This document shows positions 1 to 39,690 of a DNA stretch of 39,690 bases, one piece after another. Source of the DNA: a virus; IMG/VR virus record IMGVR_UViG_3300008516_000249, positions 1 to 39,690 of that record; one strand, written 5' to 3'. How positions within the stretch are numbered: the first letter of the stretch is position 1; each line of letters begins with the position of its first letter. The position numbers and the translations under genes are program-made. Under the pieces are notes generated by a model. That model ran no database searches, was not told the origin of the DNA, and was given only the letters and a program-made list of their open reading frames with translations.

Positions 1-207
1 TTTTTGCCCCCTGGATGGCCTGATTGTGTCATACCCATACCAGAAGAGCATACCCTTTATGTTGAACTTAAAGCCGGGAAAGCAAAACGTAGCGATAAAC
101 AAGAACTTACCCGGCTGATGTTTATGGCATTGGGGCACACTATTCATAAAATTAATTCATTTAAGGGATATTTGGCCCTTATAGATAAAACATTGAGGAG
201 GCAATGA
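1..207 (+). CDS. VRR-NUC domain nuclease, 5' truncated by window edge
   Basis: The frame is open from the first base, so the gene starts upstream of the window. The visible C-terminal part has the VRR-NUC signature: GWPD near the start, then VELKAGKAKRSDKQ, which gives the PD...(E)xK catalytic arrangement plus the conserved S..Q. Family members are small stand-alone PD-(D/E)xK nucleases common in phage replication or recombination modules, where they may process branched DNA. The stop overlaps the start region of the next gene, so they are probably co-translated. The motif is clear; the biological role is inferred from the family. Confidence 0.85.
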   Translation, partial: FLPPGWPDCVIPIPEEHTLYVELKAGKAKRSDKQELTRLMFMALGHTIHKINSFKGYLALIDKTLRRQ

Positions 208-392
208 TGTTTGAATGCTCATTTTGTGGAAAAAGAGAGAATGAAGTAGGCTACCTTATCACTAATCCAAAGGTCAATATCTGTAATGAGTGTGTGTTGC
301 TGTGTGTCGAAGTCATTATAGAGGACTCTATTAAGGCTCGGAAGGAAAACCATGAATTAAAAAAGGCTTTGCATTTGATTGAGACAATGTAA
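207..392 (+). CDS. Stand-alone ClpX-type zinc-binding domain protein
   Basis: This 61-residue protein is almost only a ClpX N-terminal zinc-binding domain (zf-C4_ClpX). Cysteines at 4, 7, 26 and 29 sit in CSFCGK...LI..P.V.IC.ECV.LC, the pattern of host ClpX, followed by a short charged helix. No AAA+ domain is present. GGAGG at 197-201 fits the ATG at 207 better than the one at 204, which overlaps the preceding stop. In ClpX this domain dimerises and binds adaptors such as SspB and some substrates. A phage copy could therefore compete for adaptors or dock on ClpX, but that function is inference. Confidence 0.88.
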   Translation: MFECSFCGKRENEVGYLITNPKVNICNECVLLCVEVIIEDSIKARKENHELKKALHLIETM

Positions 393-406
393 GGAAGGAG
401 TAAACC

Positions 407-508
407 ATGTCAGAATATATCTACTGGCCTGCCTTAATCCCCACCGCCCTCATGGCCTTAATCTATTTTGGGTTATGGATTGCGGAGGAGAGGGGAAGGA
501 ATAAATGA
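407..508 (+). CDS. Small single-pass membrane protein, 33 aa
   Basis: A short ORF with AAGGAGG-like sequence just upstream (GGAAGGAG at 393-400) and a stop overlapping the next start (ATGA at 505). The protein has one hydrophobic segment from about residue 9 to 25 (ALIPTALMALIYFGLWIA) and a charged tail (EERGRNK). It resembles the tiny membrane peptides often found in phage early operons. No function is recognised. The good ribosome site and tight coupling are the main reasons to call it. Confidence 0.6.
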   Translation: MSEYIYWPALIPTALMALIYFGLWIAEERGRNK

Positions 509-930
509 AAATCTATATCGCTTCAAGTTGGAAAAATCAATGGACAGCTATTGATTTAGCTCAATATTTAAGAGAATTAGGTCATGAAGTTGACTGTTTT
601 GCTGATAGCTCTACAGGCCGATATGTATTCCATTTTTCAGAAATAGGTAATACAGATCAACTCAATGCTGTGAATTTTCTTGAAGACAAGCGTAGCCTTA
701 AAGCGTTCCAAGAGGATAAGAAATGGTTAGATTGGTGCGAATGTTGTGTATTGCTTTTGCCTGCCGGAAAATCTTCACATTTAGAAGCTGGTTATATTAA
801 AGGTCAACAAAAGAAACTTGTTATTTTTGCTCCTGGGGGATTCCCGAAATGTGAATTTGATGTCATGTATGGATTTGCAGATTTATTAACATATAAATTG
901 TTTAATCTAAATCAATTTTTGGAACAATGA
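505..930 (+). CDS. Nucleoside 2-deoxyribosyltransferase-like protein
   Basis: 141 residues. The N-terminus MKIYIASSW and the later motif LLPAGKSSHLEAGY (about residues 84-97) are characteristic of the nucleoside 2-deoxyribosyltransferase-like superfamily; the Glu in HLEAGY corresponds to the catalytic region. Relatives exchange bases on deoxynucleosides or hydrolyse nucleotides, so a role in phage nucleotide metabolism or salvage is plausible. The start overlaps the previous stop and is preceded by GAGGGGAAGGA. Fold assignment is fairly secure, the exact substrate is unknown. Confidence 0.75.
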   Translation: MKIYIASSWKNQWTAIDLAQYLRELGHEVDCFADSSTGRYVFHFSEIGNTDQLNAVNFLEDKRSLKAFQEDKKWLDWCECCVLLLPAGKSSHLEAGYIKGQQKKLVIFAPGGFPKCEFDVMYGFADLLTYKLFNLNQFLEQ

Positions 931-1070
931 TAGAAATCCTATCCACAACCCTCGCACTTCTTTGGCTGGCCCGGAAGCCTAACCTTTTTAGGCTCTATGT
1001 CACATTGGGTATGTGTTTGATTGATTTCATGGGTGTGGTCTTTATTGATATTGAGGGGATGATGGTATGA
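927..1070 (+). CDS. Small hydrophobic protein, 47 aa
   Basis: The ATG overlaps the stop of the deoxyribosyltransferase-like gene (ATGA) and its own stop overlaps the ATG of the PP-loop gene at 1067, so it fills the gap exactly. Two hydrophobic stretches are visible, residues 4-15 and about 23-41, separated by ARKPNLFR, which suggests a two-pass membrane protein. No family is recognised. The perfect start/stop coupling on both sides supports it as a real gene. Confidence 0.6.
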   Translation: MIEILSTTLALLWLARKPNLFRLYVTLGMCLIDFMGVVFIDIEGMMV

Positions 1071-1762
1071 AGCAATATCTCTCATACGGTGGCGGTGTTA
1101 ATTCAACAGCAATGCTTGTTTTGCTTCACGATGAAGGAATACACTTTGAATCCATTTATGTCGATCATGGTTGTGACTGGCCCGAAACAAGAGAATATAT
1201 ACAGATGATTACTGAGAAATACCCTATCACTATCCTAAAACCTAATGTCGAGGGTTATGATAATCTTTATAGCTATAGCGATCATTACAAGATGATCCCT
1301 TCTCGAATGAAAAGATGGTGTACTGACAAATTTAAGGTGAGAGTTATCAATCAATATGTCGAAACGCCCTGTTTTTCTTTGATCGGATTTTCCACAGATG
1401 AAGGCCACCGTGCCAAACCGCAATATAAAGATGGAATCGAGAACCGATTCCCACTTATAGAAAGAGAAATTAATAGAAGGCAATGCAAAGAAATTATCAA
1501 TGAACATAACCTGCCTATGCCAATAAAAAGCGGCTGCTGGTTTTGTCCTTTCCAACGAGTAGGACAATGGAAGAAATTAAGGCGACAGCATCCAGACCTA
1601 TACTGTAAGGCCAAGCACTTAGAGGATCAGGAAATAGAAGCAAGGCGCAAGATAGGAAAAGGGCCTCTATATTTAGAGAAAAAACCCTTAGATAAGGTGG
1701 TTAAGGAATCCCAGAATGTACTTTTTAAGGATATGAAACCGCCTTGTTATTGTGAATTATGA
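1067..1762 (+). CDS. PAPS reductase-like PP-loop protein
   Basis: 231 residues. The PP-loop SYGGGVNSTA (residues 6-15) is the ATP-pyrophosphatase signature of the adenine nucleotide alpha-hydrolase/PAPS reductase superfamily. Later cysteine motifs RWCTDKFK (about 85-92) and SGCWFCPFQ (about 155-163) match phage-encoded PAPS-reductase-like proteins and DndC-type relatives, and may bind a metal or Fe-S cluster. Such phage proteins are usually annotated as phosphoadenosine phosphosulfate reductase, but true sulfate reduction is doubtful; nucleotide or DNA/RNA modification is an alternative. GAGGGGATGATGGT provides the ribosome site. Confidence 0.82.
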   Translation: MKQYLSYGGGVNSTAMLVLLHDEGIHFESIYVDHGCDWPETREYIQMITEKYPITILKPNVEGYDNLYSYSDHYKMIPSRMKRWCTDKFKVRVINQYVETPCFSLIGFSTDEGHRAKPQYKDGIENRFPLIEREINRRQCKEIINEHNLPMPIKSGCWFCPFQRVGQWKKLRRQHPDLYCKAKHLEDQEIEARRKIGKGPLYLEKKPLDKVVKESQNVLFKDMKPPCYCEL

Positions 1763-1780
1763 TTTGTGGGGGATGATGGT

Positions 1781-1948
1781 ATGAAAAAAGAAGAATACGA
1801 ATGTGTAACCTCAGACTGTGATTTTGTGGAGATATGGCCCTCGTATGATGAATTCCGATGTAAACATGATAGCCTGCCATCAGAGGGACGAGAGATTAAG
1901 ACAAAGAAAATACCGAAATGGTGTCCACTTAGTCGGAGGGTGAGGTGA
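1781..1948 (+). CDS. Hypothetical Cys-containing protein, 55 aa
   Basis: The ATG at 1781 follows GGGG (1769-1772) at a good distance and is preferred over an in-frame GTG at 1766 that has no ribosome site. Cysteines in YECVTSDCDF, FRCKHD and KWCPL could form a zinc site (C-x5-C, then two single Cys and a His). No known family is recognised. The stop overlaps the GTG start of the MmcB-like gene, which suggests translational coupling. Confidence 0.65.
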   Translation: MKKEEYECVTSDCDFVEIWPSYDEFRCKHDSLPSEGREIKTKKIPKWCPLSRRVR

Positions 1949-2409
1949 GTTTATTTACTGAATGGGATGAACATTATAAAAGAGCAATTTGGACACATCA
2001 TCGCCCAGAAGAATGGGCAGTTATTTTTGAACTTAGATTAGGTACTGGGTACGGAGGATATTGGACTGAGACAAAAATAGATGCCTTTGCCTTAAACTGT
2101 TATCCATCTAAAGGAAACCACAAAATAGCTTATGAAATTAAAAGGACTCGGACTGATTTTTTAAGTGAACTAAAAAAACCCCTCAAGCGGCACCCTGCCC
2201 TAATGTTTAGCAATCAATTTTTTTTCGCTACGCCAGAAAGCCTGATTAAAGTCAAGGAATTACCTCAAGAAGCCGGGTTGGTGGAAATAGATGCACAAGG
2301 AAATTATCACATAAAAGTAAAGGCACCTTACCGGGAAGCTTATCCTCCTGTTTGGCCATTATTGGCTTCAATAGCAAGAAGGTTAGATAGAAGGGAAAGA
2401 GAAAAGTAG
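1945..2409 (+). CDS. MmcB-like PD-(D/E)xK DNA repair protein
   Basis: 154 residues, GTG start overlapping the upstream stop, with GGAGGGTGAG just ahead. The core ETKIDAFAL (D46) followed by IAYEIKRTRTDF (E64, K66) is the catalytic D...ExK set of a restriction-endonuclease-like fold. The flanking text (YPSKGNHKIAYEIK, FFFATPE, AGLVEI) resembles MmcB-family DNA repair proteins and related phage proteins. Expected role is DNA repair or end processing. It is the last gene before the repeat-rich region and replication gene. Confidence 0.72.
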   Translation: MSLFTEWDEHYKRAIWTHHRPEEWAVIFELRLGTGYGGYWTETKIDAFALNCYPSKGNHKIAYEIKRTRTDFLSELKKPLKRHPALMFSNQFFFATPESLIKVKELPQEAGLVEIDAQGNYHIKVKAPYREAYPPVWPLLASIARRLDRREREK

Positions 2410-2468
2410 GTGACCCGTGGTTCTGGTACTGGAATTTACATGGAAAATAGCCCCTTCTTATAGGTATT

Positions 2469-2498
2469 GTACTTCTGGTACTTCTGGTACTTCTGGTA
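2469..2498. repeat. Three tandem 9-bp direct repeats (GTACTTCTG)
   Basis: The unit GTACTTCTG occurs at 2469, 2478 and 2487, followed by GTA. Related partial copies lie at 2421-2430 (TTCTGGTACT) and 2620-2630 (ATACTTCTGGG). Perfect head-to-tail spacing of nine bases is seen directly in the sequence. Confidence 0.85.
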
Positions 2499-2540
2499 AA
2501 TTATAAGTTATTAAAATAGTTGATAAAAAAGAGAATCTAC

Positions 2541-2604
2541 GAGGGGTACGCATGAGGGGTACGATTCACCAGGGGTATGAGAGGTACGAGGGGTATGAGA
2601 GGTA
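2541..2604. repeat. Cluster of six GAGGGGTAYG direct repeats
   Basis: GAGGGGTACG is present at 2541-2550 and 2554-2563. AGGGGTATGA (2571), GAGGTACG (2581), GAGGGGTATG (2588) and GAGAGGTA (2597-2604) are variants. The repeats have irregular spacing of 7 to 17 bases, as protein-binding iterons often do. Confidence 0.75.
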
Positions 2605-2693
2605 AAGCAAAAAAAGACTATACTTCTGGGTAGTATATAGACTGAATATATATTTAAGAAGATTTACTCACAGATGTATAAGGGGGGCAGGTT

Positions 2694-2825
2694 GTGGGAA
2701 AGGTATGGAAAACTGAAAAGATGTCATTAACTGGTGTGGAAAAGCAAACAAAGCAAAAGGTTAAGACTAAGAAAAAGAAAGGAATAAATGACCCAACCCC
2801 CCGCTTTTCAATTATATGCTGCTGA
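2694..2825 (+). CDS. Possible small basic protein, 43 aa
   Basis: A GTG at 2694 follows a strong AGGGGGG ribosome site (2681-2687). The product is short and very lysine-rich in its middle (KQKVKTKKKKG), ending FSIICC. No family is recognised. It overlaps the following 17-codon ORF in another frame, so one of the two may be spurious. The main support is the ribosome site. Confidence 0.35.
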   Translation: MGKVWKTEKMSLTGVEKQTKQKVKTKKKKGINDPTPRFSIICC

Positions 2826-2841
2826 TTTTTATATGGAATAA
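2788..2841 (+). pseudogene. DUF1376-like N-terminal remnant, 17 codons
   Basis: The reading frame encodes MTQPPAFQLYAADFYME and then stops. The string PAFQLYAADF looks like the extreme N-terminus of DUF1376-type phage replication proteins (PAFxxYxxDF). The rest of such a protein is absent; a different replication gene begins four bases later. I read it as the stub of a replaced or decayed replication gene, or as a short leader peptide coupled to the downstream start. Confidence 0.4.
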
Positions 2842-2844
2842 AAC

Positions 2845-3633
2845 ATGACAGGCTGGTTTAAACTCTGGCGATATCTTTTTAAAAAACCTATTTGGCTTAG
2901 GTCAAATCCAGAACAGAAAACTGTTCTTATTGCCCTTATGGGGATGGTTAATTATGAATCTAATCAATGGGAATGGGGAGGAAAAAGGTTTGATTTAGTA
3001 CCCGGTCAAGTCATTACATCATATGCTAATATCCAACAAAGGTGTGGAAGCGGTATAAGTCAACAAAACGTAAGATCCAGCATAGCAAGATTCAAAAAAT
3101 TGGGATTTCTAACAAGCGAATCAACAAACGCTGGGACATTAATAACTATAGAGAATTGGGGTATTTATCAAGGTGATGATCCTGATGTCAACAAAGTAAT
3201 CAACAAGTGGCCAACAAACGGCCAACAAACGGCCAACAAACGGCCAACAAAGCAACCAACACCTATTAAAGAAAAGAATAAGAATATAAAGAATATAAAG
3301 AAAGAAGAGATACCCAAAAAATCATACCGTGAATTTGTCACTTTAACAGAAGGAGAATACCAAAAACTTATTTCTAAATTCGGTAAGGATAAAACAGATA
3401 AGATTCTTGATAAGCTAAATAATGCTAAAGGCTCTAAGGGTTATAAATATGTATCTGATTATCATGCTATCTTTTCATGGGTGCTTAAGGAGGTAGAGAA
3501 AGAAGAGATAACCCAGGACCAAAAGGGTACAACGATGGCCTGCAAGCAATGTGGGGATAGTGGGCGGTATATCAATATTGATGAGGATGGATTATGCGCC
3601 GGTTGTTTGACCAAGAATTTATCCGCGAAATGA
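2845..3633 (+). CDS. Phage replication initiator with winged-helix and zinc finger
   Basis: 262 residues. The N-terminal part (MTGWFKLWRYLFKKPIW..., VPGQVITSYANIQQRCG, ISQQNVRSSIARFKKLGFL, ITIENWGIYQ) matches the winged-helix N-terminal domain of phage replication organiser proteins. Residues about 117-145 are a low-complexity N/Q/T/P/K linker encoded by 11-bp DNA repeats. The C-terminus has a four-cysteine zinc motif (C233, C236, C251, C254). The DNA repeats inside the gene resemble an origin embedded in an initiator gene, as in lambda O. No helicase gene is visible in the window, so the host helicase is probably recruited. Confidence 0.78.
   Translation: MTGWFKLWRYLFKKPIWLRSNPEQKTVLIALMGMVNYESNQWEWGGKRFDLVPGQVITSYANIQQRCGSGISQQNVRSSIARFKKLGFLTSESTNAGTLITIENWGIYQGDDPDVNKVINKWPTNGQQTANKRPTKQPTPIKEKNKNIKNIKKEEIPKKSYREFVTLTEGEYQKLISKFGKDKTDKILDKLNNAKGSKGYKYVSDYHAIFSWVLKEVEKEEITQDQKGTTMACKQCGDSGRYINIDEDGLCAGCLTKNLSAK
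3209..3252. repeat. Four tandem 11-bp iterons inside the initiator gene (candidate origin)
   Basis: GGCCAACAAAC begins at 3209, 3220 and 3231, and a fourth copy at 3242 ends in G instead of C. The 11-bp period is not a multiple of three, so each copy is read in a different frame, yet all are near perfect. That argues for conservation of the DNA rather than the protein. Isolated CAACAAA matches lie upstream at about 3035, 3060, 3121 and 3189. An A-rich, unwinding-prone tract (about 3266-3316) follows directly. Confidence 0.7.
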
Positions 3634-3791
3634 ATTACCGGGCAAACCTACTTAAAAAGACCGAAGCCCTACGGAAATCGGATAATCTGAAATATAGTAG
3701 CTTGGTTGAGAAATATAAGGCAGAGCATGGGCGGTTGTATAAGATGCCGATTGAGAGGTTAAAGGAATTGGTTGGGGAGATAACAATTTAA
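3594..3791 (+). CDS. Hypothetical protein, 65 aa
   Basis: The ATG at 3594 follows GAGG (3583-3586) with seven bases of spacing. It overlaps the end of the initiator gene by 40 bases; an alternative ATG at 3630 overlaps that stop as ATGA but lacks a ribosome site. The product is charged and probably helical (LLKKTEALRKSDNLKYSSLVEKYKAE is typical). No family is recognised. Its position behind the initiator suggests a replication accessory role only by association. Confidence 0.6.
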   Translation: MRRLFDQEFIREMNYRANLLKKTEALRKSDNLKYSSLVEKYKAEHGRLYKMPIERLKELVGEITI

Positions 3792-3803
3792 CTTGAGGGT
3801 AAA

Positions 3804-4031
3804 ATGATAAAACTGATTTGTAAAGATCGTACCGAGCCGGTGAAGGAGGAATATCCATGTCTTAAAATATCTGACTTTCACCGTATTGTAGCCTTTACTG
3901 GCCCAAGAAGTGGCTATGAATTAAGACCAATTCCAGGAGATGATGGTACATTATTTTATTATTCTGATAAGTGGTCTGAGGAGATGTATAAATCCTACAA
4001 CGGTACTGTTGAATTCAGCAATGACTTATAA
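3804..4031 (+). CDS. Hypothetical protein, 75 aa
   Basis: Preceded by GAGGGT (3795-3800) at good spacing. The sequence (MIKLICKDRTEPV..., GPRSGYELRPIPGDDGTLFYY) is mixed alpha/beta and not recognisable. It is the last gene before the structured leader of the HNH endonuclease gene. Confidence 0.65.
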   Translation: MIKLICKDRTEPVKEEYPCLKISDFHRIVAFTGPRSGYELRPIPGDDGTLFYYSDKWSEEMYKSYNGTVEFSNDL

Positions 4032-4039
4032 TTAAAACA

Positions 4040-4111
4040 CCCCTGGCAAGATAGACAACCTTAATCGATTGTCTTTATGGATGGCCTCCACAAGCTGTTG
4101 CTTGCTAGGGG
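4040..4111 (+). promoter_or_regulatory. Structured leader able to sequester the HNH ribosome site
   Basis: CCCCTGGCAAG (4040-4050) pairs with CTTGCTAGGGG (4101-4111) over 11 positions with one G-U pair. Inside, AGACAA (4053-4058) pairs with TTGTCT (about 4069-4074). The right arm contains AGGGG, the likely ribosome site of the GTG at 4120. A competing small stem CAAGC/GCTTG (4091-4104) would free it. RNA occlusion of homing endonuclease ribosome sites is known in T4-type phages; here it is inferred from pairing alone. Confidence 0.5.
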
Positions 4112-4119
4112 TAAAGGGG

Positions 4120-4743
4120 GTGACTATAGAAAAAAAACAAAGAAAAACATATTATAAGATAAAGAGAACCTGGAATGAAGCACATCCCGAAAAGGTCAGA
4201 GCAAGCAGAAAAGCTTGGAACATCAGAAATCCTGATAAAGTAAAAGCACAAAAACAAGTTTGGCGTAAAAGGAATAAATTAAAGTTAAAACTACAAGCTA
4301 AAATTTATCATCAAACCAATAAAGAAACTATAAAGTTACGGAAGAAAATATGGTATCAAGCTAATAAAGAAAAAATACAAGCATCTCAAAAAACGTACTA
4401 TGAGGCTAATAAAGAAAAAACAAGAATTTGGAAAAAAGCTAATCTTGAAAAAGTTCGAGACTATAATCGTAAACGCCGCGCCTTAAAACATACCACACAA
4501 ATTGAGCCTATAAATGAAAAAATAGTATATTTTCGGGATGGAGGAATATGCCAGCATTGTAGGAAACGAATTAATAAAAAGCTTGAGTGGCCTCACCCTA
4601 TGAGTGCCAGCTTAGACCATATAGTCCCATTGAGTGAGGGAGGGGCTCATATATATAAGAATTTACAGTTGGCACATTTGGGATGTAATTTAAGTAAAAA
4701 AGTTGCTATTTTACCTCAAGGAGAACAATTGAGAATGTTTTAA
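4120..4743 (+). CDS. HNH endonuclease with repeated basic N-terminal region
   Basis: The C-terminal third carries an HNH zinc-finger nuclease: CQHC, then SLDHIVPLSEGG (catalytic DH), NLQLAHLGCN with the paired zinc Cys and conserved Asn. The N-terminal two thirds are lysine-rich repeats around KxWYQANKEK / KTYYEANKEK, probably extended DNA-contacting helices. GTG at 4120 has AGGGG eight bases upstream and is preferred over a TTG at 4069. Free-standing HNH genes like this are usually mobile homing endonucleases. It ends exactly against a leftward gene (stop 4743, opposite stop 4744). Confidence 0.82.
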   Translation: MTIEKKQRKTYYKIKRTWNEAHPEKVRASRKAWNIRNPDKVKAQKQVWRKRNKLKLKLQAKIYHQTNKETIKLRKKIWYQANKEKIQASQKTYYEANKEKTRIWKKANLEKVRDYNRKRRALKHTTQIEPINEKIVYFRDGGICQHCRKRINKKLEWPHPMSASLDHIVPLSEGGAHIYKNLQLAHLGCNLSKKVAILPQGEQLRMF

Positions 4744-4935
4744 TTATTCTTCCTTTAGTTCTTTGAAGATATATTTCTTAATTACAGGGCTTTTCCGGGT
4801 TAAGATGGTCTCCCTACACTCCCCAAAAATACTTTTAAGGCGGTATAGCTCCTCTTCCAATACCCTGATGTATTTTTCCTTCTCCTCAATGTTGTACCTC
4901 ATAGCACTTATGAGGGAATCGTTATTGTTTTTCAT
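4744..4935 (-). CDS. Small coiled-coil protein, 63 aa
   Basis: Leftward gene; the ATG at 4935 follows GGAAGGAG on the minus strand. The product starts MKNNNDSLISAMRY and is dominated by a charged heptad-like helix (EEKEKYIRVLEEELYRLKSIF), suggesting a coiled coil. No family is recognised. It is the last member of the leftward cluster and converges with the HNH gene with no gap. Confidence 0.7.
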   Translation of the reverse strand: MKNNNDSLISAMRYNIEEKEKYIRVLEEELYRLKSIFGECRETILTRKSPVIKKYIFKELKEE

Positions 4936-4957
4936 GGTGTCTCCTTCCAATTAAGGG

Positions 4958-5047
4958 TTATTGCTTTTTATTTATCTCTGCCTTACATATGTCATAGCAA
5001 AGGTAGATGGTGACTGCCAGAATTATGATGCCCTGTAGGTATTGCAT
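4958..5047 (-). CDS. Small single-pass membrane protein, 29 aa
   Basis: Leftward ORF preceded by AAATGGAGG-CAACC-ATG, a good ribosome site. The peptide MQYLQGIIILAVTIYLCYDI has one hydrophobic segment followed by a charged tail (CKAEINKKQ). Function unknown. The ribosome-site context closely resembles that of the two longer genes in the cluster. Confidence 0.55.
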   Translation of the reverse strand: MQYLQGIIILAVTIYLCYDICKAEINKKQ

Positions 5048-5117
5048 GGTTGCCTCCATTTAAGGTTAATCCTTCCCCTAAGCCCTCATCTAAGAGGGCC
5101 AGGGCAGGGGTTGGGGA

Positions 5118-5618
5118 TTAAACTACCTTGAAAGGTTTATCCCATTTGCCTATATTCAGGTGCAGATAAAAGTTAGTGTTGAAATAGTCAATCATCCCAT
5201 CTGAATCATCATAATTGTAAGAAGTTGATATTTGGCTGACCTTTTTCATACAGTCCCAAGCTTCTTTTGTTAGTTGGCATCCATTATTCCACCCTTCAAT
5301 TGGATAGGCGTTTTCATATGGTTCTTTGAAGGTGTATTGGTTTAATTGGGAGTAGGCTTCGTATGTATAACCTTGATCTTCCATGCTTTGAAATCCATGG
5401 TTTCCAAAAGAGCCCTTTTTAATTATTGCTTCAAAAGGTGCCTCCATTAATGAGATATAAAGAGACTGGCCCATTGAATACCTCTGAATCTGCACACTAA
5501 ACTTGCATTTTGGGTATTCTTTCTTGAGGTTAGTTTTTATGATCTTGGCAATTTCTTTAATGTCAAGATCCCGATTGTAGTTTTTGCCTTCCCATCCGTG
5601 GCCTGTGTAGTTTTGCAT
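5118..5618 (-). CDS. Hypothetical protein, 166 aa
   Basis: Leftward gene with TAAATGGAGGATAAGAA directly before the ATG. The text (ITSLY-free, with IKEIAKIIKTNLKKEYPKCKFSV near the N-terminus and many Tyr/Asn residues) resembles large-polyvalent-associated or LPD-type domains seen in phage and plasmid proteins, where D..IKEIAK.IR..LK..YP..KFSV is common. Length 166 residues. Assignment to such a family is tentative; function unknown, possibly carried on delivery of larger proteins in relatives. Confidence 0.7.
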   Translation of the reverse strand: MQNYTGHGWEGKNYNRDLDIKEIAKIIKTNLKKEYPKCKFSVQIQRYSMGQSLYISLMEAPFEAIIKKGSFGNHGFQSMEDQGYTYEAYSQLNQYTFKEPYENAYPIEGWNNGCQLTKEAWDCMKKVSQISTSYNYDDSDGMIDYFNTNFYLHLNIGKWDKPFKVV

Positions 5619-5632
5619 TTCTTATCCTCCAT

Positions 5633-5722
5633 TTACAGGTTAACTTCATACCACCTTCCAAGATAGAAGGCTATTAATATTAAGGCTGAATTGCCTATGC
5701 AGTAAATGATGAAGTCCATCAT
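5633..5722 (-). CDS. Small single-pass membrane protein, 29 aa
   Basis: Leftward ORF with CAGGAG upstream of its ATG. The peptide MMDFIIYCIGNSALILIAFYLG has one long hydrophobic segment and a short tail RWYEVNL. It sits between two longer leftward genes and leaves little space on either side, in keeping with the compact cluster. No function is recognised. Confidence 0.5.
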   Translation of the reverse strand: MMDFIIYCIGNSALILIAFYLGRWYEVNL

Positions 5723-5778
5723 TGTATGCTCCTGTTTAACTCTCATACCTACCCAGCTGGGAATGGGCAGGGTGAAGG

Positions 5779-5970
5779 TTAAGCCTTCTCAATCACATTG
5801 ACAGTCCATCCTATATTTATAAGGTCTTGAACTTGTTGAGTAGTGAGACAATTACCAACTTGATAATCAATGCTATTCTTAAGGGACTTAATACGGAAAT
5901 GGTCTTTTTCATATCCCCACGATCTTATGTCTACAAGGTTGATTGTGGGTTTAGTGTGTGGATGTGACAT
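5779..5970 (-). CDS. Hypothetical protein, 63 aa
   Basis: First gene of the leftward cluster. The ATG at 5970 follows TAAATGGAGGATAAGAAC; an upstream in-frame ATG at 5985 lies inside the ribosome site and is unlikely to be used. The C-terminal part (CLTTQQVQDLINIGWTVNVIEKA) suggests a short alpha/beta fold. No helix-turn-helix is evident, so it is not an obvious repressor. Confidence 0.65.
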   Translation of the reverse strand: MSHPHTKPTINLVDIRSWGYEKDHFRIKSLKNSIDYQVGNCLTTQQVQDLINIGWTVNVIEKA

Positions 5971-6116
5971 GTTCTTATCCTCCATTTAAATTGTTTGCGT
6001 TTGATTATATATAGGCAATATCTATGCCACCTATCATATAAAATCACAACCCATTGAATTAACAGGGCTATTTATTTTAATACCACAGCGTAGCACGATA
6101 ACAATCTATCATACTG

Positions 6117-6221
6117 GGTGAAAATCACCTACGAAAAGGTGAAAATCACAGCCTTATTTAGTAAGGGTTTGCGGGGAAGTAACTCTCAACAGCCCGGTGT
6201 AGTCGAGGGGTGAGAATCACC
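6117..6221. promoter_or_regulatory. Three 13-bp operator-like palindromes
   Basis: GGTGAAAATCACC (6117-6129) and GGTGAGAATCACC (6209-6221) are perfect five-base arms around three bases. GGTGAAAATCACA (6138-6150) is the same with one arm mismatch. The first two are 21 bases apart centre to centre, two helical turns, so a dimeric repressor could bind both on one DNA face. The third ends 20 bases before the -35 box of the rightward promoter. Confidence 0.6.
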
Positions 6222-6241
6222 TATAAATAATAAAATAAAGC

Positions 6242-6271
6242 TTGACATTTGAAGAAATAAGGTTTTATGAT
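6242..6271 (+). promoter_or_regulatory. Sigma70-type promoter, rightward
   Basis: TTGACA (6242-6247), an 18-base spacer and TATGAT (6266-6271) give a near-consensus host promoter reading into the 6510-7074 genes. It lies just downstream of the third palindrome. Confidence 0.65.
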
Positions 6272-6509
6272 GTTAGCAAGCTTATCCGGGTCTTGTATGG
6301 GGACAGTAGAACGGGCCTACCAGGATGACAAGGCAGCATTGCCATAAGATAGCATAACGAGCCTTGCTAATGGGATAAACAGCAGTTAACGCGCACATAA
6401 GCCTGATAAACAGATAAGTATACAAAATGCAATGATTTAAGCCTGAACCACACACCGTTAAACTGTATTGAAAGGGTTATTATGCTTTATTTGATATAAG
6501 GGGTAGAGT

Positions 6510-6632
6510 ATGTTTTATGAATGGATAAACTGGCAAGTGAATACTTATTCTGATACAACTTCTCTTAATACACTAAGTTTTAACTTATGGCTTGTTTATA
6601 TATATAAGGCTATTTATGGCGAAAAAGACTAA
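6510..6632 (+). CDS. Hypothetical small protein, 40 aa
   Basis: The ATG follows GGGGTAGAGT, a fair ribosome site. The protein is rich in aromatic and polar residues (MFYEWINWQVNTYS..., FNLWLVYIYKAIYGEKD), possibly with a short amphipathic or membrane-associated C-terminal half. Its end overlaps the start of the terminase-small-like gene by 17 bases. No family recognised. Confidence 0.4.
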   Translation: MFYEWINWQVNTYSDTTSLNTLSFNLWLVYIYKAIYGEKD

Positions 6633-7074
6633 AAAAAAGAAGAAAAGATTCACTGCTAATGAGTTAAAGGCCTTAGAGTTGGTAGCTAAGCATCCTGAGA
6701 AGAGTGATGCTGATATTAGTAAGGATTTAGTGAAGTTAGGTAATGTAATAGATCCTTACTATCTAAATAAGAGGACGAATGCTAACGTAGCAATACGGGA
6801 TAAGATAGCTATAAAGAGGGAGAAAAACCTTCTTAGAATCCAAAATCAGATGCCTTTAGCCTTAAAGGTATCAAAAAACCACTTGAAATCCAATAACTTA
6901 GATGCTGCCAAGCTAGTGATGAAACATGCTCTCCCTGTTAGTGAGGACGCTCCTGTTAGGCAACCAACGGTAAGTGTAGAGACTCTCACTATCATCCAGA
7001 ATAACCAGCTTCAGGTGTGTCAAGACAGGCTTGATGCCATAAAGGTAGAGGAAAGTAGTAATGATAACGAGTAG
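6616..7074 (+). CDS. Putative terminase small subunit
   Basis: 152 residues from the ATG at 6616 (AAGG upstream); a TTG at 6592 is in frame but less likely. After a lysine-rich start (MAKKTKKKKKRF) comes a helix-turn-helix-like region TANELKALELVAKHPEKSDADISKDLVKLG, a pattern common at the N-terminus of small terminase subunits. Next come basic helical stretches (NLLRIQNQMPLALKVSKNHL). The large subunit lies about 5 kb downstream, which is a long distance but not unknown. Another DNA-binding regulator is the main alternative. Confidence 0.5.
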   Translation: MAKKTKKKKKRFTANELKALELVAKHPEKSDADISKDLVKLGNVIDPYYLNKRTNANVAIRDKIAIKREKNLLRIQNQMPLALKVSKNHLKSNNLDAAKLVMKHALPVSEDAPVRQPTVSVETLTIIQNNQLQVCQDRLDAIKVEESSNDNE

Positions 7075-7147
7075 TTATAGGGATTGAGTGTGATAATATA
7101 TAATATGACTTCTAACCATTATGTAACATTATTAAGCATGCTTACTG

Positions 7148-7180
7148 CTAGGCCCCCCCGGTTGCGAGGGGTGGGGGTAG
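7148..7180 (+). terminator. C7/G-run hairpin, possible terminator
   Basis: CTA and a C-run (7153-7159) face GGGG-T-GGGGG-TAG (7168-7180) across a short loop GGTTGCGA, giving a very GC-rich hairpin in an AT-rich region. Only GGGTTT follows, so it is not a canonical intrinsic terminator. It lies between the terminase-small-like gene and a new promoter, which fits a transcript boundary. Confidence 0.4.
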
Positions 7181-7205
7181 GGTTTCATATATGGTATCTA
7201 TAGCT

Positions 7206-7217
7206 AAATACTTTTCA
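7206..7217 (+). repeat. AAATACTTTTCA box, copy 1
   Basis: First of three near-identical intergenic boxes (others at 7767-7777 and 8045-8056). It starts 26 bases before the -35 of the promoter at 7232 and is followed by GCATAAAATAA, which is shared almost exactly with copy 2. Confidence 0.6.
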
Positions 7218-7231
7218 GCATAAAATAACCC

Positions 7232-7260
7232 TTGACAATTATGTAACCCCATGATATACT
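7232..7260 (+). promoter_or_regulatory. Sigma70-type promoter for the HNH gene
   Basis: TTGACA (7232-7237), a 17-base spacer and TATACT (7255-7260) form a near-consensus promoter. The start codon of the next gene lies only 25 bases after the -10 box, so the untranslated leader is very short. Confidence 0.7.
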
Positions 7261-7285
7261 CTTCTAAACCCTATGGAGATATACC

Positions 7286-7768
7286 ATGACAAACCAACAA
7301 ATCATAAAAGCTTATGTTAAAGACCTCATTCCCATCATTAAAATCGCATCCACCCTCCATGTTACCAGACAGTCCATATATAGATTGCTTAGGAAACATG
7401 GGGTCGATACCTCAAAATCCAGACGTATTGAAGTTAAATGCCATTACTGTGGAAAATCTTTTCTTAAAAAACCTTGCCAGGTTAGACGGCGTAAGTACCA
7501 TTATTGCACTTTTAGGTGCTACCTGGACTGCATAGAAGCAAAAGGACAAGGTTATGTTCAAAACAGGCATGGTCAGAGAAGGGTAAGGGTTCTTGTCAGT
7601 AAGCATTTCGATCTTCAAGACGGTATGATAGTCCACCATGAGAATAAGGATACCCTGGATAACCGGCTAACCAATCTCAGGGTATTTAAGGATCACAGTG
7701 AACACATGAGATATCACAGGGGAGGAGAGGCTATTCCTCTGTGGGATGGGAGAAATATACAATCTTAA
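7286..7768 (+). CDS. HNH endonuclease with N-terminal helix-turn-helix
   Basis: 160 residues. Residues about 4-38 (IIKAYVKDLIPIIKIASTLHVTRQSIYRLLRKHG) form a resolvase-like helix-turn-helix. A treble-clef zinc motif follows (C52, C55, C74, C78), then an HNH_3-type nuclease VHHENKDTLDNRLTNLRVF (HH at 117-118, Asn126, Asn130). The arrangement is typical of free-standing phage HNH endonucleases. It has its own promoter and GGAG ribosome site, consistent with a separately acquired mobile gene. Confidence 0.85.
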   Translation: MTNQQIIKAYVKDLIPIIKIASTLHVTRQSIYRLLRKHGVDTSKSRRIEVKCHYCGKSFLKKPCQVRRRKYHYCTFRCYLDCIEAKGQGYVQNRHGQRRVRVLVSKHFDLQDGMIVHHENKDTLDNRLTNLRVFKDHSEHMRYHRGGEAIPLWDGRNIQS

Positions 7769-7777
7769 TACTTTTCA
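7767..7777 (+). repeat. AATACTTTTCA box, copy 2
   Basis: Lies in the 29-base gap between the HNH gene and the next ORF, followed by CCATAAAATAAGG that supplies the ribosome site. No promoter follows this copy. Confidence 0.55.
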
Positions 7778-7797
7778 CCATAAAATAAGGTCGAATA

Positions 7798-8046
7798 ATG
7801 GATATAAAGACACCTATAGATAAATATTACAATGATCTCCATTATGCTGCTTTGGTTAAGCTAATGGTTTCCTATATTCAAAACTGTAACTATACCCCTT
7901 CTGAAATAAGGCAAGCCGCTATTCTGGCATCCATACTTTATGAAGAAACCCGAATAAGCTATCTACAATTTCCATCCATACCAGAATCTGTTGAAAATAG
8001 CTTATCGGTATTACATGAATGGACAGACAATGAGCCTATTAAATAA
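7798..8046 (+). CDS. Hypothetical protein, 82 aa
   Basis: Ribosome site AAGG at 7787-7790. The sequence is mostly helical (YNDLHYAALVKLMVSYIQNC; SEIRQAAILASILYEETRI) with acidic C-terminus. This helical pattern is typical of small phage accessory proteins, but no family is recognised. A copy of the AATACTTTTCA box precedes it and another overlaps its stop. Confidence 0.65.
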   Translation: MDIKTPIDKYYNDLHYAALVKLMVSYIQNCNYTPSEIRQAAILASILYEETRISYLQFPSIPESVENSLSVLHEWTDNEPIK

Positions 8047-8056
8047 ATACTTTTCA
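8045..8056 (+). repeat. AAATACTTTTCA box, copy 3
   Basis: Overlaps the stop codon of the preceding gene and begins 28 bases before the -35 of the promoter at 8073, almost the same geometry as copy 1 and its promoter. Confidence 0.6.
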
Positions 8057-8072
8057 ACCCATTTTAACCCTC

Positions 8073-8101
8073 TTGACTTTCACCCCTGAATCTGATATAC
8101 A
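8073..8101 (+). promoter_or_regulatory. Sigma70-type promoter
   Basis: TTGACT (8073-8078), a 17-base spacer and TATACA (8096-8101), with the ribosome site AGGAGG overlapping the end of the -10. It reads into the run of small genes from 8114. Transcripts would start close to or just after the ribosome site, so the true initiation arrangement is uncertain. Confidence 0.55.
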
Positions 8102-8113
8102 GGAGGCTAAACA

Positions 8114-8320
8114 ATGACCAGACCCATATCTGAAATAATAGTAGATGGCAAGACTTACAAATGTTACGCTAACGGTATGTCCGATGGCGATAGCACAAGC
8201 ACTATAAACCACTTTATACCCCTGTCTTACCAACTATTTGCAAGGTTCTGTGAACATTTACCTTTTAGTACAGTACAAGGTATATATAAAGATGTGATGA
8301 AACCTTATTTTCCTGAATAG
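8114..8320 (+). CDS. Hypothetical protein, 68 aa
   Basis: Strong ribosome site AGGAGG (8101-8106). The N-terminal half is beta-like (ISEIIVDGKTYKCYANG) and the rest helical. No family is recognised. First gene of a four-gene run. Confidence 0.65.
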   Translation: MTRPISEIIVDGKTYKCYANGMSDGDSTSTINHFIPLSYQLFARFCEHLPFSTVQGIYKDVMKPYFPE

Positions 8321-8330
8321 GGAGGAACCT

Positions 8331-8684
8331 ATGGAACTGACTAAACATTTGGATGTTTATGAAGTAGTGCCATCTGGTTATGTAATTGCTGAATCTATAC
8401 TTACTGAAGAATGGCTTAATGATCTTAACCTTAAATATTGGGAGCGGAAATTACAAATTACTGCAATGTGGACACATCCTAAAGCATTTCCTGATATTAG
8501 AAAATGGGATAGGAACAGATTTCGCTCAAAGCGCATGAAAGGTCCTGAAGAGGGTTATTACATACAGATATATCTGGCTAACCTTGGGAATGAAATTGAG
8601 TTTAATCAGACCCACGATGTCGCTAAACATAGGATATTAATCGAATATAAGAAACAAGAATTGATTAAGACAATTGGTGATTAA
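8331..8684 (+). CDS. Hypothetical protein, 117 aa
   Basis: GGGAGGAACCT precedes the ATG. The protein is rich in Trp and charged residues (TEEWLNDLNLKYWERKLQITAMW; DIRKWDRNRFRSKRM). No motif is recognised. The stop overlaps the start of the metallopeptidase-like gene (TAATGA), implying coupling. Confidence 0.65.
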   Translation: MELTKHLDVYEVVPSGYVIAESILTEEWLNDLNLKYWERKLQITAMWTHPKAFPDIRKWDRNRFRSKRMKGPEEGYYIQIYLANLGNEIEFNQTHDVAKHRILIEYKKQELIKTIGD

Positions 8685-9046
8685 TGATCAGACTTCTTCC
8701 AACGGTTAATTTTGTACCACTTGATTTTGAACCCGAATTCATTGCTCATTATGATCCGAATACTAATACCATCAACATAAACAAAAAATTGAAGTGTTCG
8801 GCTAAAGCACTTATGTTGATACATGAGTTTACACATTGGTTTGTTTCTTTTTTGATGGATTTGGCAGAACCATCCTATTTACATAAACACGAGAATTTAT
8901 ATCTTGCCTACCTACGTTTAAATGCCTATGCGGACTATGCTGCAAGACATTACGTGAGACTTTTTGTATTATTGTTCTATGGTCATTTTGGACCAATAAG
9001 TATGAAAAAAACAAAAATAGTACAAGAATATGAGGCTAAAAAATAA
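8684..9046 (+). CDS. HExxH zinc metallopeptidase-like protein
   Basis: 120 residues with LIHEFTHWF at 45-53, where HEFTH (47-51) is the HExxH zinc-binding motif of zincins. The preceding segment, a short beta strand NTITININKKLK and a helix, is as in small ImmA/IrrE-like or SprT-like phage peptidases. In such families a downstream Glu/His/Asp supplies the third ligand; candidates are Glu62 or His67/His69. Substrate unknown. ImmA-type relatives cleave repressors, but that link is speculative here. Confidence 0.65.
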   Translation: MIRLLPTVNFVPLDFEPEFIAHYDPNTNTININKKLKCSAKALMLIHEFTHWFVSFLMDLAEPSYLHKHENLYLAYLRLNAYADYAARHYVRLFVLLFYGHFGPISMKKTKIVQEYEAKK

Positions 9047-9196
9047 CCCTTTAACGTAGAAGCGATCCTCGAGAAACGACTAGGAGTAAATGATTAAATT
9101 TTTACCATTTTGTAAACTCCGAAAAATCTTTGAGGTTTTATGAATATCTGGCATTTCATAAACAAAGAACTTAAAAGAAAATCGGAGGTAAATATC

Positions 9197-9607
9197 ATGG
9201 ACGGATTTAGAATTATTGGTTCAAGTAATGGACATGGCAGGGGTTCTCAATTTTCAAATATAGAAAGTAAATTAATTATTTCTAAGCATTTTGCAAATAA
9301 AAAAGCTGGCACTTACTCTTTATCGTTCTATTTTGGTCATGTACTATTAAAACGATTGGGATGGGAAATTGGTCTTTTTGTCCAATTTTTGTATGATGAT
9401 GAAAATAGACTGGGGTTTTTTAGAAAAGTTCCCCAAGGTACAGCCCAATGCTATAAAATAACACGTAATACTGTAACGAGTCAAAGAGGACGGATAACTA
9501 TAACTTGGAATTCAGACTATCCTTCTGTTGAAGGGGCAAGAGAAGCTGAAAATGTTATTGTAAAAGATGAAGGACTTTTGTTTGAATGGCCTCGGCGTAA
9601 TATATAA
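9197..9607 (+). CDS. Hypothetical protein, 136 aa
   Basis: The ATG at 9197 follows GGAGG (9184-9188) at ideal spacing. An in-frame ATG at 9140 with GAGG four bases upstream is the alternative and would add 19 residues; it overlaps the stop of a 17-codon ORF (9090-9143) that could act as a leader. The protein is basic and beta-rich (GTYSLSFYFGHVLLKRLGWEIGLFVQFLYD). No family recognised. It might be a DNA- or protein-binding accessory factor, without evidence. Confidence 0.65.
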   Translation: MDGFRIIGSSNGHGRGSQFSNIESKLIISKHFANKKAGTYSLSFYFGHVLLKRLGWEIGLFVQFLYDDENRLGFFRKVPQGTAQCYKITRNTVTSQRGRITITWNSDYPSVEGAREAENVIVKDEGLLFEWPRRNI

Positions 9608-9751
9608 GATTTCCGTGTTAACCTTATGAAACCCCACTACCTAACATTCATAACCTATCACCCGCCAGCCTACAGGGAAGTAATGATAGAATATGAAATT
9701 GTCATAATCCCTATGCGGTCTTAGATATGGCATACAGTGAGTATGAATTAG

Positions 9752-10033
9752 ATGAAAAAGACTAACGTAATAGATTTCCCTACTGAATCAGCCTTTGATG
9801 GGTTTTTAGATGAGCTCAGGGAGACTTATAAAGAGAAGCGTCTAAATAATTTCATCTGTATCTATAACTATGAATATAAGAAAGGTGAGGAAATAGAAGG
9901 ATTTGTGAGCGGAATCCAGGATTACTGGTTTGGAGAGAAATCTACTATTTATCTCTTAGGGCTTATAGAAGTGATAAAAGATGAGATCCTGCATTATATG
10001 GCTGATAGGTGTGAGGAGAATAGAAATGAGTAG
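9752..10033 (+). CDS. Conserved-looking phage hypothetical, 93 aa
   Basis: The product (FICIYNYEYKKGEEIEGFVSG, YWFGEKSTIYLLGLIEVIKDEIL) resembles a small acidic protein often seen near replication or recombination genes in phages. Helical C-terminal part, no catalytic motif. The ribosome site is weak. The next gene starts eight bases before its stop. Confidence 0.65.
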   Translation: MKKTNVIDFPTESAFDGFLDELRETYKEKRLNNFICIYNYEYKKGEEIEGFVSGIQDYWFGEKSTIYLLGLIEVIKDEILHYMADRCEENRNE

Positions 10034-10271
10034 ATATCTAAAACTGATCTGGTTTAAGGAAGATCCCTGGACAAGATATCATGCTGCTGTAGGGATTAGT
10101 GCAGAAAAGACGCTTTGTGGGGTTGTACGGTCAACGAGGCGAATACTGCCGAGTGAAAAGATTGATCGGTGCCTTAATGGAGGTAAATGCAAGAAATGTC
10201 TTGCTGTTTTAGGCAACCTCGTAGGAAGAAAATATGGCCCCGGTGATATCGTGGAGATTAAGGTTGAATGA
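10026..10271 (+). CDS. Hypothetical protein with Cys cluster, 81 aa
   Basis: ATG at 10026 follows GAGGAG. A GGKCKKCL motif in the C-terminal half, with an upstream LCGVV and a Cys in DRCLNGG, suggests a possible zinc site, similar to small phage proteins of the T-R-x-C family. The protein is basic (STRRILPSEKIDRC). The stop overlaps the next ATG (ATGA at 10268). Confidence 0.6.
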   Translation: MSRYLKLIWFKEDPWTRYHAAVGISAEKTLCGVVRSTRRILPSEKIDRCLNGGKCKKCLAVLGNLVGRKYGPGDIVEIKVE

Positions 10272-10558
10272 CCCCAGATGAACGCAACCAAATCTATGAA
10301 GTTCTGATGATGATTGATACATCCCTGGAGTTGATTATTAAAAGGGCCAAGGCAATACGGGCGGATTGCACTGACCGTCATCTTTATCCTACTCATTTTA
10401 AAGTCAGATGTGGCACTAACGCAAAAGACATTATAGATATGGCTCAAAGCATTGAGAAGAGAAAAGGCCCTGCCTTTAAGATGATTGAGGAGCAGAGGAA
10501 AGGTAGAAGTGTTGAGGTAGATAAACCTACAGGCAATGAGAGGCCATTTCCGGTATGA
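10268..10558 (+). CDS. Hypothetical helical protein, 96 aa
   Basis: Coupled to its neighbours by ATGA overlaps at both ends. Mostly helical (ERNQIYEVLMMIDTSLELIIKRAKAIRA) with a basic C-terminus. Probably an accessory protein of the same operon; no family recognised. Confidence 0.65.
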   Translation: MTPDERNQIYEVLMMIDTSLELIIKRAKAIRADCTDRHLYPTHFKVRCGTNAKDIIDMAQSIEKRKGPAFKMIEEQRKGRSVEVDKPTGNERPFPV

Positions 10559-10710
10559 CCAAAACCAACATAATCCATAAGCCCCGGCCACTCATTGATC
10601 AGAGCCATTATTGCCCTAAATGTGGAACTGTGATGATCATCCATGACGTTCTGATCTACCAGTGTCCCAGGTGTGGGTATCTACGGGAGGGTTTGATAAG
10701 AGGAGGATAA
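10555..10710 (+). CDS. Zinc-ribbon protein, 51 aa
   Basis: Starts in an ATGA overlap. Two knuckles, CPKCG (20-24) and CPRCG (37-41), form a classical four-cysteine zinc ribbon in a protein of only 51 residues. It could bind nucleic acid or RNA polymerase. It ends in a GGAGGATAA run that could serve as a ribosome site for something downstream. Confidence 0.65.
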   Translation: MTKTNIIHKPRPLIDQSHYCPKCGTVMIIHDVLIYQCPRCGYLREGLIRGG

Positions 10711-10770
10711 CTATTAGCCACATTTAGGACGGCGAGGTGCAATGGCGATAATGTCCGAAAGGAAACCTGC

Positions 10771-10884
10771 ATGCATATCCCCGAAAAGGATATGATGGGG
10801 TTACACCGAGGGGCACCCACGAGAGGAGCGCCAAGCCTCTTACCCTGCTTAATGGGACTAACATATAGAGGAAGAGAATCATGA
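10771..10884 (+). CDS. Possible small protein, 37 aa
   Basis: The ATG follows AAAGGA (10758-10763) with seven bases of spacing, and the stop overlaps the next ATG as ATGA, both typical of genes in this window. The peptide (MHIPEKDMMGLHRGAP..., LTYRGRES) is not recognised. The same DNA is unusually GC-rich and can fold into several stems, so a structured RNA is a competing explanation. A second tiny frame (10742-10795) also has a GAGG site. Confidence 0.38.
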   Translation: MHIPEKDMMGLHRGAPTRGAPSLLPCLMGLTYRGRES

Positions 10885-11015
10885 AAGAAATAGACAAGGG
10901 TTATTATCCAGATGGATGGCTAGAACCAGTTCCTGACCCTGGCCCACTTAGACGGGAAGGTGGACGTGAACGGTGGCCTAATGGTGGGGGTGATTATTAC
11001 CTAAGTGGACGGTAA
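10881..11015 (+). CDS. Small Gly/Pro/Arg-rich protein, 44 aa
   Basis: GAGGAAGAG lies just upstream of the ATG. The product is rich in Gly, Pro, Arg and aromatic residues (YYPDGWLEPVPDPGPLRREG; WPNGGGDYYLSGR), so it is probably disordered. No family is recognised. Confidence 0.5.
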   Translation: MKEIDKGYYPDGWLEPVPDPGPLRREGGRERWPNGGGDYYLSGR

Positions 11016-11077
11016 ATGGTAAAACCAGAAGGGCCATATCCAACAAAACCATTTTAATCATTAACAGGAGGAGAACC

Positions 11078-11512
11078 ATGAGAAAACAACTATTTAGCCT
11101 TTGCGTCATAATGGCGCTGTTTTTGATCGTGGGTTGTGCTACATTGCAAAACTGGATTGGCCAGCCTCAGTTACAGACCTATACTTTTATTTATGACGGT
11201 GGAGAGTATTCCGCCTTGTTGCCGAAAGACGTGCCTTTGCCGCCTGAGAATGCTGTCCAAAAACCTCACTGGTTGCCTTGTTTCGGATTACTTACTATAA
11301 TGCACGTAGCCTATGAGGAACCTGGAGAATGCCCAATAGTTTCGTTTTGGTTCACTCAGAAACTCGGCGTAGTTGCTACAGTTTACCATATTGAGGTGGA
11401 TGGGCAATTACAACATAACTATTATATCTATTTCAGGGGATTGCCAGTTGAAGTGGATAAAGAAGAGATAAACAAAAAACTCAGGGCATGGAGCAAAGGC
11501 CCAAAACATTAA
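11078..11512 (+). CDS. Lipoprotein with lipobox signal
   Basis: 144 residues. MRKQ plus a hydrophobic stretch to the lipobox LIVGC (Cys20) is a clear type II signal peptide; the mature protein would be anchored to a membrane. A strong AGGAGG ribosome site precedes it. It directly precedes endolysin and holin-like genes, so a role in lysis (an outer-membrane spanin-like factor) or superinfection exclusion is plausible. The mature part (TYTFIYDGGEYSALLPKDVPLPP) is not recognisable. Confidence 0.78.
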   Translation: MRKQLFSLCVIMALFLIVGCATLQNWIGQPQLQTYTFIYDGGEYSALLPKDVPLPPENAVQKPHWLPCFGLLTIMHVAYEEPGECPIVSFWFTQKLGVVATVYHIEVDGQLQHNYYIYFRGLPVEVDKEEINKKLRAWSKGPKH

Positions 11513-11513
11513 A

Positions 11514-11536
11514 GCCCACGCCTTTACCGCGTGGGC
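11514..11536 (+). terminator. Perfect 8-bp GC hairpin after lipoprotein gene
   Basis: GCCCACGC, a seven-base loop and GCGTGGGC form a perfect stem. No T-run follows, so it is a weak terminator at best. It may stabilise the 3' end or moderate expression of the endolysin, whose ribosome site GAGG lies six bases after the stem. Confidence 0.45.
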
Positions 11537-11551
11537 AGATTGAGGTATAAA

Positions 11552-11947
11552 ATGCCCAAATTTGGCACTACATCACAGGAAAGGCTATATAGCTGTCATT
11601 CTGATCTTATCAGACTGTTTGAGGCAGTTGTAGTGCGTTTCGATTGCACTGTCCTTGAAGGTCACAGGGGAAAAGAAAAGCAAGACAATTATTATAAGGG
11701 AGGCAAAAGCAAGGTTCAATGGCCTGATGGGAAGCATAACAGTTATCCATCTGAGGCTGTGGATGTAGTTCCCTATCCTGTGGATTGGCAAGATAGAGAA
11801 AGGTTTCATTATTTTGGGGGTTTTGTTTTGGGAATGGCTACAGCTATGGGAATCAAAATCCGATGGGGTGGAGATTGGGATATGGACACTCAGGTTAAAG
11901 ATAATAAGTTTGATGATTTACCACATTTTGAATTGAAGGAGGTCTGA
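11552..11947 (+). CDS. Endolysin, M15 (VanY-type) peptidase
   Basis: 131 residues from the ATG at 11552, which has GAGG six bases upstream (a GTG at 11531 lies inside the hairpin and is unlikely). The motif GKHNSYPSEAVDVVPY gives the first zinc ligands (His62, Asp71). The terminal RWGGDWDMD...DLPHFEL gives the third (His125). This is the M15 L-alanoyl-D-glutamate or D-Ala-D-Ala peptidase endolysin fold seen in T5-type endolysins. It cleaves peptidoglycan stem peptides. The lipoprotein and holin-like genes on both sides support a lysis cassette. Confidence 0.85.
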   Translation: MPKFGTTSQERLYSCHSDLIRLFEAVVVRFDCTVLEGHRGKEKQDNYYKGGKSKVQWPDGKHNSYPSEAVDVVPYPVDWQDRERFHYFGGFVLGMATAMGIKIRWGGDWDMDTQVKDNKFDDLPHFELKEV

Positions 11948-11948
11948 A

Positions 11949-12101
11949 ATGCTAGATAAACTGGAAAATGAAGGAGCGGCTATTATCGGGCTTGTAGCCA
12001 TAGCGATTATAGCCCTGTTCTTGCTTGGCGTAGGAGCTAAAGAAATTGCTATAGGCATCGGTTCCGGCCTTGTAGGTTTTATCAGGGGCAAAAGTAGTTA
12101 G
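11949..12101 (+). CDS. Holin-like small membrane protein, 50 aa
   Basis: Starts one base after the endolysin stop and ends on the GTG of the terminase gene. After an acidic start (MLDKLENEG) there are two hydrophobic segments: residues 10-30 (AAIIGLVAIAIIALFLLGVGA) and 33-45, then a basic tail (RGKSS). This is the size and shape of a phage holin, and the position next to the endolysin supports it. No family signature is available. Confidence 0.68.
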   Translation: MLDKLENEGAAIIGLVAIAIIALFLLGVGAKEIAIGIGSGLVGFIRGKSS

Positions 12102-13582
12102 TGCCCAACGAGATTCCCACCGATTGGATACCAGTGGCATCTGCATGGATGTCTTATTTCTATAAACAACAGGTCGAATTTATAGTTTCTGATGCCTGGC
12201 AAAGATGGTTTGTTGCTGCTAATAGAACTGGGAAAACTCTATCATTTTATTGGAATATCGTTGCGTATCTTTTAGGAGTACATCCCAAACAGTTTGCACC
12301 CCCACCACTTACAGCAAGAATTGTCGTCCCTTCATTTGATAATGTTAAAGAGGTTGCAATTATAAAGTTGTTGGAAAGACAAAAAGTTGTTCATAATGGC
12401 AAGACCATTGATGAATTAGGGCCTTTGCTTCCTAAGAGTCAACTGAAAATAGGTTTTAGCAAAGATCATCCTGGAATAGATTTCAAAAATGGTAGCAGGA
12501 TCATCTGGGTGACTGAAGTTCAAGGTTGGAAACTTGAGAGAGGGACAGAACATGACATTCTGGGAATGGATGAACAATGTAAAAAACGAGTTTGGCAAGA
12601 AAATGTACGAGGATTAGCAAATGCAAAAAATGCAGGTAAAATATTAGGCAGTCTAACACCGCCCTATGAAGAAGGGAGAGGTCCTGATTGGACAAAAGAA
12701 GATATCATAGATGCTGCCCTTGAAGATATTGATATTGAAGTTTTTAAGGCTTGTATGGCCGATAATCCAGCTATTTCAGAGCAGTTTACGAAGCGATATA
12801 CTAAGGGAATGACTCCAGAACAAAAAAAAGTTGTTTTAGAAGGTGAATATCCCACCTGGGGTAAAATCATTCACTACCCCTGGCAAGATAGATATTGGGA
12901 TAAAGACAAAGTTGAAGGCCATATTGTGCCTATGGACGTTCACTTACCGGAGTATTGGGAAGTTGAATGGGTTATGGCCTTTGACTGGCATCCCAGCAAG
13001 CCATGTGCTGCTGTTTGGGGTTGGGTAGACAGCGATGGTGATGTTTTTTTCTATGATGAACTTGACCCTCAATTAGCTGAAAACAAGGAAATCCCTGAAT
13101 TAGCTGAAATGTTCCTTCAGATTGAAGGGGCACCCCATACAAAGCGGAAATTCAGGCGCTGGCAAGACCCTTCAGCTAAGTTCAAGTACAAGGCTATAGA
13201 CAAAGGTTTTAATGCCTGGGATGAGTTCAAAAAAAATGGCATACTTTGTACTGAAGGTAAAAATAGAGACCCTGACGTGGGGATTGGCCTTGTAAACGAC
13301 TATCTCAAAGGGAATTGTAAGAACCATCCCCGGATGTTTGTAAGAGAGAACTGCAAGCATCTCAGGCATTTTATGGGAAATCACTATTGGAAGCGGACAG
13401 GTGATGACCCTCAAGGCAAGCCAGATACGAGATGGTCAGATTTCCCCATATGCGTGAGATACATATTACAGGAATTGGGTATGAAACATAGAGATAAGGG
13501 ACATAAGAAGAAGTGGCCCCTTACAAGCTATGGGGATATTAAGCCAAAAAGGACTGTTATAGACTTGGGGAGATTTGTTTAG
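12101..13582 (+). CDS. terL: Terminase large subunit
   Basis: 493 residues, GTG start overlapping the previous stop. Walker A is AANRTGKT (39-46), Walker B DILGMDE (152-158), and coupling motif LGSLTPP (182-188). The C-terminal RNase H-like nuclease begins at VMAFDWHPSK (291-300), with FYDE (317-320) and WQDPS (354-358) as further acidic positions. This is the packaging ATPase/nuclease that moves DNA into the prohead. The codons for PWQDR share a 17-base identity with the leader of the HNH gene at 4040. Confidence 0.95.
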   Translation: MPNEIPTDWIPVASAWMSYFYKQQVEFIVSDAWQRWFVAANRTGKTLSFYWNIVAYLLGVHPKQFAPPPLTARIVVPSFDNVKEVAIIKLLERQKVVHNGKTIDELGPLLPKSQLKIGFSKDHPGIDFKNGSRIIWVTEVQGWKLERGTEHDILGMDEQCKKRVWQENVRGLANAKNAGKILGSLTPPYEEGRGPDWTKEDIIDAALEDIDIEVFKACMADNPAISEQFTKRYTKGMTPEQKKVVLEGEYPTWGKIIHYPWQDRYWDKDKVEGHIVPMDVHLPEYWEVEWVMAFDWHPSKPCAAVWGWVDSDGDVFFYDELDPQLAENKEIPELAEMFLQIEGAPHTKRKFRRWQDPSAKFKYKAIDKGFNAWDEFKKNGILCTEGKNRDPDVGIGLVNDYLKGNCKNHPRMFVRENCKHLRHFMGNHYWKRTGDDPQGKPDTRWSDFPICVRYILQELGMKHRDKGHKKKWPLTSYGDIKPKRTVIDLGRFV

Positions 13583-14587
13583 TTGGGAACATTACTTTTC
13601 GACCATAGCCTAACACTCACAGGATTAGCAACTGGCTTTACCGTAGCAGGTGGAACTACGTCCAAAACTCTAACCGTGGTCGATGATTGCACTGTAGGTC
13701 AGGATTTACAGACTACCGATAGCCCGACATTTGCTGGTCTTATAATAGCTGACGGCGGCACCATAGGCCAAGCAGCAGGGCCATTGCTGACATTTGATGA
13801 TACGAATGATTATTTGGAAATAACGGGATGTAAGGTTGGGATTAATATAACTGCACCAACTGAGGCAATGACAATTGGTGACGGCGGTAAATTACAAATT
13901 AATTCAGCAGGTGATGATAAAAATATTCAGATTTATCACGATGATAGTAAAGCAATATTTACATTATCAAGTGGTTATATACTTTTTAATTCTCCAGCAA
14001 ATATAAATTTAGATGCTGGCAATGAAGTAATTCTTGATAGTGATATAGGAGAAATACGATTAAAAAAAGGAGGTGGTACTTTTTTGGGAATTGTTGGCGA
14101 TGAAGTTGACGATGAAACACGCTGGACGATGAAAGACGCTTATGGCAATATGATAATATTCACAAATTTTGATAATAGGCAGTCAGATCACGAGCATGTA
14201 GTTCAAACTAACCCTACTGTGTATATTCATTCTGATATAGATCCAGATGATGATAGTACACAATGGGTATCTTTAACACATAACCAAACAAATGCAGTAT
14301 TTGGTTTAGGAATAGGGGCTTATACATTTCCTGATGGTGATTTTGGTATCGGAGCAATCCCACTTGCCAAACTCCACGTAGACCAATCCGTCTCCGATGC
14401 AGCTATTCCAGTTTTGATTCTTGATCAGGCAGATGTGAGTGAAGAAATGATCGAGTTCATATCCACAATAGGCGTTGGAAATGCAATAGAAGCGGTTGGG
14501 GAAAAAAGTTTAACAACTACGCATTTCATAAAGGTAACTTTACCTGGTGCTTTAACCCGATATATTCCAGTAGGAACTATAGCATAA
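13583..14587 (+). CDS. Tail-fibre-like repetitive structural protein
   Basis: 334 residues, TTG start immediately after the terminase stop, with a GGGGAG site a little upstream. Residues about 20-75 show head-fibre/beta-helix style phrases (TLTVVDDCTVGQDLQTTDSPTFAGL, IADGGTIG, LTFDDTNDYLEITG). The C-terminal part has AKLHVDQS..DAAIPVLILDQADVSEE, common in phage fibre and appendage proteins. Acidic and Gly-rich, beta-structured. Likely a virion appendage. Exact site on the particle is unknown. Confidence 0.65.
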   Translation: MGTLLFDHSLTLTGLATGFTVAGGTTSKTLTVVDDCTVGQDLQTTDSPTFAGLIIADGGTIGQAAGPLLTFDDTNDYLEITGCKVGINITAPTEAMTIGDGGKLQINSAGDDKNIQIYHDDSKAIFTLSSGYILFNSPANINLDAGNEVILDSDIGEIRLKKGGGTFLGIVGDEVDDETRWTMKDAYGNMIIFTNFDNRQSDHEHVVQTNPTVYIHSDIDPDDDSTQWVSLTHNQTNAVFGLGIGAYTFPDGDFGIGAIPLAKLHVDQSVSDAAIPVLILDQADVSEEMIEFISTIGVGNAIEAVGEKSLTTTHFIKVTLPGALTRYIPVGTIA

Positions 14588-14596
14588 GGAGAAATC

Positions 14597-14842
14597 ATGG
14601 AAATACAAAGATACGCCGAGCTAAAAGCAAGTGGGGATATTTCATTGCAATTAATTGAAGGGAAAGCCTTTATTATTAAAAAGGTTTATGATCCAGATAC
14701 AGGTCAACCAAAAGACCCTCAAGTGCTGGCAATTGATAAAGACAGCTTCCTTCACCATAAAAAAGATGCCCAAAAAAGGATTGATGAGATGACACTTTTT
14801 TTAGATGATGTTGATAGCTTAGAGAAGAAAGTGGAGTCCTAA
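14597..14842 (+). CDS. Hypothetical protein, 81 aa
   Basis: AAGGAG precedes the ATG. The N-terminal half is beta-like, the C-terminal half a charged helix (DAQKRIDEMTLFLDDVDSLEKKVES). Small proteins of this type often follow fibre genes, sometimes as assembly factors, but nothing in this sequence proves that. Confidence 0.65.
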   Translation: MEIQRYAELKASGDISLQLIEGKAFIIKKVYDPDTGQPKDPQVLAIDKDSFLHHKKDAQKRIDEMTLFLDDVDSLEKKVES

Positions 14843-14844
14843 TT

Positions 14845-15216
14845 ATGGCTGATTATACCCTGCTTGATGCTGGTGTAATAGATGCTGATCCTGATACTTT
14901 CAGTTTAGATACTCAACCTGTGCCATATGAGAAACGAATTATTCAACTTACTGTGTCTACCTCTGCTGATAGGGCAGGTGCCCTTATGGATTTTATTGGT
15001 AAAGATGGTGATGATGATGCAATAAAGGAAATCAATATGGATATTTCATCTGCACATTCTACACCTGTCGAGACAGTCTTGAAATATAAGACAGTAGATG
15101 CTTCTGGTGTTACTGTTAGGGGTATGACCAACGATGATACAGTAACAATTATACATGAAGTGCAGGGTTTTTATCCTCGATTGCGGAAACGCTATCTCTG
15201 GGTAGTGGAGGATTAA
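14845..15216 (+). CDS. Probable structural protein, 123 aa
   Basis: Starts two bases after the previous stop; ribosome site weak (GTGGAG at the end of the previous gene). Acidic, beta-rich (FSLDTQPVPYEKRIIQLTVSTSAD; VTVRGMTNDDTVTIIHEV). The composition is like minor capsid or tail proteins, and the neighbours are structural. No family recognised. Confidence 0.6.
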   Translation: MADYTLLDAGVIDADPDTFSLDTQPVPYEKRIIQLTVSTSADRAGALMDFIGKDGDDDAIKEINMDISSAHSTPVETVLKYKTVDASGVTVRGMTNDDTVTIIHEVQGFYPRLRKRYLWVVED

Positions 15217-15501
15217 ATGCCATTAACAGTAGATAGGACTATTCAACCTATAAAAGTAACAGGCGCCACAGATGCAGATACGGAAATTACATCTGACGAT
15301 ACATTTATTCATTTTATTAGATGGTATAATCCAACTACCGCCGGGGATTTATGTCATATTACTGATGGAAATGGCAATACAATAATTAAAATGCGGGCCG
15401 ATGTAGATAATGATACCCAAACGTGGCCTATTTATAATGCCTATAAGGGTATTAGGTGTGATGATATGGATTCAGGCGAATTGTATATTCATATAAGATA
15501 G
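15217..15501 (+). CDS. Probable structural protein, 94 aa
   Basis: GGAGG ends eight bases before the ATG, which itself follows the preceding stop directly. The sequence (IQPIKVTGATDADTEITSDDTFIHFIRWYNPTT) is beta-rich and resembles the 98-residue protein at 32709, which also holds an ITINGTAL-like strand, only weakly. Unknown function. Confidence 0.6.
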   Translation: MPLTVDRTIQPIKVTGATDADTEITSDDTFIHFIRWYNPTTAGDLCHITDGNGNTIIKMRADVDNDTQTWPIYNAYKGIRCDDMDSGELYIHIR

Positions 15502-15509
15502 AGGTTTTC

Positions 15510-15743
15510 ATGCCACTTAAATTACACTGTACTATTTGTGACCGGTTTATTGAAAATGTAACTGATACATCAAGTGTAACAGGTAAAGAAATTTGCCCTG
15601 ATTGCGGAAAAAGGATAACTCAGGTCAGAAGTGACCTTGAGAAATTTAATAAGAAATGGCATCACAAGTTGGAAGTCTTATATAGTAACGCTAAAGCTGA
15701 ACTTGATGAATTGGTATCAAAAATAATGAAGGAAAAAGAATGA
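15510..15743 (+). CDS. Zinc-ribbon protein with coiled coil, 77 aa
   Basis: An N-terminal zinc ribbon (CTICDRF at 7-13 and CPDCGKR at about 29-35) is followed by a long charged helix (SDLEKFNKKWHHKLEVLYSNAKAELDELVSKIM). GAGG precedes the ATG, and its stop overlaps the methyltransferase start (ATGA). Function unknown. Confidence 0.65.
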   Translation: MPLKLHCTICDRFIENVTDTSSVTGKEICPDCGKRITQVRSDLEKFNKKWHHKLEVLYSNAKAELDELVSKIMKEKE

Positions 15744-16936
15744 AGTGTAGAATCTGTTCCAATGATAAATTGCTCAAAGTCTTGGATTTAGGATTCCACC
15801 CTGTCTCGGATGGATTTTTAACCAGAGAACAACTAAAAGGCTGTGAAGTCTATTATCCTTTGGAACTATATTTCTGTGCAAAGTGCAGTTTAGTACAATT
15901 AGGTTATGTTGTTCCAAAAGAAATTCTATTTAGTGACGATTATCCCTATGCTACTGGAACAAATAAGGCTGGTGTGGAACACTTTAGGCAATTTGCAAAG
16001 GAAACAGTAGAACGTTTCAAACTTGGCAAGGATGATTTAGTAGTTGACATCGGAAGCAATGATGGAACGCTGTTGCAGGGGTTTAAGAACTTTGGGTGTA
16101 GAGTTTTAGGGGTAGAACCATGTAAACATTTGGCTGATATGGCTACTCAGGGTGGTATTGATACAATCCCATGTTTTTTTGGGCCTGTGCAAAATATTTT
16201 AAAGCAAAAAGCTCATATTATTGCAGCTACCAATGTCTTTGCTCATATAAATGATTTGCATGAATTTATGAAAAATGTGAAAGGAGCTTTAACTAATGAT
16301 GGCATCTTCATCATAGAAGCCCCTTACTTGCTCGATATGCTTGATGGCCTGCTCTATGACCAGATTTACCATGAGCATCTATCATATCTGGCTGTTAGGC
16401 CCTTGAAGGCATTATTTGCAAAATATAACATGGAGATATTTGATGTTCAAAAGGTGGATTTCCACGGTGGTTCGCTTCGCTACTTTGTGGCTCGGAATGG
16501 CAAGTATCCTACTTCTACTAATGTTGGTAGATTGCTACATTTAGAGAAATATTCAGTTGATAAGATTAGATTTGAAAATTTCGCCCATAGAGTGAGGAAA
16601 AGCCGTGAAAAGCTGTTATGGTTTATCTTATCCCTGAAACGTGCCGGTAAAAGAGTAGTTGGTGTTTGTGCGGCCGCCAAGGGAAATACTTTACTCAATT
16701 ATTGTCATATCGATCTTGATTACATAAGTGAGAAATCTGAATTGAAGGTGGGGAAATATTCACCTGGCAGACATATAAAAGTAATTTCAGATGAGGAGAT
16801 GATTGCCGATCAACCTGAATATGCTCTAATGCTAGCCTGTAACTTTGCAGGCAGTATTATACCTATTTTAAGAAAGAAGGGTTATAAGGGGAAGTTTATA
16901 CTTCCATTACCACAACCGGAGATATATGGGCATTGA
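15740..16936 (+). CDS. SAM-dependent sugar C-methyltransferase-like protein
   Basis: 398 residues with the three-part architecture of the NovU/TylCIII type. There is an N-terminal zinc domain (C3, C6, C46, C49), a central Rossmann methyltransferase with VVDIGSNDGT (101-110), and a C-terminal domain with CAAAKGNTLLN. YHEHLSY (210-216) is the catalytic motif region of sugar C-3 methyltransferases. Enzymes of this family methylate nucleotide-bound keto-deoxysugars. The GDP-mannose 4,6-dehydratase gene two genes downstream would make just such a keto sugar. Confidence 0.85.
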   Translation: MKCRICSNDKLLKVLDLGFHPVSDGFLTREQLKGCEVYYPLELYFCAKCSLVQLGYVVPKEILFSDDYPYATGTNKAGVEHFRQFAKETVERFKLGKDDLVVDIGSNDGTLLQGFKNFGCRVLGVEPCKHLADMATQGGIDTIPCFFGPVQNILKQKAHIIAATNVFAHINDLHEFMKNVKGALTNDGIFIIEAPYLLDMLDGLLYDQIYHEHLSYLAVRPLKALFAKYNMEIFDVQKVDFHGGSLRYFVARNGKYPTSTNVGRLLHLEKYSVDKIRFENFAHRVRKSREKLLWFILSLKRAGKRVVGVCAAAKGNTLLNYCHIDLDYISEKSELKVGKYSPGRHIKVISDEEMIADQPEYALMLACNFAGSIIPILRKKGYKGKFILPLPQPEIYGH

Positions 16937-17144
16937 TTATTTTCGATTATGGTCAAAATATGGTCTTTCTATAGATATGAGTACTACAGGAATAGGCTAC
17001 GCTAATGCAAGAATTGCTCATGATAGGGTAGCGCAATATCTAGAGACTCATCCTAACATTGCTAAAAGATATTTAGATGAAGCTGATAAAAGTATGAGAT
17101 ATTTTGATGTTCTATATTTAGCTGAAAGGGAAATCAGTCTATGA
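16926..17144 (+). CDS. Hypothetical protein, 72 aa
   Basis: Starts within the end of the methyltransferase gene (GGAGATAT upstream) and overlaps the Gmd start by four bases. Mostly helical ([42 protein letters not shown]). No family recognised; possibly an accessory of the sugar enzymes. Confidence 0.6.
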
Positions 17145-18106
17145 CTAAAGCCCTAATCACTGGCGTAGGTGGACAGGATGGTTCTTATTTGGCTGAATTT
17201 CTACTTTCCAAAGGCTATGAGGTACATGGTATTATAAGGCGCGCTAGTACCTTTAATACAGCCAGGATTGACCACATAATAGATAAACTTCATCTTTGTC
17301 ATGGTGATGTAACGGATGGCTCATTTATTACCAACTTGATATTTGGGACTCATTTTGATGAGATTTATCATTTGGCTTCTCAAAGTCATGTCAGGGTGAG
17401 TTTTGACAATCCGGTATTCACAGCGGACGTTACAGGTACAGCAACGGCAATTATTCTGGAAGCACTCAGGGCAAGTCAGAACAAAGATACGAGGTTTTAC
17501 TATGCAGGAAGCAGTGAGATATTTGGAAATGCCCGATGCCCACAAGACGAAAATACACCTATCTCTCCAAGAAGTCCATATGGTTGTGCTAAGAGCTACG
17601 GGTATTGGATGGTCAAAAACTACAGAGAAGGATATGGCCTTCACGCAAGCACGGGAATCCTCTTCAACCATGAAAGCCCCAGAAGAGGAGAAACCTTCGT
17701 CACTAATAAAATTGCTAAAGCCGCGGCGAAAATCAAGTTGGGCCTTCAGAATATGCTCTATCTTGGGAATTTGGATTCAAAAAGGGACTGGGGCTATGTC
17801 CCGGATTTTATTGAGGCGATGTGGATGATGCTTCAACAGGATAAGCCTGGTGATTATGTCATTGCTACTGGAGAGAGTCATTCGGTCAGGGAATTTCTGG
17901 AGTTGGCCTTTCTATATTTGGATTTGGACTGGACAGACTATGTAGAGGAGCATGTTAAACAATATATGAGACCGACAGAGGTTCATCATTTATTGGGTGA
18001 TTCCCGTAAAGCACAGAGGATATTAGGTTGGGAACCTAAAGTCTATTTTGATGAGCTCGTTAAGATTATGGTAGATGAGGCAATGAATAAACAATGCGAT
18101 CAATAG
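17141..18106 (+). CDS. gmd: GDP-mannose 4,6-dehydratase
   Basis: 321 residues. The NAD(P)-binding loop [14 protein letters not shown] (8-21), AGSSEIFG (122-129), the catalytic pair Y147/K151 ([12 protein letters not shown]) and [15 protein letters not shown] are diagnostic for GMD, a short-chain dehydrogenase. It converts GDP-mannose to GDP-4-keto-6-deoxymannose, the entry to GDP-fucose, rhamnose and perosamine. No fucose synthase is seen in the window. Length is slightly under the usual 340-370. Confidence 0.93.
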
Positions 18107-18948
18107 CTCATATAGTTAATCCATTTATTCCCCCGATGACCTCTGATTTAGTGGTAGCGCAACCGGTTTGCTTTAAAAGTATGCGGATTGCCAGGAACTT
18201 TGTTGAATTTGGCCCGATTGCATCCGATGTTAAAATAGAGCAATTTGCTGTTATTCATCCTGGGGATGAAGAAATGTTGCCCCAGGGCTTTACCAGAACA
18301 AGAGACTTGGATAGATCGGTCCTGGATTTTGGTAAGTTTAACATAGAGCGCAGGTTGCCTCTATTCAGGGATATCCTTGATAGACTTTATGAGGCCTCGG
18401 ATGCGGATTATTTTATTCAGACTAATTCCGATATTCACTTAATGCCCCAATTCTATCATGTGGTTAATAATCTTATAGATATTGGACATGAGGCATTTTG
18501 TATTAACAAGAGGGTAATTCCTGATAGCTATAGTAGTGTTGATGAACTCCCTTTTATGTATTCTGAATTAGGAGAGGGCCATGCCGGTCTTGATTGCTTT
18601 GTCTTTCCAAGAAAGGTGTATCCTCGATGTAAAATAGGTAATATCTGTATGGGAACGCCCTGGTCCGAATCGACCCTGGCAACCAGTTTGGCTATTTATA
18701 CAAAGAATTTTACAGTATTCAGGACTTTGCACCTGACATTTCATATAGGAGATTCACGGATTTGGAAGCCAGCCAATTTCAGGGACTATCGGGAATACAA
18801 TATGATCCAGTTTTGTAAGACCCTGAAAGAACTAAAAAGGAAGAAAGTCACCATACTGAAGAATGAAATGGTTAAGTATTTTCTGGCTAAGATTAAAGAT
18901 GAGGCCAGAACCGGAGTGGCCCCTAAAGAATGCTTGAGGTTTTTATGA
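18094..18948 (+). CDS. Glycosyltransferase-like protein, 284 aa
   Basis: Overlaps the end of gmd by 13 bases. [16 protein letters not shown] (about 106-121) has the acidic pattern of a GT-A metal site, followed by [12 protein letters not shown]. The general shape suggests a sugar transferase, fitting its position behind gmd, but the family is not certain. A hydrolase or an unrelated nucleotide-binding fold remains possible. Confidence 0.55.
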
Positions 18949-19121
18949 GGAAAGTTATTATTTACCCCAAAAGAGGTCAAGATTTAAGAAGGGCAATATG
19001 GTGTTCAATGATAACAAACCGAGAATTAGGTAAGCCCGAAGGGCACTTCGAAGCAAAAGGTAGGAAATTATCTGAGATAGCAAAGAAAAAATTATTGAAT
19101 TTGAAAACATTATTAAAATGA
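18945..19121 (+). CDS. Hypothetical basic protein, 58 aa
   Basis: The ATG overlaps the previous stop (ATGA), with GAGG upstream. Lys/Arg-rich (IIYPKRGQDLRRAIW, KKKLLNLKTLLK). Unknown function; its stop overlaps the next start. Confidence 0.55.
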   Translation: MRKVIIYPKRGQDLRRAIWCSMITNRELGKPEGHFEAKGRKLSEIAKKKLLNLKTLLK

Positions 19122-19228
19122 CACCAGAACATAAGCTAATACTCAAACTGATTGAGGCTTTAAGAAGGTCGGTCGGCCAATTAAAAGGTTTACTTGACAA
19201 GATATTGAAAGAAGAGTATGATAAATAG
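19118..19228 (+). CDS. Small helical protein, 36 aa
   Basis: Starts in an ATGA overlap with the preceding gene. The peptide (MTPEHKLILKLIEALRRSVG..., LLDKILKEEYDK) is one or two amphipathic helices. The coding region contains a near-consensus promoter (19194-19222), so the DNA may have a double role. Confidence 0.5.
   Translation: MTPEHKLILKLIEALRRSVGQLKGLLDKILKEEYDK
19194..19222 (+). promoter_or_regulatory. Candidate sigma70 promoter inside a small gene
   Basis: TTGACA (19194-19199), 17 bases, TATGAT (19217-19222). The downstream gene starts nine bases after the -10 box, so a transcript would be leaderless or nearly so for it. It may simply be coincidence in AT-rich DNA. Confidence 0.45.
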
Positions 19229-19230
19229 CT

Positions 19231-19440
19231 ATGTTTATCTATTTCTTTGATGGGTATGGAAGATTTTGTAAAATTGACAAGTTAGGAAATTCGACTGTAA
19301 TCTGTGAACCTGATGATGTAGAGACAGATTTGGATATACCTGAACTTTCCTCTAGAGATACTCCTATAGAAAGTTTTGAAAAGTTAAAAAGATTAGAAAA
19401 GAGACTCAGAAGGCTAATTAAGGAAACAGAAGAAAAATAA
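19231..19440 (+). CDS. Hypothetical protein, 69 aa
   Basis: Follows the 36-residue gene after two bases. The N-terminal half is beta-like, including FDGYGRFCKIDKLGN, and the C-terminal half a strongly charged coiled-coil helix (ESFEKLKRLEKRLRRLIKETEEK). It is the last gene before the strong terminator. Confidence 0.6.
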   Translation: MFIYFFDGYGRFCKIDKLGNSTVICEPDDVETDLDIPELSSRDTPIESFEKLKRLEKRLRRLIKETEEK

Positions 19441-19475
19441 CTAAAATCTAAGTTTCAGACCAGTCACGGCTTTAA

Positions 19476-19532
19476 GCCCTCACTGTGTAGGTACTCATAA
19501 CTCGGTACCTCCTATGCAGTGAGGGTTTTTTT
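19476..19532 (+). terminator. Rho-independent terminator
   Basis: CCCTCACTG (19477-19485) pairs with CAGTGAGGG (19517-19525). An inner stem AGGTAC/GTACCT extends the hairpin, and seven T residues (19526-19532) follow. This is the clearest intrinsic terminator in the window. It separates the terminase/fibre/sugar block from the head-gene block. Confidence 0.88.
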
Positions 19533-19545
19533 ATTAGGAGAAATC

Positions 19546-19665
19546 ATGGCAAGAAATCGTAGAGGTGTTAGAGACGGTACAGGCCCTTGTAACAATTCCT
19601 ATCAGCGAAAGAAAGTTAGGATAGGCAAAAGGCGTAAGAGAGGGGAGAAGTGCCTAAAAAGTTAG
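19546..19665 (+). CDS. Small basic protein, 39 aa
   Basis: AGGAG precedes the ATG. Highly basic (MARNRRGVRDGTGPC, RKKVRIGKRRKRGEKC) with RDGTGP, a phrase found in several small phage and DUF5320-like proteins. Probably nucleic-acid binding. It overlaps the start of the next gene. Confidence 0.6.
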   Translation: MARNRRGVRDGTGPCNNSYQRKKVRIGKRRKRGEKCLKS

Positions 19666-19796
19666 AACGTTGTGTCAGAAAGGTTAAAGCCAAGGGCAAA
19701 GTTAGAAGTGCCTGGGCCGTATGTGTCAAATCCACCGGTATTAAAAAGAAGAAGGGCGGTGGGTGGACACGTGGAAAGAAAAAGAAGAAGGCATAA
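19650..19796 (+). CDS. Small basic phage protein (LERCVRKVKAKGK type), 48 aa
   Basis: GTG start with GAGGGGAGA upstream. The N-terminal phrase PKKLERCVRKVKAKGKVRSA followed by WAVCVKSTG is a recurrent small protein of tailed phages, usually located near head genes. The C-terminus is Lys/Gly-rich. The function of this family is not known to me; a DNA-binding or packaging-associated role fits the charge. Confidence 0.65.
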   Translation: MPKKLERCVRKVKAKGKVRSAWAVCVKSTGIKKKKGGGWTRGKKKKKA

Positions 19797-20125
19797 TGGA
19801 GCGAATCCATAAAGTCTGGGGTGAACGCTGGCTAATTCGCCAGGATTCAACTCATGCTACCAGTTACTTGAAACTCAAAGCAAAGACACGGTGTTCCTGG
19901 CACTGCCATTCAGCAAAAAGTAATCTTTTTGTCCTTCTCAGTGGCAAGGTGGGTATCAAGACAGGACATGGTGAAATTCTCTTGCTACCAGGCCAGGAAT
20001 TTACGGTATATCCTGGGGAGTGGCACGAATTCAAAGTCTATGAGAATAGTGAGATGATTGAGGAAATGTATGTCCGATACGATGAATCCGATATTGAGAG
20101 GAAAAAGCTAGGGTCACGCCTATGA
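19796..20125 (+). CDS. Cupin-fold protein
   Basis: 109 residues from an ATG overlapping the previous stop. The two cupin motifs are visible: WHCHSAKSNLFVLLSGKVGI (His36, His38) and PGEWHEF (73-79, His78). The fold resembles mannose-6-phosphate isomerase type II-like and sugar epimerase cupins. It may act on a nucleotide sugar together with the gmd block, or have a purely metal-binding role. Its stop overlaps the portal start. Confidence 0.75.
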   Translation: MERIHKVWGERWLIRQDSTHATSYLKLKAKTRCSWHCHSAKSNLFVLLSGKVGIKTGHGEILLLPGQEFTVYPGEWHEFKVYENSEMIEEMYVRYDESDIERKKLGSRL

Positions 20126-22104
20126 TGAATAAAGAAAAAGAAAAAGAGATATTTCGAGTTCTTTTACGGCGGTATAAAGACCACTGGGATAGAAATCAAT
20201 ACAATAGAGAGAACTATAATGAGGAGTTGGAATACTATCTCGGTTATCGAAATGCTCAGGTTTACCCATTAGCATATAACCATGTTTTTAACCGTATTCT
20301 CCCTATTATTTATACGATTCTATCTCGATTCATGGACCAACTTTACCAGACAAGCAATATCGTTTCGATAAAACCCCGGAAGAGAAGGGACATAGGTAAT
20401 GCTAGCTCTGTAGAGGCGGTCTTAAATTTCCAACTTGAGAACCTAAATAGCGTTGATATGCAGGGTGGGTCTTACGTCACCATGCTGAAGTGGTTTTTCA
20501 ATGCCCTCACTTTCGGTAAAGGAATAGCTAAAACTTATTGGAGAAAGGAAGAGAGGATATCTCCCAAAAGAACAATATTACAGAGGCCAAACTTTGACAG
20601 TTTTGGTAACTTTCAAGGTATGGACCCGATTGATCACATTAGCCAGGAAATGGAGATGATCTATGATGGGCCTTATGTAGAAATACTACATAATAAGCTT
20701 TCCTTGCCTGACCCGGAATATAAGTCGATTCAGCAAATGCCCTCATTTTTCTTGATATACAAGAGAAGTGTTGATTATCTCAAGAAGATGGCGGATGAAG
20801 GCAAATACAAGAATATAAGAGAATTGGGGTGGACGGCGGCGAGTGAGGCCAGTCAATACGGACAAGACACAGACGAGGCATTTGTTAAAGGTTTGGAGAT
20901 CGCACGTGGACTAACAAAAGATCAGATTGAAGATAAATTGAAATCTCCGGAAGTTGACGTTCTTGAATGTTATACAAGACTAATTTTCGATGAAGCCCCT
21001 TATGCAGTTGGCAGTGGAGTAAAGATAAAGGGACTGGAAGAAGAGGCAATTGTCCATATCGGGAATTACAAAACTATTCTCTCTGTCCAAAGAAATCAGT
21101 ATGGCATAAGACCATTATTTGATATTGGTTGTTATATCCAACCGGAGATGTATTGGGATATTGGTCTGGTGCAATTAACCAAGGGAATCCAGGAACAAAT
21201 AAACAATCTGGCCAACCTGAGAATGCAGAACGTGATGATGATGGTTAATCAGATGATGAGGGTCAATCCTGATGCCGATATTGACCCTGAAGCTCTTCAA
21301 TGGAAACCATTTGGAATAATACCAGCAGAAAGAGACGATGTAGAACCAATAACAATTCCTGATATGCACTCGAATTTGTTTCTGGAGCAAGAAAATTTCT
21401 ATGAGAATACCATTCAGGATTTGACCGGGATGTATTCCTACAACATGGGCCAAACACCCCAACGCCAAGAGCGGGTGGGAGTTGTACATTCCATACAAAG
21501 CATGGGTGAGGCCCGCGTCAAACTCATGCTTATGTCTATGGATTACCTTGGGATACGTCCCTTATTGAAATATATGATGTTGCTTAATACCTTTCATTTA
21601 CCAAGTGGTTTTGAATATAGGATTAGCAGTCCGGATGACCCCCAACAGCAATTCGGGCAGATATTCGGGGATGATATTCATGGTGATTTTGATTATGCGG
21701 CTCGATATACGGCAATGGAACCGGCGTTGGGCAAACAATTCAGGGCGCAAAACTTAGTTCAATTAGCTCAATTATGGCATAACAATCCGTGGATTAATCA
21801 ATATCAGTGGAATAAAGTGCTGGGGGAACTGAATGATATAAGAGAGGCTGACCGGCTGCTAAAAACACCCCAGCAATTCCAACAGGAAATGCATCAACAA
21901 CAACAGGCTGCTATGCAGGCTGAAGAAGCAGAACGGCAAGGTAAACGACAGTTGGAGCAAACAAAAACACAAGGTAAACTACAGATAAGTGGTCAGGATT
22001 TCCAGGAAGACCAAGAGTTAGCAAGCCAGCAGTTTGGATATGATATGGTTCTTGAAGGGATAAAAGAAGAGGCGGCAACTGCCCAGAAACAGATTACTGA
22101 ATGA
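20122..22104 (+). CDS. Portal protein
   Basis: 660 residues. The N-terminal region (YNRENYNEELEYYLGYR..., PLAYNHVFNRILPIIYTILSRFMDQLY), the wing region, the stem-like DLTGMYSYNMGQTPQRQERVGVVHSIQS and a long Gln-rich C-terminal tail (QQQAAMQAEEAERQGKRQLEQ) fit the large podovirus-type portal. Size and position between terminase and scaffold/capsid genes agree. Portal dodecamers form the DNA entry channel. The Gln-rich tail may form the barrel extending into the head. Confidence 0.82.
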   Translation: MMNKEKEKEIFRVLLRRYKDHWDRNQYNRENYNEELEYYLGYRNAQVYPLAYNHVFNRILPIIYTILSRFMDQLYQTSNIVSIKPRKRRDIGNASSVEAVLNFQLENLNSVDMQGGSYVTMLKWFFNALTFGKGIAKTYWRKEERISPKRTILQRPNFDSFGNFQGMDPIDHISQEMEMIYDGPYVEILHNKLSLPDPEYKSIQQMPSFFLIYKRSVDYLKKMADEGKYKNIRELGWTAASEASQYGQDTDEAFVKGLEIARGLTKDQIEDKLKSPEVDVLECYTRLIFDEAPYAVGSGVKIKGLEEEAIVHIGNYKTILSVQRNQYGIRPLFDIGCYIQPEMYWDIGLVQLTKGIQEQINNLANLRMQNVMMMVNQMMRVNPDADIDPEALQWKPFGIIPAERDDVEPITIPDMHSNLFLEQENFYENTIQDLTGMYSYNMGQTPQRQERVGVVHSIQSMGEARVKLMLMSMDYLGIRPLLKYMMLLNTFHLPSGFEYRISSPDDPQQQFGQIFGDDIHGDFDYAARYTAMEPALGKQFRAQNLVQLAQLWHNNPWINQYQWNKVLGELNDIREADRLLKTPQQFQQEMHQQQQAAMQAEEAERQGKRQLEQTKTQGKLQISGQDFQEDQELASQQFGYDMVLEGIKEEAATAQKQITE

Positions 22105-22448
22105 AACATCTTTTAAATGAATTTACGGATTTCTTTCTGAAGAGTGAAGAATTTCAGAGAGAAGTAACAAATCTCCAAAGAGCTATACAGTCAGAACAAT
22201 GGGGATTTTACCGTAAATTGCTTGTAACCATCAGGGGAATGATGGCAACAGATATGTTCTCAAAGCGATATACCGGACTTACTCCGGAAGAAAAGGATGT
22301 AATGCAGAGGACATATTATAATATAGACCAGATGCTTAATTTTCTTACAAACCCTATTGGGTGGATGAAGAAAACCGGCAAATGGCAAATGTTTCAAACC
22401 AACCTTAAAAGGAAGGAGAAAGTAGATGGCAGAAGAAAAAAAGACTGA
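22101..22448 (+). CDS. Hypothetical protein between portal and scaffold, 115 aa
   Basis: Overlaps the portal stop by four bases and the scaffold-like gene by 23 bases. Helical, basic C-terminus (MFQTNLKRKEKVDGRRKKD). Phrases such as LTPEEKDVMQRTYYNIDQMLNFL are not diagnostic. Position suggests a head-assembly accessory. Confidence 0.65.
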   Translation: MKHLLNEFTDFFLKSEEFQREVTNLQRAIQSEQWGFYRKLLVTIRGMMATDMFSKRYTGLTPEEKDVMQRTYYNIDQMLNFLTNPIGWMKKTGKWQMFQTNLKRKEKVDGRRKKD

Positions 22449-23205
22449 GGAGACTCCAACTTTACAGGAGGAGACCCCGAAGAAAAAGGCAGACAAAGTA
22501 GAACCAACTGAAGCCGATCAGCTTGTAACTGAATTAGAAAAAGCTGGAGTCAGCACTGTTGAAGAGTTGGAGGGAAAACTAACAGCAAGTCAACAGGTTG
22601 GTAATATGAGTAATCTTTTGGGTACTGCGAGACAAGAAATCATTGATTTAAATGCAGTACTCGCAGAATCAAAACGAACAAGAACAGTGCCGACGCAAGA
22701 AGGTGTTGTAGAAGAGGAAAGTGATTTAAACAAAATTATGGAAAGGTCTGTAGAAACTGTGCTTGATAAACGAGACAAAAAGCAAAGAGAGATCAATACT
22801 CAAATCAATCAAGCTACAAATGCCATGTGGGGCAAAATTTACAAACATCCCAAGTATCCGATTGTAAAAGAGGTCTGGGATAAGAAGTTTGAGGACCCTA
22901 ATTTTTCGATGCAGGTTCAGCAAGGGATGTTGAATCCGTTAGAAGAATTCCATAATACTCTCAACGAATATTGGGAGGGGATAGCAAAGCGTTCTGTCGA
23001 CACGATTAAGGCACTTCAAGGCAAAGGGAAAATAGAAATCCCTCATGTTGAAAGTGAAGGCAGAATACCGCAAACTCCCGAAGAGTTAAGTAAAGATCAA
23101 GCAAGATTAACTGAATTACAGAAGAAGGCTCAGACAGGAACCCTCACTGAAGAGGAAGAGTTGGAAGCTGTAGTTCTTAAAACTAAAGGACTTAACTGGG
23201 TTTAA
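22426..23205 (+). CDS. Scaffolding-like protein
   Basis: 259 residues, very charged and helical with few aromatic residues in the N-terminal half (MAEEKKTEETPTLQEETPKKKADK...), then a basic and coiled-coil region (DLNKIMERSVETVLDKRDKKQREIN). Composition, size and position directly upstream of the major capsid gene are those of a capsid scaffold. The assignment rests on context and composition, not on homology motifs. AAGGAGAAAG precedes the ATG. Confidence 0.68.
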   Translation: MAEEKKTEETPTLQEETPKKKADKVEPTEADQLVTELEKAGVSTVEELEGKLTASQQVGNMSNLLGTARQEIIDLNAVLAESKRTRTVPTQEGVVEEESDLNKIMERSVETVLDKRDKKQREINTQINQATNAMWGKIYKHPKYPIVKEVWDKKFEDPNFSMQVQQGMLNPLEEFHNTLNEYWEGIAKRSVDTIKALQGKGKIEIPHVESEGRIPQTPEELSKDQARLTELQKKAQTGTLTEEEELEAVVLKTKGLNWV

Positions 23206-23226
23206 TAAACCCATTAGGAGGATATT

Positions 23227-24456
23227 ATGGCATTAGACTATTATGGAACGTCTACGGCCTCGGATAGAGGTGAATTTCAACTTGCCATCAGTGGTGCGGC
23301 TGCTGCAGGTCGTAACTTTGTTGCCGATACCGAGAGAAGGGATGTATCTGAAATTCTGGATTTACTTTCACTTGCAGAGACACCTTTCGTCAATAAAATC
23401 GGTTGGGGGCCTGATACTGGTGCTCTGAAACTTGAGTGGATGACTGAGCATCTTGGCCCTGGTTACATCGTTACTACTCTCGGTGCGGCCTCTGGTGCTG
23501 CTACTTCAATACTTGTGACCAGCATTGATGGTATGACTACTGCTGAAGCCATTAAGCAGGTAATGACAGGTGCGGTTCTGTATCACTTTTCTTCAACCGA
23601 TGCAGATGATTGTATGTATCTCGTTACCTCTATTGGTAGTGGCGGCGGCGGCAGTGTGACTTGTTCATGTATTATCTCTATCTATGGAGCGACGACATCC
23701 ACAGCATTAGGTGATAAATTTTATGTAATTGGGAACTTTGCAAATGAAGGTTCCTTACCGAGAACTCCGCACCCAAGAGATCGGGCGCTCTGTTCAAATG
23801 AAATGACAATCATAAGAAAGGATGTGGCAATCACTGGCTCAATGCAGAAAACAGATATGTATGCCATCAGCAATGAAGAGACCCATCAAATCCTGATGCG
23901 TCTGAAAGAACAGCAAAGGGAAAGAGAAAGGGCCGCTCTTTACAGTCATTACCGGGCCAAGACAAGTGTCGTGGCCGGAATGATGAACGGTGTATATGGT
24001 TTTCTGTTTACGCAGACAGGCGATCATATTGATGCCACTACCCGAAATCTTACAGAAACGGCTGTCAATAAGATAGTTAGTAAGGTTTGGGAAAATGGCG
24101 GCAGAAATCTGAGTTTCTGGGGCCACATTGACCAATGTGCTTTGTTTACAAGGTGGGATAAGAACAGAATCCGTATGCGGGTGAACGATACTAAGGGAGG
24201 TGGATTTATCAATTCCTACCTCACTGAAGCGGGGATAACATTGGATATAAATCCTATGGGTAATGTACCTCCGAACCTTGCATTCATTGTAGATGCGGCC
24301 AGGATTCACTTGCGGGCCAAGAAAGGGCGTAAGGCGATTCTGGAGAAACTCGGCAAGATGGGTGACTTTACCGATTGGCAGATGATCTCTGAATTCTCTA
24401 TGGAGATGAAGGGGTTTAATTTGGGCCAACATGGCATGTTTACCCGACTTGCGTAG
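23227..24456 (+). CDS. Major capsid protein, DUF5309/SU10-like
   Basis: 409 residues. RRDVSEILDLLSLAETPFVNKIGW near the N-terminus, TIIRKDVAITGSMQKTDMYAI, QREREAA-like helix and the C-terminal NLAFIVDAARIHLRAKKGR are the hallmarks of DUF5309 head proteins, HK97-fold capsid proteins of SU10-like podoviruses. An insertion of Ala/Thr/Gly/Ser-rich sequence (about 75-170) may form a surface domain. A strong AGGAGGATATT-ATG start is shared with the decoration-like genes downstream. Confidence 0.88.
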   Translation: MALDYYGTSTASDRGEFQLAISGAAAAGRNFVADTERRDVSEILDLLSLAETPFVNKIGWGPDTGALKLEWMTEHLGPGYIVTTLGAASGAATSILVTSIDGMTTAEAIKQVMTGAVLYHFSSTDADDCMYLVTSIGSGGGGSVTCSCIISIYGATTSTALGDKFYVIGNFANEGSLPRTPHPRDRALCSNEMTIIRKDVAITGSMQKTDMYAISNEETHQILMRLKEQQRERERAALYSHYRAKTSVVAGMMNGVYGFLFTQTGDHIDATTRNLTETAVNKIVSKVWENGGRNLSFWGHIDQCALFTRWDKNRIRMRVNDTKGGGFINSYLTEAGITLDINPMGNVPPNLAFIVDAARIHLRAKKGRKAILEKLGKMGDFTDWQMISEFSMEMKGFNLGQHGMFTRLA

Positions 24457-24475
24457 TTGAATCAATAACTTAGGA

Positions 24476-24501
24476 CAGGGGTAGAGTAAAATCTATCCCT
24501 G
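24476..24501 (+). terminator. Hairpin after major capsid gene
   Basis: CAGGGGTAGA, a six-base loop and TCTATCCCTG form a ten-pair stem with one G-U pair. There is no T-run, only ATTAAAAA, so it is likelier a partial terminator or mRNA-stabilising hairpin that sets a step-down in expression after the capsid gene. Confidence 0.5.
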
Positions 24502-24508
24502 ATTAAAA

Positions 24509-25777
24509 ATGCCAACGAGTGAAATAGCCTTAAAAAGCCCTCAAAATAAGGGCAATAAATACGAGCAGCTTATCAAAAAGCATCCCGAAGTTGGGAAGGC
24601 AGTCCTGAAAGGCTCATGGGATTTTATTGGGCATTCAAACAAAGGGACTGTTGAAACTTTAAATCCACTCTGGATGAAGAATATAGGCCAGAATCTCAAA
24701 AACAAACTTTGGCGTAAATGTGGTTCGGTTCGTAAAGATTGTATAGGTCTGGGTAAAAATAAGGCTTTAATCGGGGTTGGGGCAGGTCAGTCATTTAACA
24801 AAAATAAGCATGTGCTTAAGAATATAATAGATTTAGATGCATGTAAAGACTGGCGAGACAGAGACTTTATTGTAATTGCTTCTAACCATCAATTCAAGCC
24901 ACTTCTGGAGATGGGGATAATTCCCGATTTTGTCATTCTTGTAGATGGGAGTGATGTTGTTTACAACCAGCTCTTGCAAGACATACCAGAGGAAGGGCAA
25001 AATACGATTCTGTTGGCTGGTCTACATTGTTCACCCAATGTTTTGAAAGAATGGACAGGGCAGAAAAGAGAACTCAGATTTTTTCTCACTACAACTAAAG
25101 AGGTCAGAGAAGAATTTAGAAAGATTACGGGGAAGAACCCTACAGGTCATATAGTTTTGCAAGGTGGAAATGTTCTGAATACCATGCTCACGTTAGGGTT
25201 GCAGGTTTTCAATTCGCAGGTCTTTTTCGCCCTGGGTAATGATTTATCCTATCCGATACAAGAGGAATTGGAAAACCAGAGAACGAGCTATTATGCAGAT
25301 GGAGATTATTCAAGCAATAGGTCAGGGACAGGAACGGGGCGAGATGAGGCAGCCAGCAAGAAAAAATGGATGGGCTTTAATATAACGACAAAAATGTCTT
25401 TGGACTACCGAAACCACAACAGCTATCACATTGAACTTGAAGAAGTCGGTACATCGAGAACTCTCTGGGTTTATAAGACATGGCTTGAAACAAATATGCT
25501 TTTAAATTCTTACAAACCGGAAGCTCTCCAGGTTAAATATTACAACTGTACTGAAGGCGGGATCGCAGGCGTGATGGTGCATAATGATAATGATGAATTT
25601 ATGAACGACATAAGCAACTGGTTTTTGTTGGATGAGGTCTGTCCTCAATGGCATACAATTATGTTGGAAGATGCTGCTAATCAATTTCTTAAAGCCAAGG
25701 AGGTGATGTATCAATGGGAAAGAGGGGAAATGCTGTACGCTGTCCCAAATGCAACAAGTTTGGTTCAAACGATTTAG
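24509..25777 (+). CDS. Maf/DUF115 glycosyltransferase-like protein
   Basis: 422 residues. LIGVGAGQSFNKN (88-99), FIVIASNHQFKPLLEMGIIPDFVILVDGSD (120-149) and the later LQGGNVLNTMLTLGLQVF and FFALGNDLSYP match the DUF115 core of motility-associated factor (Maf) proteins. The same core occurs in the archaeal pterin enzyme MptE. Bacterial Maf proteins transfer nonulosonic acids to flagellin Ser/Thr. The gene follows the major capsid gene directly, so a virion protein could be its acceptor; this is inference. Confidence 0.72.
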   Translation: MPTSEIALKSPQNKGNKYEQLIKKHPEVGKAVLKGSWDFIGHSNKGTVETLNPLWMKNIGQNLKNKLWRKCGSVRKDCIGLGKNKALIGVGAGQSFNKNKHVLKNIIDLDACKDWRDRDFIVIASNHQFKPLLEMGIIPDFVILVDGSDVVYNQLLQDIPEEGQNTILLAGLHCSPNVLKEWTGQKRELRFFLTTTKEVREEFRKITGKNPTGHIVLQGGNVLNTMLTLGLQVFNSQVFFALGNDLSYPIQEELENQRTSYYADGDYSSNRSGTGTGRDEAASKKKWMGFNITTKMSLDYRNHNSYHIELEEVGTSRTLWVYKTWLETNMLLNSYKPEALQVKYYNCTEGGIAGVMVHNDNDEFMNDISNWFLLDEVCPQWHTIMLEDAANQFLKAKEVMYQWERGEMLYAVPNATSLVQTI

Positions 25778-26190
25778 GCGGTTATTGTAAGAAATGCTAT
25801 GCCGAAATGACTGTAGGAGTCCCAAAGACAGAGGTTATAGCAACTTGCACAAGATGTGGGCAACCTGCAACCAAAGTCAATGATGAATATAAGGGCTGTG
25901 TCCCTTATCCTCTGTGTGATGAGCATTATATTGATAAATTTGGCTTTATATTGGAAAGCGATTTTCAGCCAGGTAGTGAGCCGGCCTGTGTCCAATGTGG
26001 AGAACCGGCATTTAAGATAGATAGAAACAATCATCCTTATTGTTTACGGCATTACAGGGATAGAAATGAGGAACCTGTTGAGCCAGTACGAGACCACTTT
26101 GTAGCTGAATTCGGAATCTCCGACAAGCCGTTTATTACGGAGACTTTTGATATCGTAAAAGATAAATTCGATGTGGAGGGTAAATGGTAA
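25714..26190 (+). CDS. Triple zinc-ribbon protein, 158 aa
   Basis: AAGGAGGT lies nine bases before the ATG and inside the end of the Maf-like gene, giving a 64-base overlap. Three cysteine modules are seen: CPKC..CKKC, CTRCG...CDEH and CVQCG...CLRH, followed by an acidic tail. Such multiple treble-clef or zinc-ribbon proteins are common in metagenomic phages; function unknown. The last two modules look like repeats of one another. Confidence 0.65.
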   Translation: MGKRGNAVRCPKCNKFGSNDLGGYCKKCYAEMTVGVPKTEVIATCTRCGQPATKVNDEYKGCVPYPLCDEHYIDKFGFILESDFQPGSEPACVQCGEPAFKIDRNNHPYCLRHYRDRNEEPVEPVRDHFVAEFGISDKPFITETFDIVKDKFDVEGKW

Positions 26191-26390
26191 ATGCATTTGA
26201 ATCTGGCCTTTGTCTGAAATGTAAGATGCCCTTGATTGTTATTGATGACACACATTTATGTAGTGAGTGCAAAGAAATAATCAAGAAAATGCAATATGAG
26301 ATTATGAAGAGGAAAACACCAAAAGAACAGACCGGACATCGAAAAGTGTTTAATTTCATACATAAGCCGGTTATAGAAAAACAAGCATGA
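26184..26390 (+). CDS. Zinc-finger protein, 68 aa
   Basis: CLKC (10-13) and CSEC (26-29) form a four-cysteine site, with a basic helical C-terminus. Overlaps the previous and next genes by a few bases. Probably related to the adjacent zinc-ribbon protein. Function unknown. Confidence 0.6.
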   Translation: MVNAFESGLCLKCKMPLIVIDDTHLCSECKEIIKKMQYEIMKRKTPKEQTGHRKVFNFIHKPVIEKQA

Positions 26391-27166
26391 AGTGTTATCT
26401 TTGCGGAAATGAGACAGTAGGCTCAGTCTATTCTTATAGTGAGCCAGATAAATACCTTAAGGCAATCGGCCTTACAAAAAACCGTAGAACATGGTGGTAT
26501 TGTCCACAATGTGAATTTTACACTAATGCAAATGGATTAAGTGAAGGGCAATTAGAAGAAGCCTATCTTAAATATCGCAATTATGAAATGCGAGGCGCTA
26601 CTGTCAGGGAAGAGTTTGACAGGATAAATGCCCTGGATTTACTTGAATCGGAGAACAAGCCAAGAGTTGAATGGCTGAAAAATTATTTATCTATTGATTC
26701 GATGCTGGATATTGGTAGTGGATTGGGTATTTTCCCCTATCATATGAAAAAATATATAAAGCGGATACATTGCATTGAACCTGAACCTGAATCGGCAGAC
26801 TTTATAAAGAACGAACTCGGGTTTCAATGTCATCAAGGATTTTATGAGACAGGTTTATTTCCAAAGGTTGATCTGGTTACTCTGGTTCATGTTTTAGAGC
26901 ATATACCACAGCCGGTTAATTTTCTTAGAGGGATTAAAGAGTATGATTTAAAAGACAATGGCCTTATTTTCATAGAAGTACCGGATGCATGTGAATTTGA
27001 GTATCTTGATAAACATAATGATGATTTCAATTCGTTACATTTATGGTTTTTCAACCTCGCTACGTTAGACAGGGTTCTACGGAACAGTGGCTTTGTACCG
27101 TTTCTGGCAAAACGAGTGTATTACGAGAGCAGAAAATTAAGCAGAATTATGATGTTATGCAGATAA
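26387..27166 (+). CDS. Zinc-domain SAM methyltransferase
   Basis: 259 residues: N-terminal zinc site (C3, C6, C39, C42), then a Methyltransf_23-like Rossmann domain with LDIGSGLG (107-114), HCIEPEPES and the post-motif LVHVLEHIPQP. Similar two-domain methyltransferases act on nucleotide sugars or glycans. It starts in an ATGA overlap. Confidence 0.8.
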   Translation: MKCYLCGNETVGSVYSYSEPDKYLKAIGLTKNRRTWWYCPQCEFYTNANGLSEGQLEEAYLKYRNYEMRGATVREEFDRINALDLLESENKPRVEWLKNYLSIDSMLDIGSGLGIFPYHMKKYIKRIHCIEPEPESADFIKNELGFQCHQGFYETGLFPKVDLVTLVHVLEHIPQPVNFLRGIKEYDLKDNGLIFIEVPDACEFEYLDKHNDDFNSLHLWFFNLATLDRVLRNSGFVPFLAKRVYYESRKLSRIMMLCR

Positions 27167-27753
27167 TTCCTGTTACAAAATCAGGACTTTTTACCGAGCA
27201 GATCCATAGAACTTATAGGGCTGGATGGATTATTCTTGAAAGACTTATGGATCCTATATTGAGCAATAGAAAGGGTTGTATCGTGGAAATTGGTATGGGT
27301 GCTTCCACTTCTATGTTTGCCAAGTATGCTGAGAGACATAAGGTTAAGTTTTACAGTTGCGATAAAAATCCCTTGAAAACAGGGCAACCGTTATTCAAAG
27401 GACACAGCATTTTTGAGGGAAAATCATTTGATTTTATGAAACAATTTAAGGATGTCCCGGCTGTAGTTTTCATAGATGGTTGCCATGATTATGCGATTGC
27501 CAAAAAAGAATTTGGGTTTTTCTTAGATAAGTTAAGGGAAGGTGGGGTGATCTTCTTACATGATACGCTTCCACCTGAAGAGCGTTTATTAGCATCAAAC
27601 GCTTCCGGTGATGTTTACAAACTTAGACAAGAGATCGAGAAAAAAACACATATTCTGAATATAGATATTTTCACCTGGCCTTATACCGCAATTGATTCTG
27701 GCCTTACGATGGTGATTAAGAAAGAAAAAGATAGACCATATTGGAGACAATGA
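27157..27753 (+). CDS. Class I SAM methyltransferase-like protein
   Basis: 198 residues from the ATG at 27157 overlapping the previous stop region; a longer frame from 27043 lies inside the neighbour and has no ribosome site. VEIGMGAST (43-51) is the SAM loop, and VFIDGCHDY (104-112) followed by GGVIFLHD is typical of Methyltransf_24 enzymes linked to glycan biosynthesis. Substrate unknown. Confidence 0.75.
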   Translation: MQIIPVTKSGLFTEQIHRTYRAGWIILERLMDPILSNRKGCIVEIGMGASTSMFAKYAERHKVKFYSCDKNPLKTGQPLFKGHSIFEGKSFDFMKQFKDVPAVVFIDGCHDYAIAKKEFGFFLDKLREGGVIFLHDTLPPEERLLASNASGDVYKLRQEIEKKTHILNIDIFTWPYTAIDSGLTMVIKKEKDRPYWRQ

Positions 27754-28268
27754 ACATTCATCCGAGTGTAGAGATTGGCAAAAATCCCCGTTTCTTACAG
27801 GGTGTTGTTATAGACCGGGGTTGCGTAATCGGTGATAATGTTTTCTTAGGCAACTATGTTGTATTGCGAGATAATACCCATGTTGGAAATGATACTTCAA
27901 TCTCCCATTTCGCAACCACAGAGACAGGGGCTAAGATTGGAAATCATGTTAGAATGGGCGTTTATGCCCATGTTACCCGCGATGTCATAGTTGAAGACTG
28001 GGTTTTCTACGCTTTTATGGTCTATACCTTAAATGATAAATATATGGATTATGGTAGAAAAAATATGGTTCAGAAGTTAGAACCACCCATTATAAGATAC
28101 GGGGCAAGAATCGGAGGACGAGCTATTATAATGCCAGGTGTGGAAATTGGAAGAGAAGCCTTTATTGCTGCTAATTCTCTTGTAACTAAGGATTGTAAAC
28201 CATTTGGTATATACATGGGATTGCCTGCAAAACTTATAGGGGAAGTACCTCTTAATGAAAGACTTTAA
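27750..28268 (+). CDS. Hexapeptide-repeat acyltransferase
   Basis: 172 residues built of left-handed beta-helix hexapeptide repeats (IHPSVEIGKN, VIDRGCVIGDNVFLGNYVVL, GAKIGNHVRMG, ARIGGRAIIMPGVEIG, AFIAANSLVTKDC, GLPAKLIGEV). The final part is the classical N/O-acetyltransferase ending of sugar acetyltransferases. It would add an acyl group to an (amino)sugar nucleotide. ATG overlaps the previous stop, with GGAG upstream. Confidence 0.82.
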   Translation: MNIHPSVEIGKNPRFLQGVVIDRGCVIGDNVFLGNYVVLRDNTHVGNDTSISHFATTETGAKIGNHVRMGVYAHVTRDVIVEDWVFYAFMVYTLNDKYMDYGRKNMVQKLEPPIIRYGARIGGRAIIMPGVEIGREAFIAANSLVTKDCKPFGIYMGLPAKLIGEVPLNERL

Positions 28269-29004
28269 ACCAGCTACCTGTATCTGTCCGACTTATGGAA
28301 GAAGAAACCAGCTTAATGAAGCTGTTTATAGTTTTCTAAATCAAGATTACAAGGGGGAAAAAGAACTACTGATTGTGAATGACCATCCTGATGTTCAATA
28401 TGTATTTAAGCATCCAGAAGTCAGGATAATAAATTGTTCTGAGAGATTTGAATCACTTGGCGAAAAACTTAATTATTTATTTGAACAATCTACTTATGAG
28501 TGGGTGATTAATTGGCCTGATGATGATATCCAATTTTCCTGGGCAGTATCATTTCAAATGGCACAAATAGCAGAGAAACCAAAACAATTATTTGTTCCTC
28601 AAGGCTATTTCTCTTTAACAAATGGCGGTAAGCCCTTTCGTGGCGGTATTCGCAATCTGAAAAAACCTCTATATATTTGGGGTAAGGGACATCTTCCAGG
28701 ACTTATTTCATGCACCAAAAAAGCATGGAAAATTGTTGGAGGTTATTCACATATAGATAGGGCTGAAGATATTCATTTTGTGATGGATTTGAAGAGAAGG
28801 GGATTTTTTTCTGGATTTTGTCCTTTAAAACCGAGTGAGTCTTATTATATTTGGCGCTGGAATTGCGGTTGGATTCAAATGAGTAAAAATCGTGTACGCT
28901 GGGAAAGTAATGATAAAGGGCACTTTAAAATAGAACCTCAATGGTATAGAGATTATCCCAAGGAAGTCAGAATAGCACTTAAGGCACAGGGACTCATAAT
29001 TTAA
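28255..29004 (+). CDS. GT2-type glycosyltransferase
   Basis: 249 residues. The GT-A fold is recognised from ICPTYGRRNQLNEAVYSFLNQDY (10-32), LLIVNDHPD and the metal-binding NWPDDD (86-91). GLISCTKKAWKIVGGY and RAEDIHFVMDLKRRGF give the acceptor-side motif (ED). Transfers a nucleotide-activated sugar to an unknown acceptor. It overlaps the acyltransferase gene. Confidence 0.78.
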   Translation: MKDFKPATCICPTYGRRNQLNEAVYSFLNQDYKGEKELLIVNDHPDVQYVFKHPEVRIINCSERFESLGEKLNYLFEQSTYEWVINWPDDDIQFSWAVSFQMAQIAEKPKQLFVPQGYFSLTNGGKPFRGGIRNLKKPLYIWGKGHLPGLISCTKKAWKIVGGYSHIDRAEDIHFVMDLKRRGFFSGFCPLKPSESYYIWRWNCGWIQMSKNRVRWESNDKGHFKIEPQWYRDYPKEVRIALKAQGLII

Positions 29005-29676
29005 ATGATAAGTGTAATTATACCATTAATGCGGATACCGCCATATGACACCCAGATAAAAGATTTACTGAAATGTCTTAATCAACAGATAGTAGAACAT
29101 GAAGTTATTATTTCTGAACAAAAAGTCAGGAAGTACATAGATAAAAATAAACTGTTGAATCAAGGGTTTGCGAAAGCGAAAGGAAAATATATCTGGCATT
29201 GTGATGCCGATTTTCTTGTGGATGATAATTTTCTGAAAAGGATGCGAAATTCGCTTGAGTTGAATAAGTTGGATGTGATTTTTCCTATGTTCTTTTCCAA
29301 CATAAATCAGGCGTGGCGAATAGCAGATGGCGCACCTTTTATGAAAAGAGAAGTTCTTGAGAAACATGGGGATCTTGATGAGAATCTTATGGGTATCAGC
29401 TTTGTGACTTTTCCATTTCTGGACTGGTGTTTGGATAATACAAAATTTCATTGTTCTCCAAATTTTAAGATTGGTACAAACAGAAAACCTTTTATAAGGC
29501 AGGCTAAAGACAAGATGGACCCAGTTACTTTTAATAAAACACGGCCTGAATCAATAAAGATAATGAAGCGCCTCATAGCAAAGGGATTTGTGCCGCCCGG
29601 AATAATGCGAAGCAATGTTTATCTTGCTAATAAACGCACTCAATCAGCAGGGCTTGTAAAGTTTATGCCAATATGA
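29005..29676 (+). CDS. GT2-type glycosyltransferase
   Basis: 223 residues starting directly after the previous stop. SVIIPL at the N-terminus, then AKGKYIWHCDADFLVDDNFL with the DxD motif DAD (67-69), and the later DWCLDNTKFHC. This is a short GT-A transferase, perhaps of the galactosyltransferase-like (Glyco_tranf_2_2 or 7_C) type. It works presumably with the preceding transferase. Confidence 0.72.
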   Translation: MISVIIPLMRIPPYDTQIKDLLKCLNQQIVEHEVIISEQKVRKYIDKNKLLNQGFAKAKGKYIWHCDADFLVDDNFLKRMRNSLELNKLDVIFPMFFSNINQAWRIADGAPFMKREVLEKHGDLDENLMGISFVTFPFLDWCLDNTKFHCSPNFKIGTNRKPFIRQAKDKMDPVTFNKTRPESIKIMKRLIAKGFVPPGIMRSNVYLANKRTQSAGLVKFMPI

Positions 29677-30284
29677 TTTTTAATATTGCAGCAACAAAAG
29701 GACTTGAAGAATTAATTGTTCGGCAATATGGGAAATCTGTAAATCAAATATGCAAAGACCTTAATATTAAGAAAAGTGATCTTGTATGTCGGATTGTTGA
29801 TGGGCGGGTGATTCTCTGGAAGGATCTATTTTTCAACTATATTGAATTATTGATAAAATATCTAAGGTTAGTGAAGCCCAAAAGAATTCTTGAATGGGGT
29901 CCAGGACAGAGTACAAAAATAATGTTGCAAGAATGCCCCAATGCTCAAATAATTTGTTGTGAGAATAAAAAGGGATGGTTTGAAAAATATCAAAGAGAAC
30001 TTGGTGATAAAGTTAGATTCATTTATGTTGATGCACCCGATAACAACAGACAAGACAATAGATGGACTGCTTATACAGATCCAGCAGTCAAAGGAAAATT
30101 CGATCTAATTTTTGTCGATGGAAGAGAAAGAGTGAGATGTCTACAGACTGCTTTTAAGCGATTAAAGCCAAACGGTATTGTTCTTTTACATGATGCAAAT
30201 AGAACATACTATGAAGAAGGAATTCGCCTTTTTGATCAAGTCGAAAAGGCAAATGATACAGTATGCTTAAAGATAGGACATTGA
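29673..30284 (+). CDS. SAM methyltransferase-like protein
   Basis: 203 residues. ILEWGPGQST (about 71-80) is a modified SAM-binding loop and DLIFVDGRERVRCLQTAFKRLKPNGIVLLHD is the Methyltransf_24-like second half. Such proteins are often found beside glycosyltransferases. The stop lies inside the next gene. Confidence 0.7.
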   Translation: MIFNIAATKGLEELIVRQYGKSVNQICKDLNIKKSDLVCRIVDGRVILWKDLFFNYIELLIKYLRLVKPKRILEWGPGQSTKIMLQECPNAQIICCENKKGWFEKYQRELGDKVRFIYVDAPDNNRQDNRWTAYTDPAVKGKFDLIFVDGRERVRCLQTAFKRLKPNGIVLLHDANRTYYEEGIRLFDQVEKANDTVCLKIGH

Positions 30285-31180
30285 TTAATCCTGAAGTCAG
30301 GATAGAGAATACAAATCGATGCAATGCTTCATGTGTCATGTGTGCCCATGATAAAATGACACGAAAAAGGGGTACAATGACAACGGCATTATTTAAGCCA
30401 TTAGCAGAGCAAGCAAAGGAATTAGGGGCGACAACAATTTCGATATTTGGCTTTGGGGAACCTTTTCTTGATGATAATTTAGTTGGTAAAGTAAAAATTT
30501 GCAGTGACTTGGGATTAGATACATTCATCACTACCAATGGCAGTTGTTGTACCTGGACGATAATGTATGACCTTTTTGATGCTGGCTTGACCCATATTCG
30601 GTTTAGCGTTCATGGTACAAATGGAAATTATGAAAAAGTCCAGCATGGTTTGAAATATGATACTTTGATGACAAATGTTTTTTCCACCATCTTGCTACGA
30701 AATCTTATATATCCGGATCGTAAGATTTCAGTGACAGCCATGCCGATGAGTGGGGAGAATATAGAAAAATTGATGATTTGGAAATTTACTGGTATTGACT
30801 GGTTAGAAATATGGCGGCCTCACAATTGGGCGACTAAGAAACAATTTCGCACTAAAACTAATAATAGAAGGAAATGTTTCAGACCCGTTAAGGGGCCGCT
30901 ACAGATACAATGGGATGGTAAGGTTATTCCCTGTTGTTTTATAACCGATGCAGAATTGGTATTAGGGGATGCACACAAGCAAACCCTGGAGGAAATCCTA
31001 AAAGGAGACCCCTACGAAGAATTGCGAGAAAGACATAGGAAGGGCGACTTGAAAGGACTGCCTTGCTATGACTGTGACCAAAGAAATATAGAAGAGGAAA
31101 ATCCTTTACTATATTCAAGCAGGGATAAGGATAGGAAAATAAACACAACTTCATCATTGAAGTTTAGTTTGGAGGATTAA
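30263..31180 (+). CDS. Radical SAM/SPASM domain protein
   Basis: 305 residues. CNASCVMC (C20, C24, C27) binds the radical SAM 4Fe-4S cluster; GFGEPFLD, TNGS and SVHG are the following radical SAM strands. CFRPVKGPLQIQWDGKVIPCC (C205, C224, C225) and LPCYDCD (C268, C271) form a SPASM-type auxiliary cluster site. SPASM enzymes modify peptides or sugars. Here it closes the carbohydrate island and may act on a sugar or on a virion peptide; either is inference. Confidence 0.85.
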   Translation: MLKDRTLINPEVRIENTNRCNASCVMCAHDKMTRKRGTMTTALFKPLAEQAKELGATTISIFGFGEPFLDDNLVGKVKICSDLGLDTFITTNGSCCTWTIMYDLFDAGLTHIRFSVHGTNGNYEKVQHGLKYDTLMTNVFSTILLRNLIYPDRKISVTAMPMSGENIEKLMIWKFTGIDWLEIWRPHNWATKKQFRTKTNNRRKCFRPVKGPLQIQWDGKVIPCCFITDAELVLGDAHKQTLEEILKGDPYEELRERHRKGDLKGLPCYDCDQRNIEEENPLLYSSRDKDRKINTTSSLKFSLED

Positions 31181-31183
31181 ATT

Positions 31184-31684
31184 ATGGCACTTTCATTTTC
31201 TTTAAAATTAAAGGCAGATATAGGTGGACGTCAATTTCGTTGTTACGAGGTAACTTGTGATGGAAGCACAAAAACTGTATTTGCAGGCAGCATTGAGATG
31301 ACCTATATCGAAACTGCTATGGTGGGCCAGATGGCTGATATTCATGGTACTCAATCTTTGGATATGGGGGAATTAACGGATACAGTAGGAAGCACGGTTG
31401 CTCCTATTACCATTACAGGTGCAGTTGTAGGTGACTTTCTGTTACATAATATGAATCTGGATTTAGTAGATCAGGTAGCAACCGGATATATTAAAGAAGC
31501 TGCTGTAGGAGAGATTAGGGTTTGCAATGAAACTGGTTCGGGCCAATCTGATGTAGGTGATGGGACTTATTCTGTAAGAGTTCCAAAAAACATTGGGCTC
31601 AAAACAACGGCTGGCCTATATATAGAGTTTTCGCCTGCTTTACGCAGTGGGGATACTTTCCCACTTGCGGTCATAGGATATTAG
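31184..31684 (+). CDS. Structural paralogue 1 of 3, 166 aa
   Basis: Begins MALSFSLKLKADIGGRQFRCYE and ends FSPALRSGDTFPLAVIGY. Shares with the next two genes the pattern GGxxFRxYEVTxDGS, ITITGA(A/V)xGDF and PALxSGDxF near the C-terminus. Beta-rich, no cysteine motif. Likely a capsid decoration or fibre protein by position between the island and the adaptor gene. It follows the radical SAM gene by three bases. Confidence 0.68.
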   Translation: MALSFSLKLKADIGGRQFRCYEVTCDGSTKTVFAGSIEMTYIETAMVGQMADIHGTQSLDMGELTDTVGSTVAPITITGAVVGDFLLHNMNLDLVDQVATGYIKEAAVGEIRVCNETGSGQSDVGDGTYSVRVPKNIGLKTTAGLYIEFSPALRSGDTFPLAVIGY

Positions 31685-31696
31685 GGAGGTATTAAA

Positions 31697-32194
31697 ATGG
31701 CATTATCATTTTCTTTAAAAGTCAAAGGTACAATTGGCGGAAAAATGTTTCGGGCCTTCGAGGTAACGGCAGATGGCTCGGCTATGACAATATTTGCTCA
31801 TAGCATAGAAATGGGCAATATTGACACAGCTATCGTTTCTCCAAGACAGGATCTATCCTCTGCCGCAAGTATTGATTTTGGCTCAATTGCAAGCTTAGCT
31901 GGTAATACATCTGCTATAACTGTGACTGGAGCTGCTTTGGGAGATTTCACCATGCAGGCTATGTCAGTAGATGTGGATGATTTAACAATGGCAAGTTATG
32001 TCCAGGATACAAATAAAGTCGAAGTCCGAACAGACAATCTTGGTGGAGCTGGCACTACGGATCTGGGTGATAGCGTTAGGCGGATACGTGTTTTGAGACA
32101 TATTGGATTATCTGTGCTTTCTGGCAGATATATTGTCTTTCAACCAGCACTACAAAGCGGTGATATATTTACTGTTTGGGCCATAGGACATTAA
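31697..32194 (+). CDS. Structural paralogue 2 of 3, 165 aa
   Basis: MALSFSLKVKGTIGGKMFRAFEVTADGS is aligned without gaps to paralogue 1, and the C-terminus again reads PALQSGDIFTVWAIGH. The middle is the most divergent part (AASIDFGSIASLAGNTSA). GGGAGG precedes the ATG. Divergence between copies suggests an old tandem duplication with later specialisation. Confidence 0.68.
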   Translation: MALSFSLKVKGTIGGKMFRAFEVTADGSAMTIFAHSIEMGNIDTAIVSPRQDLSSAASIDFGSIASLAGNTSAITVTGAALGDFTMQAMSVDVDDLTMASYVQDTNKVEVRTDNLGGAGTTDLGDSVRRIRVLRHIGLSVLSGRYIVFQPALQSGDIFTVWAIGH

Positions 32195-32204
32195 GGAGGA
32201 TATC

Positions 32205-32699
32205 ATGGCATTAGGATTTAGTCAAAAATGTAAGGCGGACTTGGGTGGGAAGGCGTTCAGGGCTTACGAGATAACCTGTGATGGCTCTACCCTTACTATA
32301 GACGCTTCCGATCTTGATCTGCATATGATCGAAAACGTTTGGATGGCTTCTAAAAATGATTTGAGCTCAATCACTGATCTTCATTTTGCGGAGATAGCCG
32401 ATGGCGCAGGTGACACTACTCAAATTGCAATTACAGGCGCAGCCTTGGGTGACTATGTGATGATAGGTTGTGAGGCTGATCTGCAAGATCAGGTACTAAC
32501 AGCTTACGTTCAAAGTGCCGGTAAGGTCGATGTAAGGCTTCAGAATGAGAGCGGAGGCGCAATTGATCTTACTGAAATAGCATTCTACATCAAGATTCTC
32601 AAGCGAGTAGGACTTACCACGCAGACGGGGAAGCATATCACGTTCTGGCCTGCCCTGGCTGATGGTGATAAATTTACCATTTGGGCAGTAGGATATTAG
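32205..32699 (+). CDS. Structural paralogue 3 of 3, 164 aa
   Basis: MALGFSQKCKADLGGKAFRAYEITCDGS and the end PALADGDKFTIWAVGY mark the third copy. Strong AAGGAGGATATC ribosome site. All three are of almost the same length (164-166), so they probably take equivalent positions on the virion. Confidence 0.68.
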   Translation: MALGFSQKCKADLGGKAFRAYEITCDGSTLTIDASDLDLHMIENVWMASKNDLSSITDLHFAEIADGAGDTTQIAITGAALGDYVMIGCEADLQDQVLTAYVQSAGKVDVRLQNESGGAIDLTEIAFYIKILKRVGLTTQTGKHITFWPALADGDKFTIWAVGY

Positions 32700-32708
32700 G
32701 AGGATATT

Positions 32709-33005
32709 ATGGCAAGACCAGCATCAATGCCGACAGTATTAGCTGCGGCTGCAACAGTGACTACCGACACAGTTAATTTACGCCTTCTCCAATGGGTGGA
32801 TGACGCTGGAGATGTAGCGGATACTAATTCTTGTGCTGTTACAATTAATGGTACGGCACTCACTACAGTCGTGCAAAAGCCGAGTGATGTAGGCGACCAT
32901 AGGGTAGTTTTATGGCAAATAGGACCCTTTAATCCTGGCATTCCAGTAAAGGGAATTGTTGTGGATACACTCACTAAAGGCGGAGTTCATGTGTGGTTTG
33001 ACTAA
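32709..33005 (+). CDS. Probable structural protein, 98 aa
   Basis: Starts with the same ribosome-site text as the major capsid gene (AGGAGGATATTATGGCA). Small, Ala/Thr/Val-rich, beta-strand pattern (MPTVLAAAATVTTDTVNLRLLQW; CAVTINGTALTTVV). No family recognised. Likely a virion accessory protein. Confidence 0.6.
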   Translation: MARPASMPTVLAAAATVTTDTVNLRLLQWVDDAGDVADTNSCAVTINGTALTTVVQKPSDVGDHRVVLWQIGPFNPGIPVKGIVVDTLTKGGVHVWFD

Positions 33006-33160
33006 TGAAAACAATACTTCAGACAATATGTGTAGTCATTGTTTCTGTTGGGATTGCGATTGAGGTTTATTACAAAGCGGACTTAGGATTCCTATGTATT
33101 ACCGCGGGAAGTCTTGCGCTGGCAATTTCAACTAAGATAAACAATAGGGTAAAGAAATGA
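33005..33160 (+). CDS. Two-pass small membrane protein, 51 aa
   Basis: The ATG overlaps the previous stop (TAATG) and the stop overlaps the adaptor start (ATGA). Residues 4-22 (ILQTICVVIVSVGIAIEVY) and 28-42 (GFLCITAGSLALAIS) are hydrophobic, with a basic tail (KINNRVKK). A holin-like or membrane-associated role is possible; none is proven. Confidence 0.55.
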   Translation: MKTILQTICVVIVSVGIAIEVYYKADLGFLCITAGSLALAISTKINNRVKK

Positions 33161-33900
33161 GTATAACTGACGATTCGACCGGACTTGACCAGTCATGGAC
33201 TGAGCAAACTGTAGTAGCCTTCACAGTTGGTACCCTTGCTTCTATCACTGACATGGTAGCCGAAGTTGAAAGCAAACTAAAGCGGGGTACGCTCTCCACT
33301 ACTACCAGCCCTAAACTGGCAGATGTTCAGAGATGGCTTGTAAGAGCGAAAGAGGAATTAATGCAGGTCAGGTCTTTTTCTTTCGCTCGCAGATATGCCT
33401 ATACGGATTTGACGGCCGGGAATTATAGAGTAGCACTGCCGCCTGATTTTAATGGTGGGAGTATTCGATTGAAGGATGTAACAAATGAGTACAGCCCAAG
33501 AATCTTACCCAGTCATTTATACGATATCAAATATCCAAAGCCCAGTGGGGAATCCAGCAATGAACCAACTCATGTCACTGTCAAGAATATTGAATTATGG
33601 ATAGCCCCTCCTGTCACAGCATGTAGGCTTGAAATTGAATATGACCGTTCAGGTGATGATAATACAGCTACAGATTTCAGTTACTTACCAGAGATAGAGC
33701 GATTCAGGTGTTGTGACTATGCTTTATTTGAGGCCAGTGAATCCCTTGAGGCTTGGAAAAAGGCAGAATGGTATAAGGCCAAATGGAATGATGGCCTTGG
33801 TAGAAGCCGCAGAGCCGATGCAAGAAGGAAATGGAAGAACATGGGTTTCAGGGCAATAGGTGTTTTTGAAGAGGCGGCGGCAAGAAGTTTTCAACGATAG
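33157..33900 (+). CDS. Head-tail adaptor/connector protein (gp6-like)
   Basis: 247 residues. SPKLADVQRWLVRAKEELMQVRSFSFARRYAYTDLTAG, YRVALPPDF and RLEIEYDRSG...SYLPEIERFRCCDYALFEA have the layout of the helical adaptor proteins that sit under podovirus portals (T7 gp11 / P22 gp4 / SU10 adaptor type). It precedes a nozzle-like gene, as expected for a short tail. Confidence 0.65.
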   Translation: MSITDDSTGLDQSWTEQTVVAFTVGTLASITDMVAEVESKLKRGTLSTTTSPKLADVQRWLVRAKEELMQVRSFSFARRYAYTDLTAGNYRVALPPDFNGGSIRLKDVTNEYSPRILPSHLYDIKYPKPSGESSNEPTHVTVKNIELWIAPPVTACRLEIEYDRSGDDNTATDFSYLPEIERFRCCDYALFEASESLEAWKKAEWYKAKWNDGLGRSRRADARRKWKNMGFRAIGVFEEAAARSFQR

Positions 33901-33909
33901 GAGGAAGAT

Positions 33910-34701
33910 ATGGCACAAATATGGAATGAAAGTAAACCTGCCCTTGCAAATGCGATATCGGCAGACGTGCCGGATATAGAGGAGAATTTACAATTTCTTT
34001 CTCATTGGGCAAAAGAAAAACGATCTCTCTTTACTTACAATGGTGGCACTACAGCATATACTGTTAAATGTAAATCAGCCTTTTATTATTGTAAAGACAA
34101 AGTTTGCTGGTGGGATGCTGAATTAACAACAGATGCGATAGGAGATCCTGGGGCAGAGGATTGGTATTATCTCTATCTTGACAATTCCGCTATTACGAGT
34201 GGGACTGAAATAACCAAAGACGAGCTTATCTGGTCAAATACAGAACCTGCTTGGAATACCACTTATGCAGGATGGTACAATGGGGATGATAGGTGTATTT
34301 TTGCAGTAAGAACTAATGCCGCACCAGATAATATCCTTGAGTTTTTCCACGAAGGGGATTTAGTGATCTTTGCTGATAGTATTGCTGATTTAGCTGCAAC
34401 AGATATTGATACAACGTGGACAGATGTCACCTTAACAATTCCTAAATTTGCTAAAGTAGCACAGGTTACATTAAGGCTTCATTATGGTGATGGCGCAACT
34501 GACTCTTCTTGGAGAACAAATGGCCAAACAGGAACTACTGGACATAGTTGGGGATATGTTAGTTCTGATGATGGCAAACATTATAATACAGTTGTCGTTA
34601 TTACAGATTCAAGTCAAATTATAGAAGTAAAAAATAGTAATAGTACAAGTGGCACAACTGGTTTAATTACGATTGGGTGGTTTTTCCCAATAGGATTGTA
34701 A
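33910..34701 (+). CDS. Fibre/baseplate-like structural protein, 263 aa
   Basis: GGAGGAAGAT precedes the ATG. The N-terminus (WNESKPALANAISADVPDIEENLQFLSHW) resembles attachment segments of head or tail fibres, followed by beta-rich sequence with YNGGTTAYTVK and a C-terminal domain around TDVTLTIPKFAKVAQVTLRLHYGDG. Likely a virion appendage. Stop overlaps the nozzle-like gene. Confidence 0.65.
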   Translation: MAQIWNESKPALANAISADVPDIEENLQFLSHWAKEKRSLFTYNGGTTAYTVKCKSAFYYCKDKVCWWDAELTTDAIGDPGAEDWYYLYLDNSAITSGTEITKDELIWSNTEPAWNTTYAGWYNGDDRCIFAVRTNAAPDNILEFFHEGDLVIFADSIADLAATDIDTTWTDVTLTIPKFAKVAQVTLRLHYGDGATDSSWRTNGQTGTTGHSWGYVSSDDGKHYNTVVVITDSSQIIEVKNSNSTSGTTGLITIGWFFPIGL

Positions 34702-36284
34702 TGCAATACTTAACCATCAAACCCATATTAGGCACAAAGAATAATTGCCCGATAGACTCTATGAGCCTTGTGCAACCATTGGATAAGAATGGTTATGTAT
34801 GGGCTTCCCATGATGTGGGTGGACAGAACTTTGACTTAGAAAGGGAGATTGATAGTTGTTCTAAGGCATTTGGTAAAGCACAATTTACCTCAGTAGCGGC
34901 CTCATCGGAAGCCGTGACAGGTTCAACGGCCCTGGGTATGCACGAATTATGGGATGGTACAAACAGAGAGCATTTCTATTTCGATCAGGGTAGATGCTTT
35001 AAATATGATACATCCGGCAGACATTTGAGTATGATTTGTGATGATGCTTCGACCGTATTTGCTGTTGATGATATCGACCTTTACAGTATCATTCAATATG
35101 GCACACACATGGTATTTACGGATAATGGAGAACATACACCTTATAAATGCGACCATAATGATACGGCTTTAACAAAACTCATAGATGCAGGAGACGAATT
35201 TCAACCTAAATTTCTGTTAAATTTCACCAATAGAATAATAGCTCTCTATAATACTCAAACAGCGAATGCTGACATAGACATACGATATACAGACGCTTTG
35301 GCTGGCACTGAATTTCCGGCTGCTAATCACCTATACAAAGAAGGTGATTCGATTACTGGTGCTCATACCCTGGGGCATAACACAGCTTTTGTATTCGGTG
35401 AAACAGATATCTACAGAATGGATTATTATAGTAGTGCCACGCCTGTATTCACCTTATTACAAGTGCTTAAAGGATGGGGCAGTGTAAATCATCATTGCAT
35501 TGTAAGTGATGGTACATTTCTCTATTTCTTTGACCAGCAGAGAGGTTTTTGCAAGTTTGACGGTTCAAGTGAACCACTTGTAATATCGCAAGATTATGAA
35601 AGAATGGTATCCCGTATTCCGACTGCATACAATAAGCTGATAACAAGTGTCTGGATACCATTTACCAATGAACTTGCATGGAGTGTGCCGGTTGATGATG
35701 ATATACGGTGTTCAAAGATTATTTATTACAATGTCAAAACAGGACAATGGCGACATGAGAACAAAGTTGCTAAGTATTTGGATATATGGCGATATTACAG
35801 TACCATGACATGGGAAGACCTTATTATTTTGACAGATGATGTCTGGCCCAGTGCCAGAACATGGGCCTATTATACGAGTGAGAGTTCAAAGCTGGCATTT
35901 GCCGGTGGTAATGGCCATATCTATACATCGACATCTGAGGGAGACGCTGGCTCCAATTGGGATGGTTACAGGATAGAGCCGATATTGCCATTCCCGGGTA
36001 AGGGCAAGAATATGATTCGCATTCTTGAAATATGGTTCGGTATAGCTGAAAAACAGGCACACAGCCTGGATATCTATTGGCGCGGTGGGAATACAGTTGG
36101 CGAGGTTGAACAAGAAGTCTGGACATCATTGGATTCATTAAGTATGGATAGCCCTGATGATCCTGTGCTCTATACAGACCAGACAGCAAGGTTAAATCAG
36201 ATTAAATGGGGAACTGATAAAAAAAGTGAGCCTTTTAGTGTGAATGAAATTAAATTGGGCTACGTTGTCCAGGGGAGTTATTGA
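34701..36284 (+). CDS. Nozzle/tail tubular B-like beta-propeller protein
   Basis: 527 residues from the ATG overlapping the previous stop. Repeated beta-propeller-like blades are visible (IIQYGTHMVFTDNGEHTPYK, NRIIALYNTQTANADIDIRYTDAL, TAFVFGETDIYRMDYY, IVSDGTFLYFFDQQRGFCKFDG). Such propellers form the nozzle (T7 gp12, SU10 nozzle) of short tails. The gene order adaptor, fibre, nozzle supports this, as do its size and fold. Confidence 0.68.
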   Translation: MQYLTIKPILGTKNNCPIDSMSLVQPLDKNGYVWASHDVGGQNFDLEREIDSCSKAFGKAQFTSVAASSEAVTGSTALGMHELWDGTNREHFYFDQGRCFKYDTSGRHLSMICDDASTVFAVDDIDLYSIIQYGTHMVFTDNGEHTPYKCDHNDTALTKLIDAGDEFQPKFLLNFTNRIIALYNTQTANADIDIRYTDALAGTEFPAANHLYKEGDSITGAHTLGHNTAFVFGETDIYRMDYYSSATPVFTLLQVLKGWGSVNHHCIVSDGTFLYFFDQQRGFCKFDGSSEPLVISQDYERMVSRIPTAYNKLITSVWIPFTNELAWSVPVDDDIRCSKIIYYNVKTGQWRHENKVAKYLDIWRYYSTMTWEDLIILTDDVWPSARTWAYYTSESSKLAFAGGNGHIYTSTSEGDAGSNWDGYRIEPILPFPGKGKNMIRILEIWFGIAEKQAHSLDIYWRGGNTVGEVEQEVWTSLDSLSMDSPDDPVLYTDQTARLNQIKWGTDKKSEPFSVNEIKLGYVVQGSY

Positions 36285-36949
36285 TGCAAATTCAACGACC
36301 TCCCAAAACTGGGAATCCTGTTTTGGATGCCTGGCTTGAGAGATTAACTTATCAATTATCAAAGCCTTACGCAACTTGGCTTGCTGATATGAGTGGTGAA
36401 GCGGCTGCGGCCTTTGATCTCAACTCCCAGGATTTGACTGGTGTTAATGATGTCGTTATAGCCGATGCCGGAAACATAGGTTCGGTAAATGACACGGATG
36501 CCATAGCAATTAGTGCGGCTGGTGTTCTTGGTTTTTCAGGGCAGAGCGGGTGTAGCGTTTATTTATCAGCAGACCAGGATATACCGAATGGCGAATTAAC
36601 TACTATTGAATTTGACACGGAAGAGGATGATGTTCAGAGTGAATTTAACACTGGTACATATACGTTTACAACCGGAACAACTGGAATATACCAAATTTCT
36701 ATGGTAATAGTTACAAAGGAAAGCATGGCTGATGGGGAACAACTTCAAATTAGGTTATATAAGAATGCAGGTATCTATACTCGAATTATCGAGCATAATA
36801 CAGTTAATACCATTATAAGTGCTGCTTTGTCAGTCCGTATGCCGCTTTCAGCAACTGATACATTACACTTAGTAGTATATCATGACCACACTGAGGCAAG
36901 ACAACTTGATTTAAGATATTGTAGGTTTTCTATAGCTAAAATAGGATAG
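36284..36949 (+). CDS. Fibre protein with C1q-like C-terminal domain
   Basis: 221 residues. After an N-terminal segment MQIQRPPKTGNPVLDAWLERLTYQL comes an Asp/Ala-rich linker, then a C-terminal jelly-roll: SADQDIPNGELTTIEFDTEEDD...FNTGTYTFTTGTTGIYQISMVI, RLYKNAGIYTRII and the final RYCRFSIAKIG. This matches phage C1q/TNF-like domains, trimeric receptor-binding or head-fibre tips. It may recognise the host surface. Confidence 0.75.
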   Translation: MQIQRPPKTGNPVLDAWLERLTYQLSKPYATWLADMSGEAAAAFDLNSQDLTGVNDVVIADAGNIGSVNDTDAIAISAAGVLGFSGQSGCSVYLSADQDIPNGELTTIEFDTEEDDVQSEFNTGTYTFTTGTTGIYQISMVIVTKESMADGEQLQIRLYKNAGIYTRIIEHNTVNTIISAALSVRMPLSATDTLHLVVYHDHTEARQLDLRYCRFSIAKIG

Positions 36950-36958
36950 GAGAATGAA

Positions 36959-37210
36959 ATGCCAGAATTTACAGTAACAGTTTCAGACGAAGAACTAAAA
37001 GCCCTTGAATGGGATATCTATGATGTTCAGAGCCATATTCAGAATGCTATTAGTGAGAAGGCACGGAGGACTATGGATACTTTGGTTCTGCAGCATACTG
37101 ACAAGAATCCTAAGAAGGTTTCTAAGGTGGACAAGGAAAAGATAGTCAAAGGGCTTAAGCTTGAAAGTGCAAAAGAAAGGACTGATAGGATGGAAGATGG
37201 AAGAACCTAA
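36959..37210 (+). CDS. Hypothetical protein, 83 aa
   Basis: AGGAG lies 8-10 bases before the ATG. Begins with a beta strand (PEFTVTVSDEELKALEWD) and turns into a basic helix region (KNPKKVSKVDKEKIVKGLKLESAKERTDR). The N-terminal phrase is reminiscent of small virion-associated proteins next to fibre genes. Function unknown. Confidence 0.6.
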   Translation: MPEFTVTVSDEELKALEWDIYDVQSHIQNAISEKARRTMDTLVLQHTDKNPKKVSKVDKEKIVKGLKLESAKERTDRMEDGRT

Positions 37211-37658
37211 AAGAGAATTAGTAAAAGTTACAAATCCAGACTATCTCCAACAATCCATGTGGCCTTTGATAGTGGAATTGACTGATATTCTGAAAACCCC
37301 CGGGATGTCTGCCCATAGTCTGATGACATTCCTTCTTTATGGCTCCAATGAACTATGGGCAGCCATTAAGGATGGCAAGTGCATTGGCTTTATCTGTTTT
37401 CAGGAAGTGGGTGCTCCATTCTACAGCATGGGAATGTGTAACTACATCTACATGAGGGAAAAAGACGATGAATTGACAGACCAGATGTATGAGAAATTCA
37501 TTGATTTCTTAAAAGAGAATAGCCTGAAATATTTTGCCTTTCATTCTCAGCATAAGAAGTTGGGAACGCACTTTAAAGAGAAGTGGAAAAAGCAGGGATT
37601 AGATGCCACGAAAACCGAATACCTTTATATGGGTAAACGTCAGATAGGAGGAAAGTAA
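37197..37658 (+). CDS. GNAT-like acetyltransferase-fold protein
   Basis: 153 residues from the ATG at 37197, 14 bases inside the previous gene; an upstream TTG at 37161 is less likely. Pattern ELWAAIKDGKCIGFICFQEV, MCNYIYMREKDDELTDQMYEKFIDFLKENSLKYFAFHS, then KKQGLDATKTEYLYMGK resembles a GNAT fold: strand 4-5, acetyl-CoA helix replaced, final strand. The R/Q-x-x-G-x-G/A loop is not preserved, so catalysis is doubtful. Proteins like this occur in other phage structural modules. Confidence 0.55.
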   Translation: MEEPKRELVKVTNPDYLQQSMWPLIVELTDILKTPGMSAHSLMTFLLYGSNELWAAIKDGKCIGFICFQEVGAPFYSMGMCNYIYMREKDDELTDQMYEKFIDFLKENSLKYFAFHSQHKKLGTHFKEKWKKQGLDATKTEYLYMGKRQIGGK

Positions 37659-39059
37659 ATGGGCAGTTTAGCAGCAATATATGGTATTAGCCTGGCTTAT
37701 CAATGGTATCAAGACAAGAAAAATCGTCAACTACAGAGTGATTTAAGTCAACCATTGCCAACGCACTTGAGATATGCGTGGAATCCGATGCAAAGGCAAA
37801 TGTATAACTGGATGTCACCTTACATGGGGGGTATGTATGGACAGGCGAGTGTACCTTCAGCACAAAATTTAGCAGGGCAGACAGGAATAGCGGCATTTGA
37901 AGGAGGCGGTCAAGCGCCAAGCCAGGCAGGTTCACCATTTGGGGGAAACCCCCAACAGAGACAATTTGGCGGGCCTGTAGGAAAACAACCCTACGTTGTA
38001 GGAGAGGCAGGGCCAGAGCTATTTGTGCCAGAACAGGACGGCTATATTTTACCATCAAGACAAGCAGGGGGGCCTGTTAGGAGAGGTGGGCAGAATATGC
38101 CTCCTAAACCCGGACAGACACAGTATAATATGCCGCCACTTCCGCCGACTCCCGGTTCTTATGGTGGAGGTAGACAGGATATCCCTGGGATGTTGCCGGC
38201 ACAGCAAATGCCAACCGCTCAGGCCTGGCAAATGGGAGAAGCAGGTGTACCTACTGCACCGACAGCCGCTCCGATGGCACAGCCAGGAACACAACCTACA
38301 TGGGGAGGTGTTCAAGCTGCCCAGGCGCCCGCACCTACGGGTGGCTGGTATGGCAACCTTGACCCCAATGTAAGAGCAGGCATTGAGGAACCCTACCAGC
38401 GCGGAATGGAGATGTTGGAAGAGAGAATGCAGGGTAGGGGAACATTAGGTTCTCAGAGGGCAGGGATGTCAGGGGCGGCCGCCGATGTCTTAGGCCAATA
38501 TATGCAACAGGCAGCTCCTTCTATGGCTATGACCGGATGGGGTATGATGGCTCCTGGCTTGATGGAGCAACAGAGACAGCAATATGGTGCTGATGTGATG
38601 GGTGCTCAGAGACCGTGGGAAGCTGGCATGGCAACAATGGGGCAAGAATATGGCGCAGGTATGCAACAGGCGGGAACACAAGGTCAGATGAATCTTGCAC
38701 AGGCGCAGGCTGGTTGGGGTATGTCAGCTCAACAGCAGGCAGCCCAACAGCAAGCTAATCTCATGGCGCAGGGGCAAGGATGGGAGGCCCAAATGATGCC
38801 TTACCAGATGTTGCCTCAAATGATGCCTTATATGATGCCGGAAGCTATTGCAAGTGCAGGCCCGATAACTTTCCCAGGTGAGGGTGGACAGCAAGGGGAA
38901 GCATTACCACCTCCGGAATGGGGAGGAATACCACCGTGGCAACAACAGAATATGAGTTATGCCCAATGGCAAATGATGCACGGAGGTGCAGGCGGGCCAG
39001 ACACAGGACCAGGACCAGGCCCAACGAGTCCGGCGATGGGAAGTACCAGTTATGGCTAA
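37659..39059 (+). CDS. Met/Gln/Gly/Pro-rich virion protein with tape-measure-type motif
   Basis: 466 residues, starting directly after the GNAT-like stop. A hydrophobic N-terminus (MGSLAAIYGISLAYQWYQD) is followed by a segment with GGPVGKQPYVVGEAGPELFVPEQ (about 104-126). The phrase YVVGEAGPELFVP is characteristic of many long tail tape measure proteins. The rest is low complexity (Q, G, M, A, P). It is probably an internal virion or ejection protein delivered with DNA. Low-complexity segments suggest disorder. Confidence 0.6.
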   Translation: MGSLAAIYGISLAYQWYQDKKNRQLQSDLSQPLPTHLRYAWNPMQRQMYNWMSPYMGGMYGQASVPSAQNLAGQTGIAAFEGGGQAPSQAGSPFGGNPQQRQFGGPVGKQPYVVGEAGPELFVPEQDGYILPSRQAGGPVRRGGQNMPPKPGQTQYNMPPLPPTPGSYGGGRQDIPGMLPAQQMPTAQAWQMGEAGVPTAPTAAPMAQPGTQPTWGGVQAAQAPAPTGGWYGNLDPNVRAGIEEPYQRGMEMLEERMQGRGTLGSQRAGMSGAAADVLGQYMQQAAPSMAMTGWGMMAPGLMEQQRQQYGADVMGAQRPWEAGMATMGQEYGAGMQQAGTQGQMNLAQAQAGWGMSAQQQAAQQQANLMAQGQGWEAQMMPYQMLPQMMPYMMPEAIASAGPITFPGEGGQQGEALPPPEWGGIPPWQQQNMSYAQWQMMHGGAGGPDTGPGPGPTSPAMGSTSYG

Positions 39060-39071
39060 AAGGAGATAATT

Positions 39072-39690
39072 ATGCCTATAAACTATATGCCGACACAATA
39101 TCCAAGACATATACCATCATTACAACCTAAGCTGCCTCAACTTATCATGTCTCTTATAGGAAACTATATGCAGAATAAGTATGCTACTGATAGGCAGAAA
39201 GAAGAGATGGAATTCAGAGCAGAAGAAGCTCGGAAGGATAGGGACTATAAAAGAACAGAATTGGGATATCAGGCAAAATTAGGGCAGGATAACTATCTTA
39301 CAGATATGAACGTAGAGCATACTCGATTAGATAGTCCTAAAGCCCCAGAGGACTATGACCAATCAGAAGTGATACGAGGAAGGACATTGCTTGATGGAAC
39401 ACCGACATATTATGTTAAAAAAAGAGAAATATATCCTATTCCAATGTGGAAAAGGATAAAAACAAGTGGTGATATTGTAGAAGTCAAAGCAAAAACTCCG
39501 ATTGAATATAAATTATTTAAGGCAGATAATTATGTACGGGGTGATGTAACTGCGGCAAAGGTTTCCCCTGCGGATAAAGCGGCTTCGATAGAGGAGAAGC
39601 GTAAGGCAGAGGTTAATAAAAAATTGGCATCTTTGACAGGTCACATACGCAAGCAAGCTCTTCAAGAACAAAAAGAAGATGCAGCCACAA
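39072..39690 (+). CDS. Internal virion-like protein, 3' truncated by window edge
   Basis: AGGAGATAATT precedes the ATG and no stop appears before the end of the window, so at least 206 residues are coded. The N-terminus (MPINYMPTQYPRHIPSLQPKLPQLIMSLIGNYMQNKY) leads into a long charged coiled coil (RQKEEMEFRAEEARKDRDYK). There is then a mixed region and another charged helix (AASIEEKRKAEVNKKL). Composition fits an ejection or internal core protein behind the previous gene. No family recognised. Confidence 0.65.
   Translation, partial: MPINYMPTQYPRHIPSLQPKLPQLIMSLIGNYMQNKYATDRQKEEMEFRAEEARKDRDYKRTELGYQAKLGQDNYLTDMNVEHTRLDSPKAPEDYDQSEVIRGRTLLDGTPTYYVKKREIYPIPMWKRIKTSGDIVEVKAKTPIEYKLFKADNYVRGDVTAAKVSPADKAASIEEKRKAEVNKKLASLTGHIRKQALQEQKEDAAT

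Follow-up and report, generated by a model that had tools for sequence, protein, structure and literature searches.

The initiator gene of the virus studied here very probably carries, within its own coding sequence, a replication origin of the lambda/phage L type. Positions refer to the window, that is, the whole 39,690-nt stretch of DNA that was analysed (IMG/VR record IMGVR_UViG_3300008516_000249). The assignment is based on an array of 11-bp repeats in the linker between the two protein domains, on conservation at the DNA level, on fixed geometry and on covariation between these iterons and the codons of the wing in the winged-helix domain; that the initiator binds there, that the strands open, that a helicase is loaded and that the region acts as an origin are predictions. 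Hundreds of related phages keep this predicted layout, with copies of the repeat in their wing codons. An origin inside an initiator gene is already known, as is one case of 11-bp repeats (phage L). For a family-wide 11-bp rule, and for wing-coded iterons that follow the letters of the linker, we found no description in the open-access literature; an earlier one is possible.

The initiator protein matched PHROGs profiles for a replisome organizer (phrog_13246, 1.6e-24) and a DnaD-like phage helicase loader (phrog_2514, 3.6e-24), and showed kinship to the O-like replication initiation profile (phrog_345, 1.2e-7). One of its relatives, HSA84, matched O proteins at about 1e-6. In the AlphaFold2 model, the recognition helix spans residues 73–85, followed by the first (89–94, LTSEST) and second (97–102) wing strands and by a helical domain at 169–234. 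The replisome organizer match covers residues 112–239, and the C-terminal domain is presumed to recruit the helicase or primosome. Past the predicted helical domain, the CxxC...CxxC motif (CKQCG ... CAGC; 3539–3610) may form a small zinc site. A PDB sequence search with the initiator gave nothing significant, and a fold search with its model returned generic winged helices with Z up to 8.7, none decisive. The structural neighbours included 4pql and 4pt7, which we take to be pSK41 Rep, at Z 7.6–7.7, the level of generic winged helices. The RepA_N domain of Pfam (PF06970) was not matched by the window protein.

No helicase or loader gene adjoining the initiator gene was identified in the part of the ORFs that was surveyed. 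Upstream genes (505–2409) matched nucleoside deoxyribosyltransferase, phosphoadenosine phosphosulfate reductase and phage DNA repair (MmcB-like) families, and two HNH endonuclease-like genes lie downstream (4069–4743 and 7286–7768). Just 5′ of the initiator gene are two 9-bp tandem arrays, at 2469–2498 (GTACTTCTG, 3.3 copies) and 2574–2604 (GGTATGAGA, 3.4 copies). The genome is almost wholly plus-strand apart from an ORF on the minus strand (5118–5618) with an LPD29 domain match (2.3e-13). GC skew, named in an earlier sequence-only reading of this DNA as a check on the origin, showed no inflection at 3.2 kb; all 1-kb segments were non-negative, and the measure was uninformative because nearly all genes are on the plus strand.

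Table. Coordinates of the initiator gene and of the proposed origin elements within it
Feature	Position	Strand	Basis or remark
Initiator gene, 262 aa: winged-helix N-terminal domain, linker, C-terminal domain	2845..3633	+	ORF; PHROGs matches; AlphaFold2 model
Winged-helix domain DNA, residues 1–109	2845..3171	+	pLDDT mostly >90
Wing-coded core 1, AACAA, codons 89–91 CTA ACA AGC	3111..3115	+	Covaries with linker iterons in relatives
Wing-coded core 2, AACAA, codons 93–95 TCA ACA AAC	3123..3127	+	12 bp after core 1; covaries likewise
Linker iteron core 1, AACAA	3190..3194	+	67 bp after wing core 2
Linker iteron core 2, AACAA	3202..3206	+	Sequence
Array as first reported: GGCCAACAAAC, three copies exact and a fourth with a single mismatch; cores 3213, 3224, 3235, 3246	3209..3252	+	
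Degenerate final core, AACAC	3258..3262	+	12 bp past preceding core; sequence
A+T-rich tract with AAGAATATA repeats, candidate DNA-unwinding element	3263..3312	+	82% A+T
C-terminal part, presumed helicase/primosome-recruiting domain	3313..3633	+	Ends in CxxC...CxxC motif

The iteron DNA sits between the codons of the N- and C-terminal domains, where AACAA starts at 3190, 3202, 3213, 3224, 3235 and 3246, in steps of 12, 11, 11, 11 and 11 bp. Four 11-bp iterons had been proposed in the sequence-only reading. The repeats are real and three copies of GGCCAACAAAC are exact (3209–3219, 3220–3230 and 3231–3241), but the fourth (3242–3252) ends in G and matches at 10/11 positions, and the array is larger than was reported. 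Its 11-bp periodicity (39/44 positions) occurs nowhere else in the window. CAACAA[AG] words are found six times in the linker against 1.5 expected from synonymous recoding, a count that 0/2000 recodings reached. Since 11 is not divisible by 3, successive units fall in different frames and all three frames are used, as had been noted (peptide NKWPTNGQQTANKRPTKQPT).

Viral contigs, genomes and phage records supplied about 340 loci for comparison; clustering on the winged-helix domain gave 161 representatives with domains <70% identical. A single-sequence scan of viral_contigs found no relatives, whereas alignment-based scans did. The scan patterns were placed at the N-terminus or beyond the wing strand and therefore did not select for wing iterons or linker DNA. 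The best linker period was 11 bp alone in 96 of the 161 representatives and 11, 22 or a tie with 11 in about 130; 12 bp was best in 16 and 9 bp in seven. The mean best match among the 161 was 23.95/30 in linkers, compared with 17.1 when these were recoded synonymously; DNA coding for the domain scored about 11.4. Linkers exceeded synonymous recoding at p ≤ 0.05 in 144/161 cases, where representatives within one cluster share ancestry and the core thresholds and regular expressions are our own choice. This excess agrees with the earlier view that protein selection alone is insufficient to explain the repeats.

The repeat letters differ among relatives although the period is kept, and their linker peptides are alike in composition. 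At the same place, 11-bp repeats of other letters occur in close relatives from Listeria, Bacillus and Lactobacillus phages and from a Terrisporobacter genome. Across 33 arrays of the window's group, 100/126 steps were 11 bp and 25/126 were 12 bp; the gap from wing to linker was mostly 66–67 bp, and nearly the same geometry (66–67, 12, 11 and 11 bp) recurred. Free variation of the repeats in relatives had been proposed as a test of the origin, and they were not free: the 11-bp period at the DNA level and the geometry were kept while the letters changed. Two distant relatives have inverted-repeat words after the winged-helix domain (GGTAC/GTACC in L104; GAGTA/TACTC in L109), not 11-bp direct repeats.

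The A-rich tract of about 50 bases noted after the iterons was recovered 3′ of them, and ranks in the top 0.12% of the window's 50-mers by A+T. In relatives, the DNA past the array is 74% A+T compared with 62% in the rest of the gene. Codon usage in the relatives' tract is also shifted: AAG makes up 61% of Lys codons against 31%, ATA 80/118 of Ile codons and GTA 74/113 of Val codons, choices that A+T content alone does not explain. The words AAAGAAT, CAAGAAT and GAATGTA likewise exceed synonymous expectation there. Since the codon bias and these 7-mers go beyond what the peptide requires, they suggest that the tract is a DNA-level element, plausibly the unwinding region.

Two further AACAA cores lie in wing codons (Table), outside the coordinates given in the sequence-only reading. 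The linker 8-mers of each locus were matched to its own domain-coding DNA and compared with the linkers of other loci. Own linker 8-mers fitted the wing codons better than foreign linkers did (t = 14.5), whereas the rest of the domain and the reverse strand gave no comparable own-linker signal. The match persisted in 39 representatives <50% identical (t = 7.4), was equal across the three reading frames and was stronger than with a synonymously recoded wing (t about 13). The signal was present in all four sub-alignments, with a strength that varied by subgroup. Iteron-like words also occur in the helix-turn-helix codons of the window (3033–3043 and 3060–3070); across relatives, covariation is faint there (t about 2), perhaps a chance effect. 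In one distant relative (L105), the wing codons contain four copies of GCGGAAC spaced 12 bp apart (peptide GTGSGTGSGTVRGT), and the linker repeats this word at the same spacing; one in-frame unit is thus common to both.

The coupling was resolved letter by letter. In the window's subgroup (44 sequences), the first letter of the linker core (A or G) tracks the third base of the wing Leu codon and of the Ser-position codon, 7/7 against 0/37 for each (p = 2.6e-8 each). A slightly different counting rule moves the ambiguous sequence L257 and gives 36/1/0/6 (p = 1.1e-6). Three core letters were followed over 56 sequences from three subgroups: the first goes with the third base of the codon ahead of each Thr position (p = 3.9e-9 and 3.2e-7), the fourth with the choice of ACA or ACC for Thr (p = 5.1e-10 and 5.8e-8) and the second with the replacement of Thr by Ala (p = 3.2e-5); all these Fisher p values overstate the evidence because sequences are treated as independent. 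Periodic-core counting was used because a crude letter count was noisy in groups A2/A3; it misreads L089, whose sequence has GACAA cores. On a tree built without the wing columns, each trait changed six times, and in a sign test 3/3 supported pairs agreed, three pairs being too few to reach 0.05. The tree count and the set <50% identical are the safer support for covariation. Agreement between wing and linker is limited to core positions 0–4, of which the search pattern constrains positions 1–4 and leaves position 0 free, and is absent in the flanks. The link is thus a DNA-level coupling through synonymous third bases and not a similarity of peptides.

What the coupling means for the wing is less certain than the coupling itself. 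Tentatively, and at less than even confidence, we propose that the wing strand codons are functional iterons and that the residues they encode help to read the same core, the reading of the core by these residues being putative. It is unlikely that the wing sites bind the initiator yet are dispensable for replication, with a minor role at most. Such dispensability fits the loci with one good wing match or none, the degenerate copies in some wings and the statistical nature of the signal; however, control segments in the same gene and of like composition gave no comparable match, and the 7/7 versus 0/37 letter match in the window's subgroup implies sustained selection. We give little credence to non-functional leftovers of gene conversion or duplication between wing and linker. 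This would account for words common to both within each genome, but the lack of agreement in the flanks of the 5-bp core argues against copying, the wing spacing stays at 12 bp while that of the linker is 11 bp, and the same position is kept in lineages <50% identical.

If functional wing iterons are borne out, a single mutation would alter both the site and its reader; for example, a change of AACAA to GGCAA would turn the wing Thr codon ACA into the Ala codon GCA. The specificities of initiator and origin would be coupled, easing the birth of new replicon specificities across phages. The wing-coded iterons overlay two codes at the segment likely to touch DNA, offering a directly testable case of a DNA-binding protein and its sites changing together.

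For the repeats as a whole, the most likely role is binding of the initiator protein to start DNA copying. The N-terminal winged helix would bind the short core (AACAA here; RRCMR as the family form) on one strand every 11 bp, and since this spacing is about one helical turn, initiators would be aligned along one face of the DNA. An ordered complex could then form over the six to seven linker cores and the two wing cores 67 bp upstream. This nucleoprotein complex is predicted to open the A+T-rich tract just downstream (3263–3312), and the C-terminal domain would recruit the replicative helicase in the manner of O at lambda ori. The binding, opening and loading steps are modelled on lambda O and plasmid Rep systems.

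Two other explanations of the linker repeats were weighed against the origin. Binding of the initiator to repress its own transcription or translation, rather than to initiate replication, seems improbable. The sites do lie within the gene that encodes the protein, and covariation reveals a shared recognised word, not the effect of binding it. Against autoregulation, the sites are deep in the coding region and not at a promoter, a constrained A+T-rich tract follows them, and in homologous or analogous genes origins with experimental support occupy the corresponding place (PMC5499656, PMC5703833). A low-complexity T/N/Q/K-rich spacer peptide expanded by slippage, with no role for the DNA, is scarcely credible: slippage can make exact tandem copies and linker composition is alike across relatives, but the period is no multiple of 3 and exceeds synonymous recodings in 144/161 lineages, and synonymous letters in the wing track those of the iterons. 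Pure slippage or a peptide spacer was rejected at the DNA level by these frame and synonymous tests.

An embedded origin of this kind would bring scattered reports of phage origins within initiator genes under one sequence rule, an 11-bp-phased RRCMR core with an A-rich tract. Such a rule could be used, with sequence as the only input, to find origins in many phages and to predict the specificity of their initiators.

Several known systems share parts of this arrangement. PLE RepA resembles the window initiator in that its DNA-binding domain and its iterons vary together (PMC8263062). Unlike in the window, the PLE origin is intergenic, its iterons are semi-palindromic and about 30 bp long, and covariation arises by domain swapping and not through the initiator's own codons (PMC8263062). 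RepA_N plasmid initiators such as pSK41 Rep resemble the window in having a winged-helix N-terminal domain and repeats centrally within the initiator gene. In pSK41, the Rep boxes lie centrally inside rep and the linker is dispensable for the protein; pPR9 carries, as a single block, a phage-like DNA-binding domain and origin in place of the pSK41 ones (PMC5703833). The best period in RepA_N genes was 23 bp in 7/12, compared with 11 bp in the window; with this mostly 23-bp period and no RepA_N Pfam match in the window, they were rejected as members.

The replisome organizer genes of 80alpha (ORF20) and SPP1 (gene 38), like that of the window, have an origin proposed or shown inside the gene (PMC5499656). 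Complementation of 80alpha ORF20 in trans failed, and an origin inside ORF20 was proposed (PMC5499656). The Staphylococcus phage 80alpha gene has other repeats and no evident 11-bp array, unlike the window. Both 80alpha and lambda were rejected as direct members, since their repeats differ.

In the lambda O gene, as in the window, the origin lies in the initiator gene, with iterons between the N- and C-terminal domains and an A-rich tract on the 3′ side. The lambda-ori-like layout claimed in the sequence-only reading held for the winged helix, linker iterons, A+T tract, C-terminal domain and O-like/DnaD-like homology; it did not hold for the repeats. Lambda has four annotated 18-bp iterons about 20–24 bp apart, whereas the window has more copies of an 11-bp repeat with a 5-bp core, and no wing-coded iteron was seen in lambda by eye. 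A distant protein kinship is shared, between the window protein and the O-like PHROG and between a relative from Staphylococcus and lambdoid-phage O proteins. The window origin would thus work like lambda ori without being lambda ori proper. Small 5.87-kb Salmonella Infantis plasmids (L359 and L357; NZ_CP148820 and CP148862) resemble a natural lambda-dv-like plasmid, with CI/Cro/CII-like genes, ParA, a truncated unannotated O-type initiator and no other annotated replication gene. In L359 this initiator (5363–5872 and onward across the record start) consists of the N-terminal domain and the repeat linker.

Phage L, a P22-like phage, has six 11-bp repeats in gene 18 that were called its likely origin (PMC8022706). 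Its gp18 was reached only through the relative HSA84 (E 9e-8) and was not listed in a direct search with the window protein. The repeat letters differ from those of the window, covariation is unreported for phage L (PMC8022706), and its wing-coding DNA gave at best 7/9 matches by eye. As in the window, the 11-bp direct repeats (TGTCCAACGGA) lie between the DNA-binding and C-terminal parts. Phage L is therefore a closer parallel than lambda, because the window has 11-bp direct repeats with a 5-bp core and not 18-bp elements.

Follow-up and report, generated by a model that had tools for sequence, protein, structure and literature searches.

Gene content of the locus

The window, that is, the whole stretch of 39,690 nt analyzed here (positions 1-39,690 of IMGVR_UViG_3300008516_000249), contains at 24509-31180 a cassette of ten open reading frames, all on the + strand, packed between the SU10-type major capsid protein (MCP) gene and three small paralogues (Table 1). 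The ten genes, their common direction and their place downstream of the capsid gene are as given in the preliminary description. From the scaffold gene to the third paralogue the intergenic gaps range from -64 to +52 nt. Within the window, promoter-like (42 vs. 39.5) and terminator-like (13 vs. 10.1) signals occur at about the level of shuffled sequence. The core gene order is also found in 13 more lineages, and the arrangement is therefore not a product of chance.

Pfam matches above cut-off include PF01973, Methyltransf_23, two Methyltransf_24, Hexapep, two Glycos_transf_2, and Radical_SAM with SPASM, which bears out the Maf, methyltransferase, acyltransferase, glycosyltransferase and radical-SAM/SPASM assignments made earlier. 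The zinc ribbons of that description stand only in part: the first Cys-rich protein (11 Cys in 158 aa) gives weak DZR_2/Zn_ribbon_8 matches below cut-off, and the second has no zinc-ribbon match in Pfam. No PHROGs family was recovered at E 0.01 for the Maf, the GT2 proteins or the last methyltransferase.

Table 1. Features of the capsid-proximal cassette and of its surroundings in the window
Feature	Position	Strand	Evidence and remarks
Sugar C-methyltransferase, accessory island	15740..16936	+	PF08421 + PF08484; 45.7% homologue in L015
GDP-mannose 4,6-dehydratase (GMD), accessory island	17141..18106	+	TIGR01472 438.6 bits vs. cut-off 415
Protein without family match, GT-A-like by eye	18094..18948	+	No match in Pfam or NCBIfam at E 0.01; homologues in G001 (57%) and L015 (41%)
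Cupin, sugar-isomerase-like, adjoins portal gene	19763..20125	+	Weak cupin/MannoseP_isomer, below cut-off
SU10-type portal, anchor for finding relatives	20122..22104	+	PF23899 1.3e-22
SU10-type MCP, candidate acceptor	23227..24456	+	PF17236 2.8e-39
Maf-type glycosyltransferase, module core	24509..25777	+	PF01973 1.1e-19; 5MU5 Z 21.7
Cys-rich, zinc-ribbon-like protein	25714..26190	+	Weak Pfam, below cut-off; 64-nt overlap with Maf gene
Small Cys-rich protein	26184..26390	+	4 Cys in 68 aa; homologues in relatives
Methyltransf_23 protein, variable slot	26387..27166	+	Pfam
Methyltransf_24 protein, variable slot	27157..27753	+	PF13578 4.5e-14; mechanical ORF start 27043
Left-handed beta-helix acyltransferase, variable slot	27741..28268	+	PF00132 4.6e-24; start TTG at 27741 or ATG at 27750
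GT2 glycosyltransferase, variable slot	28255..29004	+	PF00535 6.8e-9
GT2-like glycosyltransferase, variable slot	29005..29676	+	PF00535 2.6e-7 (weaker); 43% homologue in L058
Second Methyltransf_24 protein, variable slot	29673..30284	+	PF13578 3.4e-8
Radical-SAM enzyme, twitch/SPASM domain of BtrN type, near-constant core	30263..31180	+	PF04055, PF13186
Three tandem paralogues, small beta proteins, candidate virion proteins/acceptors	31184-31684, 31697-32194, 32205-32699	+	

The Maf and radical-SAM proteins

The Maf protein scores 71.3 bits against PF01973 (gathering score 34.6). Fold comparison of its AF2 model (pLDDT 84.6) with the Maf glycosyltransferase 5MU5 gave a Z score of 21.7 (rmsd 3.3, 247 residues), against 14.4 for the pterin kinase MptE and approximately 8 for CMP-sialyltransferases. 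In predicted fold it is thus nearer to Maf than to MptE, in agreement with its first identification. It was the fold comparison that told the two apart; in sequence searches of PDB, phmmer gave no match up to E 1, and the family profile retrieved MptE only at E 0.033. The phage protein is shorter than 5MU5 (422 vs. 632 aa), and reaches 22.9 bits with the NCBIfam PseD model NF050051, where the cut-off is 670; hence it is not a PseD equivalog. BFVD includes MptE-like proteins from uncultured Caudovirales that share this fold class (best E 5.9e-14) at approximately 11-17% identity. Neither the window Maf nor that of L044 matched any INPHARED phage by tblastn. From the model, the donor class is probably a CMP-ulosonic acid, a CMP-sugar acid suiting the fold better than GDP-sugars. 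Maf genes are usually found among flagellar or nonulosonate genes; here, by comparison, the neighbors are head genes, and a Pfam scan of 30 window proteins detected no flagellar family.

The family profile of the radical-SAM enzyme matches BtrN in PDB at 3.3e-18 across both domains. BtrN and then BlsE are its nearest solved structures, other relatives there being the peptide enzyme PqqE (1.3e-8) and YydG (6e-5). The CxxxCxxC motif (C20, C24, C27) is present in 12 of 13 aligned rows, that of L031 beginning past the motif, while C205, C224/C225, C268 and C271 are invariant and align with the BtrN cysteines, four Cys for one predicted auxiliary cluster. The enzyme scores below cut-off with its nearest NCBIfam model, a tungsten-enzyme maturase, and with every other radical-SAM model listed there. 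The butirosin enzyme BtrN is described as a cyclitol dehydrogenase (PMC9012708); the phage enzyme is distant from it in sequence, and a dehydrogenase role is a prediction.

Conservation and variation among relatives

Every record is an uncultured contig. When viral contigs were scanned with the MCP and Maf as single sequences, no relatives emerged; a scan with TerL succeeded, and subsequent alignment-based searches widened the group. Maf follows the MCP in all 14 lineages, adjacent in 12 and separated from it by a single ORF in L030 and L032, and it is carried by each of the eight contigs newly found via the portal, which include one near-identical pair. Across 13 lineages, the divergence of Maf tracks that of the portal (Mantel r 0.83) and of the MCP (r 0.82; P 1e-4), values close to that for MCP and portal (0.87) and above that for TerL and portal (0.54). 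The radical-SAM gene closes the slot in 13/14 lineages (13 of the 15 records) and is missing from L033. This absence and its weak tracking of portal, MCP and Maf (r 0.44, 0.29 and 0.28) indicate that it is not obligatory.

Outside the group, the distant portal relative L035 (21%; a 10-kb contig) possesses sugar-nucleotide genes after its capsid-like gene, with no Maf and no radical-SAM match, and no Maf, radical-SAM or MCP profile matched L036, itself a weak portal match. Among closed ORFs, the loci of 12 further radical-SAM matches (L045, L047-L057; 22-36% identity) have no Maf by profile, and L046, from the radical-SAM scan, matched no profile. In the stretches read after the capsid or portal gene, no sugar or group transferase is annotated in Sporosarcina phage Lietuvens (MCP 24%) or in Microcystis phage MaAM05 (portal 21%), whose genes in that stretch are unnamed.

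Between the Cys-rich proteins and the radical-SAM gene, the slot is occupied by enzymes of the methyl-, sulfo-, acetyl- and GT2 types, which are interchangeable. A Methyltransf_23 homologue occupies the same place in six of the 14 lineages, the window included, whereas L027 and L044 have no transferase there at all. The GT2 proteins, methyltransferases and GMD, which vary or are missing in relatives, were ruled out as the module core. The cassette had been taken as one unit; this is true of Maf, the Cys-rich proteins and, nearly always, the radical-SAM enzyme, but not of the methyltransferases, GT2 proteins and acyltransferase.

Upstream, a cupin homologue is present in 11 of the 13 lineages whose loci reach that place. 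The gmd gene, which had also been counted in the system, is genuine by its TIGR01472 score, but no homologue was seen in the other loci compared. Genes for the CMP-Kdo synthetase KdsB occur in two of 14 virus records, L033 and L044 (195.5 and 179.9 bits; TIGR00466 cut-off 155.2), adjoining the TerL gene or one ORF away from it; none was found in the window or in the other 12 records.

Probable function of the module and candidate acceptors

On balance, the probable function is O-glycosylation of a virion protein by the head module, with a CMP-ulosonic acid as the donor and with lineage-specific tailoring. Maf would be co-produced with the head proteins and act in the cytoplasm, where Ser/Thr residues of a virion protein would receive Kdo or a similar ulosonic acid, a 2-keto-3-deoxy sugar acid delivered in CMP-activated form. 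A bacterial Maf is reported to attach Kdo (+220 Da) to flagellin (PMC11339370), which fits such a donor. The host would supply the donor, with the phage CMP-Kdo synthetase presumably boosting that supply in the two relatives. The radical-SAM enzyme may oxidize or otherwise tailor the sugar, and the swappable methyl-, sulfo-, acetyl- and GT2-type transferases would build a glycan particular to each lineage, to which, in the window, the GDP-deoxyhexose island may add. Such a glycan would alter the particle surface and so could affect adsorption, protection or assembly. That the whole group of SU10-related phages actually depends on capsid-coupled Kdo/ulosonic O-glycosylation, through a Maf co-evolving with the capsid and a radical-SAM sugar dehydrogenase finishing the glycan, is a tentative proposal that we regard with some doubt; if true, the virion glycan would derive from an LPS-type sugar tailored by radical chemistry.

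The main alternative is that the cassette acts on an envelope glycan of the infected host cell, such as LPS or capsule, for example to block superinfection or to aid progeny release. Clusters for surface polysaccharides typically contain genes of the GMD, C-methyltransferase, GT2, acyltransferase and epimerase types, and CMP-Kdo is an LPS precursor. Against this, the constant member belongs to a protein-glycosylating type and, besides standing among the head genes, diverges together with the MCP, and in L027 and L044 the slot has no transferase. By simple hydropathy, confined to the loci, none of the 14 proteins from cassette and island has a TM-like segment, the window has one + strand ORF with a single such segment (11078), and no + strand ORF of at least 60 aa in 13 relative loci has the three or more expected of a Gtr-type multi-span flippase or transferase. 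A tyrosine integrase (PF00589) was not found in any of the 15 records searched. In favor of the host-surface alternative, viral kdsB has been published as an LPS-type auxiliary gene (PMC9529941, PMC10653327), with superinfection blocking suggested in one of these reports. This counts against the virion reading, as do the absence of kdsB from the window and from 12 of 14 virus records, the low PseD score, the weak tracking of the radical-SAM gene and the occurrence of MptE-like proteins in other uncultured phages. The Maf fold, co-divergence with MCP and portal, and the lack of TM-like segments and of a tyrosine integrase favor a virion acceptor, as the preliminary description had suggested, although the modification itself is something we infer; remodeling of the host surface is disfavored and we consider it unlikely.

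Less probable still are non-glycan roles, in which the PF01973 protein would be an MptE-type pyrophosphokinase, or the radical-SAM enzyme would modify a virion protein, the other enzymes being unrelated cargo. PF01973 is named MptE-like in Pfam and MptE is the second fold match; likewise, the closest NCBIfam radical-SAM model is of protein-maturase type, and PqqE and YydG are among the PDB relatives. Nevertheless, the Maf fold match is clearly superior, BtrN and BlsE stand closer to the radical-SAM enzyme, and the KdsB-, sulfo- and GT2-type partners indicate glycans. Glycosylation of host flagellin or another host protein, changing motility or masking a receptor, is very improbable. Flagellins are the known acceptors of bacterial Maf proteins, but the bacterial Maf studied in PMC11339370 left non-cognate flagellins unmodified, and the phage gene lies in the head operon and co-diverges with the MCP. 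DNA hypermodification, for which one might cite sugar transferases acting on modified bases in phages (PMC12619734), is hardly credible, as no base-hydroxylating or thymidylate-synthase-like family was detected in a scan of ten early ORFs or among the cassette proteins, and the Maf fold is akin to CMP-sugar transferases.

Virion glycosylation by the phage itself is already known, though recent: mycobacteriophages are reported to encode glycosyltransferases and to bear glycans on their capsid and tail tube proteins (Freeman et al. 2023, cited in PMC11256854 and PMC12619734). There the glycosyltransferase genes lie near the 3′ end of the genome (PMC11256854), whereas here they adjoin the capsid gene, and the parts of PMC11256854 and PMC12619734 consulted mention neither Maf nor radical-SAM enzymes for that system. 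In open-licence PMC literature, the titles and abstract openings describe no Maf-capsid module. If a Maf is fixed beside the capsid gene throughout an uncultured group, virion glycosylation would have a second, unrelated route, one in which the enzyme acting on the virion protein is set apart from those that only tailor the glycan. Viral capsids would join the targets of Maf enzymes, the proposed logic being that of the bacterial proteins, namely modification of a self-assembling surface protein. A direct test, with two adjoining phage genes and the mass of the capsid protein, becomes possible.

The likeliest acceptors for virion glycosylation would be the MCP, in a variable region richer in Ser/Thr, or the small beta proteins after the radical-SAM gene. 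We know of no clear sequon for Maf enzymes. Residues 78-171 of the window MCP are variable and contain 25.5% S/T compared with 12.7% in the remainder; across the group the means are 24.8% and 15.5% (13/13 MCPs), the richest stretch of the L017 protein falling outside this region. In a 92-aa stretch the capsid protein of the distant L035, which is without Maf, also reaches 25% S/T, and the Lietuvens MCP only 16%; S/T richness was downgraded to a weak sign of an acceptor region. The decoration role suggested earlier for these proteins is a tentative one: a paralogue model reached a pLDDT of 58.4, with residues 81-151 under 50, and BFVD yielded nothing similar at E 0.001. The ORFs are indeed three paralogues, as had been proposed, identity to the first being 46% for the second and 41% for the third, and shorter relatives of them follow the radical-SAM gene in seven other lineages.

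Relatives and gene order around the capsid gene

The window is a linear IMG/VR virus record of 39,690 bases, and the ten ORFs listed for 24509-31180 in the preliminary description are all present as described. Pfam identifies among them a PF01973 protein (Maf; E 1.1e-19), Methyltransf_23, two Methyltransf_24 proteins, a hexapeptide acyltransferase, two Glycos_transf_2 proteins and a Radical_SAM/SPASM protein; the zinc ribbons proposed at the same time gave weak Pfam matches under the cut-off or none. The SU10-type portal and major capsid protein (MCP) genes sit upstream, and intergenic spacing from the scaffold gene through the third downstream paralogue is -64 to +52 nt. By tblastn, the window Maf has no match in cultured phages, and its portal, terminase, radical-SAM and MCP have only remote ones.

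A TerL scan revealed one relative, 75% identical and present in two records (98.9-100% identical to each other over the compared ORFs). Further scans, run with alignments of Maf, portal and radical-SAM, and a single genome-contig scan brought the total to 14 lineages, with near duplicates collapsed to one and the window included. The portal is the least biased search handle, because it was not picked for Maf. It recovered 15 loci, 13 of which were at least 47% identical, and Maf follows the MCP in all 13; eight of these contigs were new through the portal and all eight, two being near duplicates, carry Maf. The two remote portal loci (21-23% identity) gave no Maf match. Lineage L058 (MELM01000008.1) is an 8-kb phage contig that binning assigned to the MAG Candidatus Solincola sediminis, which reflects either a host link or a binning error.

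Maf is directly 3′ of the MCP gene in 12 of the 14 lineages, while L030 and L032 have one ORF between the two. It is followed by two short ORFs with 3-11 Cys each (counted in 13 lineages), the first of which overlaps the end of Maf by 58-226 nt in 14/14 (mechanical ORFs). The succeeding slot ends with the radical-SAM gene in 13 of the 14; a profile search detected this gene in 13/15 records, the exceptions being those of L033 and of L035, a distant portal relative. Since slot content differs between lineages, the tailoring enzymes are cargo, and the constant part consists of MCP, Maf, the Cys-rich proteins and, nearly always, radical-SAM. The methyltransferases of L025, L031 and L032 are 38-47% identical mutually (Pfam was run on the L025 copy). 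Beyond radical-SAM, small paralogues of the window family occur in eight lineages and different small proteins in the remaining five.

Content of the slot between the Cys-rich proteins and the radical-SAM gene in the 14 lineages
Lineage	Content
Window	two methyltransferases, acyltransferase, two GT2, methyltransferase
G001	two methyltransferases, sulfotransferase-like protein
L015	two methyltransferases
L017	sulfotransferase-like protein (PF13469, Pfam)
L030	sulfotransferase-like protein (by similarity)
L024, L040	one methyltransferase each
L058	GT2-like protein, methyltransferase
L025, L031, L032	another methyltransferase type, short ORF family; in L032 also a sulfotransferase-like protein
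L027, L044	empty
L033	neither radical-SAM nor transferase seen

Coordinates of features in the window and its relatives
Feature	Location	Strand	Remark
PAPS-reductase-like early gene	window:1067-1762		PF01507
Conserved protein	window:18094-18948		unmatched in Pfam and NCBIfam; lies between portal and sugar genes (three lineages)
Cupin	window:19763-20125		4-nt overlap with portal in window; homologue in 11/13 lineages; possibly sugar-related
MCP	window:23227-24456	+	
Maf	window:24509-25777	+	
Radical-SAM	window:30263-31180	+	
Three paralogues	window:31184-32699	+	~70-residue insertion in all three, missing in relatives
318-aa protein family	L017:13140-14096		beyond radical-SAM slot; also L030 (partial), L032, L033; no Pfam match
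Radical-SAM frame	L031:16713-17627		one in-frame TAA near start (genuine or assembly error), so annotated ORF begins late
Sugar cassette without Maf	L035:4057-9091		

Maf and its probable donor

Co-divergence was measured as the correlation of pairwise identities between genes (Mantel). Maf correlates with the portal (r 0.83) and the MCP (r 0.82; P 1e-4, 13 lineages), which indicates that it behaves like a head-module gene rather than loose cargo. The MCP-portal value is slightly higher (r 0.87), and those of TerL with the portal (r 0.54) and with Maf (r 0.48; 11 lineages) are both lower than Maf's. Correlations of radical-SAM are weaker (portal 0.44, MCP 0.29, Maf 0.28; 11 lineages), from which this gene seems to have been exchanged more freely.

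An AlphaFold2 model of Maf from 14 phage sequences (pLDDT 84.6, pTM 0.86) has the Magnetospirillum Maf 5MU5 as its top PDB match in Foldseek (4.3e-7). VIA-align gave Z 21.7 over 247 residues for this pair; MptE scored lower (14.4), as did SteA (about 10) and the sialyltransferases of bacteria and mammals (about 8). Scans with the window sequence, which place PF01973 over its cut-off and PseD (2.9e-5) far under its own, concur weakly with this assignment. Maf proteins and sialyltransferases use CMP-activated sugar acids as donors.

A search of 14 virus records and one MAG for cytidylyltransferases (PF02348) revealed one gene each in the records of L033 and L044, weak ones in the MAG, and none in the remaining 12 virus records. 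Both exceed the TIGR00466 (CMP-Kdo synthetase) cut-off; the L033 KdsB gene directly precedes TerL and that of L044 lies one ORF away from it. L033 combines Maf and KdsB without radical-SAM, and L044 has all three with no enzyme in the slot. In the portion of PMC11339370 consulted, a bacterial Maf adds Kdo, and also Neu5Ac, to flagellin Ser/Thr in E. coli in +220 Da steps. From these KdsB genes and the Kdo-adding Maf, we infer that the simplest donor is CMP-Kdo or a relative; in the 12 records lacking a PF02348 gene it would come from the host. Viral kdsB has been interpreted in print as an LPS gene (excerpts of PMC9529941 and PMC10653327).

Candidate acceptors and the radical-SAM enzyme

Residues 78-171 form the variable part of the MCP (mean identity 31% vs 51% in the C-terminal part) and are richer in Ser/Thr in 13/13 MCPs (mean 24.8% vs 15.5%). 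As a sign of a candidate acceptor this is only a hint, because 92 aa of one remote Maf-less capsid are also 25% Ser/Thr (a second stays at 16%) and the Ser/Thr-richest stretch of the L017 MCP lies outside this region. The paralogues are predicted, with low model confidence, to be small β proteins.

A 13-member radical-SAM profile matched BtrN best in the PDB (3.3e-18), followed by the sugar-nucleotide decarboxylase BlsE (5.3e-11) and MoaA (6.9e-10); next come PqqE, a peptide enzyme (1.3e-8), and YydG (6e-5). The CxxxCxxC core and four auxiliary Cys align with those of BtrN, a twitch-domain enzyme oxidising a cyclitol (PMC9012708, in part). Pointing the other way, the closest NCBIfam model to the window protein is a tungsten-enzyme maturase (6.1e-23, under cut-off), then MoaA and PqqE. 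The better guess is that the phage enzyme acts on a sugar.

Virion or host surface

Rather than the virion, the cassette might alter the envelope of the infected cell, a reading which we consider less likely. By simple hydropathy, the 14 cassette and upstream sugar-island proteins tested possess no TM-like segment, and the 13 relative loci (loci, not whole records) no + strand ORF with at least three; a phage without its own flippase or polymerase has fewer means for envelope remodelling. Tyrosine integrases (PF00589), the recombinase family covered by the search, turned up in none of the 15 records, which may be fragments, but in all 14 control genomes. The missing steps could, however, come from the host, and some probability therefore stays with host-surface remodelling.

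Virion glycosylation, the reading preferred in the preliminary description, is already known from mycobacteriophages (Freeman et al. 2023, as cited in the sections consulted of PMC11256854 and PMC12619734), and other uncultured phages also carry MptE-like proteins. No description of a Maf-capsid module was found in the open-licence PMC literature searched, within which this form appears new. In L035 (IMGVR_UViG_3300035698_007331), a second, different sugar cassette directly follows a capsid-like gene and comprises SDR, DegT aminotransferase, dehydrogenase-like, hexapeptide and UDP-GlcNAc 2-epimerase genes.
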